From contig NZ_OY781114.1 of the NCBI RefSeq assembly GCF_963676485.1, positions 2,806,501 through 2,870,500 of the forward strand: a stretch of DNA of 64,000 nt. The letters are read 5' to 3'. Shown here piece by piece: positions 1 to 64,000 of the stretch (positions within the stretch are counted from its first letter, which is position 1; each line of letters starts with the position of its first letter). Origin of the DNA: an uncultured Cohaesibacter sp. (GTDB taxonomy: Bacteria > Pseudomonadota > Alphaproteobacteria > Rhizobiales > Cohaesibacteraceae). The notes beneath the pieces were generated by a model. That model made no database searches. It was not told the DNA's origin and saw only the letters and a program-made list of their open reading frames with translations. The translations under genes and the position numbers were made by a program.

Positions 1-50
1 TGAACACCATTTTCAACGGTCTGGTTTTCCAGCAGGTACCCGTGCAATGA
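1..50 (+). CDS. 3' end of an upstream gene (partial)
   Basis: An open frame from base 3 ends in TGA at 48-50, coding NTIFNGLVFQQVPVQ at its C-terminus. It overlaps the permease start by ATGA, so it is translationally coupled to the transporter operon. In such operons the upstream gene is often the periplasmic substrate-binding protein, but the fragment is too short to identify. Confidence 0.5.
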   Translation, partial: NTIFNGLVFQQVPVQ

Positions 51-1120
51 TGTTGAAGACGTGTGATGCCAATCTGGGCAGCTATGCGCTTTACATCCGC
101 CGCAAGGCGGTGGTTATTGCGCTTTTGTTGTTGGCTCTCGTTCCTGCGCTGATCGCTGCCCTCTCTCTGGGGGCGGCATCCGTGCCGGTCCAAGACGTGG
201 TTTTGTCACTGATCGGAGCTGAAGCTCCGCGCCGGAGTGATATTATTGTCTGGAGCATTCGATTGCCGCAGGCTGTGGCTGCGATGCTCGCTGGTGCTGG
301 ATTGGCGGTTTCGGGCACTTCCATGCAGTCGGTCCTGCGCAATCCTCTTGGCTCTCCTTTCACTCTGGGCATTTCTCATGCTGCTGCCTTCGGAGCCGCT
401 CTGAGTGTCATGGCTGTGGGAGCGATGGATGTGCCTTCGGCAGAGGGAGGCGCGATTGCTGTCTATAATCCGGTGGCCGTTACGCTGTCCGCCTTCGGCT
501 TCAGCCTGCTCGCAGCGGCTCTTATCGTGTTGATCGCTCGGGTAAGGGGGGCTTCCCCCGAGGTCATGGTGCTAACGGGGGTGGCGCTCGGGTCCCTCTT
601 TACAGCAGGAACCATGTTCTTGCAGTTCTTTGCAGATGATGTGCAATTGGCGGCCATGGTTTTCTGGACCTTTGGCGACACAGCACGCGCCACCTGGCGC
701 GACATCGGCCTGATAGCAGCCGTAACGGTGCCGATCTCGATATATTTTGTCGCGCAATGCTGGAACTACAACGCCATTGATGCCGGAGATGAAACCGCGC
801 AAGGGCTTGGCGTGAGAGTTGAACGCTTGCGTCTCATCAGCATGTTTGCCGCCTCGCTGCTGACAGCTGTGTCAATTTCGTTTCTCGGCATCATCGGTTT
901 TGTCGGCCTTGTGGTGCCTCACATGGTGCGCAGGGTCATCGGAGCGGACCATCGCTTTCTTTTGCCTGCCAGTCTGATTGGCGGCGCGGTTTTGTTGTTG
1001 GTTGCCGATACAGCGGCGCGGCTGATATTGGCGCCAAATGTTCTGCCGGTGTCTGTTTTGACATCTTTTCTTGGCGTGCCAGTGTTCCTGTGGCTCATTC
1101 TACGCGGAGGACGACACTGA
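47..1120 (+). CDS. FecCD-type ABC transporter permease (iron-siderophore/cobalamin class)
   Basis: Inner-membrane permease of the FecCD/BtuC family, which imports ferric siderophores, haem or vitamin B12 together with a periplasmic binding protein and an ATPase. The 357-residue length is normal. Family signatures are visible: the SIRLPQAVAAMLAGAGLAVSG stretch near residues 68-88 followed by Q-x-x-LRNPLGSPFTLGIS, and the C-terminal cytoplasmic coupling region FLGIIGFVGLVVPHMVRR. About nine hydrophobic segments can be seen. It starts with ATGATG overlapping the previous stop and ends overlapping the ATPase start, so the three genes are coupled. The exact substrate cannot be told from the sequence. 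Confidence 0.9.
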   Translation: MMLKTCDANLGSYALYIRRKAVVIALLLLALVPALIAALSLGAASVPVQDVVLSLIGAEAPRRSDIIVWSIRLPQAVAAMLAGAGLAVSGTSMQSVLRNPLGSPFTLGISHAAAFGAALSVMAVGAMDVPSAEGGAIAVYNPVAVTLSAFGFSLLAAALIVLIARVRGASPEVMVLTGVALGSLFTAGTMFLQFFADDVQLAAMVFWTFGDTARATWRDIGLIAAVTVPISIYFVAQCWNYNAIDAGDETAQGLGVRVERLRLISMFAASLLTAVSISFLGIIGFVGLVVPHMVRRVIGADHRFLLPASLIGGAVLLLVADTAARLILAPNVLPVSVLTSFLGVPVFLWLILRGGRH

Positions 1121-1914
1121 TGCTTGAGGTTCAGGACATCCATTTTGCCTACCGCAACAGAGCCATTCTGAATGACATCGCGTTTGACCTCAAACCCGGG
1201 CGTATTCTTGTCATTCTCGGCCCGAACGGTGTCGGCAAGACAACCTTGCTCAAATGCCTTAACGCGCTCCAGAAGCCAAAAGGCGGAAGTGTTCTGCTCG
1301 ATAGCCAGAATCTGCTTTCCCTGACGCCGCCACAATTGGCCGCAAAGGTTGGTTACGTAGCGCAGAAATCGCAAACTGCCCGGGTGACCGTGTTTGATGC
1401 GGTGCTTATGGGGCGCAAGCCGCATATGGGGTGGCGCGTGAAGGATCATGATCTGGCTCTTGTCGGAGAGACCATTGCCCGTCTCGGCCTTGAGCCGCTG
1501 AGTTTGCGCTATCTCGATGAGCTTTCAGGAGGAGAGTTGCAAAAGGTCTCTATCGCCAGAGCTTTTGTACAGCAACCGCGCTTGCTGCTGCTTGATGAGC
1601 CGACCAGCGCTCTTGATATGCGCAACCAATTCGAACTCTTGTCGCTTTTATGTTCTGTTGTAAGAGAGCGTCAGACGGCCACGGTGGTGACCATGCACGA
1701 CCTCAACACGGCCCTTCGCTTCGCCGATGAATTCCTGTTGTTGAAAGATAGTCGGGTTTTGGCACGTGGCAATGTCGAAGAGATTTCAGCAGATCTCGTC
1801 GAAGCAACCTATGACATCCCGGTCAGCATTCACACCATTGATGGCGCCCCCATCGTTGTTCCAAAACCGACCGGCGTCACCTCAGCCATTGGGCAAACCG
1901 TTTCCGCCGAATGA
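1120..1914 (+). CDS. FecE/BtuD-type ABC transporter ATP-binding protein
   Basis: Cytoplasmic ATPase partner of the preceding permease, 264 residues. Walker A GPNGVGKTT lies near residue 33, the signature LSGGELQKV near 130, and Walker B LLLLDEPTSALD near 150, followed by the switch His in MHDL. The start is taken at the ATG that overlaps the permease stop (ATGA), with GGAGG at 1106-1110 as ribosome site; an in-frame codon ten residues upstream is less likely. Family knowledge points to iron-siderophore or cobalamin uptake; nothing here discriminates between them. Confidence 0.92.
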   Translation: MLEVQDIHFAYRNRAILNDIAFDLKPGRILVILGPNGVGKTTLLKCLNALQKPKGGSVLLDSQNLLSLTPPQLAAKVGYVAQKSQTARVTVFDAVLMGRKPHMGWRVKDHDLALVGETIARLGLEPLSLRYLDELSGGELQKVSIARAFVQQPRLLLLDEPTSALDMRNQFELLSLLCSVVRERQTATVVTMHDLNTALRFADEFLLLKDSRVLARGNVEEISADLVEATYDIPVSIHTIDGAPIVVPKPTGVTSAIGQTVSAE

Positions 1915-1956
1915 TGCCATATTGCGGAATAATGATTTCAAGAAAGGAAAAGTCCC

Positions 1957-2412
1957 ATGTCAGACCAGCTCCCCCCATTCACTCTGCAACCGATTGGCAA
2001 AATCTGGACCGGCTTTAAAAGCCGCGAGGAATGCCCACGCAACAGCCGCTTTAACGAGAAAGAAAGTGTGATCGACGTTGATCCTGCCTATCTAGATGCG
2101 TTTCTGGGTTTGGAAGAAGGGCGCCATATCGCCGTACTTTATTGGTTTGACAGGGCAGACAGAACGCAACTACAGACGACGCCACCTAAAGCGGAAAAGA
2201 AATATGGCGTATTTGCCACGCGCTCTCCCCATCGTCCCAATCCGATCGCTCTGAGCGCGGTCAAGATCCTTTCGATTGACGGCACGAAGCTAACAGTGAG
2301 CGGGCTGGACTGCATCGATGGCACTCCGCTACTTGATATCAAGATCTATGTCCCCATGATTGATGCGCCTGAAGAGGCTACGGCAACACTGCCATGGGCG
2401 AACAAACACTGA
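1957..2412 (+). CDS. TsaA/TrmO-family tRNA methyltransferase
   Basis: 151-residue protein of the UPF0066/TsaA family, whose E. coli member TrmO uses S-adenosylmethionine to N6-methylate t6A37 in tRNA-Thr. The diagnostic motif SPHRPNPIALS is present near residue 90, followed by GLDCIDGTPLLDIKIY. It corresponds to the catalytic beta-barrel core only and lacks the C-terminal extension of the 235-residue E. coli enzyme, as in many short family members. A good ribosome site (AAAGGAAA) precedes the ATG. It follows the ABC transporter by 42 bases and is probably co-transcribed; some relatives sit near metal-uptake genes. Confidence 0.85.
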   Translation: MSDQLPPFTLQPIGKIWTGFKSREECPRNSRFNEKESVIDVDPAYLDAFLGLEEGRHIAVLYWFDRADRTQLQTTPPKAEKKYGVFATRSPHRPNPIALSAVKILSIDGTKLTVSGLDCIDGTPLLDIKIYVPMIDAPEEATATLPWANKH

Positions 2413-2905
2413 AGAGAAAAGCCACAAAGCTGAATTGTTGGTCCTGTTTCTCGCATAGGGGTACAGGTCAATAATCAAATGCGCCAAAATCGAATGCGCC
2501 AAAATCGAATGGCATGTGTGGATAGTGCGCTGAATCGCGTGATTGAATGCAACATCTTCATTCTTCGCAACGTCATGAACTTGAAACCCATGTTTGGCTA
2601 AATCAACAGCAATTGGCTCAACATGCGTCGGGTGGCTTCCCTTCAAGCAGTCGGTAACACCTACAGTATGGCGAATTCCGGCGCCGGAGGCTGGAGCTGT
2701 CCAGAGAAGTTGCTTGTGCGGGTGGCGTTGGTGCTATCTTTCGGCGGATGAACGGCAGCTTGGGCCCGTCTACTCGTGTTCGGATCGTATTCGGAGTGTC
2801 TTCTGGACAGCAGATTAAGGCGTATAAGCATGGTTGTGTCCGAATGGACCAACAATTCCACTCTTATGGTTGACTAAAATCTTATGAATGCCTACCTCTT
2901 CTGGA
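2413..2905 (+). other. Intergenic stretch without a supportable gene
   Basis: About 490 bases between the TrmO-like gene and the riboswitch. Short open frames exist on both strands, but none has a convincing start site, family signature or codon pattern. It carries one 15-bp tandem duplication (listed separately). It may be decayed coding DNA; I recognise no transposase or regulator remnant. Confidence 0.5.
2478..2507. repeat. 15-bp tandem duplication
   Basis: The unit AATGCGCCAAAATCG occurs twice in tandem (2478-2492 and 2493-2507), followed by AATG of a third start. It lies in non-coding DNA and looks like a simple slippage duplication. Confidence 0.8.
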
Positions 2906-2948
2906 TGAGGACGACCTCACCAATCTGGTTTTCATTCGGGACGGCCCG
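2906..2948 (+). promoter_or_regulatory. Guanidine-II riboswitch (mini-ykkC)
   Basis: Two consecutive hairpins, each closing an ACGR tetraloop: TGAGG-ACGA-CCTCA at 2906-2919 and CGGG-ACGG-CCCG at 2937-2948. This is the defining architecture of the guanidine-II (mini-ykkC) riboswitch, which binds free guanidinium and usually turns on translation. A purine-rich ribosome site (AGGGGG, 2953-2958) follows the second hairpin directly and the ATG of a Gdx/SugE exporter is at 2966, the classical target. The compact layout suggests control of ribosome access. The linker between the hairpins is 17 bases. Confidence 0.9.
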
Positions 2949-2965
2949 TCATAGGGGGATCATCC

Positions 2966-3286
2966 ATGGCGTGGATTTATATTTTCGTTGCCGGAGTATT
3001 GGAGACTGTTTGGGCTTTCACCATGAAGAAATCCGACGGATTTTCGCTCTTCATTCCAACAGCCATCACGATTGTAACAATGATCGCCAGTTTCGGCCTT
3101 TTGTCTTTGGCGATGAAAACACTTCCGCTCGGCACAGCCTATATGGTTTGGACGGGGATCGGAGCTGTTGGTGCGTTTGTCGTCGGTATCATAGTGCTGG
3201 GGGAGCCCGTAACGCCTGCACGGGTTATTGCTGCGCTGCTTATCATCAGCGGCATCATCACGATGAAGCTGGCTAGCGATAGCTAA
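2966..3286 (+). CDS. gdx: Gdx/SugE guanidinium exporter (SMR family)
   Basis: 106-residue small multidrug resistance protein with four membrane helices. The conserved membrane Glu is E13 in GVLETVWA, and the sequence follows the SugE/Gdx rather than the EmrE subtype (LETVWAFTMKKSDGF, then TLPLGTAYMVWTGIGAVGA). Gdx proteins export guanidinium in exchange for protons as dimers. A guanidine-II riboswitch immediately upstream supports this substrate strongly. It appears to be a single-gene unit. Confidence 0.93.
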   Translation: MAWIYIFVAGVLETVWAFTMKKSDGFSLFIPTAITIVTMIASFGLLSLAMKTLPLGTAYMVWTGIGAVGAFVVGIIVLGEPVTPARVIAALLIISGIITMKLASDS

Positions 3287-3416
3287 AGCCCTGTCGGAAG
3301 AAACTCTCCTCGGATGCAAGGCCTGCTTGGTCCAAAGTTGATTTTCTGCATGTTCTGCCTTCAGCAACATCACGTCGCGCACCCATCCCGCGCTTGTTGC
3401 CGCAGCGCCTGCTCCG

Positions 3417-4550
3417 TCAGCGAGGGAGCATCTGCGCGACCAACAGGGCAAGTGCCCCGAGCATGGCACATGCCAGAAGGAGATACTCCAGGTTTTGCCC
3501 CCAACCCGCCAGCATGAGTCCCACTCCGAGGAGCATGTAGTATAGCATGCTCAGGAGAGCCCCGGCTGTCCCCAGCCTGTCTGCATAGCGGAGCAAGGCG
3601 TTTGCAAGGATATTCGGGATGGCAATGGCATAGGCCAAGGCAACGACAGCCATGCCGATCAGGAAGGCAGGGCCGGAGGATAATAGAAACACGAGTATAG
3701 AACCTATTGCCAGCAGAAGAACACCAAGACCAGCAAGGGTATTTGGGCTTTTGCCGTATCGCAGAAGACGAGCATTTGTCCAAGCCCCGATAAGCGAGGC
3801 TGCGGCCAGCACGAGCCCGCTGTCTCCGAAATCCAGCCAGTTATTTTGCAGCTGTTCGAACCGGAACGGGCCAAGCTGGTAATATCCGAAAATGGCAAGG
3901 TTGAAGACCGCGATCAGCACCGCCGTGCACCAGATGTCGCTATCCCGAAGCATGGCGTGCAAGGTGGGCAGAAAGCGTGTCGCCGGTTCTTCGGATGGTC
4001 GCGTTTCGGGCCAGAAGGCAAAGCCAAACCCAAGAAGGGCTACGGCAAGCAGGCCAAGCGTGGCGAATACAGCCCGATGCCCGGCGTGGAAAGCGATCTG
4101 TTGGCCGAGGAACATGCCAATGGCCGGACTGACCGCAAGCGCCAGCCCGAGCAAAGAGAAAATGCGGGCAAGGTCCGGACCACGGAAGCTGTCGCGCAAT
4201 GCCGTCTGGACTACGATCGAGCCTACCGCAGCGCCAAAAGCCGAAAGCACTCGGGCAAACAGAAGATGCGTAAAATCTTCCGTGATCATCGCCCAGCCCG
4301 ATCCAAATGCATAGAATGCCAGACCGGCCAGCAGGGACGGGCGACGGCCGACGAGGTCGCATAACCGCCCCCAGCATATGACGCCAACGGCAAAGGCAAC
4401 AAACCACAGCGAAAGCGTCTGCGCGGCCTCTTCCGGCGTGGCCTGGTAGGCTGTGGCGATATTCGGCAGAGCCGGGCTGTAGATGGTTTCCACGATCTGC
4501 GGAAAACTCAGAAGAAGTATGACAAGCGCAAGGGGTGGGCGGCAGACCAT
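3417..4550 (-). CDS. MFS multidrug efflux transporter, Bcr/CflA type
   Basis: 377-residue inner-membrane drug/proton antiporter of the major facilitator superfamily, about twelve hydrophobic segments. The N-terminus has the Bcr/CflA pattern SPALPNIA, and the loop 2-3 motif GRLCDLVGRRPSLLAG near residues 60-75. It ends slightly earlier than E. coli Bcr (396). It is divergent from an AraC-type regulator with a 109-base AT-rich promoter region between them, so that regulator probably controls it. The substrate is unknown. Confidence 0.85.
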   Translation of the reverse strand: MVCRPPLALVILLLSFPQIVETIYSPALPNIATAYQATPEEAAQTLSLWFVAFAVGVICWGRLCDLVGRRPSLLAGLAFYAFGSGWAMITEDFTHLLFARVLSAFGAAVGSIVVQTALRDSFRGPDLARIFSLLGLALAVSPAIGMFLGQQIAFHAGHRAVFATLGLLAVALLGFGFAFWPETRPSEEPATRFLPTLHAMLRDSDIWCTAVLIAVFNLAIFGYYQLGPFRFEQLQNNWLDFGDSGLVLAAASLIGAWTNARLLRYGKSPNTLAGLGVLLLAIGSILVFLLSSGPAFLIGMAVVALAYAIAIPNILANALLRYADRLGTAGALLSMLYYMLLGVGLMLAGWGQNLEYLLLACAMLGALALLVAQMLPR

Positions 4551-4659
4551 GTCGGACCTCGAATGTTACTAGAGCTTCCGCCTGTCTACCGGATTGCGCC
4601 TGAGCCGATTACAAATATAATGACAAATTATATCGTAAATCGGACAAGATGGATCATCT

Positions 4660-5427
4660 ATGGCTTGGCTTGCCCCCTCAGACCCTTTTGATGTCGACCA
4701 GATGGCACAACCGGTCGTCGGCATCGCATCGCGGCTGGTGCAGCACGATTCCGGTTGGCACCAGCATGGGCGCGGGCAGCTTTTGTTTGCCTTTGCCGGT
4801 TCGATCCGGATCATGCTGGCTGGTGCGACGTCCGTTCTGCCTCCGATCCGGGTGGCCTGGATTCCACCGGGAACGTCGCATCGGGTCACCATCCGCAGTG
4901 AGGTCGAGTACCGATCCATCTATCTCGACGAAGCATACCTCTCCGCGCATCTTTCCGGTTTGGCCATTGTAACCATGTCCTCCCTGCTGCGTGAGGTGTT
5001 CGAGCGGATCAGCTTGCTGCCCTTTGACACGGATTGGTCGCAGGGGGCTGCACGCAATTTGCTGGCGGTCTGTCTGGATGAACTCGCGACGGCACGGCAG
5101 GAACCCATGCTTCTGCCTGTTCCATCCGACCCGCGTTTGGCGCGGCTGGATATCGAGGAACTGCCTCCGGAACTGGAGACCCTTTCGCACCAAATCGGCG
5201 TCACCACGCGGACGATCTCTCGCATCTTTCGCCGGGAAACGGGCATGAATTATCAGGCCTGGCGTCAAAGCTGGCGATTGCTGCGCGCTGTAGATCTGCT
5301 TGCCTCAGGCCTCAGCGTAACAGCTGTGGCCTCGGACCTCGGGTTTGCCAGCGACAGCGCCTTCATCGCCTTCTTCCGGCAAATGACTGGCGAAACTCCG
5401 AAGCGTTACATCCATAAGGCGGGGTGA
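4660..5427 (+). CDS. AraC-family transcriptional regulator
   Basis: 255 residues with an N-terminal cupin-like sensing domain (HQHGRGQLLFAFAGSIRI, then WIPPGTSHRV) and a C-terminal double helix-turn-helix (LSHQIGVTTRTISRIFRRET and VASDLGFASDSAFIAFFRQ, closing with TGETPKRY). This arrangement is typical of regulators of neighbouring efflux pumps. It is divergently oriented to the MFS gene. The ligand cannot be inferred. Confidence 0.9.
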   Translation: MAWLAPSDPFDVDQMAQPVVGIASRLVQHDSGWHQHGRGQLLFAFAGSIRIMLAGATSVLPPIRVAWIPPGTSHRVTIRSEVEYRSIYLDEAYLSAHLSGLAIVTMSSLLREVFERISLLPFDTDWSQGAARNLLAVCLDELATARQEPMLLPVPSDPRLARLDIEELPPELETLSHQIGVTTRTISRIFRRETGMNYQAWRQSWRLLRAVDLLASGLSVTAVASDLGFASDSAFIAFFRQMTGETPKRYIHKAG

Positions 5428-5461
5428 TTTTGGGTCTCTTCGCCTAGAGGCAATTGAAACC

Positions 5462-5494
5462 AAAGGCCCCTTCCGAAAACGGCTGGGGACCTTT
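5462..5494. terminator. Terminator-like hairpin between converging genes
   Basis: AAAGGCCCC at 5462-5470 can pair with GGGGACCTTT at 5484-5494 with a one-base bulge. It lies between the converging AraC regulator and chemoreceptor genes. No strong T run follows, so this is tentative. Confidence 0.4.
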
Positions 5495-5564
5495 GGGCTC
5501 AGGTCGGGAGCTTTTCACCTAAATTCACCCTGACTTGACATTTAAATTGAGATGCCTTGCAGGA

Positions 5565-7283
5565 TCACGCAGCCTCTTCTCGGCGTTTTTCTTCAAGCAA
5601 GATCTCTTTGGCCAACGTGTCCAGAAGGGCAACGACCTCTTTGCTCGTCTGATCCATTATATGAAGTTCCTTGAGCATTTCCGCTTCATCTTTTTGGGCA
5701 TGCGCCTCTAGAGCACGTCTACCTGCGGCATGGATTTCTTTATGGGGCCCCATCAGCTGCTTAAAGGTTGGTGAGTTCTTGATTACACTGTCTGTAATCT
5801 GATCATACCATTTGCCCAGGTTGCAATGGTTGTGATCTGGAACTTCGGAGCTGTTCCATGTTCCATCGCCAATACAAGTATCCAAAATCTTGCGCTTAAA
5901 CAGGACATGATCCACTTTCGCCGCGTAGCAAAGGGAAGCATGTGAACCCTCGTCAAATAATTCTGTTGCCTGCTGCGCATAAAAGTCCGTTGTTTCAGAC
6001 AAATTGGAGACAACCATCGCCACCATGTCGTTATTGTTTGATGCGATGTCTGCTATTCTTCCGATGCTCTCTGCAACCTCTTGGCTGGCATCCTTCTGAC
6101 TGTCGATAATATTGGAAATTTCCATCATATCGCCAGACACAGACCCAATCTGCTGTGAAACCTTTTCCATCAAACTTGATGTGTCCTCAATGGCTTCTCC
6201 ACCTTCCATGACAGCAGACGTGGATGTTTCCATGGTTTTCTGGATATTGAGCATGCCTTCTCTCAGCATGGAAACTTTCTGAATAATATCTTCCGTTGAA
6301 CGAGAGGTCTGATTGGCAAGATTCTTCACCTCTGCGGCAACGACTGCAAATCCTTTGCCTGCTTCTCCGGCTCTTGCGGCCTCAATCGTGGCATTCAGGG
6401 CCAGAAGATTGGTCTGGGCCGCGATATTTTCAATCACGGTGACAATCTGATCAATCTGCTCGGAAGCCGCCGCCAACTCATCAACATTATTGGAGGTAGA
6501 CTCCACTGAGGTTGAGATGTGCGACATGGTTTCTGACATTTTGAGGATGGTTTGGCGACCATTGACAACATTTTCGTTGGTCTGGTTGGCTTCCTTTGCC
6601 ACGCCGTTGCTGTTTCTCGACAATTCACCAACGGAGGCCACCATCTCAGTTGCCGCCGCAGATATGGTCTGGCTGTTCGATGTCACATCTTGTGTGTTTT
6701 TGCGCAAAAGTGATACTTGCAACAAAATATCATTTGTTTCGACGACAGATCGAGACATTCTCTCAAGGGCTTCAATTCTTCCATCTTGCACTTCTTGCAT
6801 CGCTCGGTTTTCGATCGATTGCTCTTGACCACAAGCAGAGCCGCTCATTTCTGCAAATGCGCGAAACATACATGTCGATAAGACTGCATTCAGTTCTTTA
6901 GGGCGGAACCGATACCGTTTGATGATTTTGGGCAGCATACTGAGCATGGCGCGGCCAACGCCTGCTATATACCAGGCAGCAGGAATGCCTTTATGTTGAT
7001 GGTCAATCCCGGAGCTCATAGCCGTCTTGACCGACTCTTCGCCAAAATCGTGCTGAAACAGATACTCCCAATCGGCTTGTTGCTTTAACGCAATTTTCCT
7101 TATCTCATCTTCTCCTGACAAAGAGCCGGAAATGCTGCTGTTTTGCATAGCAGAGAAAAGCTCGGAGATTACTTCCGGAAACTCAGATGAAATGTCGCTG
7201 GATGAAATTGTGTTTTGTTCGCCGCAGAGCAGTCCAGATTTAAGAAACTCGACTGGCTCCAAACACCGTGTGTGGGGGACCAT
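5565..7283 (-). CDS. Soluble globin-coupled chemoreceptor with CZB zinc-binding tail
   Basis: 572-residue methyl-accepting chemotaxis protein without membrane segments. Residues about 60-150 resemble a protoglobin/globin-coupled sensor (HemAT-like): H95 in [17 protein letters not shown] sits where the proximal haem His is expected. Residues about 190-430 are the coiled-coil signalling domain, with the conserved hairpin tip [20 protein letters not shown] near 285-304. Residues about 455-530 form a chemoreceptor zinc-binding (CZB) domain, with candidate ligands H459 (VDHVLFK), C487 (CNLGKWY), H514 and H518 (HKEIH). It probably senses oxygen or redox state plus zinc and signals to CheA, possibly the one encoded at 30209. 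It is monocistronic. Confidence 0.88.
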
Positions 7284-7552
7284 GTTATCACCATTTGGAT
7301 AATTTAAACTGGTATTTAATTTACTTGTATATGTGAATTGTTAATATTCTGTTCTAGTTGGATTGGCAGAGGTGAATAGATGGTGTGGCATTTCAACACC
7401 GTCGGCCGCACTCATCAGATCTTAGCAGTATCGCTGCAAACCGCCGCGTTCCGGGCCTGAACGCAGCATTATCGTATCTGCCATTCATTCGTTGCGTAGC
7501 ATTGGGAGAGGGGGAGATAGCTATTGGACGAAGGAAACATTGGCGAATGTTT

Positions 7553-8047
7553 CTAGAGGCTATCATTTTGTTGATCATCGATCAGATTTAGGGTGTCAGA
7601 CAGATCATTCTGAACCACACTCTCAAAAGCAATGGATGTCTCTATTCGGCTGATCTCTTTGCGAGACGAAAACTGCTCTACCACCAGCCGGTGCAAGTGC
7701 GCTGTGTTTTCTGTGACAACTTCCACAACAGCATCGAAACGTCCGCTGATCATCCATCCCGCTCGAACTTCTGGGATTTTTAAGACCTCCCTTAGAAAAC
7801 GATCAAGATCGTTCTTCTTGTGCTCTGACAATTGAATGAACAAGAGCGCTTTGAGTGAAAGGCCCATTTTTTCCAGTCGAATATCCGTATAGGTGCCGGC
7901 AATCAAACCGCTTTCTTGCAGTCGCTTTAGCCGCTCGTGGACGCTCGATGCAGCCAAGCCCACTTCGAAAGCGAGCTCTTTATTCGTCATCCGTGCATTA
8001 TTCGACAGAATAGCCAAAATTCGTCGATCTATTCGGTCAATGGACAT
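7553..8047 (-). CDS. Lrp/AsnC-family transcriptional regulator
   Basis: 164 residues from the ATG at 8047 (MSIDRIDRRILAILSNNARM), which is the normal family N-terminus; a longer frame to 8140 adds 31 residues unlike the family. The N-terminal HTH is NKELAFEVGLAASSVHERLKRL, followed by the RAM ligand/oligomerisation domain (GLSLKALLFIQL..., GRFDAVVEVV). It is divergent from a DUF2000 gene 151 bases away and is likely to control it and itself. Confidence 0.9.
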   Translation of the reverse strand: MSIDRIDRRILAILSNNARMTNKELAFEVGLAASSVHERLKRLQESGLIAGTYTDIRLEKMGLSLKALLFIQLSEHKKNDLDRFLREVLKIPEVRAGWMISGRFDAVVEVVTENTAHLHRLVVEQFSSRKEISRIETSIAFESVVQNDLSDTLNLIDDQQNDSL

Positions 8048-8198
8048 AATCGCAACGTGTCTCCGAAATTGCTTCGATGGAAGTTTCATATTTGGAATGT
8101 TATACGAGATAGAGAGAAATGAACAAAGATAATTCGACATTTATCTTGAATTGCCGAATTAATTTCGAGATCCAATTGGTTGGAAAGAGGCTTTGACT

Positions 8199-8606
8199 AT
8201 GTTTGACACTAAGATCGCCATCATTATTCGAGAGGACTTGGCTATTTGGCAAAAGCTCAATGTAACAGCCTTTCTGATGAGCGGAATTGCCGGAGCCAAT
8301 CCCAGCATCATAGGATCTCCTTACGTCGATGGTGACAACAACGAGCATCTGCCCTTGTCCATTCAGCCGGTTATTGTTTTGTCAGCGACAGCCAATGTAC
8401 TCACCAACATCCGCAGACGAGCCCGCGACCGAAATATCGAAACCGCGGCTTACATCGAAGAGATGTTTGAAACTGGCCATGACGATGCCAATCGTGAGGT
8501 TTTTTCCCACCATAGCCTAGAAGAATCCAACACTGTCGGGATAGCATTACGAGCTGACAAAAAGACCGTCGACAAAATCACCAAGGGTGCGAAGATGCAT
8601 AGTTGA
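8199..8606 (+). CDS. DUF2000-family protein
   Basis: 135 residues. The sequence KIAIIIREDLAIWQKLNVTAFL, then GIAG, and SIQPVIVLSATANVLTNI matches the DUF2000 family, small cytosolic proteins with a peptidyl-tRNA-hydrolase-like fold and unknown role. The ATG at 8199 is preferred over a TTG two codons upstream, with GGAAAGAGG as ribosome site. Pairing of DUF2000 genes with a divergent Lrp/AsnC regulator suggests a link to amino-acid metabolism, which is inference. Confidence 0.8.
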   Translation: MFDTKIAIIIREDLAIWQKLNVTAFLMSGIAGANPSIIGSPYVDGDNNEHLPLSIQPVIVLSATANVLTNIRRRARDRNIETAAYIEEMFETGHDDANREVFSHHSLEESNTVGIALRADKKTVDKITKGAKMHS

Positions 8607-9393
8607 TGTGGACCTACGAACCTCGTTTCCCTTTATCTGAGCCCAACAGGAAGTGTAATTGCATTTTCAATGGCGAATTTGGGTTCCGAAGCGGTCGTTC
8701 CTGATTTGGGGGAATGACGGGAAAGAACGCCTTCCTCTCTTCACCTGTCGTCATTTATCGTTATATTCCAGTGCTCATATTTGTTCCATAGGGCGTACCA
8801 ATCGTTATCAAAAGGCCCTCGTAACTCACTGAGTTGCGGGGGCTTTTGTTTATCTATCGGATAGGTCGGCATCATTTTAGCCTAGCCATGGCATTGTTGG
8901 GCGGCATATGGGGCTGGTTGTCTCGTAGATCATCCACATAGAAGAGGCCACAGGCCTCCTTGACCTCAAGAAACCGGTGCGACCTTATTGCCGAAAATCG
9001 GGATGGTCGACAGCTCTTCTTTCAGAGCGGTTCGTCTGTCGCAGTTTATATGTGATATATATCAAGCGTTGCGGAGCCACTTTTCGCTTATTTTCGCCCG
9101 ACAAAAGCCTTTTGACGAAGGTCTTGTGACTGACGGAAAGGGGGCAGGGCAAATGATCGCTGTATGATGTCCTGAACGCAGATCTTCATAGGCAAAGTCC
9201 GTTTTTTATCCATGTAACCATAAGTGGTAGCTCAAGATTAACTGTATGATTTTTATCTCTTATTTCAGTCACATTTTGTTGAATATCGAAAGGTTGGAAA
9301 CTGCCTTGAACAAATGGCTTCTGATGAATATTTCAGGATTGTCGCAGGAAAAAAAAGGTGTCGCATCGATAAAAAAAGAAAAGGAATAAATCG
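8607..9393. other. 787-base gene-poor region
   Basis: No open frame with a convincing start or family signature on either strand. It contains an intrinsic terminator (8810-8849), a perfect GAGGCC-ACA-GGCCTC hairpin near 8943-8957 without a T run, and a 15-base near-copy of the 3' end of the tRNA-Glu gene at 8789-8803. It may hold a small RNA or the remains of a lost insertion. Confidence 0.5.
8810..8849 (+). terminator. Intrinsic terminator
   Basis: A stem built from AAAAGGCCCTCG and CGGGGGCTTTT, with an additional inner AACTCA/TGAGTT pairing, ends in a T-rich tract. It lies 200 bases after the DUF2000 gene, so it either ends that transcript or an unannotated small RNA. Confidence 0.7.
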
Positions 9394-9693
9394 ATGAAAA
9401 AGCCAGCTACTGCTCTTTCCGTTCTCGCCATCGCGGCCATTGCTTCTGCCTCTTCCGCATTCGCTGCCGCTCAGGTTGATAGCCGCGATCTGACTGTGAA
9501 TCAGGCAAGACAGCTTGTACAGGAACAGGGAAGCGTTCTGATTTCTACTGGTCCAGATCTGTTTGACCGCTATGTTGCCAATGGCTCCTATTGCGGTGTC
9601 GGAAACAATGCAGAACCTGCATTCGTGCCGACTGCCAACTCTGATGCAAGCCTTGTTGGCTATACATGTAAAGCCAATCAAAGCAACAGCTAA
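9394..9693 (+). CDS. Small exported protein of unknown function
   Basis: 99 residues with a clear Sec signal peptide (MKKPATALSVLAIAAIASA, cleavage likely after SAFAAA near residue 26). The mature part of about 73 residues has two Cys (SYCGVG and YTCKAN) that could form a disulfide, and no family I recognise. A ribosome site (AAAAGGAA) lies close to the ATG, and a terminator follows at once, so it is a single-gene unit. Probably periplasmic. Confidence 0.75.
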   Translation: MKKPATALSVLAIAAIASASSAFAAAQVDSRDLTVNQARQLVQEQGSVLISTGPDLFDRYVANGSYCGVGNNAEPAFVPTANSDASLVGYTCKANQSNS

Positions 9694-9710
9694 GCCAGTG
9701 TGACTGGCTT
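9692..9710 (+). terminator. Intrinsic terminator
   Basis: AAGCCAGT-GTG-ACTGGCTT is a perfect 8-bp hairpin followed by CTTT, overlapping the stop codon of the small exported protein gene. Confidence 0.8.
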
Positions 9711-9993
9711 CTTTCCACTTTAGACCCTTATAAAGCCAGTCCTTTTCCGTCGCGGCGCTGCATCCATGAAAGCAGTCGCAGCGGCGGCTTTCAATTTCTG
9801 GGGCAAGGGGTTTGGTCCTTGAACTCTGTTCTTCATGCCCCTGATTTGCATGCTCCTTCGTCCGGCTCTTCAATTTCCGTTTAATTATCTGGATTTTCGT
9901 GCATTTTCGTTTGAAACCAAAGATCCAGAGGTCTAGTGTGCGCTTAAGGTAAGGCAGTTTGGCCTCTATGGTGCCAAAGCCTTTTTCTATCAA

Positions 9994-10069
9994 GCGCCCT
10001 TCGTCTAGTGGTCTAGGACGCCGCCCTCTCACGGCGGCAACACGGGTTCGAACCCCGTAGGGCGTGCCA
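9994..10069 (+). tRNA. tRNA-Glu (anticodon CTC)
   Basis: A 76-base cloverleaf. The acceptor GCGCCCT pairs with AGGGCGT, the anticodon stem CCGCC/GGCGG closes the loop CTCTCAC (anticodon CTC, reading GAG), the T-arm is ACGGG-TTCGAAC-CCCGT, and the CCA end is encoded (10067-10069). The body resembles bacterial tRNA-Glu. It stands alone between the small exported protein gene and the deaminase gene. Confidence 0.97.
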
Positions 10070-10245
10070 ATCTTTCTATTGAAAATCTAGTAGATCCGGT
10101 TGTTCCGGCAAAGGTGTCGCTCTTTTGGGCGCATTTCTTGCCTTTTAGGCCCTTAGGTATCTAATTTTTCTTGCAATTTTTGGATGAGCATCGCAAATTT
10201 TGGCCAGTTTCGTTGTTTTCCGTAAGTGTTTTCTGTGGGGGAAAA

Positions 10246-10677
10246 ATGACCAGCAGACCCGGATTTGATGAATGGGTGCTTGATTGCGCCGATGCTGTTG
10301 CCAAACGGAGTCGCGATCCGTCTACCAAGGTGGGCTGTGTCATCGTGCGACCGGACAAGAGCTTTGCGGCTGTTGGCTATAACGGCTTTCCCCGCTCGAT
10401 GGAAGACAAGCCGGAATGGTATGAGACGCGCGAGGAAAAATATGATCGTGTGATCCACGCGGAAATGAATGCGCTTGCGGCCATGAAAGAACCGGCCAAG
10501 GGCTGCATAGTTTATGTGACCCATCCACCTTGCAAGGAATGCACGAAATTTCTGGCCGCGCATCAGGTGGGGAAAGTGGTCTGGCGTCACAATGAGGGCA
10601 TTCAGGGGCGGTTTGATACCACCCGCAGCGAAGAAATCTTCAAGGATTGCGGCATCGAATATAAGGTCGTCGGCTGA
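10246..10677 (+). CDS. dCMP deaminase-like cytidine/deoxycytidylate deaminase
   Basis: 143 residues with the zinc-dependent deaminase signature: HAEMNAL (ligand His, catalytic Glu) and PPCKECTKFL (two ligand Cys). Early elements SRDPSTKVGCVIV and GYNGFPR match the ComEB/dCMP-deaminase branch, which converts dCMP to dUMP for thymidylate synthesis. The ATG at 10246 has a purine-rich ribosome site (GGGGGAAAA); an in-frame extension to 10171 is not family-like. Confidence 0.88.
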   Translation: MTSRPGFDEWVLDCADAVAKRSRDPSTKVGCVIVRPDKSFAAVGYNGFPRSMEDKPEWYETREEKYDRVIHAEMNALAAMKEPAKGCIVYVTHPPCKECTKFLAAHQVGKVVWRHNEGIQGRFDTTRSEEIFKDCGIEYKVVG

Positions 10678-10828
10678 GGCGCCAAGATTGGCCCTGCTGG
10701 CTGATGAGCGCTTGCGCTGATGCATTCCTGTTTTCCCACCACTTGCCACTCTTTCGCTTGAGGCCTAAAAAGAGCTGGCCTCATTGGCTTATCTTTTGTA
10801 TTCCCAAGGCATTCTCCAAGGTGCTCCC

Positions 10829-11302
10829 ATGTCCGATAGTACGCCCGCTACACAAGCCCTGAAAAAGGGCAAGGTGAATTTTTCCCTGTTGCATTATGAA
10901 TATGATCACGATGCGGATAGGGTCGGGCTACAGGCGGCCGCAGCCATCGGAGCCGATCCGGCGGAAGTCTTCAAGTCGCTGATGGTGGAACTTGATGGCA
11001 AGCCTGTTTGCGCGGTGGTGCCTTCCGATTGCGAAGTCAATATGAAGAAGCTGGCCAAGGCGCTCGGCGGCAAGCGCGCCGCCATGATGCAGCCTTCTGA
11101 TGCCGAGCGGATGACAGGCTACAAGGTTGGCGGCATAAGTCCACTTGGGCAGCGCAAGCGTGTGCCCACGGCGCTTGATCTTAGCGCTATGGACAAGGTT
11201 CTCATTCATATCAATGGCGGACAAAGGGGATTGCAGATCAAGGTAGCCCCCAAGGCTCTGGTGGATTTTACACGCTGGGTGGTCGCCGATCTGGTGCGTT
11301 GA
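10829..11302 (+). CDS. ybaK: YbaK/EbsC-family Cys-tRNA(Pro) deacylase
   Basis: 157 residues of the YbaK/ProX editing-domain family, which hydrolyses mischarged Cys-tRNA(Pro) in trans. Characteristic segments are ATQALKKGKVNFSLLHYEYD, the conserved Lys region VFKSLMVELDGKPVCAVVP, and GYKVGGISPLGQRKRVPT. The start at 10829 gives the usual family length; the ribosome site (AAGGTG) is modest. Confidence 0.88.
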   Translation: MSDSTPATQALKKGKVNFSLLHYEYDHDADRVGLQAAAAIGADPAEVFKSLMVELDGKPVCAVVPSDCEVNMKKLAKALGGKRAAMMQPSDAERMTGYKVGGISPLGQRKRVPTALDLSAMDKVLIHINGGQRGLQIKVAPKALVDFTRWVVADLVR

Positions 11303-11321
11303 TGCATGGCCTTAGGGGTCT

Positions 11322-11738
11322 TCAGGATACTCTGAAGGCCATGCCGATGGATGCAGGCGCTGTTGCTTCAAATCCGAATTGCTCATAGAGCTTGTCTGCT
11401 GGAAGGTCTGCGATGAGCGACACGTAAGCCTTTGATTTCAGTTCGCTACGCACATAGTCCATCAAACTGGCCATGATTGCCTTGCCCAGCCCTTTTCCCT
11501 GATGAGCCGGATCAATGGCGATATCGCAAATGACAAAGACGCAGCCACCATCACCTACAAGACGGCCGATGCCGACCACCTGATCACCGTAATAGATCGT
11601 CGCGGCGGCGATTGTGCCTTTGAGGCCTTCTCTGGCTGCTTCTTCGGAATAGACGGTCAGACCGGTGATTTTTCTCAGGCGCAGGAAATCTTCCAGCGGC
11701 GGTGTCTGCTTTTCAATGCGATAATCTGACTGATCCAT
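11322..11738 (-). CDS. GNAT-family N-acetyltransferase
   Basis: 138 residues with the GNAT acetyl-CoA motif: DIAIDPAHQGKGLGKAIM near residues 73-90 (Q-x-x-G-x-G/A loop), and a late LYEQFGFEA. The substrate is unknown. It is transcribed convergently with the YbaK gene, whose stop is 19 bases away, and divergently from the exported coiled-coil gene. Confidence 0.88.
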   Translation of the reverse strand: MDQSDYRIEKQTPPLEDFLRLRKITGLTVYSEEAAREGLKGTIAAATIYYGDQVVGIGRLVGDGGCVFVICDIAIDPAHQGKGLGKAIMASLMDYVRSELKSKAYVSLIADLPADKLYEQFGFEATAPASIGMAFRVS

Positions 11739-11977
11739 ATGTGGCTCTTTTCAAGTGCTTTCGGTTTCTGCTCATTGACCGGATTGATGCTGGATGCCTT
11801 TGGCCGACTTTTATGGCAAGCAAGCGGCAGCAGCAAGGCATGGCGGGGCAAACCATCCTCTTTGCCCATATTGTTGCCACAGATCCGGTGTCTTTTGGTG
11901 ATTGTGTCCGCCGTGGTCGGCCACTCCGGTTCTGTCGCAAAGGTGCAAAGAGAATGGTTAGTCAATGTGATTTGGGA

Positions 11978-12598
11978 ATGAAACGCCTGTTTTCATGCCG
12001 TGTGTTGTTCGCGTCGCTGTTTCTGCTGTCGGCCGGCCAGCCATTGTTGGCACAGACGGCCAATGACGAGGCCGTTCCTCAAATCGAAAAAGTGCCGATG
12101 GATGAAGACTGGCACGATGAGGTCAGCACTAGGGCTCTGCTCAGCGAATTGACCCGATTGGCAAACCAGTTGGAACAGCAGCGCAAGGAAAATGCCAGCC
12201 TAGCAGCAAAAGTCAGCCGCCTGACCCAGCGTCTTGATGGCATACAGGCACAATTGGTCGATGCCGGATATGCGCCCTCGGCGTTGAAAAAGCTGCCGGA
12301 GGAACTGGATAGTGGGGCTGGTATCGTTTCCTTGTCAGAAGATCCTGTTCCGGGGGTGTCAAAGAAGGCAGCTTCCCGAAAAGCTTTAACTCTGACAGGA
12401 GAGGCCAACAGCTCCGATGGTTCCTCTATGGCCAAGCGGCAGGCACCCAATAAGGGGGCGGTGGAGCGTGCGCCGCTCACGCCGCTGGAAGCCCCAGACG
12501 GGGGTGTCAATGCAAGGCGCAGCCCTGAAGATGGCGGTTATTTCTCGCGTCTTGTGAAAAAAGGCGGCAAGATGATCGACAAGATCACCGATTGGTGA
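11978..12598 (+). CDS. Exported coiled-coil protein of unknown function
   Basis: About 206 residues from ATG 11978; an alternative ATG at 11954 adds eight. A signal peptide is visible (MKRLFSCRVLFASLFLLSAG, cleavage near LLAQ). Residues about 50-95 form a coiled coil (TRLANQLEQQRKENASLAAK), the middle is a low-complexity Pro/Ser/Ala linker, and the tail is YFSRLVKKGGKMIDKITDW, possibly amphipathic. No family recognised; likely periplasmic. Neither ribosome site is strong, so the start is uncertain. Confidence 0.7.
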   Translation: MKRLFSCRVLFASLFLLSAGQPLLAQTANDEAVPQIEKVPMDEDWHDEVSTRALLSELTRLANQLEQQRKENASLAAKVSRLTQRLDGIQAQLVDAGYAPSALKKLPEELDSGAGIVSLSEDPVPGVSKKAASRKALTLTGEANSSDGSSMAKRQAPNKGAVERAPLTPLEAPDGGVNARRSPEDGGYFSRLVKKGGKMIDKITDW

Positions 12599-12610
12599 GG
12601 CGTGTGCGGC

Positions 12611-12641
12611 CGGTTGACGCCTTTTGCTTTTGCGTCAACCG
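12611..12641. terminator. Convergent hairpin terminator
   Basis: CGGTTGACGC (12611-12620) pairs perfectly with GCGTCAACCG (12632-12641) around an 11-base T-rich loop. It lies between the converging coiled-coil gene and agmatinase gene. It lacks a long trailing T run. Confidence 0.6.
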
Positions 12642-12657
12642 AGCATAAGCGCCATTC

Positions 12658-13536
12658 CTAATGGCCGCCGACCAGCCCCATCAGGCGGTAGGTGAGGTTG
12701 GCCGCAGTGAAATCCCAAGCCCATTGTCCCTCGATCGGCGCCAGTTCCACCACGTCAAAACCAACGCATTTGCGCCCCTTGAGAGCATGAGCGATGAGTT
12801 GTAGGCTTTGATAATAGCTAAGGCCTCCGGGAACCGGCGTTCCCGTTGCTGGCATGATGGAGGGGTCCAACCCGTCCACATCGAAGGTGATGTAGACATG
12901 CTCGGGAAAGTCTTCGGGCAGGTCAACTGCGGTTATGCCTTCCGTGACAAGCTTTTCCGCATCGACAAACTGGATATGCGCCTCATTCATGCGCGAGTCC
13001 TGTTCTTCGCTGCACAAGGCGCGGATACCAAATTGCATGAGAGGCAGGCGGCGTTCCACGGCACATAGATGCATGACCGAGGCGTGGGAATGCTTGTGGC
13101 CTTGATAGGCGTTGCGCAAGTCGGCGTGGGCGTCAATCTGGATAATGCCTACCGGAGCGTCCAGCGCGTCCACAACGCCCATGATGGCGCCATAGGAGAG
13201 GCTGTGTTCGCCGCCAAGAGTGACGGGAATGCGACCCGCCTCCACACTGGCTGCCGTACGCGCACGCAGATCCTTCATCACCAGCTCGATCGGCTGCTCG
13301 CAATTGATCACGTCAGAGGTGATGATGCCTTTTTTGATTGGAAAGCCCTTGCCGTCAAAGCGCTCCAGCTCCTGACTTGCTTCCAGCAGGGCCAGAGGGC
13401 CGGCCGCAGTGCCTGCACCATAGGAAACGGTCTTTTCCAGCGGGCAGGGGATGACTTCAAACAGGGCTGTTTGCGGGTTGCTCTCTGCATCGGTGAGTTC
13501 CGAAGCCAAAAAGGCAGGATAGGTCAAATCAAACAT
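12658..13536 (-). CDS. speB: Agmatinase (SpeB-type ureohydrolase)
   Basis: 292 residues of the arginase/agmatinase family with the binuclear manganese motifs: GGEHSLSYG, QIDAHADLRNAY and FDVDGLDPSIMPATGTPVPGG. It would split agmatine into putrescine and urea. It is the last gene of a minus-strand run whose first gene is arginine decarboxylase, which makes agmatine its natural substrate rather than arginine or guanidinobutyrate. The gap to the decarboxylase gene upstream is only 41 bases. Confidence 0.88.
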   Translation of the reverse strand: MFDLTYPAFLASELTDAESNPQTALFEVIPCPLEKTVSYGAGTAAGPLALLEASQELERFDGKGFPIKKGIITSDVINCEQPIELVMKDLRARTAASVEAGRIPVTLGGEHSLSYGAIMGVVDALDAPVGIIQIDAHADLRNAYQGHKHSHASVMHLCAVERRLPLMQFGIRALCSEEQDSRMNEAHIQFVDAEKLVTEGITAVDLPEDFPEHVYITFDVDGLDPSIMPATGTPVPGGLSYYQSLQLIAHALKGRKCVGFDVVELAPIEGQWAWDFTAANLTYRLMGLVGGH

Positions 13537-13577
13537 GATAGATGTCCTGTTTTGTGCGACTTACGACTTTATGGGAC

Positions 13578-14771
13578 TTACGACAGGCGGTCGCGGAATT
13601 CAGCATAGGGGAACTCGCGAATGACGTCGAGCTGGTCCGTTTCCGAATCCCAAATGGCGATGGATGGCAGGCGTACGCCGTTGAAGGTGTTTGTCTTGAC
13701 CATCGAATAATGTGCCTGATCGAGAAAGGCGATGGGCTGGCCGATCTCCAGTTCAGAGCCAAAGGCATAGTCGCCGATGACATCTCCCGCCAGACAGGAT
13801 GGGCCGCCTAGCCGGTAAGAGACGCCGCCCTTTTGTTCACCCAATAGAGCGGGGCGATAAGGGGCTTCGATCACGTCAGGCATGTGGCATGTGGCCGAGA
13901 TGTCCGTGATGGCGATGTTGATGTTGCCGTTGCGGGTCACATCGAGCACTTCGCCCACCAGAATGCCGGCATCCAGCGCTACGGCTTCGCCGGGCTCAAG
14001 ATAGATCTCGACATCATATTTCGCCTTGATGACTTTGAGGAAGGCAACCAGTTCATCGCGCTGATAGTCATCGCGGGTGATATGGTGGCCACCACCGAAA
14101 TTGAGCCATTTGAGCTTGTGCAGCCAAGGGGCAAGGTGCTCTTCTACCGCTTCGAAGGTGCGTTTGAGAGGGGTGAAATCCTGTTCACACAGAGTATGCA
14201 TGTGTATGCCCGAGAAGGGTGCAAGGTCCTCATCGCTTAGTTGGCTGATGGGGGTGCCAAGGCGCGAGCCAATGGCGCAAGGATCATATTTGGCGATATG
14301 CCCCTCGGAATGTTCAGGATTGATTCTGAGGCCGAAATCAGGTGCATAGCCCCACTTGCGGGCAGCATTGATTTGCGGCAAGAAACGATGGAACTGGGCC
14401 GGGCTGTTAAAGATCAGATGATCGGATAACTCAAGGATTTCTGGTATTTCGTCGGCCTTGAAACCGGCCGAATAGGTGGCCAGCTCGCCGGAGAATTTTT
14501 CCTTTGCCAGTTTGGCTTCCCATAGACCCGAGGCACAGGTGCCATCAAGATAATTGCCGATGAGATCGCCCAACGCCCAGCAGGAGAAGGCTTTGAGCGC
14601 CAGCAGAATCTTGACGTCAGCTGCTTCCCCCACTTGCGACAGGATGCGCAGGTTGCGCCGAATGGCTGCCTTGTCGATGACAAAGCAGGGCGAGGGAACG
14701 CGGGCGAGATCGAAGGTTGCAAAGGCTCCGGCATCGCCTGCCTGCGTTTCCATTACTGGCGCATCGGTCAT
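13578..14771 (-). CDS. nspC: Carboxynorspermidine/carboxyspermidine decarboxylase
   Basis: 397-residue PLP-dependent fold-III decarboxylase. K60 in LLALKAFSCW is the expected Schiff-base lysine, and later segments GGGHHITRDDY, YLEPGEAVALDAGILVG and HTLCEQD (catalytic Cys region) fit the NspC branch. It decarboxylates carboxyspermidine (or carboxynorspermidine) to the free polyamine. A ribosome site GGAG lies 8 bases before the ATG. It sits directly after the dehydrogenase that makes its substrate. Confidence 0.9.
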   Translation of the reverse strand: MTDAPVMETQAGDAGAFATFDLARVPSPCFVIDKAAIRRNLRILSQVGEAADVKILLALKAFSCWALGDLIGNYLDGTCASGLWEAKLAKEKFSGELATYSAGFKADEIPEILELSDHLIFNSPAQFHRFLPQINAARKWGYAPDFGLRINPEHSEGHIAKYDPCAIGSRLGTPISQLSDEDLAPFSGIHMHTLCEQDFTPLKRTFEAVEEHLAPWLHKLKWLNFGGGHHITRDDYQRDELVAFLKVIKAKYDVEIYLEPGEAVALDAGILVGEVLDVTRNGNINIAITDISATCHMPDVIEAPYRPALLGEQKGGVSYRLGGPSCLAGDVIGDYAFGSELEIGQPIAFLDQAHYSMVKTNTFNGVRLPSIAIWDSETDQLDVIREFPYAEFRDRLS

Positions 14772-14820
14772 GTCGGTTTCTCCGTAAAGGGGCTGGAAGG
14801 CTAAAGAAGATAGAGCTAAG

Positions 14821-14843
14821 TGAGCCCGGCAGGGCCGGGCTCA
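14821..14843. other. Strong intergenic stem-loop in the polyamine operon
   Basis: TGAGCCCGGC pairs perfectly with GCCGGGCTCA around a 3-base loop, between the dehydrogenase and decarboxylase genes. T-rich sequence on its plus-strand side and only a weak T run on the transcribed side suggest mRNA processing or partial termination rather than full termination. Confidence 0.6.
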
Positions 14844-14858
14844 TGATTTTTCACCGGT

Positions 14859-16064
14859 CTAGAAATCCAGCGGTTTGTCCAACTCGTGGGCTTCCCATGG
14901 CAGGCCATGCTTATTGAGCATATCCATGAAGGGATCCGGGTCGAGCTGTTCCATGTTGAAGACGCCCTTGCCAGACCATTTGCCGGTGAGCATCAGTGCA
15001 GCGCCGATCATGGCGGGCACGCCGGTGGTGTAGGACACGGCCTGAGAGCCCACTTCTGCGAAGCATTCTTCATGATCGCAGATATTGTAGACATAGACGG
15101 TTTTCTCTTTGCCGTCTTTCTCTCCGGTCATGATGTTGCCAATGCAGGTCTTGCCCTTGGTGGTCTTGCCCAGATCGCCCGGGTTTGGCAGCACGGCCTT
15201 CAAAAACTGCAGCGGAATGATTTCTTTGCCCTCATACATGACAGGGTCAATCCGCGTCATGCCGACATTCTGCAGCACTTCAAGATGCTTGATATAGGCA
15301 TCGCCGAAGGTCATCCAGAAGCGGGCGCGCTTGATTTCCGGCAGATGCTTCACAAGGCTTTCCAGCTCCTCGTGATACATCTGATACATGTTTTTCTCGC
15401 CCACAGCGGGGAAGTCAAAAGGCTGCTTGTTGGCCATGGCTGGGGTGGTCACCCAGGTGCCATTTTCCCAATGATGCACAGGAGCGGTCACTTCGCGGAT
15501 GTTGATTTCCGGGTTGAAATTGGTCGCGAAATGCTGGCCATGGTCGCCGCCGTTGCAATCGAGAATGTCGAGCGTGTCGATACGGTCGAGCAGATGCTTC
15601 TTGGCATAGGCCGTGTAGATGTTGGTTACACCGGGGTCGAAGCCGGAGCCGAGCAAAGCCATCAGACCAGCTTCCTCGAAGCGCTGCTGATAGGCCCACT
15701 GCCAGCTATATTCGAATTTGGCAACGTCGCGCGGCTCATAGTTGGCCGTGTCGAGATAATTGACACCGGACTTCAGGCACGCATCCATGATGTTGAGGTC
15801 CTGATAAGGCAGGGCCACGTTGACCACCAGAGACACACCAAGCTTGTCTATGAGCGCGGAGAGGGCTTCCACATCGTCGGCATCCACTTCGGCGGTCTTG
15901 ATGGTAACGCCGGTGCGCTCCTTCACCGACGCGGCGATCTCGTCGCATTTGAAAATGCGGCGTGAGGCCAGTGTGATGTCTCCGAAGATATCGGAAAGCT
16001 GCGCCATTTTATGAATGACGACGGAGCCGACGCCACCTGCGCCGATAACCAGAACTTTATTCAT
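14859..16064 (-). CDS. Carboxynorspermidine/carboxyspermidine dehydrogenase (saccharopine dehydrogenase family)
   Basis: 401 residues from the ATG at 16064, which has AAGAAGGA as ribosome site; a longer frame to 16151 adds 29 unlikely residues. The N-terminal Rossmann motif is VLVIGAGGVGSVV, and GSGFDPGVTNIYTAYA plus ILDCNGGDHGQHFATNFNPE match the Lys9-like carboxynorspermidine synthases. It condenses aspartate semialdehyde with putrescine (or diaminopropane) using NADPH. Neighbouring speA, speB and nspC support the putrescine-to-carboxyspermidine reaction. Confidence 0.9.
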   Translation of the reverse strand: MNKVLVIGAGGVGSVVIHKMAQLSDIFGDITLASRRIFKCDEIAASVKERTGVTIKTAEVDADDVEALSALIDKLGVSLVVNVALPYQDLNIMDACLKSGVNYLDTANYEPRDVAKFEYSWQWAYQQRFEEAGLMALLGSGFDPGVTNIYTAYAKKHLLDRIDTLDILDCNGGDHGQHFATNFNPEINIREVTAPVHHWENGTWVTTPAMANKQPFDFPAVGEKNMYQMYHEELESLVKHLPEIKRARFWMTFGDAYIKHLEVLQNVGMTRIDPVMYEGKEIIPLQFLKAVLPNPGDLGKTTKGKTCIGNIMTGEKDGKEKTVYVYNICDHEECFAEVGSQAVSYTTGVPAMIGAALMLTGKWSGKGVFNMEQLDPDPFMDMLNKHGLPWEAHELDKPLDF

Positions 16065-16213
16065 TTCAATGTCCTTCTTTTCAGAGGGAAACCTGCCAGC
16101 CCGACAGGCGTGTCCCGCCCCATAATGACCCCACAAAGATGCTGAAACCATGGCACCTTTGTCGAGATAGGAGTCGGTGTTGATGTTGTAAAGGGTCGCT
16201 CTTGATGGCGGCT

Positions 16214-18115
16214 TTATGAATGTTCGAAATAGGTGTAGCCGTTCATGCTTTCCTTGAAGGCGGCCATCATGGTCTTGCGTTCCTTCACGGTCAGTTTTTT
16301 GTTGGAAACGGCTTCCTCTACCATTTGCTTGAAGCTGTTGGAGAGCGCAATGGGGTTATATTCCACATAGCTCAGCACTTCGGCAATGGTGTCTCCTTCC
16401 ACTTCGTGGATCAGGTTGAAGTCGCCGTTCGGCTTGATCTCGATGGTGGCCACGTTGGTGTCGCCAAACAGATTGTGCAAATCGCCCAACGTTTCCTGAT
16501 AGGCGCCGACAAAAAAGACGGCCATGCAATAATGCTCGTCATCTTCCAGCGCATGGACCGGCAGAGACGATGAAATGCCATCGGCAAGTACGAACTGATC
16601 TACCTTGCCATCGCTGTCGCAGGTGATATCGGAAAGGATCGCGCGTCGGGTCGGGGTCTCATTGAGACGCTGGATCGGGATGATCGGGTGCAGCTGATCA
16701 ATGGCCCAGACATCGGGCAGAGACTGGAATAGCGAGAAGTTGGCGTGATAGATATCGGCTGCCGATTCAAGAGCGGTCAGCACGTCATCGGAGACCCATT
16801 CATCGGCTTCTGTTGCCTTGCGCATCTTGGCGATCAGGTTGAGATAGAGCTTCTCTGCCTTGGCCAGATCGCGCAAGCCCACTTCGCCGCGCCCGAAATT
16901 GCGGCGCACTTCATCACGATAGAAGGTGACGTCGTTGAGACATTCCTGCAAACGGCTTGGCGTCAGGTAGGTCTCGACATCGCGCATATCGCGAATGGAG
17001 CGGTCGTCCTCTTCGGTGACTTCGACGCTATTGTCTTCTTCGTAGTGGGTCACATTGATGATGTTGAACAGCAACATGGAGCTGTAGGCGACCGTTGCCC
17101 TTCCGCTTTCGGTGACGATTGTGGGGTGCTTCTGGTCGGCATCATCCATCGTATTCTTCACGGCCTCGACGATGGAATAGCAATATTCGTCGGTGGAATA
17201 GTTGATGGAGTTCTCGGTGGATTTATGCTCGCCGGTATAGTCGATCCCCAGGCCGCCGCCCAGATCGATATAGTTGAGCGGAGCCCCTTCCTTGCGCAAT
17301 TCGACAAAGAAGCGGCAGGCTTCAGCAGCCGAGCGGCGCACGTCAATGATATCGGGAACCTGGCTGCCCAGATGGAAATGCTGTAGCTGCAGGCAATCCA
17401 GATAGCCTTCATCGCGCAGACGATCGATCACATGCAGAACGTCCGGTGAAGACAGGCCAAATGCGGAGCGATCCCCCGAGGAGGAGGCCCAGTTTCCGGT
17501 GATGCGATTGTTCAGTTTGATGCGAATGCCAAGCTGGGGGCGGATGTTGAGCTTTTTGGATTCACTCAGCACCAGATCCAGCTCGGATTTGCTTTCCAGC
17601 ACGATGATCGTGTTGAAGCCCAGCTTTCTGGAAAGCAGCGCCAGATTGATGAATTCGCTATCCTTGATGCCATTGCAGACGAGCAGCGCTTCCTTTGAAA
17701 GGCGCTGTCCCAAGGCGATAATCAATTCCGGTTTGGAACCGACTTCAAGGCCAAAGCTATGCGGCGCGCCATATTCAACGATCTTCTCGATCACATGGGC
17801 CTGCTGATTGACCTTGATGGGGAAGACGCCGCGATAGTTCGCTTTATAGTCCAGTTCTTTCATCGCGTTGGCGAAGCTGACATTGATGCGGTCAATCTGG
17901 TTTTTCAGGCTGTTGGCCACGCGCAACAAAATGGGAGAGGCGATGCCACGCTCTTCCAGCGAATGCAAGATAGAAGTCAGGTCCGTTGTGACCGGCCCTT
18001 CTGCGTGATCTGTGATGAGACCAATGTTGCCATTGTCCAGAACTTCGAACCGATCATTGCCCCAGCGCTCAATGCCATAGATTGCGCAGGGAGCCTCCTG
18101 TTCCGTAGTGCTCAA
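16214..18115 (-). CDS. speA: Biosynthetic arginine decarboxylase
   Basis: 633 residues, the usual SpeA size. PLP lysine K101 is in GVFPIKVNQQ, and SFGLEVGSKPEL, LGIRIKLNNRI and HFHLGSQVPD follow as in the family. It makes agmatine from arginine. The start is TTG at 18115: no ATG exists before the conserved region CAIYGIERWG, and AAGAGGA sits 7 bases ahead. An intrinsic-terminator-like hairpin lies just upstream of that ribosome site in the leader. It is the first gene of the polyamine set; the next gene is 149 bases away. Confidence 0.93.
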   Translation of the reverse strand: MSTTEQEAPCAIYGIERWGNDRFEVLDNGNIGLITDHAEGPVTTDLTSILHSLEERGIASPILLRVANSLKNQIDRINVSFANAMKELDYKANYRGVFPIKVNQQAHVIEKIVEYGAPHSFGLEVGSKPELIIALGQRLSKEALLVCNGIKDSEFINLALLSRKLGFNTIIVLESKSELDLVLSESKKLNIRPQLGIRIKLNNRITGNWASSSGDRSAFGLSSPDVLHVIDRLRDEGYLDCLQLQHFHLGSQVPDIIDVRRSAAEACRFFVELRKEGAPLNYIDLGGGLGIDYTGEHKSTENSINYSTDEYCYSIVEAVKNTMDDADQKHPTIVTESGRATVAYSSMLLFNIINVTHYEEDNSVEVTEEDDRSIRDMRDVETYLTPSRLQECLNDVTFYRDEVRRNFGRGEVGLRDLAKAEKLYLNLIAKMRKATEADEWVSDDVLTALESAADIYHANFSLFQSLPDVWAIDQLHPIIPIQRLNETPTRRAILSDITCDSDGKVDQFVLADGISSSLPVHALEDDEHYCMAVFFVGAYQETLGDLHNLFGDTNVATIEIKPNGDFNLIHEVEGDTIAEVLSYVEYNPIALSNSFKQMVEEAVSNKKLTVKERKTMMAAFKESMNGYTYFEHS

Positions 18116-18133
18116 TCGCCCGTCCTCTTGATG

Positions 18134-18156
18134 AAAAAACAGCCCGTTACCGGGCT
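18134..18156 (-). promoter_or_regulatory. Terminator-like hairpin in the speA leader (possible attenuator)
   Basis: Read on the minus strand, AGCCCG-GTAA-CGGGCT is followed at once by GTTTTTT, then the speA ribosome site and TTG start. No other minus-strand gene lies upstream to be terminated, since ilvD runs the opposite way. Attenuation of speA is therefore the simplest reading, though unproven; I could not identify an antiterminator partner. Confidence 0.55.
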
Positions 18157-18646
18157 TCTGTTTCTATTGCGTCAACATGTGCTTGCGTTGGCCTGCATAT
18201 GGCTGAAAGCCATGACCAGTGCAAGCGATAATTCGCGTATAACACATATCATATTCGCTGTCCGTGTACAGGGGGCCTGTTTATCGGCAAGCCGATCTGC
18301 TGGTCTGCATTTATTTCTGACCGGTGGGAAAAACACCGAAATCGATGGCCGCGCCTTTAGGCTTTATCGGAGACTTGGCTTTTTGGGATCTAGCGCCCGA
18401 TCCAGAAGACAAGTGTCGACGGTCTTTCCTGATTGCCGGTCGATTGTCGGTAATCGTGTCTTATTCTTTTCAAATTGTTCGTAGATGATACAGTTTTTGA
18501 AAGAAATGCTATTGTCAGCCCTTTCTTGTTTGGTTTAAACAGGGGGCAGCTGATTGCGTCCGTCATCGCGGCGCGCAAGGATCTGCACTGTCTGACAAAT
18601 CTCGCTTGACTGACGAGTGTCACCCTTTCCTCTGAAGGACTTTATA
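18157..18646. other. Divergent speA/ilvD intergenic region
   Basis: About 490 bases between two divergent genes. It must contain the promoters of both and a long leader for speA. A TTGCAC-N17-CATATG pair on the minus strand (around 18200-18230) is a weak promoter candidate. No open frame in it is convincing. Confidence 0.4.
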
Positions 18647-20500
18647 ATGCCTGACTATCGTTCCAAGACTTCGACCCATGGCCGCAATATGGCTGGTGCC
18701 CGCGCACTTTGGCGTGCGACCGGCGTTGAGAATGGAGATTTTGGCAAGCCGATCATTGCGGTGGTCAACTCCTTTACACAATTTGTGCCGGGGCATGTGC
18801 ATCTGAAAGATCTGGGGCAGATGGTGGCGCGTGAAATCGAGGCTGCAGGTGGCATCGCCAAGGAAATGAACACGATTGCCGTGGACGATGGCATCGCCAT
18901 GGGGCATGACGGGATGCTCTATTCGCTGCCCTCTCGCGAAATCATTGCCGACAGCGTGGAATATATGGTCAACGCCCACTGCGTTGATGCCATGGTCTGC
19001 ATTTCCAACTGCGACAAGATCACCCCGGGCATGATGATGGCGGCCATGCGCCTTAATATTCCGTCTGTTTTTGTCTCGGGCGGTCCGATGGAAGCAGGCA
19101 AGGCGGAAGGGGTTGATCATAAGCTTGACCTGATCGATGCCATGATCATGGGGGCTGACCCTCAGGTATCCGATGAACAGGTACAGAAGGTGGAAGAATT
19201 CGCCTGCCCGACATGTGGTTCCTGCTCTGGCATGTTCACTGCCAACTCAATGAACTGTCTGGCTGAATCGCTGGGCTTTGCCTTGCCGGGCAACGGCACC
19301 ATCGTGGCTACGCATGCTGATCGCAAGGAATTGTTCCTTGCTGCTGGCCGCAAGGCGGTGGAGTTGTGCAAACGCTATTACAAGGAAGAAGATGACAGCG
19401 TTTTGCCGCGCAATATCGCCAATTTCAAGGCGTTTGAAAATGCCATGACCCTTGATATCGCCATGGGTGGTTCCACCAATACGGTGTTGCACCTCTTGGC
19501 GATTGCGCAGGAGGGTGAAGTGGACTTCACCATGGCGGACATTGATCGTCTGTCCCGCATTGTTCCAAACGTCTGCAAGCTCGCGCCAATGACGCAGAAA
19601 TATCATGTCGAGGATTGCAACCGCGCCGGTGGCATCTTCGGTATTCTGGCCGAGCTGGATCGCGCCGGACTGATCCATCGTGATTGTGGCACAGTGCATT
19701 GCAAGACGCTGGGTGAGGCCATCGACACTTATGACATCATGGGCGCGCCGAGCCAAGAGGTTGAAGATCTCTACAAGGCAGCGCCCGGTGGCGTGCGCAC
19801 CGTAGAGGCTTTCTCTCAGGCCAGCCGCTACAAGCAACTGGATAAGGATCGCGCAGAAGGCTGCATTCGTGACAAGGAGCATGCCTATAGTCAGGACGGT
19901 GGTCTTGCTGTGCTGTTCGGCAACATCGCGCTGGATGGTTGCATCGTCAAAACCGCAGGCGTGGATGAGAGCATCCTCACATTCTCCGGTCCGGCCCGCA
20001 TTTTCGAAAGTCAGGAAGCGGCTGTGAAAGGCATCATCGGTGGTAAGATCAAGTCTGGTGATGTGGTCATCATTCGCTATGAAGGGCCGCGTGGTGGACC
20101 GGGCATGCAGGAAATGCTCTATCCGACCTCCTATCTCAAATCCATGGGGCTGGGCAAGGAATGTGCCCTGATCACCGATGGTCGCTTTTCTGGCGGCACT
20201 TCGGGACTTTCCATCGGCCATGCTTCCCCGGAAGCAGCTGCCGGGGGCGCCATTGGCCTGATCGAAGAAGGGGATACCATCGAGATCGACATTCCAAACC
20301 GGTCTATGAATGTGGCTGTTTCTGATGCGGTGCTGGCCGAGCGTCGCGCGGTGATGGATGCCAAGGGCGCTGATGGCTGGAAGCCAGCGCAAAAGCGCGA
20401 GCGTATTGTATCCCGTTCTCTTCAGGCTTATGCCCTGATGGCAACCTCTGCCGACAAGGGCGCCGTGCGCGATCTTACCGGCCTCAAACGCGAAGGGTAA
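18647..20500 (+). CDS. ilvD: Dihydroxy-acid dehydratase
   Basis: 617 residues, full length. It dehydrates 2,3-dihydroxy acids in isoleucine and valine synthesis and binds an Fe-S cluster: C122 in [10 protein letters not shown] and the [10 protein letters not shown] stretch at 186-195 are the family Cys motifs, and [10 protein letters not shown] holds the Mg-binding Asp. The ATG at 18647 has GAAGGA as ribosome site and gives the canonical N-terminus [21 protein letters not shown] after the initiator. Single-gene unit with a terminator behind it. Confidence 0.96.
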
Positions 20501-20548
20501 TCCGCATTTCTCATCGATAACAATCGGCTTTGAAATATCAAAACCATC

Positions 20549-20582
20549 AAGGGCTTGCTGCATCGGCGGTGAGCCCTTTTTA
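20549..20582 (+). terminator. ilvD terminator
   Basis: AAGGGCT (20549-20555) pairs with AGCCCTT (20572-20578) and is followed by TTT. It begins about 50 bases after the ilvD stop. Confidence 0.75.
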
Positions 20583-20723
20583 TAGATTTGTTATCCACGC
20601 AAAGAACCGTAAGAATTGCTACATCAAAGCCTATTCTTGTTTTGACCTTTTCAGGCTAAGCTATGGCCTACCAGATGTGCCTTCCGTGGTGGGGGGAGCG
20701 AAGATACTTGCTGGAGATTGACC

Positions 20724-21929
20724 ATGAGAAAGACATTCATTGCTGCACTGATGCTCGGCTTTTCAGTGACAAGCGTTTCCGCGCCGGCCATGGCCGGTGG
20801 GGGCGATGCTGTTGCCGGTGCCATTATCGGTGGCACATTGGGATTGATGCTGGGCGGGGCAGCTGCCAATTCAAAGCCCGCTCGTCGCGCAGCCCCGAGA
20901 CGCTACCGGTCGCACGAAGAGGTGCGCTATTATGCCAGCATCCAGAGCCGTTTGAATTATCTAGGCTATAGTGCCGGTGCTGTTGATGGTGTGATGGGGC
21001 GGCGGTCTCGTGCTGCGGTATCGGATTTCCAGTATGAGGCGGGCTTTCCGATCACGGGGCGGCTAACGGATGAGCAAGTCAACGTGCTGTTCTCGCCTGA
21101 ATTCGAACAGGCCCATTTCAATCCAACGGCGCCAGACGCGCCGCTGTCGGTTGATCCCATCGAAGACGATGCGGGCTTCTCCACTGTTCCCCAGTCTTCC
21201 ACTGCGTCTCAGTCTTCGGTTGTTCCTCAGGTTATTGAAAGTGAGCCGACAGACGATATGGCCGGCAAGACAGGCGTTGCAAATGCTGCTGCCAGCAAGG
21301 CTCCTTTGAAACCCCTGACTGGGGCCAATACAAAGCTCACATTCAGTAAGGGGAAACCGGCCTTCTTCAGCATCGCGCTGGGGCAAAGCTATGACTATGC
21401 CAAGCAGAAGCTGTCTGAAAACGGTTTTAACGATTGTACTGGCGAAGGCGAGATCGTGACTTGCAGTTCCGAGCTGAATGAAGTGCAGCGACGATTCAAA
21501 CTCGGCCGCAGCATGAGCCAGGATGGTCAGCCGATCTATATGATGGCATCTGATACCGAGCTGAAGGTGGATGTCGAGAAACGGGTGATCGAGCAGAAGC
21601 TGGGAAAAACCTATCCTGAACTCATGGCAGCGCCCAACAGAGTGATCAGCGACAATGCAAATTGTGCCCTGAAGATGGCGCGTATCGGTGATGTCGAGGA
21701 CTTCATTGATCGGTTGGAATATGCGCGGTTGACGCCGGATCAGGAACCATCTGACGCCCTGAAAGTGACCGTCGATACGTGCGATGTCTTCTACAAGGCG
21801 GATGTTGCGAAAATAACCGGCGGCTATGATGTCCGTGTGGTCATGTTCGATGGCACCTATCTGCAGAAAGATTTCGATATGCTGGCGGAAAAAAAATTGG
21901 ACAAGGTCGACAAGGCCCTGAGCTTCTGA
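20724..21929 (+). CDS. Exported peptidoglycan-binding domain protein
   Basis: 401 residues. A signal peptide (MRKTFIAALMLGFSVTSVSA) is followed by a Gly-rich hydrophobic segment (AVAGAIIGGTLGLMLGGAAA) and a peptidoglycan-binding-1 domain at about residues 70-118 (IQSRLNYLGYSAGAVDGVMG, RAAVSDFQ). A Ser/Pro linker leads to a C-terminal domain of about 200 residues that I do not recognise. The ATG at 20724 follows GGAG at a normal distance. Probably an envelope protein that docks on murein. Confidence 0.78.
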   Translation: MRKTFIAALMLGFSVTSVSAPAMAGGGDAVAGAIIGGTLGLMLGGAAANSKPARRAAPRRYRSHEEVRYYASIQSRLNYLGYSAGAVDGVMGRRSRAAVSDFQYEAGFPITGRLTDEQVNVLFSPEFEQAHFNPTAPDAPLSVDPIEDDAGFSTVPQSSTASQSSVVPQVIESEPTDDMAGKTGVANAAASKAPLKPLTGANTKLTFSKGKPAFFSIALGQSYDYAKQKLSENGFNDCTGEGEIVTCSSELNEVQRRFKLGRSMSQDGQPIYMMASDTELKVDVEKRVIEQKLGKTYPELMAAPNRVISDNANCALKMARIGDVEDFIDRLEYARLTPDQEPSDALKVTVDTCDVFYKADVAKITGGYDVRVVMFDGTYLQKDFDMLAEKKLDKVDKALSF

Positions 21930-22000
21930 TGCCTTGTTTGCTGGCGGTTGGCGCGAGCAATGGGTAATGGGCCCAAAAGCCAGTCTGATAGCCAAAAGAA

Positions 22001-22029
22001 AACCCGGTGCTGATTGAGCCCGGGTTTTT
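22001..22029. terminator. Bidirectional terminator
   Basis: AACCCGG (22001-22007) pairs with CCGGGTT (22020-22026) and continues into TTT on the plus strand; the minus strand also runs into T-rich sequence. It serves both the peptidoglycan-binding gene and prfC. Confidence 0.75.
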
Positions 22030-22056
22030 CTTTTCTGCATTGACCGTGGGGTCGGA

Positions 22057-23643
22057 TCAGGCTTCGGCCTGTACCAGCTCACGCGTCTTCATGAAGGTAA
22101 TGTCCGGATGGCGTTCCTTGGTGAAGTCGATTTCCCACTGGCTTTTTGCCAGAAAGACAGGGCTGCCTTCGCGGTCATGTACGATATTGTTGACGTTGGC
22201 CGAGAGGAAGCTTTTCATCTTGGCGTCGTCATCGCATTTGACCCACACGGCCATATTGTAGGTGATGGGCTCGAAATCGATCTCGACGCCATATTCGGCT
22301 TTGGCGCGGGACTTGAGCACGTCAAGCTGCAGAATACCCACCAGACCGATAATCCAGTTTGAGCCGATGTTGGGTTTGAACACCTGCGTGAGACCTTCTT
22401 CGGCCAGATCCTCAAGGGCGCGGCGCAGCTGTTTGACTTTGGTGCCGTCTGGCAGGCGCACGCGACGCAACACTTCCGGCGCAAAGGCAGGCAGACCCGT
22501 AAACTGCATTTGTTCGCCTTCGGTGAAGGTATCGCCGACACGAATGGTACCATGGTTGGGGATGCCGATCACATCGCCTGGCCCTGCTTCCTGCGCGATC
22601 TCGCGATCCTGCGCAAAAAACATGATTGGGCTGTGCACCATGACATCCTTGCCTGTACGGACCTGACGCAGCTTCATGCCGCGCTTGAAGTCGCCCGAGC
22701 AGATGCGCATGAAGGCCACGCGGTCGCGATGGTGGGAATCCATGTTGGCCTGTACCTTGAAGACGAAGCCGGAAACCTTTTTCTCATCTGGCGATACCGT
22801 GCGCACCGTCGTCGGTGACGGGCGTGGCATGGGGGCGATGTCGGCGATCAGATCAAGCAGGGCGGTTGGTCCGAAATCCTTGAGAGCTGACCCGAAGATG
22901 ACCGGAGACAGATGGCCTTCGCGGTAGCTCTCCAGATCGAAATCGGAATAGCCAACAGAGGCCAGCTCGATCATTTCGCGGCTTTCTTCCAGCAGTTGAC
23001 CATCGATCAGATCATCGAGCTTGGCATCGTCGATGCCCGAGGTTTCGACGATTGTGTCGAATGCTTCGCCCTTGGTCTTTGCTGTGTAATAGTCGCCATT
23101 GGTCACGTTATAGCAACCATGGAAGGTCGAGCCGGACCCGATGGGCAGAACCAAGGGGGAGACGTCCAATGCGAGAGTCTCCTGAATTTCATCCATCAGT
23201 TCGAAAGGATCTTTCGCCTCGCGGTCGCATTTGTTGACCAGCGTGATGATGGGAATATCGCGCAGGCGGCAGACCTCGAACAGTTTCAGCGTTTGGGCTT
23301 CGATACCCTTTGAGGCGTCGATGACCATGATGGCGCTATCCACGGCGGTTAGCGTACGGTAGGTGTCTTCGGAGAAATCTTCATGGCCCGGGGTGTCGAG
23401 CAGGTTGAAGATCAGGTCCTTGTGTTCGAAGGTCATCACCGAGGAGGTGACCGAGATGCCGCGTTCCTGCTCGATTTTCATCCAGTCGGATTTGGCGCGA
23501 CGCTTTTCGCCACGTGCCTTGACCTGACCGGCCATGCGGATGGCCCCGCCAAAATAGAGAAGCTTTTCCGTGAGTGTGGTTTTACCGGCATCCGGGTGCG
23601 AGATGATCGCAAAGGTGCGACGGGTTTCATGAGATAATGGCAT
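22057..23643 (-). CDS. prfC: Peptide chain release factor 3
   Basis: 528 residues, full length. Translational GTPase that recycles RF1/RF2 from the ribosome. G1 is SHPDAGKTTLTEK, G2 region RGISVTSSVM, G3 DTPGHEDFSEDTYR, and G4 NKCDREAKDP, all in RF3 form (the TYRTLTAVDSAIMV stretch is specific). Ordinary monocistronic gene. Confidence 0.96.
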   Translation of the reverse strand: MPLSHETRRTFAIISHPDAGKTTLTEKLLYFGGAIRMAGQVKARGEKRRAKSDWMKIEQERGISVTSSVMTFEHKDLIFNLLDTPGHEDFSEDTYRTLTAVDSAIMVIDASKGIEAQTLKLFEVCRLRDIPIITLVNKCDREAKDPFELMDEIQETLALDVSPLVLPIGSGSTFHGCYNVTNGDYYTAKTKGEAFDTIVETSGIDDAKLDDLIDGQLLEESREMIELASVGYSDFDLESYREGHLSPVIFGSALKDFGPTALLDLIADIAPMPRPSPTTVRTVSPDEKKVSGFVFKVQANMDSHHRDRVAFMRICSGDFKRGMKLRQVRTGKDVMVHSPIMFFAQDREIAQEAGPGDVIGIPNHGTIRVGDTFTEGEQMQFTGLPAFAPEVLRRVRLPDGTKVKQLRRALEDLAEEGLTQVFKPNIGSNWIIGLVGILQLDVLKSRAKAEYGVEIDFEPITYNMAVWVKCDDDAKMKSFLSANVNNIVHDREGSPVFLAKSQWEIDFTKERHPDITFMKTRELVQAEA

Positions 23644-23956
23644 TGATGTCTTGTCTTTCTTGCCAGTGCTCTGGCGGTGCTTTTATGAGGTGCTCAGCGC
23701 GTGCTCATCAAGGCAGGCGCGATCTACCATAAAAAGGGGATCCGATTTGGGCGGGACCATAGGGGAAACAAGGGGAAATTTCCATAGAAAAAGCAGTCAA
23801 CCTTTATAGCCGTGATCCATGCCTCGCATTTTGCGTTTGGCGGAGAAAAGCTGCTTCTCCAAGCCAGAGCGCCTGAATGCCGATCCAGTTGCTCGCAGCG
23901 GATAGTTACAAGCTGGAAGACTGATGCAAGGTTGATGGTATCGGGTCTGAGCCGGG
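23644..23956. other. Intergenic, no gene seen
   Basis: About 310 bases between uup and prfC. Only an imperfect GGAGAA/TTCTCC hairpin near 23843-23862 stands out, without a T run. It must contain the prfC end-proximal and uup terminator signals or the prfC promoter; nothing else is evident. Confidence 0.4.
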
Positions 23957-25780
23957 CTAGCTCTCGCCCAGTTCTTCCTGCAGAATTTCCAGCTCCAACC
24001 ATTTTTCTTCGGCCTTGGCCAACAATTCTTCCTGCGCTTCCAGCGCCTTGGCGGCCTTGTTGAAGGTTTCAGGGTCTTTGCTGAACAGGTCGGGGTCCTC
24101 AAGACGCAAGCGCAGGCGGTCTATCTTGCCCTGAATGTCATCCATTTTGGCCGGAAGGGTTTCAAGCAGATGTTTGTCCTTGAAGGTTAGGCCCTTTTGC
24201 TGTTTGGGAGCCGCAGCGCTCTCGGTGGTATTATTTTGCGGCTTGGCCTGCTTTTCCTTCTTTGCGGTCTTGCGGGCGGTGACGCCTGAGCCGCGCTGGG
24301 CGATCATATCGGTGTAGCCACCGGCATATTCGGTCCAGCGTCCATCGCCTTCGGCATATAGGGTGGTGGTGCACAGCCGGTCGAGAAAATCACGATCATG
24401 GCTGACGAGCAGCACCGTGCCGGAATAGTCGTCGATGACCTCCTGCAAGAGATCAAGGGTTTCAAGGTCGAGGTCGTTGGTCGGTTCGTCCAGAACGAGA
24501 AAATTCGAAGGCTTGGCGAGTGCACGCGCCAGCATCAGGCGGCCGCGTTCCCCGCCGGAAAGCACCGAGATGGGGCTGCGGGCCTGTTCGGGTCTGAAGA
24601 GAAAGTCCTTCATATAGCCCACCACATGGCGGGAGCTGTCACCCACCTGCACCATGTCTCCATCATGGGTGGTCAGGGCTTCCTTCAGCGTCCAGTCTGG
24701 ATTGAGACTTTCGCGCTTCTGGTCAAGGGTCACCATCTGCAAATTGGTGCCCAGCTTGACCGTGCCGCTATCTGGCTCAAGGCCTTCTGTGAGCAGGTTG
24801 ATGAGGGTCGATTTGCCCGCGCCATTGGGGCCGACGATACCGATGCGGTCGCCGCGCAGGATCTCGATGGAGAAGTCCTTGATGATGGTGCGCCCGTCAA
24901 AGCTCTTGGCAATATTTCTTGCCTTGATGACCGATTTGCCGGAGCTCTCTCCTTCGGTCGCAGCCATTTTTACATCGCCTTGCGGACGGTTCTGCGCCAT
25001 CTGCTGTTTCTTTTCGCGCAGGGTGCCCAACTCGCCAAGACGCCGCACGTTGCGTTTGCGTCGGGCCGTGACGCCATAGCGAATCCAGTCTTCTTCGGCC
25101 AGGATCTTCTGCTTGAGCTTTTGCTCCTCGATCTGCTCGAGTTCGAAAATCTCATCGCGCCAGGCTTCAAAATTGGCAAAGCCACGATTGGATCTGCGCG
25201 CCGTGCCGCGATCAATCCAGACCACGTTGCGCGTCAGATTTTCAAGAAAGCGACGGTCATGGCTGATGATGACCTTGGCCGAGCGGATCTGCTTGAGCTC
25301 GCTCTCCAGCCATTCAATGGCGGGCAGATCGAGATGGTTTGTTGGCTCGTCCAGCAACAGGATATCCGGCTCAGGGGCCAGAACCCGCGCAATGGCGGCT
25401 CTGCGGGCTTCGCCGCCGGAAATATCCTTCGGATTTTCCCTGCCGGTAAGCCCGAGCTCTTCGAGCAGATATTGCGCCCGATAGTGGGCATCGCCGGGGG
25501 CTAGCCCTTCTTCGACATAATCCAGCACAGATTCAAAGGCTGTAAGGTCCGGTTCCTGAGGCAAGTAGCGCAGGGTGGTTCCCGGTTGGAAGAAGCGTTC
25601 TCCACCATCTGGCTCGACAAGGGCGGCAGCAATCTTCAGCAGGGTCGATTTGCCTGATCCGTTTCGGCCAACCAGCGCGATGGAATCCCCTTCATGCACG
25701 GCCAGTTCGGCGCCGGCCAGTAGAGCCTGTCCGCCGATGGCCAGATGAATATCCTGAAGGTGAAGGAGCGGTGGTGCCAT
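23957..25780 (-). CDS. uup: ABC-F ATPase, Uup type
   Basis: 607 residues with two nucleotide-binding domains and no membrane segments. Domain 1 has GRNGSGKST, ISGGEARR and LLLDEPTNHLDL; domain 2 has GPNGAGKST, LSGGERGR and LVLDEPTNDLDL. After a Lys-rich linker (about residues 515-540) comes a C-terminal coiled coil (about 545-605), which marks Uup and in relatives binds DNA or ribosome. Linked in E. coli to transposon precise excision and ribosome function. Confidence 0.92.
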   Translation of the reverse strand: MAPPLLHLQDIHLAIGGQALLAGAELAVHEGDSIALVGRNGSGKSTLLKIAAALVEPDGGERFFQPGTTLRYLPQEPDLTAFESVLDYVEEGLAPGDAHYRAQYLLEELGLTGRENPKDISGGEARRAAIARVLAPEPDILLLDEPTNHLDLPAIEWLESELKQIRSAKVIISHDRRFLENLTRNVVWIDRGTARRSNRGFANFEAWRDEIFELEQIEEQKLKQKILAEEDWIRYGVTARRKRNVRRLGELGTLREKKQQMAQNRPQGDVKMAATEGESSGKSVIKARNIAKSFDGRTIIKDFSIEILRGDRIGIVGPNGAGKSTLINLLTEGLEPDSGTVKLGTNLQMVTLDQKRESLNPDWTLKEALTTHDGDMVQVGDSSRHVVGYMKDFLFRPEQARSPISVLSGGERGRLMLARALAKPSNFLVLDEPTNDLDLETLDLLQEVIDDYSGTVLLVSHDRDFLDRLCTTTLYAEGDGRWTEYAGGYTDMIAQRGSGVTARKTAKKEKQAKPQNNTTESAAAPKQQKGLTFKDKHLLETLPAKMDDIQGKIDRLRLRLEDPDLFSKDPETFNKAAKALEAQEELLAKAEEKWLELEILQEELGES

Positions 25781-25918
25781 GAAAAATCTGTCCGAAAATG
25801 GGTTGGGAAGCGTGCGGAATAGCCCTGCAATTGCTCGCTCTTGGCTTTAAACAAAGCCGTAGCCGTTGGCAAGGGGGGGCGGTGAATTGTGAGGCTCTTC
25901 GATCCGGTTGATATGGGG

Positions 25919-27307
25919 CTAGCTGGAGCTCTTTTCCAGTTCGCGCACCTGATCGGCAAGAGAGAAGACCTGAGACCATGGATCTTTTTGGGGATCCTTT
26001 TGCTCGGCCTGATGATCGGAAGCTTTGCCCGTGGTCTTGTCTTCGTTTGATGATGTAGCTGCACTCTGCTTGCCGATTGCTGATTTTTCGACGGTTTCGC
26101 TGATCTGGGATGCCCTGATCACTGTAGCCTTGATGGCTTCAGCCTTTGTTGTGGCTTTATCTGCATCATCATCAGTATCGTCAGTCTGAGGGGCTGTATA
26201 TTCGGTCAGGCGTGTGGCGATCTGCTTGATTTCATCGCGCAGGATCTGCTCTCGCTTGGTAAGAGGGCCGTTTGGCATTTCCTCCCCATTGTGCTCCTCA
26301 AGCTCTTTTTCCAGGGCAGCAAGGCGGGTTGCGAGATCCTCGTTGCTGGCGAGGGCTTTGGTCAGTTCATCCTGAAGCGTCTGCTTTTCTTTCTCGAGGC
26401 CGTGAATGACGTTTGACAGATTTTCTCCGTCTTGCAGTTTTTGCTGGGTTTCAAGTTGCATGGCTAGATTGGCGATCTTGGCTTCGGCTTCCAGTCGGCG
26501 GGTTTCCGCCTCTGCCAGAAGGGTGTTGCTGTCGGCGCCGCTTTCTACAGATTGTTGATTGGCGCGATTGACCTGAATGGTCAGCGTGTCGATGGTGCTG
26601 TCTCTGTCGGCAAGGTCTGCCTGCAGTCCGTCGACCTTTTCCTGAAGGGCGGTCAGGCGCTCCTTGGTGCGGTCCAGTTCGCTGGTGCGATGGCCAAGCA
26701 GGGATTCTGCCTTGCTGCGCTCATTGGTCTGCTGGGTCAATTGGCCTGTGAGGCTTGAAATCTCGTCCCTGAGATTTTCTATGCGGGCCATTTGGGCTGC
26801 CAACTCGACCTTTTGTTCGTCGACATTGGTTTCCAGATAGTAGATTTCCTTGTTGAGGTCGACTTTGTCCGTTTCCAGACTTGCGATTGTCTGGCGCGCC
26901 TCTTTTAGAAGCGTTGCCGTATCTTGAAGCTTTCCGGAAATCTGTTTGGCTTCCTCTTTCTGCTCCAAGACCGTGGACTTGAGGGCCTCTATTTCTTCTT
27001 CGTGACGCCCGATCGTGGTGTCCCTTTGTGAAAGTGTGGCATTCAGACGGTCGATCTTGATGGTCTGATTGGCCAGCTGATCCTGTCGGCGGTTGGATAT
27101 GACTTCCAGACGGCGCATGTCTACGGCCATTTCAGCGCGGATATGGTCTTTTTCGGCCTGCAGCTCATTGTAGCTCATGGGGACTTCAGCCAGGAGCTTT
27201 TTCTTGGTGAGACGGACCGCACGGCGCCAGATCATCGGCACGATCAATAGCATGAGCAGCAGAGTGACAAATACCCCGAGCAATATGTACATGAAAATTG
27301 CGATCAC
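25919..27307 (-). CDS. Membrane-anchored coiled-coil protein of unknown function
   Basis: 462 residues: an N-terminal membrane helix (MYILLGVFVTLLLMLLIVPM), a short basic stretch, then about 300 residues of almost continuous coiled coil (residues about 50-360), and an acidic, Thr/Ser-rich tail. The start is GTG at 27307, preceded by GGAAG; the ATG five codons in has no ribosome site. A bitopic scaffold-like topology with most of the chain in the cytoplasm is likely from the basic flank. I do not know a characterised homologue. Confidence 0.75.
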   Translation of the reverse strand: MIAIFMYILLGVFVTLLLMLLIVPMIWRRAVRLTKKKLLAEVPMSYNELQAEKDHIRAEMAVDMRRLEVISNRRQDQLANQTIKIDRLNATLSQRDTTIGRHEEEIEALKSTVLEQKEEAKQISGKLQDTATLLKEARQTIASLETDKVDLNKEIYYLETNVDEQKVELAAQMARIENLRDEISSLTGQLTQQTNERSKAESLLGHRTSELDRTKERLTALQEKVDGLQADLADRDSTIDTLTIQVNRANQQSVESGADSNTLLAEAETRRLEAEAKIANLAMQLETQQKLQDGENLSNVIHGLEKEKQTLQDELTKALASNEDLATRLAALEKELEEHNGEEMPNGPLTKREQILRDEIKQIATRLTEYTAPQTDDTDDDADKATTKAEAIKATVIRASQISETVEKSAIGKQSAATSSNEDKTTGKASDHQAEQKDPQKDPWSQVFSLADQVRELEKSSS

Positions 27308-27539
27308 GGCGTCTTTCTTCCTTGCTGGATTGCCTTTGCTATGCTCACGTTGATGCGCCCATCAGATGCTTTTGTGCGATGCCTTAGAATGCAAACCGGT
27401 GAAGCGGAATGCATCATCAGGCCTGCCATTCAAACATATTCTCATATAGGCAGACAATCTGCCTTTCATGAAAAGAAAGGCTGTTATCGTCTAGATAGCA
27501 GCCAATCTTGTATGGCGAAATAAGAAATCACATGAAAAT

Positions 27540-27576
27540 CGCGCTTTCTGACCGGAAGGGCAGGTCAGAAAGCGCG
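27540..27576 (-). terminator. Strong hairpin after eipA
   Basis: A perfect 14-bp stem (27540-27553 with 27563-27576, CGCGCTTTCTGACC arm) with a 9-base loop ends 18 bases after the eipA stop. On the transcribed strand GATTTTC follows. Confidence 0.75.
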
Positions 27577-27594
27577 ATGTCTGTGCCGGAGCAA

Positions 27595-28200
27595 TCAGAA
27601 CGGGTTCCAGGTGGCTTTGCGGGTGAATTTCAAATAGCCGATATTCACGCCGAGCCTTGCGCCCACGCCTGAGCGAATGGGAACAATATAATATTGCTGG
27701 TCGAGGCTGAGCACGGTGACCCCGAAGCCGCCTATCAGATAGGCCGAGCCATTGACCCCAACCCAGCGACGGTAAAGATAGTCAACGCTAGGTAGGTGAT
27801 AGACCAGCATCATTGTGCGGTTGCCATCGCCGCCGAAATCCCAGCCGATCGATGGGCCCTGCCAGAAGACTTTGTGTGTGCCCATATTCTTGGTGTAGAG
27901 ATCGCCTTCGCCATAGCGCGCTCCGGCAACAAATGCGCCGCTGCCTTCTTGTCCGAGAATATAGCCGTTCGGCAAGCCGTATTTCGAAACAGCCTTCTCA
28001 ACCGCAGACGCCAATCCTCCGGTGATCTTGCCAAAGAACTGGTGGCCGGTGTCAACGATTTCGCTCGTTGTATAATGTTCGTTTGTCTGTGCGCGTGCCG
28101 TTGTTGCGAAGACCGTCAGGGCCGCGATGGTGAACGCAAGCAAAAGCAATTCCATGCCTTTGTGCTTCAGTTCGTTTGACCTAGCCAGGTTTGCCATCAT
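27595..28200 (-). CDS. eipA: Envelope integrity protein A (DUF1134)
   Basis: 201 residues from ATG 28200, with AAGGA as ribosome site. The N-terminal signal segment is LLLLAFTIAALTVFATTARA. The mature part (YTTSEIVDTGHQFFGKITGG, then ASAVEKAVSKYGLPNGYILG, GPSIGWDFGGDGNRTMMLVY) is DUF1134, named EipA in Brucella, where it is periplasmic and needed for envelope stability. Conserved across Hyphomicrobiales. Divergent from the YHS gene with about 245 bases between. Confidence 0.88.
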   Translation of the reverse strand: MMANLARSNELKHKGMELLLLAFTIAALTVFATTARAQTNEHYTTSEIVDTGHQFFGKITGGLASAVEKAVSKYGLPNGYILGQEGSGAFVAGARYGEGDLYTKNMGTHKVFWQGPSIGWDFGGDGNRTMMLVYHLPSVDYLYRRWVGVNGSAYLIGGFGVTVLSLDQQYYIVPIRSGVGARLGVNIGYLKFTRKATWNPF

Positions 28201-28446
28201 GAATATCCTTGTAATGGTGTGGCAGTTTTCCACCGATTATTCTTCAATCTGCTCGCCATTTTTTACAGGAGTGGCTTCACTTGCAAGTGAAAATGAAAAG
28301 CTTTTGTTTACATTGATCGGTGGATGACACTTTTATTTAACAGAAAGACTCACAATCTGATTTTAACCCAAAATAAGAGCAAAAAAGTGATTGCTATTGC
28401 GTCTCGTTCACTGATGCCCCTTTTTTGTGAAAAAAAGGAGGATCCC

Positions 28447-28980
28447 TTGCTTTCGAAACAAGCTATGCGACGCGTGTACTCAATGACAGGCCGACAAGGA
28501 TTCTTGCGTATGCGTCTTCTTTTTCTTCTGCTTGCTCTTGTTTGCGTCGGATTGGGGATGAGTTCAACGGCAGAGGCGTCAGCGCAATCACGCCGGATTG
28601 TCACTGATGCCCGTTCGGGTTACGCGATCTATGGATATGATCCGGTTGCCTATTTTACCGATCATTCAGCCATTCCCGGACGGAGGGAGAATGAATATGT
28701 CTGGAATGGCGTATCATGGATCTTCTCTTCCAGAGCGAACAAGGCCGTGTTCATGCAAAATCCGGATGTTTACGCCCCTCAATATGGTGGTCACGGTGCT
28801 CTTGCCATGGCGCGCGGCTACGCATCGGACAGCAACCCTAACGTTTGGGCGATTTATAGGAACCGGCTGTTTCTTTTCTACTCCTATACTGCGCGGGCGG
28901 CTTGGGCCGAGGCTGTTGATTTGCATGTAAAGCGTGCGGATGGCGAATGGCCCAGGATCAAGGGCACCTTGTCTCGGTGA
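28447..28980 (+). CDS. Exported YHS-domain protein
   Basis: 177 residues if started at TTG 28447, which has an ideal GGAGG five bases upstream; ATG codons at 28465 and 28510 are alternatives, the last giving MRLLFLLLALVCVGLGM as signal peptide. The mature part holds a YHS domain (YAIYGYDPVAYFTDHSAIPG, VWNGVSWIFSSRANKAVF, YAPQYGGHGALAMARG). The usual YGG-x-C Cys is replaced by His-Gly here. YHS domains are linked to metal or haem-copper contexts; the role here is unknown. Confidence 0.78.
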   Translation: MLSKQAMRRVYSMTGRQGFLRMRLLFLLLALVCVGLGMSSTAEASAQSRRIVTDARSGYAIYGYDPVAYFTDHSAIPGRRENEYVWNGVSWIFSSRANKAVFMQNPDVYAPQYGGHGALAMARGYASDSNPNVWAIYRNRLFLFYSYTARAAWAEAVDLHVKRADGEWPRIKGTLSR

Positions 28981-29235
28981 ATTGTGCAAAAACGGGACTA
29001 ATCCTTTCAAACCATGCCGCAAGCTGCGTGAAAATGCTGACGCGTTTGTGAAACAGGACGATTGTGTTGCTTCTGGCCTTGGCAGCAGGGGGGCTAAAAG
29101 GTAATGCTTCGAATTGTGCGAAAGGTTGATTCGTATTCTAATAAATCTGCTAACCTTTGGGGTCCGTTGAGTATCAGGAACCAGACCTGATGTTGAACCG
29201 AGCCCAAAGTGATGCCGCTGCTTTTAGAGGGTGCA

Positions 29236-29949
29236 ATGTCTGGTATTGATACACTGTCTTCGATGGATTTGGCCGCGCTGCTTTGCAGCCGTGTTTGTCA
29301 CGATATTATTAGTCCTGTCGGGGCCGTTATCAACGGTCTGGAAGTTCTCGAAGAAGATAATGGCGAAGAAATGCAAACCTTCGCCATGGAGCTTATTACC
29401 AAAAGTGCCAGCACGGCATCGGCCAAACTTCAGTTCGCGCGCCTCGCATTCGGCGCAGCAGGTTCGGCCGGAGCGGAAATCGATACCGGTGACGCTGAAA
29501 GTGTTGCTCGGGGCTATATGAATTCCGAAAAAGCTGAAATTGAATGGGAAGGCACGCGCGTGCTGATGCCCAAGAATCTGGTCAAGCTGCTGCTCAACCT
29601 GATCATGATCAGCATTTCTACCATTCCTCGCGGGGGCACGATCAAGGTGTCTCATGAAGGCGATGCCAAATATCCTACCTTCAAACTGGTTTCCGAAGGC
29701 AAGAATGCGCGTATCCCTGCAAGCCTCGATCGCCTGCTGCGTGGACGTCCTGCTGATGAGCAGGGATTCACGGCCAATTCCATCCAGCCTTATTACACCG
29801 GTCTGCTCGCCCGTGAAGCGAAGATGGACCTTGCGTTTGATTGGGTCGATGACACGATCACCATTCAGGCCAAGCCGGTTCACATCCCCAGTGCCGATGA
29901 AATGATCGGTCAGGCGATCCCGAGTGATGAGTCAAACAAGGCGCAATAA
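29236..29949 (+). CDS. chpT: Histidine phosphotransferase ChpT
   Basis: 237 residues from ATG 29236 (ribosome site AGAGGG). The DHp-like helix carries H22 in LCSRVCHDIISPVGAVINGL, exactly the ChpT motif, and a degenerate ATPase-like domain follows. ChpT passes phosphate from the hybrid kinase CckA to CtrA and CpdR in the alphaproteobacterial cell-cycle network. CckA is not in this window; ctrA is 7 kb downstream. It precedes the che genes by 259 bases. Confidence 0.92.
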   Translation: MSGIDTLSSMDLAALLCSRVCHDIISPVGAVINGLEVLEEDNGEEMQTFAMELITKSASTASAKLQFARLAFGAAGSAGAEIDTGDAESVARGYMNSEKAEIEWEGTRVLMPKNLVKLLLNLIMISISTIPRGGTIKVSHEGDAKYPTFKLVSEGKNARIPASLDRLLRGRPADEQGFTANSIQPYYTGLLAREAKMDLAFDWVDDTITIQAKPVHIPSADEMIGQAIPSDESNKAQ

Positions 29950-30208
29950 GATCCGTAGAGTTACTTATCGTAAATAGTCGATATTCTGGACAGAACTGTA
30001 TCCAGACTATTGAATTTATTCTACATTAATCAAGTATAGTCATTCATACCAAAGTCGCGAAACTTTTATAAACAGATGCACCGTGAATTGCGTCAAGTTT
30101 GAATGTTTGTGTGCTTTGCTTCAGCTTAAATTAACGCTTTGGCCCGAGACTGAAGCGGAATAACTGTCTATTCGGACCGGTTTCCGCCAAGAATCAGGGT
30201 TTTAGGCC

Positions 30209-33040
30209 ATGGATGATCTTTTACGTGAATTTATCGAGGAAACGAACGAGAGCCTTGACGTCGTAGACGTTGAGCTTGTGAAATTTGAGCAAGAGCCAAA
30301 TAACGCTCAGATCCTCGATAACATCTTTCGTCTCGTACATACTATCAAAGGAACTTGCGGTTTCTTGGGGCTTCCAAGGCTCGAGGCCCTCGCGCATGCC
30401 GCCGAGACCTTGATGGGCAAGTTCCGAGATGGGGCTCCTGTGACGGGAGAAGCCGTTTCTATCATTCTTGTCTCGCTTGATCGGATTAAAGAGATTGTCG
30501 GAGAGCTGGAGGCGAATGAGGCGGAACCTGAAGGCTCTGATGATGATCTCATCGACCAGTTGGACCGTTTGTCGGGCATAGGGAAATATGCCGGGCAGGG
30601 GACTTCTGTGGTCGATCAGGCAAATGGCGGTGCAGCTGAAGCGCCCGCAGCCGAAGCTGCTGAAGAAACCCCGGTAGCTGAAGCAAAATCCGAAGGTGAA
30701 CCGGCGCACGAAGTCTACCAAGTGCTTGAGCGCGAGCTTAAGGCTGGCGAAGTTTCTCTTGATGAACTGGAACGCGCTTTCCGCGAAGCTGATGGCCCTG
30801 ACGATTTTGACGTCGCTCAGAGTGCCAAGGAAGCCGCAGAGGCTGCCATTGCCGATGCCGCGGCTCAGAAACGTATGGGCAAGGTGCCAACAAGCAAGGC
30901 ACCTGTCGAGAAAGCGCCTGTAGCCAAAAAGAAAAAAGAAGAGCCAAAGGCTGAGAAAGAGCAGAAATCAGGCGGCGGGGCACATCAGTCCATCCGTGTG
31001 AATGTCGAAACGCTCGAACATCTCATGACCATGGTCTCCGAGCTGGTGCTGACCCGCAACCAGCTGCTGGAAATTGTGCGCCGTCATGAAGATTCAGAAT
31101 TCAAGGTGCCTTTGCAGCGTCTTTCCAACGTAACCGTTGAACTGCAGGAAGGGGTCATGAAGACCCGCATGCAGCCAATCGGAAACGCCTGGCAGAAACT
31201 GCCTCGCATCGTTCGCGATCTGGCTAACGATCTGCACAAGGAAATCGATCTGGTCATGATCGGTCAGGATACGGAACTTGATCGTCAGGTTCTGGAACTG
31301 ATCAAGGATCCTTTGACACACATGGTGCGCAACTCTGCCGACCATGGTCTGGAGAATGGCGAAGAACGTGTTGCCATGGGCAAGCCGGCGAAGGGCACCG
31401 TTACCCTTTCTGCTTACCATGAAGGCGGTCACATTATCATCGACATTTCCGATGACGGTCGCGGTATTAACACCGAGAAGGTCAAGGAAAAGATCCTCAA
31501 GAGCGAGCTTGCGACCGAAGCTGAACTGGACAAAATGTCCGAGCAGCAGATCAACAAGTTCATCTTTGCGGCTGGCTTCTCAACGGCTGAAAAAGTGACC
31601 AACGTGTCTGGTCGCGGTGTTGGCATGGACGTTGTCCGCAACAACATCGAATTGATCGGTGGATCTGTTGATCTCAAATCCATTCCGGGCAAGGGATCGA
31701 CTTTCTCCATCAAGATCCCGCTCACGCTGGCCATTGTTTCCACCCTGTTGGTTGAAGCTTCAGGCGATCGTTTTGCGATCCCGCAGCTCTCGGTGGTCGA
31801 ACTGGTGCGTGTCCAGAACAATTCCGAGCACAAGATAGAGCGGATCAAGGATACGCCGGTACTGCGCTTGCGCAACAAGCTGCTGCCGCTCATCCATTTG
31901 AGCAACCTGCTGGGCATCGACAAGAAGGGCGAGACCAACGATATCGAGCTGGATGATAATGGTTTCATTGTCGTCATGCAGGTTGGTGCCCAGACCTTCG
32001 GCGTTGTCGTCGATGCGGTCTTCCACACTGAGGAAATCGTGGTCAAGCCTATGGCGACCATGCTGCGTCATCTGACCATGTTCTCGGGCAACACCATTCT
32101 GGGTGATGGCTCCGTGATCATGATCCTTGATCCCAATGGTGTGGCTCAGGCCTTCGGTAGCCATGTTGGCACCGATGTGGAAGCCAATACCGAAGCCGCA
32201 GAAAAAGAAGCGCTGCCAGAGGAACAGAATACCGTGTCCCTGCTTATCTTCCGCGCCGGCTCTCCGGAACCGAAAGCGGTGCCGCTGTCACTGGTCACAC
32301 GTCTGGAAGAATTCGAGATCGAGCAGATCGAATTCTCCAACGGACGCGACATGGTGCAGTATCGCGGTAGCTTGATGCCTCTTGTTCAGGTCAATGATTT
32401 CGTGCAACGCCGCACAGAGGGCAGCCAGCCGATGCTGGTCTTCTCCGATGCTGGGCGCTCCATGGGGCTCGTTGTTGATGAGATCGTCGATATTGTCGAT
32501 GAGCAGCTCAATATTGAGGTTTCTTCGGAAGTTCCGGGCATTCTTGGTACTGCCGTGATCAAGGGCAAGGCAACGGAAATCATCGATGTCGGCCACTTCC
32601 TGCCACAGGCCTTCGAGGATTGGTTCCATCGCAAGGAAATGAGTGACGAAGACCTTCTGACCAAGAAACTGCTGTTTGTTGACGACTCCAGCTTCTTCCG
32701 TAACATGCTTGGCCCAGTGCTGAAAGCAGCCGGATATGAAGTGACGATCTGTTCGTCGGGTGTCGAGGCCTTGTCTGTTCTTGAGAGAGATCCAAGCTAC
32801 GAGATTGTCGTATCCGACATTGAGATGCCCGAAATGAACGGCTTTGAGCTTTGCGAGGCAATCCGCCGCCAGCCAGCGACCCGCGATATTCCGATTATCG
32901 CTCTGTCGTCGCTGTGCACCCCGGCTGCCATCGAGCGCGGTCGTCAGGCTGGCTTCAACGACTATGTTGCCAAGTTTGACCGTCCGGGCCTCATCGCCTC
33001 TCTGAAGGAACAACGCATTGAATTGGGAGTTGCAGCATGA
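30209..33040 (+). CDS. cheA: Hybrid chemotaxis kinase CheA with two CheW-like domains and a receiver
   Basis: 943 residues. An Hpt domain (1-105) has the phospho-His H44 in RLVHTIKGTCGFLG; a Glu/Ala-rich linker follows, then the dimerisation helices (about 265-330), the ATPase (about 335-505: N375 in HMVRNSADHGLE, DDGRG 415-419, GRGVGMD 468-474), a first CheW-like domain (507-650), a second one (about 673-805), and a C-terminal receiver (819-943) with D825/D826 and phospho-acceptor D870. No clear CheY-binding P2 is seen. It overlaps cheW by ATGA and heads the che operon. Confidence 0.95.
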   Translation: MDDLLREFIEETNESLDVVDVELVKFEQEPNNAQILDNIFRLVHTIKGTCGFLGLPRLEALAHAAETLMGKFRDGAPVTGEAVSIILVSLDRIKEIVGELEANEAEPEGSDDDLIDQLDRLSGIGKYAGQGTSVVDQANGGAAEAPAAEAAEETPVAEAKSEGEPAHEVYQVLERELKAGEVSLDELERAFREADGPDDFDVAQSAKEAAEAAIADAAAQKRMGKVPTSKAPVEKAPVAKKKKEEPKAEKEQKSGGGAHQSIRVNVETLEHLMTMVSELVLTRNQLLEIVRRHEDSEFKVPLQRLSNVTVELQEGVMKTRMQPIGNAWQKLPRIVRDLANDLHKEIDLVMIGQDTELDRQVLELIKDPLTHMVRNSADHGLENGEERVAMGKPAKGTVTLSAYHEGGHIIIDISDDGRGINTEKVKEKILKSELATEAELDKMSEQQINKFIFAAGFSTAEKVTNVSGRGVGMDVVRNNIELIGGSVDLKSIPGKGSTFSIKIPLTLAIVSTLLVEASGDRFAIPQLSVVELVRVQNNSEHKIERIKDTPVLRLRNKLLPLIHLSNLLGIDKKGETNDIELDDNGFIVVMQVGAQTFGVVVDAVFHTEEIVVKPMATMLRHLTMFSGNTILGDGSVIMILDPNGVAQAFGSHVGTDVEANTEAAEKEALPEEQNTVSLLIFRAGSPEPKAVPLSLVTRLEEFEIEQIEFSNGRDMVQYRGSLMPLVQVNDFVQRRTEGSQPMLVFSDAGRSMGLVVDEIVDIVDEQLNIEVSSEVPGILGTAVIKGKATEIIDVGHFLPQAFEDWFHRKEMSDEDLLTKKLLFVDDSSFFRNMLGPVLKAAGYEVTICSSGVEALSVLERDPSYEIVVSDIEMPEMNGFELCEAIRRQPATRDIPIIALSSLCTPAAIERGRQAGFNDYVAKFDRPGLIASLKEQRIELGVAA

Positions 33041-33528
33041 GCAACCATCATCTGACACAAGAGCTGGAAGACGATAGCGTCAATGAAACAATCCAGTATG
33101 TGACGATCTTCATTTCAGGCCAGCTCTTTGGTTTGCCAATCAATCGTGTTCATGACGTGTTCGTTCCTGAATCCGTCACCCGCGTTCCGCTGTCTCAGGT
33201 GGAAATTGCCGGTGTGCTGAATCTTCGCGGACGCATCGTGACAGCAATTGATATGCGCAAGCGTCTTGGTCTGCCCCCTCATGAACATGTGGGAAGCATG
33301 ATGGCTATCGGAATCGAGTTCAAGGAGGAATCCTACGGCCTGATTATCGATAGTGTTGGGGAGGTTTTGGATTTGAGCGAGACGAGCCGTGAGGCCGTAC
33401 CAAGCAACCTTGATTCCCGCTGGGCTGACATTGCGGCCGGCGTGCATCGCTTGGAAAAGGAACTCATGGTTATTCTCGATGTTGATCGGGTTCTGGGCGA
33501 TATGGTTACAACGGGCGTTGCTGCCTAG
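33037..33528 (+). CDS. cheW: Chemotaxis coupling protein CheW
   Basis: 163-residue CheW domain protein linking receptors to CheA: QYVTIFISGQLFGLPINRVH, then GVLNLRGRIVTAIDMRKRLG and the conserved SVGEVLDLS. It overlaps the cheA stop by 4 bases (ATGA), so the two are translationally coupled. Confidence 0.95.
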   Translation: MSNHHLTQELEDDSVNETIQYVTIFISGQLFGLPINRVHDVFVPESVTRVPLSQVEIAGVLNLRGRIVTAIDMRKRLGLPPHEHVGSMMAIGIEFKEESYGLIIDSVGEVLDLSETSREAVPSNLDSRWADIAAGVHRLEKELMVILDVDRVLGDMVTTGVAA

Positions 33529-33564
33529 TTGAGCCGCCCTGCGGTACCTTTGGAGACGAAGAAT

Positions 33565-33930
33565 ATGAAAACGTGTCTGGTAGTTGATGACTCCAGTGTA
33601 ATCAGAAAAGTTGCTCGTCGCATTCTTGAGGATCTCGATTTCGAGATCTTCGAGGCGGAAGATGGCAAGGAAGCTCTGGAGAGCTGTGCGGCGCAAATGC
33701 CGGATGCCGTGTTGCTTGACTGGAATATGCCTGTCATGGACGGTCTGGATTTTCTCATGGAGCTTCGCAAACTGGAAGATGGAGCAAATCCGAAGGTTAT
33801 TTTCTGTACAACTGAAAACGATGTCGCGCACATAGCAAAGGCAATCCGCGCAGGCGCAAACGAGTATATCATGAAGCCGTTTGATCGCGATATCGTGGAA
33901 GCCAAGCTTCAAGAAGTTGGTCTGATTTAA
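33565..33930 (+). CDS. cheY: Chemotaxis response regulator CheY
   Basis: 121-residue single receiver domain: D8/D9 acidic pair, phospho-acceptor D52 in LLDWNMPVMDG, and K104 in YIMKPF. Phosphorylated by CheA it would bind the flagellar switch (FliM, not in the window). The ATG at 33565 gives the normal length; the frame extends 12 codons further upstream without family similarity. Confidence 0.94.
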   Translation: MKTCLVVDDSSVIRKVARRILEDLDFEIFEAEDGKEALESCAAQMPDAVLLDWNMPVMDGLDFLMELRKLEDGANPKVIFCTTENDVAHIAKAIRAGANEYIMKPFDRDIVEAKLQEVGLI

Positions 33931-33960
33931 GTCGGTTTCCCTCTTGTGTGAGTTTAAAAT

Positions 33961-35196
33961 ATGGGTCTGATGTCCGCTGAGGCTACTGTTGCGAAATCCA
34001 CTTCACGGCAAGTGAAAGTGATGGTAGTTGACGACTCTGTTGTTATTCGTGGTTTGATTGGTCGCTGGGTGACTGAAGACCCGGCTCTTGAACTGGTCGG
34101 GTCACATCGCAATGGCCGGCTGGCCGTTGAGGATATCGCCAAGTCCAAGCCGGATATCGTCGTTCTCGACATTGAAATGCCAGACATGGACGGGCTGACA
34201 GCACTGCCGCTGCTTTTGAAAAACTATTCAAAAGCCCGGATATTGATGGCCTCGACCCTTACCCGTCGCAACGCCGAAATCAGTTTGCGTGCCTTGTCGC
34301 TCGGTGCAACAGATTATGTGCCCAAGCCGGAATCCAACAGTCAAATCACCACATCGCGTGAATTTCGCATAGAGCTGCTGGCCAAGATCAAGGCCATTGG
34401 TGGTGCGGTTGAGGATGGTCCGGCACAGTTTCGTGCATCGCGTGCTGCCGCGCGTCCGGGAACGGCTCCTACGGCCCGCGCACAGCAAAGCCGACAGGCA
34501 ATGGCTGCTGATGCGGCAGCTGGACGCAAACCTGTCTCTGCCGCCGCTCCAGTGCCCGCAGGGGCTGTTGCTGGCCCTAACGGGATCATGTTGCGCAAGA
34601 TGGGGTCCGCACGCCCTCGTGCTCTGCTGATTGGCAGCTCCACAGGAGGGCCTCAGGCACTTGAAAAGCTTCTACAGGAAATCGGGCCGCAGATGCGTTC
34701 GGCCCCGATCCTGATCACTCAGCATATGCCAGCAACCTTCACGGCCATTCTGGCTGACCATCTGGCCCGGGCATCCGGGATGCCGTCAGCCGAGGCAAAA
34801 GATGGCGAGGTTGTTCAGAACGGGCATATCTATGTTGCCCCTGGTGGCAAACATATGGAATTGACCAAACAGGCCGGTCAGGCTGTTATCAAGCTGACCG
34901 ATGGCCCTCCGGTGAATTTCTGCAAGCCAGCAGTGGATCCATTTTTCGAAAGTGCTGCCCAGGTATACGGCGCAGCTGCTCTTGGTGTCATTCTGACCGG
35001 AATGGGTCATGATGGTGCTGCAGGGGCTCGCCATATTGTCGATGCTGGTGGCAGTATATTAGCTCAAGATGAAGCAAGCAGTGTTGTTTGGGGCATGCCA
35101 GGAGCCGCCGCTCAGGCCGGTGTCTGTGCTGCCGTCATACCGCTCAATCAGATTGGCTCCAAAGTAATGCGTGTATTTAGGGGGGAGCGGACATGA
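33961..35196 (+). CDS. cheB: Chemotaxis methylesterase CheB
   Basis: 411 residues. Receiver domain with D70 (VVLDIEMPDMDG), an Ala/Pro-rich linker (about 155-205), and the C-terminal methylesterase/glutamine deamidase with catalytic S227 (GSSTGG), H255 (TQHMP) and D351 (MGHDGA). It removes methyl groups from receptors. ATG at 33961 or 33970 are both possible. The stop overlaps the cheR start. Confidence 0.94.
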   Translation: MGLMSAEATVAKSTSRQVKVMVVDDSVVIRGLIGRWVTEDPALELVGSHRNGRLAVEDIAKSKPDIVVLDIEMPDMDGLTALPLLLKNYSKARILMASTLTRRNAEISLRALSLGATDYVPKPESNSQITTSREFRIELLAKIKAIGGAVEDGPAQFRASRAAARPGTAPTARAQQSRQAMAADAAAGRKPVSAAAPVPAGAVAGPNGIMLRKMGSARPRALLIGSSTGGPQALEKLLQEIGPQMRSAPILITQHMPATFTAILADHLARASGMPSAEAKDGEVVQNGHIYVAPGGKHMELTKQAGQAVIKLTDGPPVNFCKPAVDPFFESAAQVYGAAALGVILTGMGHDGAAGARHIVDAGGSILAQDEASSVVWGMPGAAAQAGVCAAVIPLNQIGSKVMRVFRGERT

Positions 35197-36155
35197 CGCC
35201 ACAAGAATATGCTTTCTTGCAGGGCTTCTTGAAAGAAAAATCGGGCTTGGTACTCTCGAATGATAAGCAATATCTGATCGAGAGCCGCTTGATGCCGATT
35301 GCGCGTAAGGCTGGCTTGCAGTCCATCAGCGAGCTGATCGGCAAGCTGAGGGGATTTGGCGACCGGACTTTGCAGACGGCCGTGGTCGAAGCGATGACCA
35401 CCAATGAATCTTTCTTCTTTCGCGATAAGACACCTTTCGAGCATTTCGTTGATACGATTGTGCCCCATTTGGTCGAGACCCGGAAACGGGGGCGTGTGCG
35501 CATCTGGTGTGCTGCGGCCTCTACGGGGCAGGAACCTTATTCTCTGGCCATGAGCCTTAAGGAAAATGCCTCGAAATTGGGTGGCTTGAGCTTTGAGATC
35601 ATCGCGACTGATATTTCTCAAGAGGTGTTGGAAAAGGCGAAGGCCGGTTTCTACAGCCAGTTTGAAGTTCAGCGCGGATTGCCTGTCCAGCTATTGCTGA
35701 AATACTTCACCCAGCATGGGGAAATGTGGCAAATCGCTCCCGAAATCCGCTCCATGGTAAATTACAAGCCGTTCAATCTTCTGGAGAGCTTCTCCTCTAT
35801 GGGGCAGTTTGATGTGATCTTTTGCCGCAATGTGCTGATCTACTTCGATCAGGCAACCAAGACCGACATCATGCAGAGGCTGGCAAAGCAGATGCCTGAT
35901 GATGGATATTTGCTGCTTGGCGCTGCGGAAACCGTCGTTGGCTTGACAAACGCCTTTCAGGCGGTGCCTGGCAAGCGTGGCCTTTACTGCAACGCGCGCG
36001 GTGCTGCCGGAAAAACAGCCGGATCGGCGCAGCCCAAGATTGCTGTCGGGCAAAGTGCCTTCGGATCTCGTGCCTTGGGAGCGAGCCCAACCGCTGCAAA
36101 GCCGACTGCGTTCTCCTCTTCGCGTTTGTCCAGCATTCCTGGTGGCCGCAAGTAA
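35193..36155 (+). CDS. cheR: Chemotaxis receptor methyltransferase CheR
   Basis: 320 residues, the all-helical N-domain followed by the SAM-dependent methyltransferase fold (RIWCAAASTGQEPYSLAM, then IIATDISQEVLEKAKAG, and FDVIFCRNVLIYFD). A C-terminal Ala/Ser-rich tail of about 45 residues extends past the enzyme core. Last gene of the che operon; ATGA overlap with cheB. Confidence 0.94.
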   Translation: MTPQEYAFLQGFLKEKSGLVLSNDKQYLIESRLMPIARKAGLQSISELIGKLRGFGDRTLQTAVVEAMTTNESFFFRDKTPFEHFVDTIVPHLVETRKRGRVRIWCAAASTGQEPYSLAMSLKENASKLGGLSFEIIATDISQEVLEKAKAGFYSQFEVQRGLPVQLLLKYFTQHGEMWQIAPEIRSMVNYKPFNLLESFSSMGQFDVIFCRNVLIYFDQATKTDIMQRLAKQMPDDGYLLLGAAETVVGLTNAFQAVPGKRGLYCNARGAAGKTAGSAQPKIAVGQSAFGSRALGASPTAAKPTAFSSSRLSSIPGGRK

Positions 36156-36210
36156 GCTGGTAGGCTTGCGCTTTCTTTGCAACCGGTTATCGGATTGCGC
36201 TTAAGAATCA

Positions 36211-36245
36211 AAAACCGCTCTGATTTTTATCAGGGCGGTTTTTTG
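36211..36245. terminator. che operon terminator
   Basis: AACCGCTCTGAT and ATCAGGGCGGTT form a long stem with one G-T pair around a TTTT loop, followed by TTTTT. The complement ends in T-rich sequence too, so it can work both ways. Confidence 0.85.
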
Positions 36246-36303
36246 TGTTTCGGTGGTGCCGATGTGTGCTTTGGCAAGAAGGGGAGGGTATCTCAGCCAA
36301 AGG

Positions 36304-36331
36304 AAAAGCCGCCCGAGGAGGCGGCTTTTTC
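36304..36331. terminator. Second bidirectional terminator before ctrA
   Basis: AAAAGCCGCC pairs with GGCGGCTTTT around a short loop, with TTTT on both strands. It probably ends the ctrA transcript coming from the right and backs up the che terminator. Confidence 0.8.
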
Positions 36332-36409
36332 TAAAGAGGATATGGATTTGCAACACCGATCATGAGCCTGGCATTTGGCGGCCTGACTTGATCAGTCTTC
36401 AGTGTCTTT

Positions 36410-37111
36410 TCAGGCGCTCTCTCGCATACCCTCTTCGTCTGGTTCGCGCAGCACATAGCCACGGCCCCATACGGTTTCGATATAATTTCGACCACCGGTT
36501 GCCGTTGCGAGCTTTTTGCGCAGTTTACAGATGAACACGTCGATAATTTTCAACTCTGGTTCATCCATGCCACCATAAAGATGGTTCAGGAACATCTCTT
36601 TGGTGAGGGTTGTTCCCTTGCGCAGGCTCAAAAGCTCAAGCATCTGGTATTCTTTGCCTGTCAGATGGACGCGCTGACCTTCCACTTCGACGGTCTTGGT
36701 GTCGAGGTTTACGGTCAACTCGCCAGTCGTGATAACAGACTGTGCGTGGCCCTTCGAGCGTCTTACGATCGCGTGAATGCGGGCTACCAGCTCATCCTTG
36801 TGGAATGGCTTGGTCATGTAGTCATCTGCACCGAAGCCTAGCCCACGAACCTTGTCCTCAATGCCGGCCAGACCGGAAAGGATAAGGATCGGAGTTTTCA
36901 CCTTGGACACACGCAGAGTACGAAGCACTTCGTACCCGCTCATATCCGGCAGGTTCAAGTCCAGTAGAATTATGTCGTAGTCATACAGCTTACCAAGGTC
37001 AATGCCTTCTTCACCGAGATCGGTTGTGTAGACATTGAAGCTTTCAGACTTGAGCATCAACTCGATGCTCTGTGCTGTGGCGCCGTCATCCTCAATTAGC
37101 AAAACGCGCAT
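36410..37111 (-). CDS. ctrA: Cell-cycle response regulator CtrA
   Basis: 233 residues from ATG 37111; the frame runs 13 codons further but [11 protein letters not shown] is the canonical start. Phospho-acceptor D51 ([12 protein letters not shown]) and an OmpR-type winged helix ([24 protein letters not shown]) match CtrA of alphaproteobacteria. It is the master regulator that binds TTAA-N7-TTAA boxes, including two found upstream of fliF here. Phosphate would reach it through ChpT. It is divergent from fliI. Confidence 0.95.
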
Positions 37112-37288
37112 GCCAATCCTCTTTGTTTGCCTATTCTGGGCTCGGAGCAATCTGCAGGGTCGCAGCCGACAAGAACCAAATTTTTAACCCAGATTCCGAG
37201 GCTAGTACATAATGGTTAACAAATACTGATTCCACTGCGCAAGCCTGTCGTTGGAACTTCACAAAGAAAAGTGATATCCCATTGAATC

Positions 37289-37307
37289 CTAGGAAAATTG
37301 TTCCCAG
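37289..37307. repeat. CTAGG-N9-CCTAG-type palindrome, copy 1 (one mismatch)
   Basis: CTAGG at 37289-37293, nine AT-rich bases, then CCCAG at 37303-37307 (one mismatch to CCTAG). It lies between divergent ctrA and fliI and matches the exact copies at 37383 and 48424. Confidence 0.6.
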
Positions 37308-37382
37308 TACCAGACGTAAAGTTTCACATTAAGGAAAATTATTAAGTGATACTGTTAATCTGGCTCAGTCGGTTTTGACCTA

Positions 37383-37401
37383 CTAGGAAGATTTTCCCTA
37401 G
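37383..37401. repeat. CTAGG-N9-CCTAG palindrome, copy 2 (exact)
   Basis: CTAGG (37383-37387), nine bases, CCTAG (37397-37401), 79 bases before the fliI start. A further half site CTAGG begins at 37410 with TAACC at the expected partner position. Spacing of about two helical turns between half-site centres suits a dimeric protein. The regulator is unknown. Confidence 0.75.
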
Positions 37402-37479
37402 CAAACCCACTAGGAATAATAATTAACCAATCGGGTAAACGAATCATTACCATGGAAAAGAATTATTAAAGGCTTGGCA

Positions 37480-38820
37480 ATGGTACAGGAACTGATCAGT
37501 AAACTGGAGGACATAAACCCGCGGCATGCATTTGGCCGGGTTGCGTCGATTCAGGGCCATCTGGTGGAAGTGGTGGGGCCTCTCTTCGAGATGAGCGTGG
37601 GCTCCATGCTGCATATACATGTGGACGGACGGGAGCCGATCAAATGCGAGGTGGTTGGCTTTTCCTCTGATCGAGCTCTTTGTCTCCCCTATTCGGAGTT
37701 GGACGGGATTCGACTCGGAAGTCGGGCCGAGCTGCATGGACCCGCAGTTGTTCGCCCCACGAAAGACTGGCTGGGGCGCATGATCAATGCGTTTGGCGAG
37801 CCGATCGATGGCAAGGGGCCTTTGGGGCGCGGGCATGATGCCGTATCCTTGCGTGGGAAGCCTCCAGCGGCGCACAAGCGCATGCGCGTGGGTGGGCCTA
37901 TGGATCTTGGGGTGCGGGCGCTTAATACCTTTGTGACGCTTTGTGAGGGCCAGCGTATGGGTATCTTTGCGGGCTCGGGTGTTGGCAAGTCGGTTCTGCT
38001 CTCCATGTTGGCGCGCAACGCCAGTTCCCAGGTCAATATCATCGGGCTCATCGGTGAACGTGGACGTGAGGTGCAGGAATTCGTCGAGGATGATCTGGGC
38101 GAAGAGGGGCTCAAGCGCTCGATCGTGGTGGTGGCTACATCCGACGAAATGGCCCTTATGCGCCGCCAGGCAGCCTATCTGACGCTGGCCCTTTCCGAAT
38201 TTTACCGAAAGCAGGGCAAGCAGGTTCTCTGCATGATGGATTCGGTAACACGCTTTGCACAGGCGCAGCGCGAAATCGGTCTGGCAGCCGGAGAACCGCC
38301 GACTTCCAAGGGATATACCCCCACAGTTTTCGCAGAATTGCCCAAATTGTTGGAAAGAGCGGGGCCTGGAGAAAAAAATGAGGGGGCCGTTACAGGTCTT
38401 TTTACTGTTTTGGTGGAAGGTGATAATCACAATGAGCCTGTAGCGGATGCTGTCCGTGGTATTCTGGATGGACATATCGTTATGGAAAGGGCCATTGCTG
38501 AGAGGGGAAGGTACCCGGCGATTAACATTTTGAAATCTGTTTCGCGTACACTCCCCAAGGCTGCCGATCCGGCCTTCTGGCCTGATGTGCTAAAGGCTCG
38601 GCAATTTATGGCGACCTATTCGGATATGGAAGAGTTGATCCGGTTGGGAGCCTATAAACAGGGAAGCGATCCAAATGTGGATTTGGCTATCGCTCTTCAT
38701 GAACCGCTGGAAACCTTCCTTACACAAAATAAGGGGGAGGCCACCAGCATCGAAGAGGGATACCAGGCGTTACAGTCCATTTTGGGAACGCAGACCGCAA
38801 CGGGTAATTCGGGGCTTTAA
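37480..38820 (+). CDS. fliI: Flagellar export ATPase FliI
   Basis: 446 residues, related to F1-ATPase beta. Walker A is [10 protein letters not shown], and the flanking [13 protein letters not shown] and [22 protein letters not shown] are specific to the FliI/type III ATPases. It energises flagellar protein export with FliH and FliJ. The ATG at 37480 follows AAAGG. Its promoter lies in the region shared with ctrA. Confidence 0.95.
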
Positions 38821-38833
38821 GGAGTATTGAGTA

Positions 38834-39247
38834 ATGAAGTCGCGTGAAAGTCTTATTCGCCTGAAACGGTTTCAAGTCGATGAAAAACGTCGTCAGGTCG
38901 GGCAGATTGAATTGATGGTCACTGAGTTTGAAGGCATGATCCGTGACCTCGATGCGCAGATTGCCGTCGAGGAGGAGAAGGCCGGCATCAGTGATATTGC
39001 CCATTTCGCCTATCCAACCTTTGCGAAAGCTGCCATTCAGCGCAAGGAAAATCTGCAGGTTTCGATCGATGATCTGAACGAACAGCTGGAACGGGCGCAG
39101 GATCAGCTGCGTGAAGCTGTTGCCGAGATGAAAAAGGTCGAAATGCTTGAAGAGCGCGATCATCATCGCGAACAGGCCGCACGAGATCAGGCCGAGCAGG
39201 ACGAACTTGATGATTTCGCGATGATTGGTCATCGCCGAGGCCACTAG
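38834..39247 (+). CDS. fliJ: Flagellar export chaperone FliJ
   Basis: 137 residues, almost entirely helical coiled coil (LIRLKRFQVDEKRRQVGQIE, then a late Glu/Lys-rich helix), as expected of FliJ, the stalk-like subunit of the export ATPase. It starts 13 bases after fliI, with AAGGAG as ribosome site, which supports the assignment more than sequence alone. Confidence 0.85.
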   Translation: MKSRESLIRLKRFQVDEKRRQVGQIELMVTEFEGMIRDLDAQIAVEEEKAGISDIAHFAYPTFAKAAIQRKENLQVSIDDLNEQLERAQDQLREAVAEMKKVEMLEERDHHREQAARDQAEQDELDDFAMIGHRRGH

Positions 39248-39466
39248 CTCGGTCCGTCGAATCAAGGTTCCAGAGCCTTGGACTCCTCCTTTTATGGTAG
39301 GGGCCGTGCGCTCTTGCATACTCCTTTACCGGATTTGTCTCCATTCATTGGCAAATCCGGGCCCTATTTGTGATTTTGTCACATATGGACCTTCTGAGTG
39401 GTGGCCTCCTGTCCGGTTATCGGGTAAAGCTGACGCTGCATCCATCTCACAAGCATCAGTTTCCCA

Positions 39467-40003
39467 ATGGCAAAAATCGCTCTTTACTTCGTTAGCCAGG
39501 ATGGCCAGACGAAGAAAATCGCCCACACGCTTTCCAATCATCTTACAAATCTGTCCCATCAGGTCACGGTGTTTGACCTGAAGAGCAATGCTGTTTCGGC
39601 TTCGGATATCGAGGCGGCGGATCTGGTGATCGTGCTTGCTGCGATCCGTTACGGCTTGCATCTCAAGCCTGCGGAGCTGTTTCTCAAGGCAAATGGGGAT
39701 AAGCTGTGCAAGAAACCGCTGGTGATGCTATCGGTCAATCTCACCGCCCGCAAGCCGCACAAGCGGTCTATCGAACATAGCGTCTATCTGCAAAAATGGC
39801 TCAAGCGCCATCCGCTCAATCCGAAAATTGTTCGGGCTATCGCCGGAAAGCTCGATTATCCCAGATACCGCTTTTTTGACCGCTTCATGATTCAACTGAT
39901 CATGCGGATCACCAAGGGGCCGACCGATCCGAGCCTGACGATCGAGTATACGGACTGGGATCAGGTAAAAGAGCTGGCCGAAGAGATCTCCCTGCTTGTA
40001 TAA
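39467..40003 (+). CDS. hemG: HemG-type menaquinone-dependent protoporphyrinogen oxidase
   Basis: 178 residues with the long-chain flavodoxin fold: ALYFVSQDGQTKKIA as the FMN phosphate loop, then ADLVIVLAAIRYGLH and LSVNLTARKPHK as in E. coli HemG (181 residues). It would oxidise protoporphyrinogen IX to protoporphyrin IX in haem synthesis. Most alphaproteobacteria use HemJ, so this gene is unusual here. A general flavodoxin-like reductase is the alternative. Confidence 0.82.
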   Translation: MAKIALYFVSQDGQTKKIAHTLSNHLTNLSHQVTVFDLKSNAVSASDIEAADLVIVLAAIRYGLHLKPAELFLKANGDKLCKKPLVMLSVNLTARKPHKRSIEHSVYLQKWLKRHPLNPKIVRAIAGKLDYPRYRFFDRFMIQLIMRITKGPTDPSLTIEYTDWDQVKELAEEISLLV

Positions 40004-40078
40004 GGGGATTTCAGCGCAAGGACACTGGGCGCGTGCTGAGTATACTGTGCCCTGTTTCTTCTAGTCGGGAGCCCATTT

Positions 40079-40513
40079 GTGAGATCTTTCCTTCTGCCGA
40101 TCCTGTTGGCGATAGCTGCCTTTTCCTTCGGTCTAGGCCTTACATTGCCGTTGGTTTCCCTCGACAAGCTGCTTTTCTTCACTGAAACTCCGTCGCTGAC
40201 GACCATTATTACAGGCCTCTGGGAGCAGGAAGAGCGGGTTCTGGCTCTGGTGATCCTGGCTTTCTCGGTGCTTTTGCCCGCGGTCAAGATCCTGCTGTTG
40301 CATATTGCCGTCTACAGGGGCAGGAAATCGCGCTCTCTTGCGGTGCTCTCCGTGGTGAGTAAATGGTCCATGATGGACGTGCTTCTTGTGGCGCTGGTCA
40401 TCTTTTCGGCCAAGACAAGTGGCCTTGCAACGGCTTCTGCCATGCCCGGAATCTGGTTCTACGGAGCCGCAACACTGGCCTCGGTCGTGGCCTCTGTCAT
40501 GGTCCGAAAATAG
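40079..40513 (+). CDS. PqiA-domain membrane protein
   Basis: 144 residues, four membrane helices. The signature VSKWSMMDVLLVALVIFSAK matches the paraquat-inducible protein A domain. E. coli PqiA has two such domains; here there is one. It starts with GTG at 40079 behind GGGAG. PqiA-like proteins are linked to membrane lipid transport with MCE proteins; no MCE gene is nearby. Confidence 0.82.
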   Translation: MRSFLLPILLAIAAFSFGLGLTLPLVSLDKLLFFTETPSLTTIITGLWEQEERVLALVILAFSVLLPAVKILLLHIAVYRGRKSRSLAVLSVVSKWSMMDVLLVALVIFSAKTSGLATASAMPGIWFYGAATLASVVASVMVRK

Positions 40514-40610
40514 CCGTCAAAAGGCCCCAATGGTTACTATTTGGCGCTGTTTGTTAAGTGGCCAATTCGCAAAAAGCCGCAGTGTAGATTTCGCCTTTTG
40601 GTCCGCTGTG

Positions 40611-42776
40611 TCAAATTGATCCAACAGTCTTAAGGCGGACCCGCGTATGAACCTCATTCTGGCTCAGAACTGTGGTGTGTGCCCGGAACCGTTCGATGAT
40701 GGAGCGGACATAGGGACGGATCGCCGGAGACGTTAACAGCACGGGGATTTCTCCCATTTGCGCGGCATCTTCATAACCATCGCGCACCAGCCCGACGAAC
40801 TCTTGCAATTTGCTCGGTGCCATGGCCAGCTGCTTCTCGTCGCCCTCGCCAATAAGGGCGCTTCCGAATTCCCGCTCCCATTTGGGTGAAAGGGTCAGGA
40901 TGGGCAGATAGCCTCCGGGGGCCTGATTGCTGGCGCAGATCTGCAAGGACAGTCGCCGGCGCACATGTTCCGTCATGGTCTGGATGGAGCGGGTGAAGCC
41001 CGAGGCATCGGCTATGCCTTCCAGAATCGCGGACAGATCGCGAATGGAAATCCGCTCGGCCAGAAGGGACTGAAGCACGCGCTGGATACCGGAAATGGTG
41101 ATCTGGCCCGGAACGATATCGTCGATGAGCTTTTTCTGCTCTGCAGGCAGTTCGTCCAGCAATCCCTGAACGACTGCGTAGGAGAGCAACTCGCCCATGT
41201 TGGCCTTGATGATTTCGGTCAGATGCGTGGAAATGACCGTGGCCGGATCGACAACCGTCAGGCCCAGGATTGCAGCCTCTTCGCGCAAGGAGCCATCAAT
41301 CCAGACGGCAGGCAGGCCGAATGTCGGTTCTTGCGTTTTGATGCCCGGCAGGGAAATGTCTGCGCCGGTCGGATCCATGGTCATGAACTGGTTCGGATAG
41401 ACCACGCCGCGCCCGACTTCGACTTCCTTGACCTTGAGCACATAATCGTTGGCTTGCAGCTGGACATTATCCATGATGCGCACTGCAGGCATGATGAAGC
41501 CCATTTCGGAAGCCAACTGTCGACGCAACGCCTTGATCTGGTCGGTGAGTGCTTGTGAGGCATTGCCATTGGCCATGCTGATCAGGCCATAGCCCAGCTC
41601 GAGGCGCAATTCGTCCATCTTGAGCACTTCGCTGATCGGCTCTTCCTTCGGCGGTCCGGCTTCTTTCAGCTCCTGCTGTTTCTTCTCGATGACTTCCTTG
41701 AGTGCCTCTTGTTTGTGTTTCTGGCTGGCCTTGTAGGACAGATAGCCAGCACCAACACCGAGGGTCATGAAGGGGATAAGCGGCATGCCGGGCAGGAAGG
41801 CCATAACGATCATGACAGCCGATGACATGCCCAGAGCTTTCGGGTAGCCCGAAAGCTGATTGACGAGGGCCCGGTCGGCAGAGCCGCTCACACCGGCCTT
41901 GGAAACCAGAATACCTGCTGCGGTCGAAACGATCAGCGCCGGGATCTGGGAAACCAGACCATCGCCGATGGTCAGCAGCGTGTAGGACTGGGCTGCATCC
42001 GAAAAAGCCATATCCATCTGCGCAACGCCGATGATGATGCCGCCGAGCACATTGATGAATGTAATGATGAGACCGGCGATGGCATCACCGCGCACAAACT
42101 TGCTGGCACCATCCATGGCACCGAAGAAGGTGCTTTCGTCAGACAGATCCTTACGGCGCTTCTTGGCCTCTTCCTCATTGATGAGGCCTGCGGAAAGGTC
42201 CGCATCAATGGCCATCTGCTTGCCGGGCATGGCGTCCAGAGTGAAGCGGGCGGCAACCTCTGCGATACGGCCAGAACCCTTGGTGATAACCACGAAGTTC
42301 ACTGTGACAAGAATGGCAAAGACAATGACGCCGATAACAAAGTTGCCGCGGGTGACAAAGCTGCCAAACGCCTGAATGACGTTGCCCGCAGCGCCGGGGC
42401 CTTCGTGGCCATAGGCCAGAATGAGACGCGTTGATGCCAGGTTCAGTGCCAGACGCAGCATCGTGGAAACCAGCAGGATCGTCGGGAAAGACGAAAATTC
42501 CAGTGGCGCCCTGATGAACAGCGAGGTCATCAGAATGAGCACCGAAAAGATGATCGAGATTGCCAGAAACATATCCATGAAGGCAGATGGCAACGGCAGG
42601 ATCATGACCACAAGGATGGTCATAACGCCGATGGCGAGCCCCAGATCACCATTCCTGAGGAAGGTGATAACATTGCTCAGCTGGCCGAGCGGCGACACTC
42701 CCCGAAAAGCATCCGCTGCCGGGGCTTCTGTGGCGCTCGCTGGTTCCGTCGTCACTGTTGCGTCTGCATCACTCAT
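40611..42776 (-). CDS. flhA: Flagellar export gate protein FlhA
   Basis: 721 residues. The first 350 hold about eight membrane helices and the conserved FHIPEP-type region (LDAMPGKQMAIDADLSAGLI, EEAKKRR, AMDGASKFVRGDAIAGLI); the remainder is the cytoplasmic nonamer domain. It forms the export gate with FlhB. It is last in the fliF operon, 78 bases after flbD. Confidence 0.95.
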   Translation of the reverse strand: MSDADATVTTEPASATEAPAADAFRGVSPLGQLSNVITFLRNGDLGLAIGVMTILVVMILPLPSAFMDMFLAISIIFSVLILMTSLFIRAPLEFSSFPTILLVSTMLRLALNLASTRLILAYGHEGPGAAGNVIQAFGSFVTRGNFVIGVIVFAILVTVNFVVITKGSGRIAEVAARFTLDAMPGKQMAIDADLSAGLINEEEAKKRRKDLSDESTFFGAMDGASKFVRGDAIAGLIITFINVLGGIIIGVAQMDMAFSDAAQSYTLLTIGDGLVSQIPALIVSTAAGILVSKAGVSGSADRALVNQLSGYPKALGMSSAVMIVMAFLPGMPLIPFMTLGVGAGYLSYKASQKHKQEALKEVIEKKQQELKEAGPPKEEPISEVLKMDELRLELGYGLISMANGNASQALTDQIKALRRQLASEMGFIMPAVRIMDNVQLQANDYVLKVKEVEVGRGVVYPNQFMTMDPTGADISLPGIKTQEPTFGLPAVWIDGSLREEAAILGLTVVDPATVISTHLTEIIKANMGELLSYAVVQGLLDELPAEQKKLIDDIVPGQITISGIQRVLQSLLAERISIRDLSAILEGIADASGFTRSIQTMTEHVRRRLSLQICASNQAPGGYLPILTLSPKWEREFGSALIGEGDEKQLAMAPSKLQEFVGLVRDGYEDAAQMGEIPVLLTSPAIRPYVRSIIERFRAHTTVLSQNEVHTRVRLKTVGSI

Positions 42777-42854
42777 TTTGAGGGTCCATCACAAGAAGGA
42801 TAGTCTGTGCATTTATCTCTTGATTCTTGGCAATTCCAAACGGGAGTTTGACAC

Positions 42855-44228
42855 TTATCCCGCTTGTCTGGCTTCACCCGGCTGAGGGATATCGGCCCCG
42901 TCGTCGGAATATTGCTTGAGCTTGTTGCGCAACGTGCGGATGGAGATGCCCAGAATGTTGGCGGCATGGGTGCGGTTGCCAAGGCAATGGTCCAGTGTGT
43001 CCAGGATCAGATCCTGTTCGACTTCCGCGACGGTGCGGCCAACGAGGGTGCGGGTTACGCCTTCTGCTGCGATAACGGCTTGTGCCGCAGGTCCGCTGGC
43101 CATCCCGATGATGGTGTCATCCATACGGCTGCCATCGGGCATGCGCAGGGCTTCTGCACCGATTTCCACGCCTGTTGCCAGAAGCACGGCGCGATGGATG
43201 GTGTTTTCCAGCTCACGCACGTTGCCCGGCCAGTTGTTGGCGTGCAGATGGCGATGACATTCTGCGCTCATCTTGCGCTGGGGCAGTCCGTTGGCCTGAG
43301 CGTATTTGTCGGCAAAATGGGCTGCCAGCAAATCAATGTCCTGCGGACGCTCGCGGAGCGGCGGGATCTGCAGATTGATGACATTGAGGCGGAACAGAAG
43401 GTCTTCGCGGAAGGTGCCTGCGCGGACTTCGTCGGCCAAATTGCGGTTTGAGGTGGCCAGAATGCGGATGTCGACCGGCACAGGCTTGGTGCCGCCCACC
43501 CGATCAATAACCCGTTCCTGAATGGCGCGCAGCAATTTTGCCTGCAGGCGGATATCCATTTCGGAAATCTCGTCCAGCAGCAGGGTGCCGCCGTTTGCTT
43601 CTTCGAATTTGCCGATGCGGCGGGCAACTGCGCCGGTGAAGGCGCCCTTTTCATGACCGAACAGTTCGGATTCCAGCAGATTGTCCGGAATGGCAGCGCA
43701 GTTGACCGAGACGAAGGGTTTCGTCGCCCGGCGGGAATGCTGGTGCAGGTGCCGCGCAAGGACTTCCTTGCCGGTGCCGCTTTCGCCGGTGATGAGAACG
43801 GATGCATCACTGGGGGCAATCTGGTTGGCCAGCTGCACAACATTGTTCATGGCCGGATCACGGTGAACCAGATCGCCCTGATCCTTGGAAACCGCTTCCA
43901 GAACCGCTGCAATGATTTCCGGATCTGGTGGAAGAGGAATATATTCCTTTGCGCCCGCACGAATGGCATTGACCGCTGCGCGGGCATCATTTTCCACGCC
44001 GCAGGCGATCACCGGAATGGTGATATGCTCTTCTTCAAGAGACTTGATCAGGGTGGCAATGTCGAGTCTGACGTCGATCATCATCAAATCCGCGCCACGC
44101 CCAGCACGCAGGTGGCTTATAGCCATTTGCGCGGTCTCGGCGTGGGAAACCTGAGCTCCACGGTCCAGAGCAATTTTAGTTGCTTGGGAAAGCTGACCAT
44201 TCAGGGTACCGGTAATAAGCAGGCGCAT
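42855..44228 (-). CDS. flbD: Sigma-54-dependent flagellar activator FlbD
   Basis: 457 residues. The N-terminal receiver is degenerate: D52 remains (MMIDVRLD), but the N-terminal acidic pair and the usual Lys-Pro pair (AKEYIPLPP) are missing. The AAA+ domain has GESGTGKEV, the sigma-54 contact loop GAFTGA and GGTLLLDEISEM. The C-terminus is a Fis-type helix-turn-helix (NRTHAANILGISIRTLRNKL). In Caulobacter FlbD sits in the same operon and activates late flagellar genes while repressing fliF. Confidence 0.92.
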   Translation of the reverse strand: MRLLITGTLNGQLSQATKIALDRGAQVSHAETAQMAISHLRAGRGADLMMIDVRLDIATLIKSLEEEHITIPVIACGVENDARAAVNAIRAGAKEYIPLPPDPEIIAAVLEAVSKDQGDLVHRDPAMNNVVQLANQIAPSDASVLITGESGTGKEVLARHLHQHSRRATKPFVSVNCAAIPDNLLESELFGHEKGAFTGAVARRIGKFEEANGGTLLLDEISEMDIRLQAKLLRAIQERVIDRVGGTKPVPVDIRILATSNRNLADEVRAGTFREDLLFRLNVINLQIPPLRERPQDIDLLAAHFADKYAQANGLPQRKMSAECHRHLHANNWPGNVRELENTIHRAVLLATGVEIGAEALRMPDGSRMDDTIIGMASGPAAQAVIAAEGVTRTLVGRTVAEVEQDLILDTLDHCLGNRTHAANILGISIRTLRNKLKQYSDDGADIPQPGEARQAG

Positions 44229-44242
44229 CTTTTTCTTCCAAC

Positions 44243-44584
44243 CTATTTTTCAGATTTGATGATTTCAGTCATGGTCACGCCGAGCTTCTCCTCGACGAGT
44301 ACGACTTCACCACGGGCAACAAGGCGTGAATTGACATAAATGTCTACGGCTTCACCGACCTTCCGGTCGAGTTCAAGCACATTGCCAACATCGAGTTCGA
44401 GCAATTCGCTCACTGGCATCTTGGCGCGTCCCAGAATGGCAGATACCTGCACGGGTACGTCAAAAACAGCTTCCAGATCGGCTGCATTCTTCTGATTTAC
44501 ATCCTCTGAAGAACCAGCATCGGCGATTGACTTGGCATTTTGTTCTTGCAAAGTGAGGCCTTCGTCTTGTTCATTTTCACTCAT
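44243..44584 (-). CDS. fliN: Flagellar switch protein FliN
   Basis: 113 residues: an acidic N-terminal stretch, then the SpoA/FliN domain (VPVQVSAILGRAKMPVSELL, GNVLELDRKVGEAVDIYVNS, LVARGEVVLVEEKLGVTMTE). Part of the C-ring. Its ATG overlaps the fliH stop (ATGA). Confidence 0.94.
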   Translation of the reverse strand: MSENEQDEGLTLQEQNAKSIADAGSSEDVNQKNAADLEAVFDVPVQVSAILGRAKMPVSELLELDVGNVLELDRKVGEAVDIYVNSRLVARGEVVLVEEKLGVTMTEIIKSEK

Positions 44585-45564
44585 TCAATTTCTCCCTTTG
44601 CGGTGGGGGCGGATGCGTCTGTTTCAGGGGCGCTGAAATCCTGATCAAGGGGAGCGTCTTCGCTCTCGACCGGCGGTTCCTGCATGGAAACTGCTGGCTC
44701 GGTCAGCGCTTCAGCCTTCTCTTCCAATGCGTCAGTCAAATCTTCTGCGTTGTCGCTTTCGGATATTGTGTCTGCTGCCGCATTCTCTTGATCGTCACCA
44801 TCCTGCGGTGCATCGGCTTCCTCTGTCGATGCTTCACCGGTGTCTTCTGTGTTTTCTATTTCTTCTGCTGCCGTTTCGTCTTCCGGCGCCTCTTCTTCTT
44901 CGTCATCCTGATCTGGATCATCGGGCACATGAGCGAAATGGTCTTCAAGCAATTGCTCCACCTGACGCACTGCGGCGCGAAGATTCCTGCCGATGCCGCC
45001 ATCGACCCATTCCACTTCGCAATCTCCGGGCATGACGACTGAATCCGGCAGGATGGTCAGTTGTCCGGTGAAGCCAAGCTCTGCCATCTGGTGATCAACG
45101 GCCATCTTGACGTCATCGGCAACGGCCTCATTCAGGCGGATCGAAATATGCGGTGTTTTACGCAAGGGCGCGAGGATCTGGTTCAAGAGCCCCATGATCT
45201 CGACCTTGGGTTCCTGCGCGACGAGCTTTTCGGCAAAGCGGGAAGCAAAGGCAAAAGCCAGATTGCTTGCGTCGCGTTCCAGGCGTTGCATCAACAGGCC
45301 GACTTCGGTGTAAACCATCGAGATTTCCTCGACGATCTGCTTTTCCAGAGCCAGATTCTGTTCGCTTGCCAGTTGCTCGCGGTCATCACGGGCTTTTGCT
45401 TCCCCTTGGGCAAAGGCCTGAGCCCTGGCTTCGGCAACAAGGCGCTCATGCTCGGCCACCGTAATCATCGGTTCGGGCGGAGTTTCCTCGATCTGTTCTT
45501 CAATATCCGGTTCCGGCGGGGCCGAAAAATCCAGATCGAAGAGATAGCGGGCTGCCTGTGCCAT
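44581..45564 (-). CDS. fliH: FliH/FlbE-type flagellar assembly protein
   Basis: 327 residues from ATG 45564 (AQAARYLFDLDF after the initiator); a GTG at 45630 would add 22 residues but lacks a ribosome site. An N-terminal FD-type motif is followed by Glu/Gln-rich helices (about 45-95), the FliH-like domain (AFASRFAEKLVAQEPKVEIM, ILPDSVVMPGDCEVEWVDGGI), and a very acidic C-terminal tail of about 110 residues. It holds the place of flbE between fliG and fliN, as in Caulobacter, and would regulate FliI. Confidence 0.85.
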   Translation of the reverse strand: MAQAARYLFDLDFSAPPEPDIEEQIEETPPEPMITVAEHERLVAEARAQAFAQGEAKARDDREQLASEQNLALEKQIVEEISMVYTEVGLLMQRLERDASNLAFAFASRFAEKLVAQEPKVEIMGLLNQILAPLRKTPHISIRLNEAVADDVKMAVDHQMAELGFTGQLTILPDSVVMPGDCEVEWVDGGIGRNLRAAVRQVEQLLEDHFAHVPDDPDQDDEEEEAPEDETAAEEIENTEDTGEASTEEADAPQDGDDQENAAADTISESDNAEDLTDALEEKAEALTEPAVSMQEPPVESEDAPLDQDFSAPETDASAPTAKGEIE

Positions 45565-45678
45565 TCCTTGGTTCCAATTTGCCGTTTCTGTCTGTCGGCG
45601 GTTTGATTCTCTGTCTGCAAGCCGGGGCACTAATCTGTGCTGGTCCGGCTTGCCTTGATTTGGGAGGGGAGAGCGGGC

Positions 45679-46740
45679 TTAGTAGATAAGCTCGTCCTCG
45701 CCATTGCCTTTGGCGATCATGATTTCGCCGCGCGCAGCAAGATCTTTGGCCATATTGACCATTGCACCCTGTGCCTCGTCGACATCGCGCAGGCGAACCG
45801 GCCCCATGCCTTCCATGTCTTCCTGCAGCATCGCTCCGGCGCGCTGGGACATATTGTCCATGAACAGGGTCCTGATGGTTTCGTTGGCACCCTTGAGGGC
45901 GAGGGCAAGAATATCCTTTTCGATATTCTGCAGCAGCGACTGAACGCCGGTGGAATCCAGCTTGCTGAGATCTTCGAAGGTGAACATCAGCTGCTTGATC
46001 TTCTCGGCGGACTCGCGGTTTTCCTCTTCCAGAGCGGCCAGCAGGCGGGCTTCTGTCTGGCGGTCGAAATTGTTGAAGATATCGGCCATCACCTCGTGCG
46101 CATCGCGGCGCTGGGTGGTCGACAAGTTCGACATGAATTCCACGCGCAGGGTCTGCTCGACTTTTTCCAGCACTTCCTTCTGCACCGCTTCCATGGACAG
46201 CATGCGGTTGATGACCTCCAGACCGAAATCTTCCGGCATGATGGAGAGCACTTTTGCGGCATGGTCTGACTTGATCTTGGAGAGCACCACAGCAACGGTT
46301 TGTGGGTATTCGTTCTTGAGATAGTTGGCGAGCACATTCTCCTGAACGTTGGAAAGCTTTTCCCACATGTTGCGACCGGCAGGGCCGCGGATTTCTTCCA
46401 TGATAGCACTCACGCGTTCTTCCGGAAGGAAAGAGGCCAGCAGACGTTCGGTTGAGTCAAAGTTGCCCGTAACCGCCCCTTTGGAAGACAGGCGGGAAAC
46501 GAATTCGATGATGAGATTGTCCAACATGTTGGGGGTGATGCCACCCAGCTTCGACATGGAAATGGAAACCTGCTTGATTTCAATATCATCAAGGCGACGC
46601 CAGATTGGGCCGCCATGCTCGTCCCCAAGCGCAAGCAGAATGATGGATGCCTTTTCGGCGCCGTTCAATTCGCGTTCCTCGTGCTCTGATGACACGGACG
46701 CGTTTGCGTTTGCCATATTTGTTAGGGCTGTTGCCGGCAT
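45679..46740 (-). CDS. fliG: Flagellar motor switch protein FliG
   Basis: 353 residues with the three FliG domains; the middle EHPQ-like segment is [14 protein letters not shown] and the C-terminal torque helix region is [20 protein letters not shown]. It connects the MS ring to the C-ring and interacts with MotA. 8 bases after fliF. Confidence 0.95.
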
Positions 46741-46748
46741 TGCTTACC

Positions 46749-48386
46749 TCACGCTGCGTCTTGCAGCCAAAGACGGATGATCTTGGCAGCTTCTTCTGGG
46801 TTTTCTTTAACGAGGTCACCAACTTTGACCAGTGTGTCGGACTGCAGTGCGCCCTGGAGCTGAGCCATCTCGATGGCTTGCATGGTCGGATGCTTCGGAT
46901 CATCCTCGCGCTGTGGAGCCGGGATCAAGTCCCCTGTTTCGCTTCGGACCATCGCAACCCCATCCGGGCCGATGATGACATCCAGATCGTCTTTCTGGTC
47001 ATCCGGTTTTTCGAACATGCGTTTCATCAGCGGGCGGACGACCATGAGCAGTACGAGCAGAGTCATAATGAACATGACGCCGAGTTCCGTAAAGCGCATG
47101 TAATCATCTTTGGTAAACGCAAAGAGTTCATCGCCTGCTTCGTCGAAGATGGTTTGCGGTCCTTCGGCAAATTGCAGATTGATCACCTCGACCCGGTCGC
47201 CGCGTGTCTGGTCATAGCCAACAGCAGAGCGAACGAGCGTTGCGATCTGCTCCAGCTGCTCGGGGCTTCTGGGTGAATAGACCAGTTCACCATTCGCATT
47301 TTTTTCATAGGTGCCATCAACCAGCACTGCGACCGACAGGCGCTCAATTCGACCGCCCTGCACAATTTCGGTGGTGGTCTTGCGAGAGATCTCGTAGTTG
47401 ATCAGCTCTTCGGTCGTCTGTGAATTCTCTTGCGATCCGGCAGGGTTCTGGTCGGCATTCGCATCTGGCAATTCATTGCCGACCGTCACACCACCAACTT
47501 CACGATCCTGGCTGTTGGCATTCTCTGTGCGGGTCTGCGTGGAGCGAACGACCTGTCCGTCCGGGTCATACATATCAGAGGTTTCGGTCACCTTGTTGAA
47601 GTTCATCTCTGCAGAGACTTCAATGCGCGACCGGCCCTGACCAACCACGGAAGAAACGATGTCGTCCACCTGATCGCGCAGACGGCTTTCCATCTGCACC
47701 TGACGCTCTTCTATACGCGCGGTAAGGTATCCATCATCATTGCCGCGACCGGAAGCCAGAAGACGCCCGCGCTCGTCAACAATGGTGACATTCTCCGGAT
47801 TGAGGCCTTCCACGGCGGAACCGACCAGATGCTGGATGGCCTGGATTTGTACCGTGCTCAGATTGCCCTGCAGTTTGACGGCGATGGATGCGGTGGGCTC
47901 TTTCTGGTCGCGCTTGAAAAGCTGGTCTTTGGGAAGAACCAGATGAACGCGCGCCTGACGGACATTGCGGATGGTGCGGATGGAGCGGGAAAGCTCTCCC
48001 TCAAGGGCCCGCAAATGGTTGACATTCTGTACGAAGCTCGTGGTGCCAAGGGTTTCGCTTTTGTCAAAGATTTCGTAGCCGACATTGCCGCCGGTTGGCA
48101 AGCCGCTCTCGGCCAATTGCATGCGCAGCTTCAGGATGTCTTCCTTTGGTGCAAGGATGACCGCGCCTTCATCGCGAATTTCATGCGTGATATTTTGTGC
48201 CTCGAGCAGTTTGGTGATCTGGATGGAGTCTTCAAAGGACAGGTCTGTATAGAGAGGGGAGAGTGTAGGTTCGCTTACCCGCATCATGATGAATGCGAAA
48301 AATCCGATCAAGACAGCAGTCACCACTCCCATCGCGGCCAGACGGGCAGGGCCAAGCGTTTTGAAAAATTCGAGTAGACCGTTCAC
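46749..48386 (-). CDS. fliF: Flagellar MS-ring protein FliF
   Basis: 545 residues, two membrane helices (about 18-37 and 430-450) flanking the periplasmic ring-building domains (LYTDLSFEDSIQITKLLEAQ, ALEGELSRSIRTI, ASIAVKLQ). The C-terminus binds FliG. It starts with GTG at 48386, with AAGG about 8 bases ahead. First gene of the fliF-fliG-fliH-fliN-flbD-flhA operon, with two CtrA boxes upstream. Confidence 0.95.
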   Translation of the reverse strand: MNGLLEFFKTLGPARLAAMGVVTAVLIGFFAFIMMRVSEPTLSPLYTDLSFEDSIQITKLLEAQNITHEIRDEGAVILAPKEDILKLRMQLAESGLPTGGNVGYEIFDKSETLGTTSFVQNVNHLRALEGELSRSIRTIRNVRQARVHLVLPKDQLFKRDQKEPTASIAVKLQGNLSTVQIQAIQHLVGSAVEGLNPENVTIVDERGRLLASGRGNDDGYLTARIEERQVQMESRLRDQVDDIVSSVVGQGRSRIEVSAEMNFNKVTETSDMYDPDGQVVRSTQTRTENANSQDREVGGVTVGNELPDANADQNPAGSQENSQTTEELINYEISRKTTTEIVQGGRIERLSVAVLVDGTYEKNANGELVYSPRSPEQLEQIATLVRSAVGYDQTRGDRVEVINLQFAEGPQTIFDEAGDELFAFTKDDYMRFTELGVMFIMTLLVLLMVVRPLMKRMFEKPDDQKDDLDVIIGPDGVAMVRSETGDLIPAPQREDDPKHPTMQAIEMAQLQGALQSDTLVKVGDLVKENPEEAAKIIRLWLQDAA

Positions 48387-48423
48387 ACCAGTTGCCTTGT
48401 CGTTTCAGGGATGCACCAAATCA

Positions 48424-48442
48424 CTAGGCAATATTTTCCTAG
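48424..48442. repeat. CTAGG-N9-CCTAG palindrome, copy 3 (exact, fliF leader)
   Basis: CTAGG (48424-48428), nine AT-rich bases, CCTAG (48438-48442), 38 bases upstream of the fliF start and downstream of the CtrA boxes. A further CCTAG half site lies at 48524-48528 with TTAAC at the partner position. Same element as at 37383. Confidence 0.75.
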
Positions 48443-48449
48443 GAGATGG

Positions 48450-48464
48450 TTAACAACATGTTAA
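48450..48464. promoter_or_regulatory. CtrA box 1 upstream of fliF
   Basis: TTAA-CAACATG-TTAA fits the CtrA consensus TTAA-N7-TTAA exactly, 64 to 78 bases before the fliF start. Confidence 0.8.
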
Positions 48465-48472
48465 GGGTTTGG

Positions 48473-48487
48473 TTAACGATTGGTTAA
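48473..48487. promoter_or_regulatory. CtrA box 2 upstream of fliF
   Basis: TTAA-CGATTGG-TTAA, extended by C on the right to the full TTAAC-N6-TTAAC form. Two exact boxes 23 bases apart (about two helix turns) strongly suggest direct CtrA control of fliF. Confidence 0.85.
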
Positions 48488-48680
48488 CAGCTCAATATGC
48501 AAGGGTTAATTAACGGAAATTTCCCTAGAAAATGTCTGTATATGTCAGAATTTCCTGTGGGATGTTGAAAGAATTCGGTTCCGGGCGCATATCGCCTCGT
48601 GCTTGTAAGTGATTGTGCTGATTGGAATTTCAATGCCAATGCATCCTGCCGCGGCAAGGAGAGGCTAAGAATAAAGAAAA

Positions 48681-48708
48681 AGGCCGAGGACAAAGCCCTC
48701 GACCTTTT
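48681..48708 (-). terminator. sciP terminator
   Basis: On the minus strand AGG-T-CGAGG pairs with CCTCG-G-CCT around a 7-base loop and is followed by TTTTTC. It lies 39 bases after the sciP stop. Confidence 0.75.
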
Positions 48709-48746
48709 CTTAAGCACTACAGAGAGGCAGCCCTCTCTGCAAATGT

Positions 48747-49019
48747 CTAGCGATATTGTTGAACCCGCGTCGCTCTCAAACCTGCCAGTCCATGCTGATC
48801 GATGGAACTCTGCCAACTGAGGAATTCCTCAACTGTCAGGGTATATTTCTGGCAAGCCTCTTCGAGGCTAAGCAGGCCACCACGAACGGCAGCAACAACT
48901 TCCGCTTTGCGCCTGATAACCCAACGCCTGGTATTGGCAGGAGGAAGATCAGCCACAGTCAAAGGACTCCCATCGGGTCCGATGACATATTTTACTCTAG
49001 CACGTATTTGATCGGTCAT
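48747..49019 (-). CDS. sciP: SciP, CtrA inhibitor (DUF1153)
   Basis: 90 residues, nearly fully the DUF1153 core: VKYVIGPDGSPLTVADLPP, RRWVIRRKAEVVAAVRGGL and SLEEACQKYTLTVEEFLSWQ with C-terminal LAGLRATRVQQYR. SciP binds the CtrA-RNA polymerase complex or DNA and blocks CtrA activation in early cell-cycle phases. Its location beside a fliF promoter with two CtrA boxes mirrors its role. Short gene with own terminator. Confidence 0.93.
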   Translation of the reverse strand: MTDQIRARVKYVIGPDGSPLTVADLPPANTRRWVIRRKAEVVAAVRGGLLSLEEACQKYTLTVEEFLSWQSSIDQHGLAGLRATRVQQYR

Positions 49020-49285
49020 TGTACTCTCACACTCAACCTGACCTCATCGAAGTTGAGAATAGAACAATGCCTTTAAAAAAGAGCTAAGCCACTGGATAGA
49101 TTTTAGTAATAGTTTTTATCAATATGAAGCAGTCTTTGCAAAACGACACGGATTGCGGGCTTTTGGACGGTGTTTTACTGAATTCGAGTTTGTTGCAATA
49201 TGGTTAACGCGCCGGACCTTGGGCCCGGCGTCGTGCACATTGCAATCGTGATGGGAAGAGGGGAACCGCGCCGGATTGGCGGGTT

Positions 49286-49957
49286 TTAAGCGTCGGGATC
49301 GATGCCGACGGACTTGATTTGCGAGGTCTGGATGGCTTGGCCATTGACCATCAGCATGGGCACACTTGAAGACAGATCGACATCAGAGACGACGCCCACA
49401 GTATCTGTATCAATTTTCACTTCGGTGCCTCCGTCCTCATTGGCGGTATCGAAATGTATGATGTAGGTGCCTTTGGGCAAGCGGTTTCCGGAATTGTCAG
49501 TGCCCTTCCAGGTAAAGGTCTGCTCGCCCTTGGTAATGTTCACGTCATTCTTTGTATAAACGGTGTTGCCATCCAAGGTGCGGATGGAGATATCGGCCGA
49601 GCCTGCTTCATCCGAGCTAAAGCTGTAGGATGTGCTGCCGAAATCACTGAGATAGCTTTGCGACCCATCGACCTTGACAGTCGTGCCAACGAAATTGAGC
49701 ACCCCAAGGGCATTGGACGATGTCATCATGTTGGCGAGATTTTCCAGCTGCGCGTTGGACTTGATTTGCTGTTCCACTCCGGAGAACTGCACCAGTTGCT
49801 GGGTAAACTGGCTTGAGTCCATAGGGTCCATGGGGTCTTGATGCTGTATTTGCGTGGTCAGAACAGTCAGGAAGGTCTCATAGTTCTGGATGAGACTTGA
49901 ACTGTCTGCCGATGCATTTGTAACGGCTTGCGATGTGATCGATCCAATCGAGGTCAT
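49286..49957 (-). CDS. flgD: Flagellar hook-capping protein FlgD
   Basis: 223 residues. The conserved N-terminal region is LIQNYETFLTVLTTQIQHQD followed by PMDSSQFTQQLVQFSGVEQQ, the export and cap segment; the Ig-like and tudor-like parts follow (TFTWKGTDNSGNRLPKGTY). It scaffolds hook assembly. It follows fliK by 22 bases in the same transcript. Confidence 0.94.
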   Translation of the reverse strand: MTSIGSITSQAVTNASADSSSLIQNYETFLTVLTTQIQHQDPMDPMDSSQFTQQLVQFSGVEQQIKSNAQLENLANMMTSSNALGVLNFVGTTVKVDGSQSYLSDFGSTSYSFSSDEAGSADISIRTLDGNTVYTKNDVNITKGEQTFTWKGTDNSGNRLPKGTYIIHFDTANEDGGTEVKIDTDTVGVVSDVDLSSSVPMLMVNGQAIQTSQIKSVGIDPDA

Positions 49958-49979
49958 CGTCTAAACTCCAAAACCGGGG

Positions 49980-52544
49980 TTAGATTACCAAATTGAGGCC
50001 ACTTGTTGTCGTATAATTCTGTGCAGCGCGTTGCTGGGCTTGTGCAAGCGAAGCGCCTGCCGTGTCCATGACGGGGTCAGACGAGGACCCTCTGTCGGCA
50101 AAATGGTTAGGCTCATGGCCCGACTGATCCTGCCCGGCCATCTGGCCGCCCTGATTGCTCTGGTTGCCCTGATCCATCAGGGAATATTCTAGACCGCCCT
50201 TGTCCTGAAGGTTCAGGCCGCTTTGTTGCAGGCTGCGTTCGAGGAAGCGCTGATCGCGGGACAGCATATCCAGCGTTTCCGGGCGCTCCACAATCAGATG
50301 TGCGTGGGTCTTGCCATCATGGCCAATTGTCATGCGCACATCAATTTTGCCCAGATCTGCCGGATCGAGGCGGATTTCGAACCTCGTTTCGCCCTTTTTG
50401 ACGAATTTCGATATCTCCACTGCGAGTGCGCTGGCGTTGGCAAGGCTCATTTGTTGCGGTGTGTGGCCGGCCGTCGTCATGCCATGCATTCCGGTGAGGC
50501 GCACCGAAGCGCTCGCAGCGGCGATGGATGAGCCGGCCATGTCGGACGAACTGGCGGTGTTGCTGGTCAATGGAGCGTTATCATCCGCCATTGCCATCAT
50601 TTTTGAAAAGGCATCACCCTTTGGTGCGTTGCGCGCGGCATGCTTGGAATCTTCGGATTTCGCAGCGCTGGCATCAGCCTCGGATGCATTTCCGTTCCGG
50701 GAATCTGTCTGGTTCTGCGCGTCGGTGGCATTGGCAACGCTATCGGACTGGTTGTTGGCAGCAGTTGCGGCGGCATTGCTATTGGCTGGCTGTAGGGCGC
50801 CGTCAGCACGCACCTGTCCCTTGTTGACCTGCAGGCTGCCTTCAGAGGTGGCTGCCATCTGGGTCTGCTGGGTGTTGGCTGGATCCGCCGTTGTTTGCTG
50901 TGCGCTCTTCTGTGTATCCTTTGCTCCATCGTCCGCTTTGGCGGCGGCAGCAAGGGCTGCAGCTTCTGCGGACTTGGTGGATGCCTTGGTCTGATCTGTT
51001 GATTGGGCGTTGGCGACCGCTTTCGCATCTTTGCCATCAGCATTGACGGCGTCGGCGGCCTCGGTGTCTGTGGTCACTTGAGCCGTCTGGGATCCTTGTG
51101 CGGTTTTCTCCGCATTGATCTTTCCATCCGCCGACTTAAGTGCAGAGGTTATCTCAGACACTGCCTGCTCAGCATCTGCCCTCGGGGCTGATGTTGATGG
51201 ATTGGCGCCTTGGGGGGCGTCCATGACTGTCTGCTTGGGGCCGGACGCACCATCGGTATCAGGCGCACCAGAGGCTGCTGCGGCTTGCGCTGACTGATTG
51301 GCGGCATTTTGGGCCGCGCTTGCGGTCTCAAGATTATTGCTGCCTGTGCTGTTGGCAGACTGGGTTACCGTCTGCCGGGATGCTGTGGCGGCATCATTGC
51401 CTGCATCAGGGCGTGGGGGAACAGGCGCTTCAGCGGATTGAGACTGAGCGGCAGCCTGAGATGCCTTTGCCTGCTCTGTGGTCGTGGCCTGACTGTTGGC
51501 CTGCCCAACCTGAGCATTGCTGCCCGGTGTTTGAGTTTGTGCCTGTGCCTGTGCCTGTGCCCTGTCGTTCGCTCCAGCCCCTTGTGTTTGAGCCGATGCG
51601 GCCTGACCATTACCAGTCACAGAGCCTTCAGAGCCAGATGCAGCTTGCGTCGCAGACACGCCATTGCCATCAGTGGACTGCGCTTTGCCCTCAAGTGCCG
51701 CGCCAGGCATATTTGCCTGTGGCGCTCCGGTTTCGGTAGAAGCTGGCTTGCTATTTGCTGATGCTGTCCCGTCTGCTGCAGGCGCTGCCTGCTGGTCAGA
51801 TGCGCCTGCAGCAGACTGTTGGCTAGATGCTCCAAGTGCTGCAGTTGCTGTCTGCTGACCAGATGCGCCAGCCGCTCCGCCTGTTGCTGTGTCGCCGACT
51901 GCGCCTTGTGCTCCATTTGATGGGGTCGTTTGACCTGCCGCCTGACCCGCAGTCTGCTGCGCCGAAGCCGCTGCTCCTGTCAATGAACCAGATTGTGTAC
52001 CGGATTTGCCAGCCAGTGCCGCCAATGCATCCGTGCTGTTGCCATTGGCTGCGCCATCCGGCGTAGCGGCGGCAATCATCGCGCCAGAAGCTGCCAGCAT
52101 GATGTTCTGCGGTGTCGATAGGGCAACGTCCGCATGATCGCTGCCATCGGCTGATGCTTGATTTTCTTTGTCAGAGCTGTCGTCAGCTTGTTCTGATTTC
52201 TTTGCGGCGCTGGCCGCGGCGTTGTTGGCATTCTGCTGTCTGCTGGCAGACGCACTGTCTTCAGCCGCCCCGCCTTTGGAGGCGGCCTGATCGGCTTTGC
52301 TTTGCGCATTAGACTGTGCCGAAGCCTTGGATGCTGAGTTCAGGTCTGCTTCGCTTGCTTGTCTGGAACTGGTTTCGCCTCGGGCTCTCTCATCTCTTAA
52401 ATGCATCTGAAAAGAAGAAAGGCCGTCCGTGGGACTGGTTGAGGTGCCATTGGCTTTACTTCCCGAGCGGCTTTGCGTTCCGAACGCACTTTGGGCGTTG
52501 GAAGGGGGAATCATGTTCACAATTGAAGAATACTGGGAAGCCAT
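49980..52544 (-). CDS. fliK: Flagellar hook-length control protein FliK
   Basis: About 854 residues from ATG 52544, with GTGAGG seven bases ahead; the frame extends upstream to 52595, but that lies inside a sigma-54-like promoter. Residues about 40-700 are low-complexity Ala/Gln/Ser/Asn/Thr-rich, the export-substrate ruler region. The C-terminal Flg_hook domain (RFEIRLDPADLGKIDVRMTI, HAHLIVERPETLDMLSRD, LERSLQQSGLNL) controls the switch of FlhB specificity. It is much longer than the 405-residue Salmonella protein. Confidence 0.9.
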   Translation of the reverse strand: MASQYSSIVNMIPPSNAQSAFGTQSRSGSKANGTSTSPTDGLSSFQMHLRDERARGETSSRQASEADLNSASKASAQSNAQSKADQAASKGGAAEDSASASRQQNANNAAASAAKKSEQADDSSDKENQASADGSDHADVALSTPQNIMLAASGAMIAAATPDGAANGNSTDALAALAGKSGTQSGSLTGAAASAQQTAGQAAGQTTPSNGAQGAVGDTATGGAAGASGQQTATAALGASSQQSAAGASDQQAAPAADGTASANSKPASTETGAPQANMPGAALEGKAQSTDGNGVSATQAASGSEGSVTGNGQAASAQTQGAGANDRAQAQAQAQTQTPGSNAQVGQANSQATTTEQAKASQAAAQSQSAEAPVPPRPDAGNDAATASRQTVTQSANSTGSNNLETASAAQNAANQSAQAAAASGAPDTDGASGPKQTVMDAPQGANPSTSAPRADAEQAVSEITSALKSADGKINAEKTAQGSQTAQVTTDTEAADAVNADGKDAKAVANAQSTDQTKASTKSAEAAALAAAAKADDGAKDTQKSAQQTTADPANTQQTQMAATSEGSLQVNKGQVRADGALQPANSNAAATAANNQSDSVANATDAQNQTDSRNGNASEADASAAKSEDSKHAARNAPKGDAFSKMMAMADDNAPLTSNTASSSDMAGSSIAAASASVRLTGMHGMTTAGHTPQQMSLANASALAVEISKFVKKGETRFEIRLDPADLGKIDVRMTIGHDGKTHAHLIVERPETLDMLSRDQRFLERSLQQSGLNLQDKGGLEYSLMDQGNQSNQGGQMAGQDQSGHEPNHFADRGSSSDPVMDTAGASLAQAQQRAAQNYTTTSGLNLVI
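51539..51562. repeat. GTGCCT hexanucleotide repeat inside fliK
   Basis: Four tandem units, three exact GTGCCT and one GTGCCC, encoding an Ala-Gln run on the minus strand. Slippage would change the ruler region in steps of two residues without a frameshift. Confidence 0.75.
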
Positions 52545-52579
52545 TACCAACCTCACTACACACTGACGAGAGTATGTAT

Positions 52580-52594
52580 TCAAGAAATGTGCCA
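52580..52594 (-). promoter_or_regulatory. Sigma-54-like promoter of fliK-flgD
   Basis: On the minus strand TGGCAC-ATTTC-TTGA has the -24 GG and correct spacing, with GA in place of the -12 GC. It lies about 36 bases before the chosen fliK start. Sigma-54 control of hook genes through FlbD is established in Caulobacter. Confidence 0.55.
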
Positions 52595-52688
52595 AATTGT
52601 TTCTGATGTGAAATGTGACGAAAATGGCGCGTTTGTGCGGTTTTTTAGATTTTAGAGATACTGCCGTGCAGCTTGTTCGGGTCTAAAC

Positions 52689-52713
52689 TTGCCGAGTCAT
52701 GGCAAAAAATGCC
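52689..52713. promoter_or_regulatory. Overlapping inverted repeats, possible FlbD enhancer
   Basis: TTGCC-N7-GGCAA (52689-52705) overlaps GGCA-N5-TGCC (52701-52713), about 100 bases upstream of the sigma-54-like site, the right distance for an activator site. It could instead belong to mnmA on the other side. Confidence 0.4.
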
Positions 52714-52850
52714 GGGTGGCATCTGCAGTCTTTTCCAGTTTATACTTTTCAACAGACCAAAAGACGCTATATAAGGGCTAAAACTTGTGTCGGCAGCTCA
52801 ACAAGCAGGACCAGAGCTTGCTGCCGAATGGAAAAGAGAAAGATCGATTG

Positions 52851-54029
52851 ATGCTAAACAGTCTCGATTTGCCTGGTCGCCCCGAAGACACCCGTGTTGT
52901 TGTTGCCATGTCTGGCGGCGTTGACTCGTCCGTCACTGCAGCGCTCTTGAAACATCAGGGCTATGATGTCATCGGCGTGACCATGCAGCTATATGATCAT
53001 GGCAAGGCCATGCATCGCGTTGGCGCCTGCTGCGCTGGCACCGATATTCAGGATGCGCGTCGCGTGGCGGAGCATCTTGGTATACCCCATTATGTGCTCG
53101 ATTATGAGAGCCGCTTCAAGGAGGCGGTGATTGATCGCTTTGCAGAAAGCTATCTGGCAGGCGAAACGCCGGTGCCCTGTGTTACCTGCAACCAGACGGT
53201 CAAGTTCGAGGATCTGCTGGAAGCGGCCAAGGAGTTCGGGGCCGATTGCATGGCAACCGGCCACTATATTTCGTCCAAGATGGTAGGCAACCGCCGGGTT
53301 CTGTTCCGTCCCTCCGATGAGGATCGTGACCAGACCTATTTCCTGTTTGCCACCACGCAAGAGCAGATCGATTTTCTGCGCTTTCCACTGGGCGGCATGT
53401 CCAAGCCGGAAGCCCGTCAGCTCGCCCATGAGTTGGGCCTTGTGGTTGCTGACAAGAAGGACAGTCAGGATATCTGCTTCGTGCCAACGGGCAAATATAC
53501 CGACATCATCGAGCGCTTGCATCCGGGCGCTGCCGAACCGGGCAAGATCGTGCATATCGATGGCACTGTGCTGGGCGATCACAAGGGGATCATCCATTAC
53601 ACCGTCGGTCAGCGGCGCGGTCTCGGGGTTTCCTATGGTGGTGGACCGCTCTATGTGGTCAAGCTCGATCCGGACCGGAAATATGTGCTTGTCGGGCCGC
53701 GTGAGGCGCTGGTCACCCGTCGGCTGAAGTTGCGTGATGTCAATTGGCTCGGACCACAGACATTTGCCGAATTCCCTGAGGGCGGGCTTGAAATCTATGC
53801 CAAGGTTCGTTCCACCCGTCCGCCCAAGGAAGCGCTGCTTTATGCCTTGCCAGATGGCGCGTTCGAAGTGGAGCTGCTTGACGGTGAAGAAGGGGTTGCG
53901 CCGGGACAGGCCTGCGTCTTCTACGAAGGTCTTGCCAAGGAAGCCCAGCTTTGGGGCGGCGGATGGATTGATCGCACCGTGACCGAGCTGGCCATTCCCG
54001 AAACGATTGGCGTGTCCGCAGCAGAATAG
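52851..54029 (+). CDS. mnmA: tRNA-specific 2-thiouridylase MnmA
   Basis: 392 residues from ATG 52851. The PP-loop motif is [17 protein letters not shown]; catalytic Cys residues are in [10 protein letters not shown] and [11 protein letters not shown]. It thiolates U34 of tRNA for Lys, Glu and Gln. The frame extends 22 codons upstream without family similarity. Divergent from fliK. Confidence 0.95.
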
Positions 54030-54051
54030 TGTTGCACATATTTGAAGTCAT

Positions 54052-54083
54052 AAAAGGCCGGTACGCTTCCGTACCGGCCTTTT
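54052..54083. terminator. mnmA terminator (bidirectional)
   Basis: AAAAGGCCGGTACG pairs perfectly with CGTACCGGCCTTTT around a CTTC loop. The convergent oxidoreductase gene can use it from the other side. Confidence 0.9.
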
Positions 54084-54118
54084 GTTTGTTGTTTTTCTGG
54101 TCTCGGCGCGCGCTTGCT

Positions 54119-55234
54119 TCAGGCCAGGGTGGCCAGATGGGCGCGCTGGAAGGAGACGATCTCGTCAATGCGATTGCTGTGCACTTTTTTCACCCAGTCG
54201 GCATCGCTAATCAGAGCCCGACCAACCGCAATGAGATCGAACTCGTCGCGTTCCATGCGGTGAACCAGCTTCTCAAATCCTGTCGTGGTGGCGTCTTCTC
54301 CGCCGAAGGACGAGATGAAGTCTGTGCTGAGGCCAACGGAACCGACACTGATGGTGGGCTTGCCGGTGAGCTTTTTCGCCCAGCCAGCAAAGTTGAGACC
54401 GTCTTCCCCGTCCACATCAGGGAATTCGGGTTCCCAGAAACGGCGCTGTGAGCAATGGAACATATCGACACCGGCGTCAGCCAGAGCGGTCAGCCAAACT
54501 TCCATTTCCGCCGGAGTCTTGGCCAGCTTGGCGGCGTAATCCTGCTGCTTCCACTGGCTGATGCGCAGCAACAGCGGGAAATCAGGGCCGACTTCGGCAC
54601 GACAGGCCTTGACGACTTCCAGTGCAAAGCGTGAGCGATCCATCAGGCTGTCTCCGCCCCACATGTCGGTTCGCTTGTTTGTGCCGTCCCAGAAGAACTG
54701 GTCAATCAGGTAGCCGTGGGCGCCGTGCAGCTCTGCCACGTCGAAGCCGAGGTCCTTGGCGCTCTTCACCGAGGCTGCGTAAGCAGCGATGGTGTCTGCG
54801 ATATCTGCCTCGCTCATGGCATTGCCGCGCGGATCATCCGGTCCAATCAGCCCGGAGGGACTTTCAACGGGCACGCCGGGGTCCCAGTCGCCGCTTCGGG
54901 TTGAGCCCGTGTGCCAGACTTGAGGGCCCATGGCACCACCGGCATCATGGACGGCGTTGATCACCTGCTGCCAGCCGGCAAGCGCTTCCTTGCCGCAGAA
55001 AAATGGAATATTGGGCAGGTTGCGAGAGGCCGGGCGGTCGATCACGGTGCCTTCGGAAAGAATGAGGCCCACTTCGCCTTCGGCGCGGCGGCGATAATAG
55101 TCCGCATTCTTGTCATTGGGGACGCCTTCGGGAGCGAAGTTGCGCGTCATGGGAGCCATGACAAGGCGGTTCTTGAGGGTTAGAGAGCCTAGGGAAAAGG
55201 GACGAAACAGGGTGCTTGTATCAATATCTGTCAT
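54119..55234 (-). CDS. NADH:flavin oxidoreductase, Old Yellow Enzyme family
   Basis: 371 residues from ATG 55234. FMN-dependent TIM barrel: LKNRLVMAPMTRNFAPEGVP at the start, GLILSEGTVIDRPASRN, the active-site helix ELHGAHGYLIDQFFWDGTNK (His-Gly-Ala-His-Gly), and a C-terminal FDLIAVGRALISDADWVKKV. It would reduce activated C=C bonds or nitro compounds. The substrate is unknown; family length about 360 agrees. Confidence 0.9.
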   Translation of the reverse strand: MTDIDTSTLFRPFSLGSLTLKNRLVMAPMTRNFAPEGVPNDKNADYYRRRAEGEVGLILSEGTVIDRPASRNLPNIPFFCGKEALAGWQQVINAVHDAGGAMGPQVWHTGSTRSGDWDPGVPVESPSGLIGPDDPRGNAMSEADIADTIAAYAASVKSAKDLGFDVAELHGAHGYLIDQFFWDGTNKRTDMWGGDSLMDRSRFALEVVKACRAEVGPDFPLLLRISQWKQQDYAAKLAKTPAEMEVWLTALADAGVDMFHCSQRRFWEPEFPDVDGEDGLNFAGWAKKLTGKPTISVGSVGLSTDFISSFGGEDATTTGFEKLVHRMERDEFDLIAVGRALISDADWVKKVHSNRIDEIVSFQRAHLATLA

Positions 55235-55757
55235 TGTTTCATAACTGTCTGTGCGTTTGAAAATCGTTGCGGACGAAAATGGCAACGGGAAATTAGGGTC
55301 GTCTAATAAGTATTCACGATATGGATGGTTTCAATAGCTGACAGATGTGGGGGCCTTCCTTTGTGGCAGCGGCAGTCTGCTGGGCTGGACCACAGGGAGG
55401 GGAAGGGCAATAGAAGCATCTGCAATGCGTCCTTTTTGCAACAGGAAAAAAGATCAATCTGAGGTGGCAAGGTGAGCGACTTGTCTTGCTTTCGGTCTGG
55501 CGCTATGTAAGCGCAGAACCAACCAAACAGGGGTGCTTTTTGTCGCGTTATTCCGTAACAGAGAATGTAACCAGCGCCGCATTAGCTTTCATCAGGCAGA
55601 TGCGGAACGGTCGTCCTGTGCGTTGATTAGCCGCTTGTAAAGCCTGCCGCTGTCATGCCCGGTCGATCTGGCTGGCAGCGAAATCTCCTTTTCCCAAATA
55701 TCTGGTCGAGATTTTGTTCTGCCCAATCATCTATTCCAAGATGCTTGGCAAGACCTC
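55235..55757. other. Intergenic, no gene seen
   Basis: About 520 bases between the divergent oxidoreductase and RNHCP genes. It contains the promoters of both. No open frame with support, tRNA-like fold or known riboswitch motif was recognised. Confidence 0.4.
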
Positions 55758-56297
55758 ATGTTTTACGACAAAAATACCCACGGGCGGCCCCATTCCCGCT
55801 CTGAACAGAATAACTATAGCAAGAAAAAGCAACACAAGACCAAACGATGGCAGGCCACAGACAGGGAATTTCGATGTGTGCACTGCAAGCAGATGGTGTT
55901 TCTGACCTCTGACATGGGCACGGTTCATCGCAACCATTGTCCCCATTGTTTGCATTCCCTGCATGTGGACACGAAGCCGGGCAACCGGGCTTCCTTATGT
56001 CGGGCGCGGATGGAGCCGGTCGGTTTGACCCGCAAACATAACGGCTTTGACAAATATGGCCGGGAGCGGGGAGGTGACATCATGATTGTGCACCTTTGCT
56101 CAGGCTGTGGCGCGGTGAATATCAACCGCATAGCTGCAGATGATTGTTGTGATCTGATCCTGGCGCTGTTTGAGCAGTCCCATTTTATGGAGCCAAGTCA
56201 GCGGGCGGTGATAGAAAGAGCCGGTATCCAGCTGTTGGATGCCCATGATGCTGAGCAGCTTCATATTGCCTTGTTTGGCAAGAGATGGACGCCATAA
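55758..56297 (+). CDS. RNHCP-domain zinc-binding protein
   Basis: 179 residues. A basic N-terminal stretch is followed by REFRCVHCKQMVFLTSDMGT and HRNHCPHCLHSLHVDTKPGN, the zinc-ribbon RNHCP domain named for that motif, with two C-x2-C pairs; a second C-x2-C is in HLCSGCGAVNINRIAADDC. No function is known for the family. A nucleic-acid-binding role is a guess from the zinc ribbons and basic tail. Confidence 0.82.
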   Translation: MFYDKNTHGRPHSRSEQNNYSKKKQHKTKRWQATDREFRCVHCKQMVFLTSDMGTVHRNHCPHCLHSLHVDTKPGNRASLCRARMEPVGLTRKHNGFDKYGRERGGDIMIVHLCSGCGAVNINRIAADDCCDLILALFEQSHFMEPSQRAVIERAGIQLLDAHDAEQLHIALFGKRWTP

Positions 56298-56377
56298 CCT
56301 CAAGTGGGCAGCGCGGGACCTTCTTTCGGGCTGCCCAACTGTGAAGAGGGCCAAAAAGTAAGAGAATTGCAGATAGC

Positions 56378-56403
56378 AAAAAGGCCGGTTGCCCGGCCTT
56401 TTT
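56378..56403. terminator. Bidirectional terminator
   Basis: AAAAAGGCCGG pairs with CCGGCCTTTTT around TTGC. It ends the RNHCP transcript and the ArgE/tct operon converging from the right. Confidence 0.9.
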
Positions 56404-56423
56404 GTTGCATATCTTGAGAATGC

Positions 56424-57629
56424 TCAGCCTTTGAGGGGCTTTTCCAGCGAGCCGAGCAAGTCATCAAGGAAGCTCAGGCAGAGATCAAGCTGTTCGATGT
56501 CGACGAACTCATTGGGCTTGTGGGCCTGCTTGATGGAGCCGGGACCAACAATGATCGACGGGATCTTGCCGATGGTTTCAAACACGCCGCCTTCCGAGCC
56601 GTAAGAGACCTTGCCACCCCATTCGGGCATCAGGTGGGCATAGCGCTTGAAGGCGTTACTGCCGCGTGCATCACCCATGGCGGGATAAGCAAAGATCCTC
56701 TCCCATGTCACACCGGTATCGGCTGCTTTGGCTGTCATTTTCGCAGCGATGTCGGCTTCAATGCCATCCAGAAGTGCCTTCATGTCGCCTTCGGCATCCA
56801 TGCCGCTGATTGAGCGCAGCTCGAATGTGAAGCTGCAGTCGCTCGGGGTCACGTTGGTCGCGACACCGCCCTTGATCGTGGTGGTCAGCATAGTGGCGTG
56901 CGGCACCGTGAAATCTTTGTCAAACGGCCCCTCGGCCTGATAGCGCTCTGCGCGTTCTGCAATGGCGCTGATCATACGGGAGGCATATTCAACAGCATTC
57001 ACATGCTCGGGGGCAAATGAGGAATGCCCGGAGGTGCCCTTGACATGGGCGCGCATGGCGATCTTGCCCTTCTGGCCAGTTATCAGCTTCATCTCCGAGG
57101 GTTCGCCAATGATGGCCAGCTCCGGGGGAACATCCAGATCGGCCAACCAGCGCGCGATGGCTGGTGCACCCAGACAGCCCACTTCTTCATCATAGGAAAA
57201 GCAGATATAGATCGGGCGTTTGAGGTCTGCCTTGGCAAAGGAAGCTGCCGCCGCCAAAAGGCAGGCGCCAAAGCCCTTCATGTCACAAGAGCCCCGCCCA
57301 TAGATGCGGTCTTCTCTTTCATCAGCTGTAAAGGCAGGGGTAATCCAACTGTCTTCATTGGCTGGAACCACGTCGGTATGGCCGGACAGAACCACGCCGG
57401 GCACGTTGGCTGGGCCAAAACGGGCAATCAGATTGGCTTTGGTGCCTTCGTCATTGGGCAGAATGGTAACATCTGCACCCAATGTCTTTAGAGTTTCGGC
57501 GGCGTAGTCGATAAGCGCTCTGTTTGAACGACTGGATACGGAATCATATCCAATCAAAGCCCCCAGATGCGCCTTGGCCTGTTCAAGGGCAGGATGCTGG
57601 AGCGAAGGGGCTTCGATGGTGAGGCTCAT
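56424..57629 (-). CDS. ArgE/DapE-type metallodeacylase (acetylornithine deacetylase-like)
   Basis: 401 residues, M20 peptidase family. Metal motifs: LSGHTDVVPAN (His), YGRGSCDMKGFGAC (bridging Asp) and FSYDEEVGCLGAP (catalytic and ligand Glu). Closest in style to proteobacterial ArgE, which frees ornithine from N-acetylornithine. The ATG at 57629 is five bases after the tctA stop, so it is in the tct operon; the transported substrate might be an N-acyl compound. Conventional ArgE and a catabolic acylase are both possible. Confidence 0.85.
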   Translation of the reverse strand: MSLTIEAPSLQHPALEQAKAHLGALIGYDSVSSRSNRALIDYAAETLKTLGADVTILPNDEGTKANLIARFGPANVPGVVLSGHTDVVPANEDSWITPAFTADEREDRIYGRGSCDMKGFGACLLAAAASFAKADLKRPIYICFSYDEEVGCLGAPAIARWLADLDVPPELAIIGEPSEMKLITGQKGKIAMRAHVKGTSGHSSFAPEHVNAVEYASRMISAIAERAERYQAEGPFDKDFTVPHATMLTTTIKGGVATNVTPSDCSFTFELRSISGMDAEGDMKALLDGIEADIAAKMTAKAADTGVTWERIFAYPAMGDARGSNAFKRYAHLMPEWGGKVSYGSEGGVFETIGKIPSIIVGPGSIKQAHKPNEFVDIEQLDLCLSFLDDLLGSLEKPLKG

Positions 57630-57634
57630 TGGTC

Positions 57635-59116
57635 TCAAGCCTTTCTATTTCTGGATTTACGGAATTCACGCCGGACGGTGAGCCCGACAACGAGAACAAT
57701 CAGTGCGGCGAAAATCATCGTGATCGGAGAGGAAACCAGAACAGATGGATCTCCGCGGGAAATTGCCAGTGCACGGCGCAAATTCTCTTCGATCATCGGT
57801 CCGATAATGAAGGCGATGAGGAAGGGAGCTGCCGGAATGTTGAGCAGGAACATGATGAAGCCGGTCACACCCATGATCAGCAGAATGGCCACATCGAACA
57901 TGCTTGACGCAATCGAGTAGATGCCGAACAGGCAGAGTAGCAGCACCACAGGTGCCAAGAGAGACTGCGGAATGCGGGCAACATGGGAGAAGCCGCGCAT
58001 GATGACCTTACCGGCAAAGAACAACAGCACCGAAGAGAAGAGCATGCCTATGAACAGCATGTAGACTTCGTGGATGTTGGTCTGGAACAGTAAAGGTCCG
58101 GGAGTGAGGCCCTGAATCATGAAGGCACCAAGCATGACGCCGGTGATGACATCGCCGGGCACGCCCAACGCAAGCAACGGGATCATGGTTGCGCCGCAGG
58201 CACCATTATTTGCGGATTCTGATGCGGCAATGCCTTCAAGCTCGCCATGGCCGAAATTGTCGCCATTCTTGGAGGTGCGCTGTGCTTCGCCATAGGAGAA
58301 GAAAGCAGCAGCTGACGGGCCAATGCCGGGGATTGCGCCAAGAACAGCCCCAATGACAGAGCCACGCAGAATGGATTTGAGCGACGCAAGGAACTCGCTC
58401 CGACTTACTTTCTGATCACCCAGTTTGGCTGCTTCATTCTTGTGTGCCGCACGGAAAACAATAAGCTTGAGCAGCTCAGGCAAGGCAAACAGGCCGATCA
58501 GAACCGGCGCAACCGAAAGGCCAGCCTGCATGTCGTTGGTGAAGGCAAAACGGAAAGAGCCATAAAGATCTTCACCCGCTGTGGCCAACAGTAAGCCGAA
58601 AGTGGCCGAGATGAGGCCGAGCAGCAGGGAATTGCCCGAAACGCCCGCAACGGTGGTGAGGGCAAAGAGCATCAGCATGAAATATTCCGGCGGTCCGACG
58701 CGCAAGGCCAGAATGGCAAGCGGTGCAGCCAGAAAGATCAGCGACAGGTTGGAAATGAAATCGCCGATGACTGAGGAATAGAGCGCCATGTTGAGCGCCT
58801 TGCCTGCCTTGCCCTGTCGGGCGAGCGGATAGCCATCAAGGGCTGTACAGGCAGCTGATGCGGTGCCGGGGGTCTTGATGAGGATGGCCGATACAGAGCC
58901 ACCATAGGTCGAGCCTTTATAAAGAGCGACCAGCAGCAGGATGGAGGGAACCGGTTCCATATAGAAGGTGAAGGGCAGGGCAAGGGTAACGGCCATTGTC
59001 CCGGTCATGCCGGGAATAGCCCCGATGATCACGCCGCCCCAGATGCCTGCGGCCATGATCAGGAGATTCTGCCAGGTCGCTACGGCCTGCAGGGCATAGA
59101 GAATGTCGTGTGCCAT
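57635..59116 (-). CDS. tctA: Tripartite tricarboxylate transporter large permease TctA
   Basis: 493 residues with about eleven membrane helices. The signatures GAIPGMTGTMAVTLALPFTF, KGSTYGGSVSAILIKTPGTA and a repeated GAIPGIGPSAAAFFSYGEAQ are typical of TctA. It moves a carboxylate with TctB and the periplasmic receptor TctC using an ion gradient. Directly after tctB (12 bases). Confidence 0.94.
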   Translation of the reverse strand: MAHDILYALQAVATWQNLLIMAAGIWGGVIIGAIPGMTGTMAVTLALPFTFYMEPVPSILLLVALYKGSTYGGSVSAILIKTPGTASAACTALDGYPLARQGKAGKALNMALYSSVIGDFISNLSLIFLAAPLAILALRVGPPEYFMLMLFALTTVAGVSGNSLLLGLISATFGLLLATAGEDLYGSFRFAFTNDMQAGLSVAPVLIGLFALPELLKLIVFRAAHKNEAAKLGDQKVSRSEFLASLKSILRGSVIGAVLGAIPGIGPSAAAFFSYGEAQRTSKNGDNFGHGELEGIAASESANNGACGATMIPLLALGVPGDVITGVMLGAFMIQGLTPGPLLFQTNIHEVYMLFIGMLFSSVLLFFAGKVIMRGFSHVARIPQSLLAPVVLLLCLFGIYSIASSMFDVAILLIMGVTGFIMFLLNIPAAPFLIAFIIGPMIEENLRRALAISRGDPSVLVSSPITMIFAALIVLVVGLTVRREFRKSRNRKA

Positions 59117-59128
59117 GAGTGTCTCCGA

Positions 59129-59638
59129 TCAGAAGCCAAATTGTTTGGTCAGAATGCCAACAGGGAATTGCGTGCCGAGTGCCGAGTGGAATACCACCTG
59201 CAGCAGGATCGGTCCTAGCAGTGCCAGACCAATGGCCCAGTAGCGGTAGTTTTTCTCGCCGGTGAGCAGGATCATGGCGCCGGTCAGGGCCATGGAGGCA
59301 ATCAGGAAGCCGACATAGGGCATCAGCAGCACATAGGCGATAAAGGCCACCATTGCGCCGATGAAACGAGTGATCTGAACGCTTTTGGGGGCGTTGTCGC
59401 TTTCCAGCGGTTCAGGCTCGGCCGTACGCCCCAGAAGGGCCAGAACAAAGAGAAGAATGCCAAGTCCGCAGCCGATGATCGACACCGTTCGGGGCCACAT
59501 ATCCGGTGGGGGCGCAAAGCCTGGAATGAAGGCCGGGCGTGGCACATAGACCGGGATGAGAGCGAAAATGACAAAGGCGAAAAAGGCTGCAATCAGTAGC
59601 CCGCAGAACCATGGGCTGCGAAGAAAGGAAGTGTGCAT
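59129..59638 (-). CDS. tctB: Tripartite tricarboxylate transporter small permease TctB
   Basis: 169 residues, four membrane helices, a typical TctB size and position. N-terminal helix CGLLIAAFFAFVIFALIPVY; poorly conserved family, so context carries the assignment. Confidence 0.85.
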   Translation of the reverse strand: MHTSFLRSPWFCGLLIAAFFAFVIFALIPVYVPRPAFIPGFAPPPDMWPRTVSIIGCGLGILLFVLALLGRTAEPEPLESDNAPKSVQITRFIGAMVAFIAYVLLMPYVGFLIASMALTGAMILLTGEKNYRYWAIGLALLGPILLQVVFHSALGTQFPVGILTKQFGF

Positions 59639-59660
59639 GGCGGGAGGTTCCCAACAAAGG

Positions 59661-59687
59661 GCGTGGCCCCTTCGGTAAGGGCCACGC
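59661..59687 (-). other. Stem-loop between tctC and tctB
   Basis: GCGTGGCCC pairs perfectly with GGGCCACGC around a 9-base loop, in the 105-base gap. Such hairpins often protect an abundant binding-protein mRNA or partly terminate before the membrane genes. Confidence 0.65.
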
Positions 59688-59743
59688 TTGCTGTCAGATG
59701 ATGTTTGGTTTTTGCTATTCTTATTCAGAAGATCGTGCGTGAC

Positions 59744-60718
59744 TTATTCCGGCAGGTAGCCAAATTTCTTGGCAAGGCCATGGAACAGGTCATACTGCTC
59801 TTTTGCATATTTGGTCATGTCGATTTTGCCAACGGTGGAGATGGAGCCACGACGGCCAGCCAGCTTCAACCAGGTTTCATCGGTAGCCACTTTGCCAAGA
59901 ACGTCATGCCATTTGGCAACGACGTTTTCCGGCAGACCTTTGGGACCATAAAGAGCGCTCCAGCCGGTAACCTGACCTGCCTGCTTGTAGCCCAACTCTG
60001 CTGCGGTCGGAGTGTCTGGCAGTTTTGCCATACGTTCCGGCGCAAAGACCATCAGGGCTTTCATGTCGCCGCTTTCGATGTGCGGGATGAGCGAGCCGGC
60101 AGAAACAGCAAGGAAGTCAACATGGCCGCCGAGCAAAGCGGTTGCCAGTGCGCCGCCACCTTTGTAAGGCACCAGAGTTGCCGCTGTGAGCGGGTCCATG
60201 CCGGCGTCAGACAACAGAGCCTGCGAGGTGAAGCCGTCGATCGCGGTTGCGCCAGATGCAGCATAGGTCATAGCACCATTGCTGTCTTTAACCGCTTTAA
60301 GGAGCTCTTCAACACTGTTGTAAGGGGAATCACCCTTCACTGCGAGAATCATTGGCGTTGCTTCAAGAGCACCAAGGAAGGTGTAGGCATCCCACTGGAC
60401 GGAAGCCTGCGGGTTGACCGCCGGGGTCAGGGCCATGCCAACGCGAGCCAGCAGCAGGGTATAGCCATCTGGCTCTGCTTCTGAAACCGAACGGGCACCG
60501 TTCATGCCACCAGCACCGGGCTTGTTGACCACGGTGATTGGCTGGCCGAGATAGCCTTTGGCAGATTCGGCAAGAGCGCGACCGGCAAGGTCGGATGCAC
60601 CACCCGGGCCATAAGGAATGGTGAGGGTAACAGCCTGGGTCGGGTAGCTGTCTTCAGCCATAGCGGCGCCGGTGAAAAGTGCGGTAGCCATTGCGAGGGC
60701 GGAAACAATTTTTTTCAT
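59744..60718 (-). CDS. tctC: Tripartite tricarboxylate transporter receptor TctC
   Basis: 324 residues. A signal peptide (MKKIVSALAMATALFTGAAM) is followed by a Bug/TctC binding-protein fold: YPTQAVTLTIPYGPGGASDL, VNKPGAGGMNGA and GGHVDFLAVSAGSL. It binds the substrate in the periplasm; which carboxylate is unknown. First gene of the operon. Confidence 0.93.
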   Translation of the reverse strand: MKKIVSALAMATALFTGAAMAEDSYPTQAVTLTIPYGPGGASDLAGRALAESAKGYLGQPITVVNKPGAGGMNGARSVSEAEPDGYTLLLARVGMALTPAVNPQASVQWDAYTFLGALEATPMILAVKGDSPYNSVEELLKAVKDSNGAMTYAASGATAIDGFTSQALLSDAGMDPLTAATLVPYKGGGALATALLGGHVDFLAVSAGSLIPHIESGDMKALMVFAPERMAKLPDTPTAAELGYKQAGQVTGWSALYGPKGLPENVVAKWHDVLGKVATDETWLKLAGRRGSISTVGKIDMTKYAKEQYDLFHGLAKKFGYLPE

Positions 60719-60829
60719 GTTTTAATGAACCTCTTGGACTGCGGTCCGAAATAAGGACCTATGGAAGGTGTTTGGGTAATCCACAAAAGTTTTGTTTCAC
60801 AGTATTCCCTTTTTTGCAAGAAAATATAA

Positions 60830-60852
60830 CAGTATGCATATTTGTAATACTG
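60830..60852. promoter_or_regulatory. LysR-type operator candidate
   Basis: CAGTAT-N11-ATACTG is a perfect 6-bp inverted repeat with the T-N11-A architecture of LysR sites, between tctC and the LysR gene. An extra half site CAGTAT lies at 60800-60805. Confidence 0.7.
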
Positions 60853-60864
60853 AGGCTGAGCAAA

Positions 60865-61776
60865 ATGATGAAAATCCGCGAGTTGCAGGCGTTCGATGCA
60901 TATATTCGTTTGGGCGGCATGCGTAGTGCGGCAGACGAGCTGGGGTTGAGCCAGCCGATGATCAGTCGGTTGTTGATGGCGCTTGAAGCACGAGTGGGAT
61001 TTGCCCTTTTTTTGCGCAAGCGGAACAAGCTGATTCCCACGCCAGAGGCCTTTCAGTTTCATCAGACTGTGGTGCGGGGGCTGGAGAGCATCAGCGCTCT
61101 CTCTGAAGAGGCCAGCGCTATCGCGAACAATCAGCGCGGGCATTTGGTTATCGCCGCGCAGCCCATTTTCTGTGACACCTTTCTCATTGATGCCATTGCC
61201 GAGTTTCAGAAGACACATCCTCATGTGAGCGTCAGGCTGCGCGATACAGGCATGAGTGAGATCATGCGCATGGTGGCCGAGCGAAGCTGTGATTTCGCTC
61301 TCGGCATCACGCTGGATGCCGATCCTTACGGGGCTGACGTGACCTCTCTGGCCATCTGTGAAGCGCGCTGTCTCATGCCAAAAGGGCATAAGCTGCAGCA
61401 GCTAAAGGAAGTGTCGTTGCAGAATCTGAAAAGGGAAACCTTCGTCGATCTGGCACCCGGTAGCCCATTGCGCACACGAATCGACTATATGATGCAGTCC
61501 ATTGAGGTGGAGCGGTCGATTGTTGCCGAAACCCGTACCCTGCACGGGGTTGTGCGGTTGGTTGAGATGGGAGTGGGATTGGCTATTGTCGATCCCGTTG
61601 CCTGCCTGCTGCTCGATCCTGAAAAGGTTGTTGACTGTCCGCTGCTGCCGTCCATTCGCTGGGATATTGCGCAGTTCGTTCCCAAGGACCGACCCTTGAG
61701 CGGAATCGGGCTGGCCTTTGCAGAGGTGGTGGCAACCGAAATCGGGCGTTTGAAAACGGCTGGGGTGATCCTCTAG
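60865..61776 (+). CDS. LysR-family transcriptional regulator
   Basis: 303 residues from ATG 60865 (GAGG nine bases ahead); a longer frame from 60691 has no family similarity. The N-terminal HTH is RELQAFDAYIRLGGMRSAAD followed by ELGLSQPMISRLLMALE; the C-terminus is a periplasmic-binding-fold effector domain. Divergent from the tct genes, with an operator candidate between, so it probably regulates them and itself. Confidence 0.92.
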   Translation: MMKIRELQAFDAYIRLGGMRSAADELGLSQPMISRLLMALEARVGFALFLRKRNKLIPTPEAFQFHQTVVRGLESISALSEEASAIANNQRGHLVIAAQPIFCDTFLIDAIAEFQKTHPHVSVRLRDTGMSEIMRMVAERSCDFALGITLDADPYGADVTSLAICEARCLMPKGHKLQQLKEVSLQNLKRETFVDLAPGSPLRTRIDYMMQSIEVERSIVAETRTLHGVVRLVEMGVGLAIVDPVACLLLDPEKVVDCPLLPSIRWDIAQFVPKDRPLSGIGLAFAEVVATEIGRLKTAGVIL

Positions 61777-61815
61777 CCTTCAGCGTGACGCATCAATAGG
61801 CCTGAAGCCTTCTGC

Positions 61816-63300
61816 TCAGTCCGGATTGCCCGGCTCGGTTTGTACGCCCAGATCCTTCAGTGTGACAATGCGGTTGCCGCGCAGGTCGTTGGCACAGACC
61901 AGATAGCCGCGCTCTTCCATATAGGTCAGCAGGAAGCGGGCGCGTGAGGGCGAGCGGGTGCCATAAGCGGTGGCAAGTTCCAGATTGGTGGGGCAGGGTT
62001 TCTTGCCAAGGGCTGCCTTTGCGAGCAGCAGATAGACCCCGCGCATATCTTCGGGCAACTGGTCGGCAATAACACCTGCCTGTTTCCACTGATTCTCGTC
62101 GAGGGTTTCTTCCTTGGCATCAACGCCTGCGCGGGCTACGGCCAAAAGCTGGCGGAATTCCTGCAAGTCTGGCGTTCTTTTGAGTGTTTTTTCGATGCGG
62201 CAGCGAACCTGAAAATCCTGATAGAGAACAGAAACCGGCTGATAGGCGGCGTCCGGATCATCCAAAAGGTCGGTCAGGATCTGATGCAAAATGGCTTCGC
62301 GCTCTTCGGCGCTGAGGCCGGGGTCGAGATCCAGCTGCGGTTCGGATTCACCGCCAAATTCCCGATCCAGCTTCAGATTGGCCAATTGCTGCATAACTTC
62401 TGCTGTTGTCGGGGGTGGGGGCGCCATGGCCGGTCTGGGGTCTTCATCCGAGCCGGGCTTGAACAGAAGATCGTCGATAGTGTCGTGGGGCACGTCTGGC
62501 AAGGGCATCAGCTTGGGGCTTGATGACCGGGCAGAGGTTTCCACCGCACCGATGGTCACTGTTTCCGAGCGACGGTAAAGAGCCGGTCCGAGGGCGACAA
62601 ACTGGCCCCGATCTAGATTTCGGAAGGTCTCGGCCTGTCTGCGCTCGAGGCCAAGCAGATCGGCGGCACGCGCCATGTCGATATCAAGGAAGGTTCGGCC
62701 CATCAGAAAGTTGGAGGCTTCGGCGGCGACATTCTTTGCCAGCTTGGCAAGGCGCTGTGTGGCGATGATGCCAGCAAGGCCACGCTTGCGGCCACGGCAC
62801 ATGAGGTTGGTCATGGCACCAAGAGACGAGCGACGGGCTTCTTCACTGACTTCACCACCGGCTGCAGGGGCGAAAAGCTGGGCTTCGTCAACAATCACGA
62901 TGGCCGGATACCAATATTGCCGGTCGATATCGAACAAGCCATTGAGGAAGGCCGAGGCGGCGCGCATCTGGCGATCTGCATCAAGGCCTTCCAGATTGAG
63001 TACGGCGGAGATGCGATGCTGGCGCACGCGGGCGGCGATCATGGTCAGGCCGGCTTCGGTGCCAACGGCATCCACCACTGCATGGCCGTATTTCTCGGCC
63101 AGCGTGACGAAATCCCCTTCCGGGTCAATGATGATCTGCTGAACCCATTTTGCGCTCTGTTCGAGAATGCGGCGCAACAGATGGGATTTGCCCGAACCGG
63201 AGTTGCCCTGCACCAGAAGGCGGGTTGCCAGCAGTTCTTCCAGATCCATTTGGGCCGGCTGGCCCAGTTTCATGGTCCCCAGATCAATGCTGACGGTCAT
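61816..63300 (-). CDS. HerA-like (DUF87) ATPase with C-terminal winged-helix-like region
   Basis: 494 residues from ATG 63300. Walker A QGNSGSGKSHLL with K38, Walker B PAIVIVDEAQLFAP, then RGRKRGLAGIIATQRLAKLA, all in HerA/DUF87 style; an Arg-rich stretch and a Pro-rich linker lead to a C-terminal region (about 400-490: TNLELATAYGTRSPSRARFL, ERGYLV) that looks like a winged helix. HerA proteins pump DNA; here no NurA nuclease is coupled, but an exonuclease gene lies 102 bases upstream. Confidence 0.82.
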   Translation of the reverse strand: MTVSIDLGTMKLGQPAQMDLEELLATRLLVQGNSGSGKSHLLRRILEQSAKWVQQIIIDPEGDFVTLAEKYGHAVVDAVGTEAGLTMIAARVRQHRISAVLNLEGLDADRQMRAASAFLNGLFDIDRQYWYPAIVIVDEAQLFAPAAGGEVSEEARRSSLGAMTNLMCRGRKRGLAGIIATQRLAKLAKNVAAEASNFLMGRTFLDIDMARAADLLGLERRQAETFRNLDRGQFVALGPALYRRSETVTIGAVETSARSSSPKLMPLPDVPHDTIDDLLFKPGSDEDPRPAMAPPPPTTAEVMQQLANLKLDREFGGESEPQLDLDPGLSAEEREAILHQILTDLLDDPDAAYQPVSVLYQDFQVRCRIEKTLKRTPDLQEFRQLLAVARAGVDAKEETLDENQWKQAGVIADQLPEDMRGVYLLLAKAALGKKPCPTNLELATAYGTRSPSRARFLLTYMEERGYLVCANDLRGNRIVTLKDLGVQTEPGNPD

Positions 63301-63402
63301 CGTGATACAATTATCCTGTGAGGAAAAAGAAAGAACGGCGGCGAACCTTTCAGATTCGGCGCTCCAGATCAATAGAGTTTCGCGCCATTGGGCCAAACAG
63401 AG

Positions 63403-64000
63403 TTAATAGCGAGCCTGTTGGCGGCGGATAGCCTCGGCTTTTTTCTCAGCGGCCACCGCATCGCGCAGGGTATGAATGCCAGAGGCTTCCAGAAGATCAA
63501 TCAGGCGAAGCAAAAGCTCAGCCGTTGCCAGCGAGTCGCCCAGTGCCGTATGGCGCATTTTTGCGGGGATCTCGATGCCAAATTGTTCGGCCAGCGCATC
63601 CAGCGTCAGGCTGCTGGTCTGACCCTGAAGATGGGCGGCAAGCAATACGGTGTCCAGCACCGGATTGGTGAAGCGGATGCCGACTTCATCCTGTTTCAGG
63701 GACAGGAATTTCATGTCGAAGGCCGCATTGTGCGCCACCAGCACCGCGTCGCTGACAAAGGCATGAAAGCGAGGCAGCACGGTTTGTACTGACGGCGCAT
63801 CGGCGACCATCTCGTTGGTGATATGATGGATCTTCGTAGAGGCGGGCGGGATGCTCCGGCCCGGATGGACATAGTGATCGAAAATCTCGCCATGCATGAT
63901 GCGTCCATTGACGATACGTACGCCCGCAATGGAAATGATCTCATCGCCGCCGGATGGGTCGAGCCCGGTGGTCTCGGTGTCAAAGACCACGAAATCCAGC
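63403..64000 (-). CDS. DEDDh 3'-5' exonuclease (partial, 5' end off the window)
   Basis: 199 residues visible, frame open to the window end. Exo [18 protein letters not shown], Exo [15 protein letters not shown] and Exo [17 protein letters not shown] show the DEDDh set of the DNA polymerase III epsilon family. The first visible Met is internal (DFVVFDTE). The chain goes on upstream, so it may be the C-terminal part of a larger protein such as one with an additional N-terminal domain. Confidence 0.88.

Follow-up and report, generated by a model that had tools for sequence, protein, structure and literature searches.

Palindromic dyads at flagellar promoters of Cohaesibacter and other Alphaproteobacteria as candidate operators of FlbD

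Palindromes of the form CTAGG-N9-CCTAG stand between ctrA and fliI and upstream of fliF in a genome of Cohaesibacter, a marine genus of the order Hyphomicrobiales, which raises the question of what regulator might read them. The window, i.e. the whole stretch of 64,000 nucleotides that was analysed, contains in this region a cluster of chemotaxis and flagellar genes (cheB, cheR, ctrA, fliI, fliJ, flhA, flbD, fliN, fliG, fliF, flgD, fliK). A sequence-only reading of the window had reported an exact palindrome at 37383-37401, a one-mismatch copy at 37289-37307 and a second exact copy in the fliF leader; all three are present, and their nine-base spacers are A+T-rich, as stated there. The half site that it added at 37410 does exist as a CTAGG but is not conserved, being found in 1/15 Cohaesibacter members in the alignment. 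The features used below are as follows.

36410..37113, minus strand: ctrA, response regulator with winged helix, ATG at 37113; the name is presumed from the domain make-up and the MRVLLIEDD start
37210..37232, minus strand: conserved block on the ctrA side, TTAACCATTA with GANTC (GAATC), likely the ctrA promoter; kept in a sister genus (G018)
37289..37307, no strand: dyad A, CTAGGAAAATTGTTCCCAG, ctrA-fliI intergenic, putative FlbD-type operator
37383..37401, no strand: dyad B, CTAGGAAGATTTTCCCTAG, ctrA-fliI intergenic, at 94 bp from dyad A, putative FlbD-type operator
37410..37414, plus strand: CTAGG half site, probably chance
37423..37450, plus strand: conserved block on the fliI side, TTAACCA then GTAAACGAATCATTAC with GANTC; largely kept in G018
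37474..38820, plus strand: fliI, flagellar export ATPase
42855..44228, minus strand: flbD, encoding a sigma-54 activator (GAFTGA loop, Fis-type HTH), the candidate binder for each dyad
46749..48386, minus strand: fliF, MS ring, heading the run fliF-fliG-(unnamed ORF)-fliN-flbD-flhA
48424..48442, no strand: dyad of the fliF leader, reading CTAGGAAAATATTGCCTAG in the fliF direction, putative FlbD-type operator
48450..48464, minus strand: putative CtrA-type box TTAA-N7-TTAA just upstream of the fliF-leader dyad, its far edge 22 nt off
48473..48487, minus strand: second CtrA-type box TTAA-N7-TTAA of the fliF leader, mostly conserved in the genus alignment

The exact palindrome occurs twice in the whole 5.08-Mb genome, both times inside the window, as compared with 18 copies of a control consisting of the same pattern read backwards. 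CTAGG pairs are thus rare in this genome, and no multitude of copies without a link to motility was found. With one mismatch allowed, the genome holds 16 places, i.e. the three window dyads and 13 others, of which one has at least six A/T in its nine-base spacer by hand count. The three copies in the window compare with 0.61 expected, and three were also reached in 2/100 dinucleotide shuffles, which leaves chance palindromes in A+T-rich intergenic DNA some room on numbers. Conservation argues strongly against them: the fliF dyad is identical in 18/18 Cohaesibacter (the window and 17 others), directly behind a TTAA-N7-TTAA box, the ctrA/fliI dyads are kept in 15/15, so that the motif is not lost in close relatives, and the core of the dyad is found class-wide. 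A chance origin is accordingly of negligible probability.

A wider core upstream of fliF, flgB and flgF

The ten fixed bases put forward as the motif hold as the spelling of the genus. A scan for CTAGG-N9-CCTAG gave a match in 75/397 genomes, and the matches listed outside the genus have mostly G+C-rich or mixed cores; for this reason the ten bases were rejected as the motif and a wider core, GGNAA-N3-TTNCC, was read from fliF leaders, and this broader dyad holds across the class. Exact copies with an A+T-rich core in three genomes (G018, G021 and G048) also lie in fliF leaders. A wide one-mismatch search of the window's own genome was discarded because the reversed control gave more places (216) than the pattern itself (203) and because the exact matches listed did not include the fliF site.

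Hyphomicrobiales leaders were taken as the 300 bp upstream of fliF, in genomes chosen by their FliF match (threshold E 1e-120) and in named loci. The set comprises 88 leaders, namely 87 and the leader of the second fliF (fliF-2) of the window's genome, with one genome entering twice (L100, L183). A locus of G130 that had been picked for its palindrome (L204) has no fliF and was dropped; its exact A+T-cored CTAGG-N9-CCTAG (4675-4693) lies between a gene of phytoene-desaturase (carotenoid) type and one for an ABC transporter, a non-flagellar setting. The core is exact in 80/87 Hyphomicrobiales leaders and one mismatch off in 7/87, against about 0.7 exact in shuffles, which here and for the fliF leaders of other Alphaproteobacteria and the fliF-2, flgF, flgB and ctrA/fliI leaders kept base composition only. 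Among 40 fliF leaders from other Alphaproteobacteria, 28 have an exact core (0.2 expected), 7 have one mismatch and 5 are worse. The proposal of an operator for a dimeric regulator common to flagellar promoters is therefore well supported class-wide. The five leaders without a dyad in 300 bp belong to loci that have flbD; in two of them an exact core lies further out, at 315 and 366 nt, and in the other three none was found within 900 bp. Over the loci as a whole, exact cores number 133 in 36.2 kb of leaders (3.67 per kb) vs 39 in the remaining 1,008 kb (0.039 per kb), a count obtained with the window, L202, L203 and every L0xx row excluded. Within the fliG coding sequence of the window, an exact core dyad, GTTGGAAAGCTTTTCCCAC (46348-46366), is probably a chance occurrence.

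The dyad is frequently accompanied by a second element. A CtrA-type box (TTAA-N7-TTWR) was found within 45 bp upstream of the dyad in 75/87 Hyphomicrobiales fliF leaders, at exactly 22 nt in 59 of them. In other orders, such a box accompanies 6/35 fliF leaders that have the dyad with at most one mismatch and is missing within 45 bp in 29/35, so the dyad occurs more broadly than its pairing with CtrA. The sites used in the covariation analysis were selected with at most one core mismatch, and the invariance of core positions is thus partly by construction. No covariation of half sites beyond column make-up was detected among these sites, and since there is no such signal, half-site co-change is not claimed as proof of a dyad; symmetric changes of the half sites of dyad A in L056 and L044 are single cases and remain anecdotal.

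Leaders of flgF and flgB were examined because a strict form of the dyad had been seen there in one genome each. Upstream of flgF, the dyad is present with at most one mismatch in 29/30 leaders, 14 of them exact (shuffles gave 0.1 exact and 3.8 with one mismatch), and 23/30 have a sigma-54 motif (shuffles 0.2). From dyad end to -24/-12 motif end, the spacing falls at 94-102 bp in 17/23, around 97 bp, with an overall range of 65-112; in leaders with several dyads the one nearest 97 bp was picked by hand for this list. The layout in the window's own genome is ATAGGCAACTTTTTCCCAC followed by TGGCACGCATTATGC. Upstream of flgB, the dyad is present in 27/30 leaders (17 exact), with a CtrA-type box at 21-22 nt in 21/30, and the own-genome layout is TTAA-N7-TTAA, 22 nt, ATAGGCAAAATTTGCCGCA. 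No sigma-54 motif was found in any of the 30 flgB leaders, nor at ctrA/fliI or fliF. Two near-fixed layouts can thus be described. At fliF and flgB the dyad follows a CtrA-type box at 21-22 nt, and at flgF it is separated from a sigma-54 promoter by about 97 bp.

The strict pattern SYNGGHAAWWHTTDCCYRS was scanned in 24 genomes, strand pairs being merged. It gave 31 places, against 2 for the reversed pattern. Leaders of fliF account for 20 of them and further flagellar loci for 7 (three at flhA, one each at fliL/flgF, flgB/fliO and ctrA/fliI, and one about 1.2 kb upstream of flagellin); the remaining 4 are elsewhere (one at a Crp-type gene, one at a LysR-type gene, one next to a GGDEF gene and one between ccrM and ypfJ). 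In 3/24 genomes there was no match. Because the pattern was drawn from fliF leaders including those of these genomes, the 20 fliF matches are partly by construction and the other 11 are independent. The site near ccrM, a DNA methyltransferase gene, is in G054 (L291:4984-5002), and that beside the GGDEF (diguanylate cyclase) gene, in G123, lies 109 nt upstream of it (L294:5000-5018). The site upstream of flagellin, in G006 (L298:8840-8858), is an exact CTAGG-N9-CCTAG with a DDE transposase-type ORF nearby. Another exact copy, accompanied by a weaker dyad (14934), stands upstream of flgD in G012 (L299:14962-14980) and was listed for G012 only among the genus members searched.

A composite of CtrA-type box and exact palindrome was also scanned in one genome per species over 84,980 species, a search that may leave out records very near the window. 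It returned 23 loci, i.e. 12 fliF leaders (5 Cohaesibacter, 3 Maritalea, 1 Pseudovibrio, MnTg02, PMG_193 and a Tepidamorphaceae), 6 flgB leaders, all of Pseudovibrio, one Cohaesibacter locus ending before the gene, and 4 others. The flgB loci are the independent part of this result, since the pattern was drawn from fliF. No fliF match was found at the 4 others (Thermoproteales, Colwellia, Coprobacillus, Sutcliffiella), which appear to be chance occurrences. GGNAA-N3-TTNCC can serve as a searchable letter code for a flagellar checkpoint switch across Alphaproteobacteria.

FlbD as the candidate binder of the dyads

The sequence-only reading held that the dyads belong to a regulator for which no named factor was at hand. 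This is not supported, because the distribution of the dyads, their placement at sigma-54 promoters and their link to flbD are as expected of FlbD, which is encoded in the fliF operon of the window. FlbD is the sigma-54 activator that carries a Fis-type HTH and in addition works at early genes driven by CtrA. On sequence grounds we consider it likely that the dyads are FlbD operators, with FlbD as the best candidate binder. The FlbD of the window passes the NCBIfam FlbD equivalog model NF050807 (821.8 bits, cut-off 750) and stays under the cut-offs of the models for NtrC (365 of 558.6) and NtrX (278.2 of 600). It has an AAA+ domain with GAFTGA and a Fis-type HTH, and the solved structures that match the HTH part include Fis. 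The recognition-helix stretch ILGISIRT-x-RNKL is invariant, save for one Leu/Met position, in 115/115 copies in which the HTH is covered.

Dyads and flbD also occur together. A flbD match (E up to 1e-60) is present in 120/127 loci of the dyad class, and the 7 loci without one end 0.7-3.4 kb past the fliF start. A distant second class of fliF provides the control, which includes the second flagellar clusters of the window's genome and of G007. In these fliF-2 leaders the exact core is found in 0/21 and a one-mismatch form in 1/21 (1.3 expected), and flbD in 0/21, judged within loci of 3.8-9 kb. The rule that the dyad is absent where a nearby flbD is absent thus holds for exact cores over the 21 fliF-2 leaders. 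The second flagellar set of the window's genome (G000:C1:1281412-1307892; L202, L300, L301) comprises FliI-2, FliF-2 and FlgB-2, approximately 31-48% identical to the queries; its 9-kb FliF-2 locus is without flbD and the fliF leader there without a dyad.

These features resemble the ftr sites of Caulobacter crescentus, where flbD is part of the fliF operon, as it is here. The dyads, like ftr4 at fliF and the ftr sites at middle and late promoters, are found at fliF, whose gene run also contains flbD, and at the sigma-54 promoters of flgF, at enhancer distance. As far as the available passages go, Caulobacter FlbD was reported to repress fliF through ftr4 (PMC3930126), to activate middle genes through ftr sites (PMC3930126, PMC3096577) and to become active through FliX (PMC3096577, PMC7064773), while CtrA drives the early flagellar genes (PMC3930126, PMC3096577), as we propose for Cohaesibacter. 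The comparison concerns placement, and Cohaesibacter is set apart by its CTAGG..CCTAG flanks and by the two extra dyads at ctrA/fliI. A literature search that reached few subscription papers found no printed FlbD motif and no report of FlbD at ctrA/fliI; a FlbD binding-site study is cited by PMC12421884, and PMC7591256 yielded no passage on FlbD. CtrA boxes (TTAA-N7-TTAA; PMC4287350, in part) stand beside the dyads at fliF and flgB yet form a separate element. The SciP motif GCGNC-N5-GNCGC, described in the same excerpts, is likewise a palindrome accompanying CtrA boxes, but its letters and spacing are unrelated.

The closest competitor is NtrX, another NtrC-family regulator. In the passages available, its site in Brucella and Sinorhizobium is CAAN2-5TTG, with footprints at visN and ntrY and binding at ctrA, in Sinorhizobium at the ctrA promoter (PMC9223101), and ntrX, described as a homologue of flbD, is needed for motility in Phaeobacter (PMC12363192). 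The motif is contained, as CAA-N3-TTG, in the commonest spelling of the dyad, GGCAA-N3-TTGCC, but it fits neither GGTAA nor GGAAA, nor any of the three window dyads, and among 96 distinct sites 29 read GGT and 21 GGA at the third core position. The conserved part of the dyad moreover includes the GG/CC flanks and a fixed N3, whereas the NtrX sites have variable spacing, and the same excerpts of PMC9223101 report for them no GG/CC flanks, tie to flbD or sigma-54 flagellar promoters. Given also that the dyads accompany flbD (120/127 loci), that exact cores are missing from the fliF-2 leaders and that at flgF the spacing of the dyads to the sigma-54 promoter is nearly constant, binding by NtrX is improbable.

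A further dimeric regulator without a name, as in the earlier reading, would have to be class-wide, to accompany flbD and to act at both CtrA-type and sigma-54 flagellar promoters, and FlbD would then lack a binding site, which makes this reading about as improbable in our opinion. Some observations count against FlbD itself, i.e. the 5/40 class-level leaders without a dyad in 300 bp in spite of flbD in the locus, the 4/31 strict sites and the G130 copy that are not at flagellar genes, the missing half-site covariation, the single core base by which dyads A and B each deviate, and the lack of a sigma-54 motif at ctrA/fliI, fliF and flgB.

From the conservation of the dyads, their distribution, their spacing to CtrA-type and sigma-54 motifs and their linkage to flbD, we infer the following scheme with FlbD as the regulator. 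A FlbD dimer would bind GGNAA-N3-TTNCC, spelled CTAGG-N9-CCTAG in Cohaesibacter, through its Fis-type HTH. CtrA would bind its boxes and turn on the fliF operon, flbD included, and once the flagellar base is complete FlbD would become active (in Caulobacter through FliX) and occupy the dyads. The fliF and flgB dyads directly follow a CtrA-type box and cover what is presumably the core promoter; FlbD bound there should shut off these genes activated by CtrA, its own operon among them. Sigma-54 genes such as flgF would be activated by FlbD, with the dyad serving as an enhancer some 97 bp away from the promoter.

The dyad pair between ctrA and fliI in Cohaesibacter

The two dyads between ctrA and fliI are the new element of this locus. 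Both occur in 15/15 Cohaesibacter with an available ctrA/fliI region, each with no more than one core mismatch and at a spacing of 94 or 95 bp, and such a pair was found in 0/27 other genomes examined. The exact CTAGG-N9-CCTAG is seen at dyad A in 3/15 and at dyad B in 9/15 members. In the window, the centre of dyad A lies 185 bp upstream of the ctrA ATG and the end of dyad B 72 bp before the fliI start used (37474), and both gene sides carry conserved CtrA-type and GANTC motifs. Divergent ctrA and fliI adjoin each other in 30/30 FlbD genomes examined. The same arrangement is seen in the sister genus G018, which has neither dyad A nor dyad B. A core dyad with at most one mismatch is present in this intergenic region in 8/30 of the FlbD genomes (shuffles about 3.9), i.e. 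3/3 Cohaesibacter and 5/27 others, three of the latter exact. Thus, a conserved ctrA/fliI order appears to have acquired a FlbD-type pair in Cohaesibacter. These counts use the eight-base core because a looser criterion, GG-N9-CC with at least six A/T, is not specific and is passed by 12/27 fliI leaders outside the genus.

These data suggest a genus-specific control of fliI, and perhaps of ctrA, by FlbD. Nine helical turns separate the two dyads. FlbD bound there, perhaps in a larger oligomer with the DNA looped, might adjust the expression of fliI and possibly that of ctrA. It could be objected that the pair is a genus-specific look-alike element read by another factor. One core base is indeed off in most members, at dyad A in 13/15 and at dyad B in 10/15, the two window dyads each being one position off GGNAA-N3-TTNCC, and the region has neither a CtrA-type box at 22 nt nor a sigma-54 motif. 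Two members (G006 and G011) nevertheless have exact cores at both places, and the spelling at ctrA/fliI is that of the fliF dyad within the same genomes, so that we regard a look-alike as rather unlikely. Cohaesibacter may be a genus where flagellar assembly feeds back on ctrA. FlbD would in that case be wired onto ctrA and the state of flagellar assembly would act on ctrA transcription, in a CtrA-FlbD-CtrA loop that the sister genus lacks; we put this forward tentatively, as a possibility that we doubt more than we favor.

Two minor observations concern fliI. The fliI match has one in-frame stop in each of L390, L406 and L408 (G060, G052 and G134, respectively). Just upstream of fliI in the window, GTAAACGAATCATTAC (37435-37450) is strongly conserved and is perhaps a methylation-dependent promoter element.
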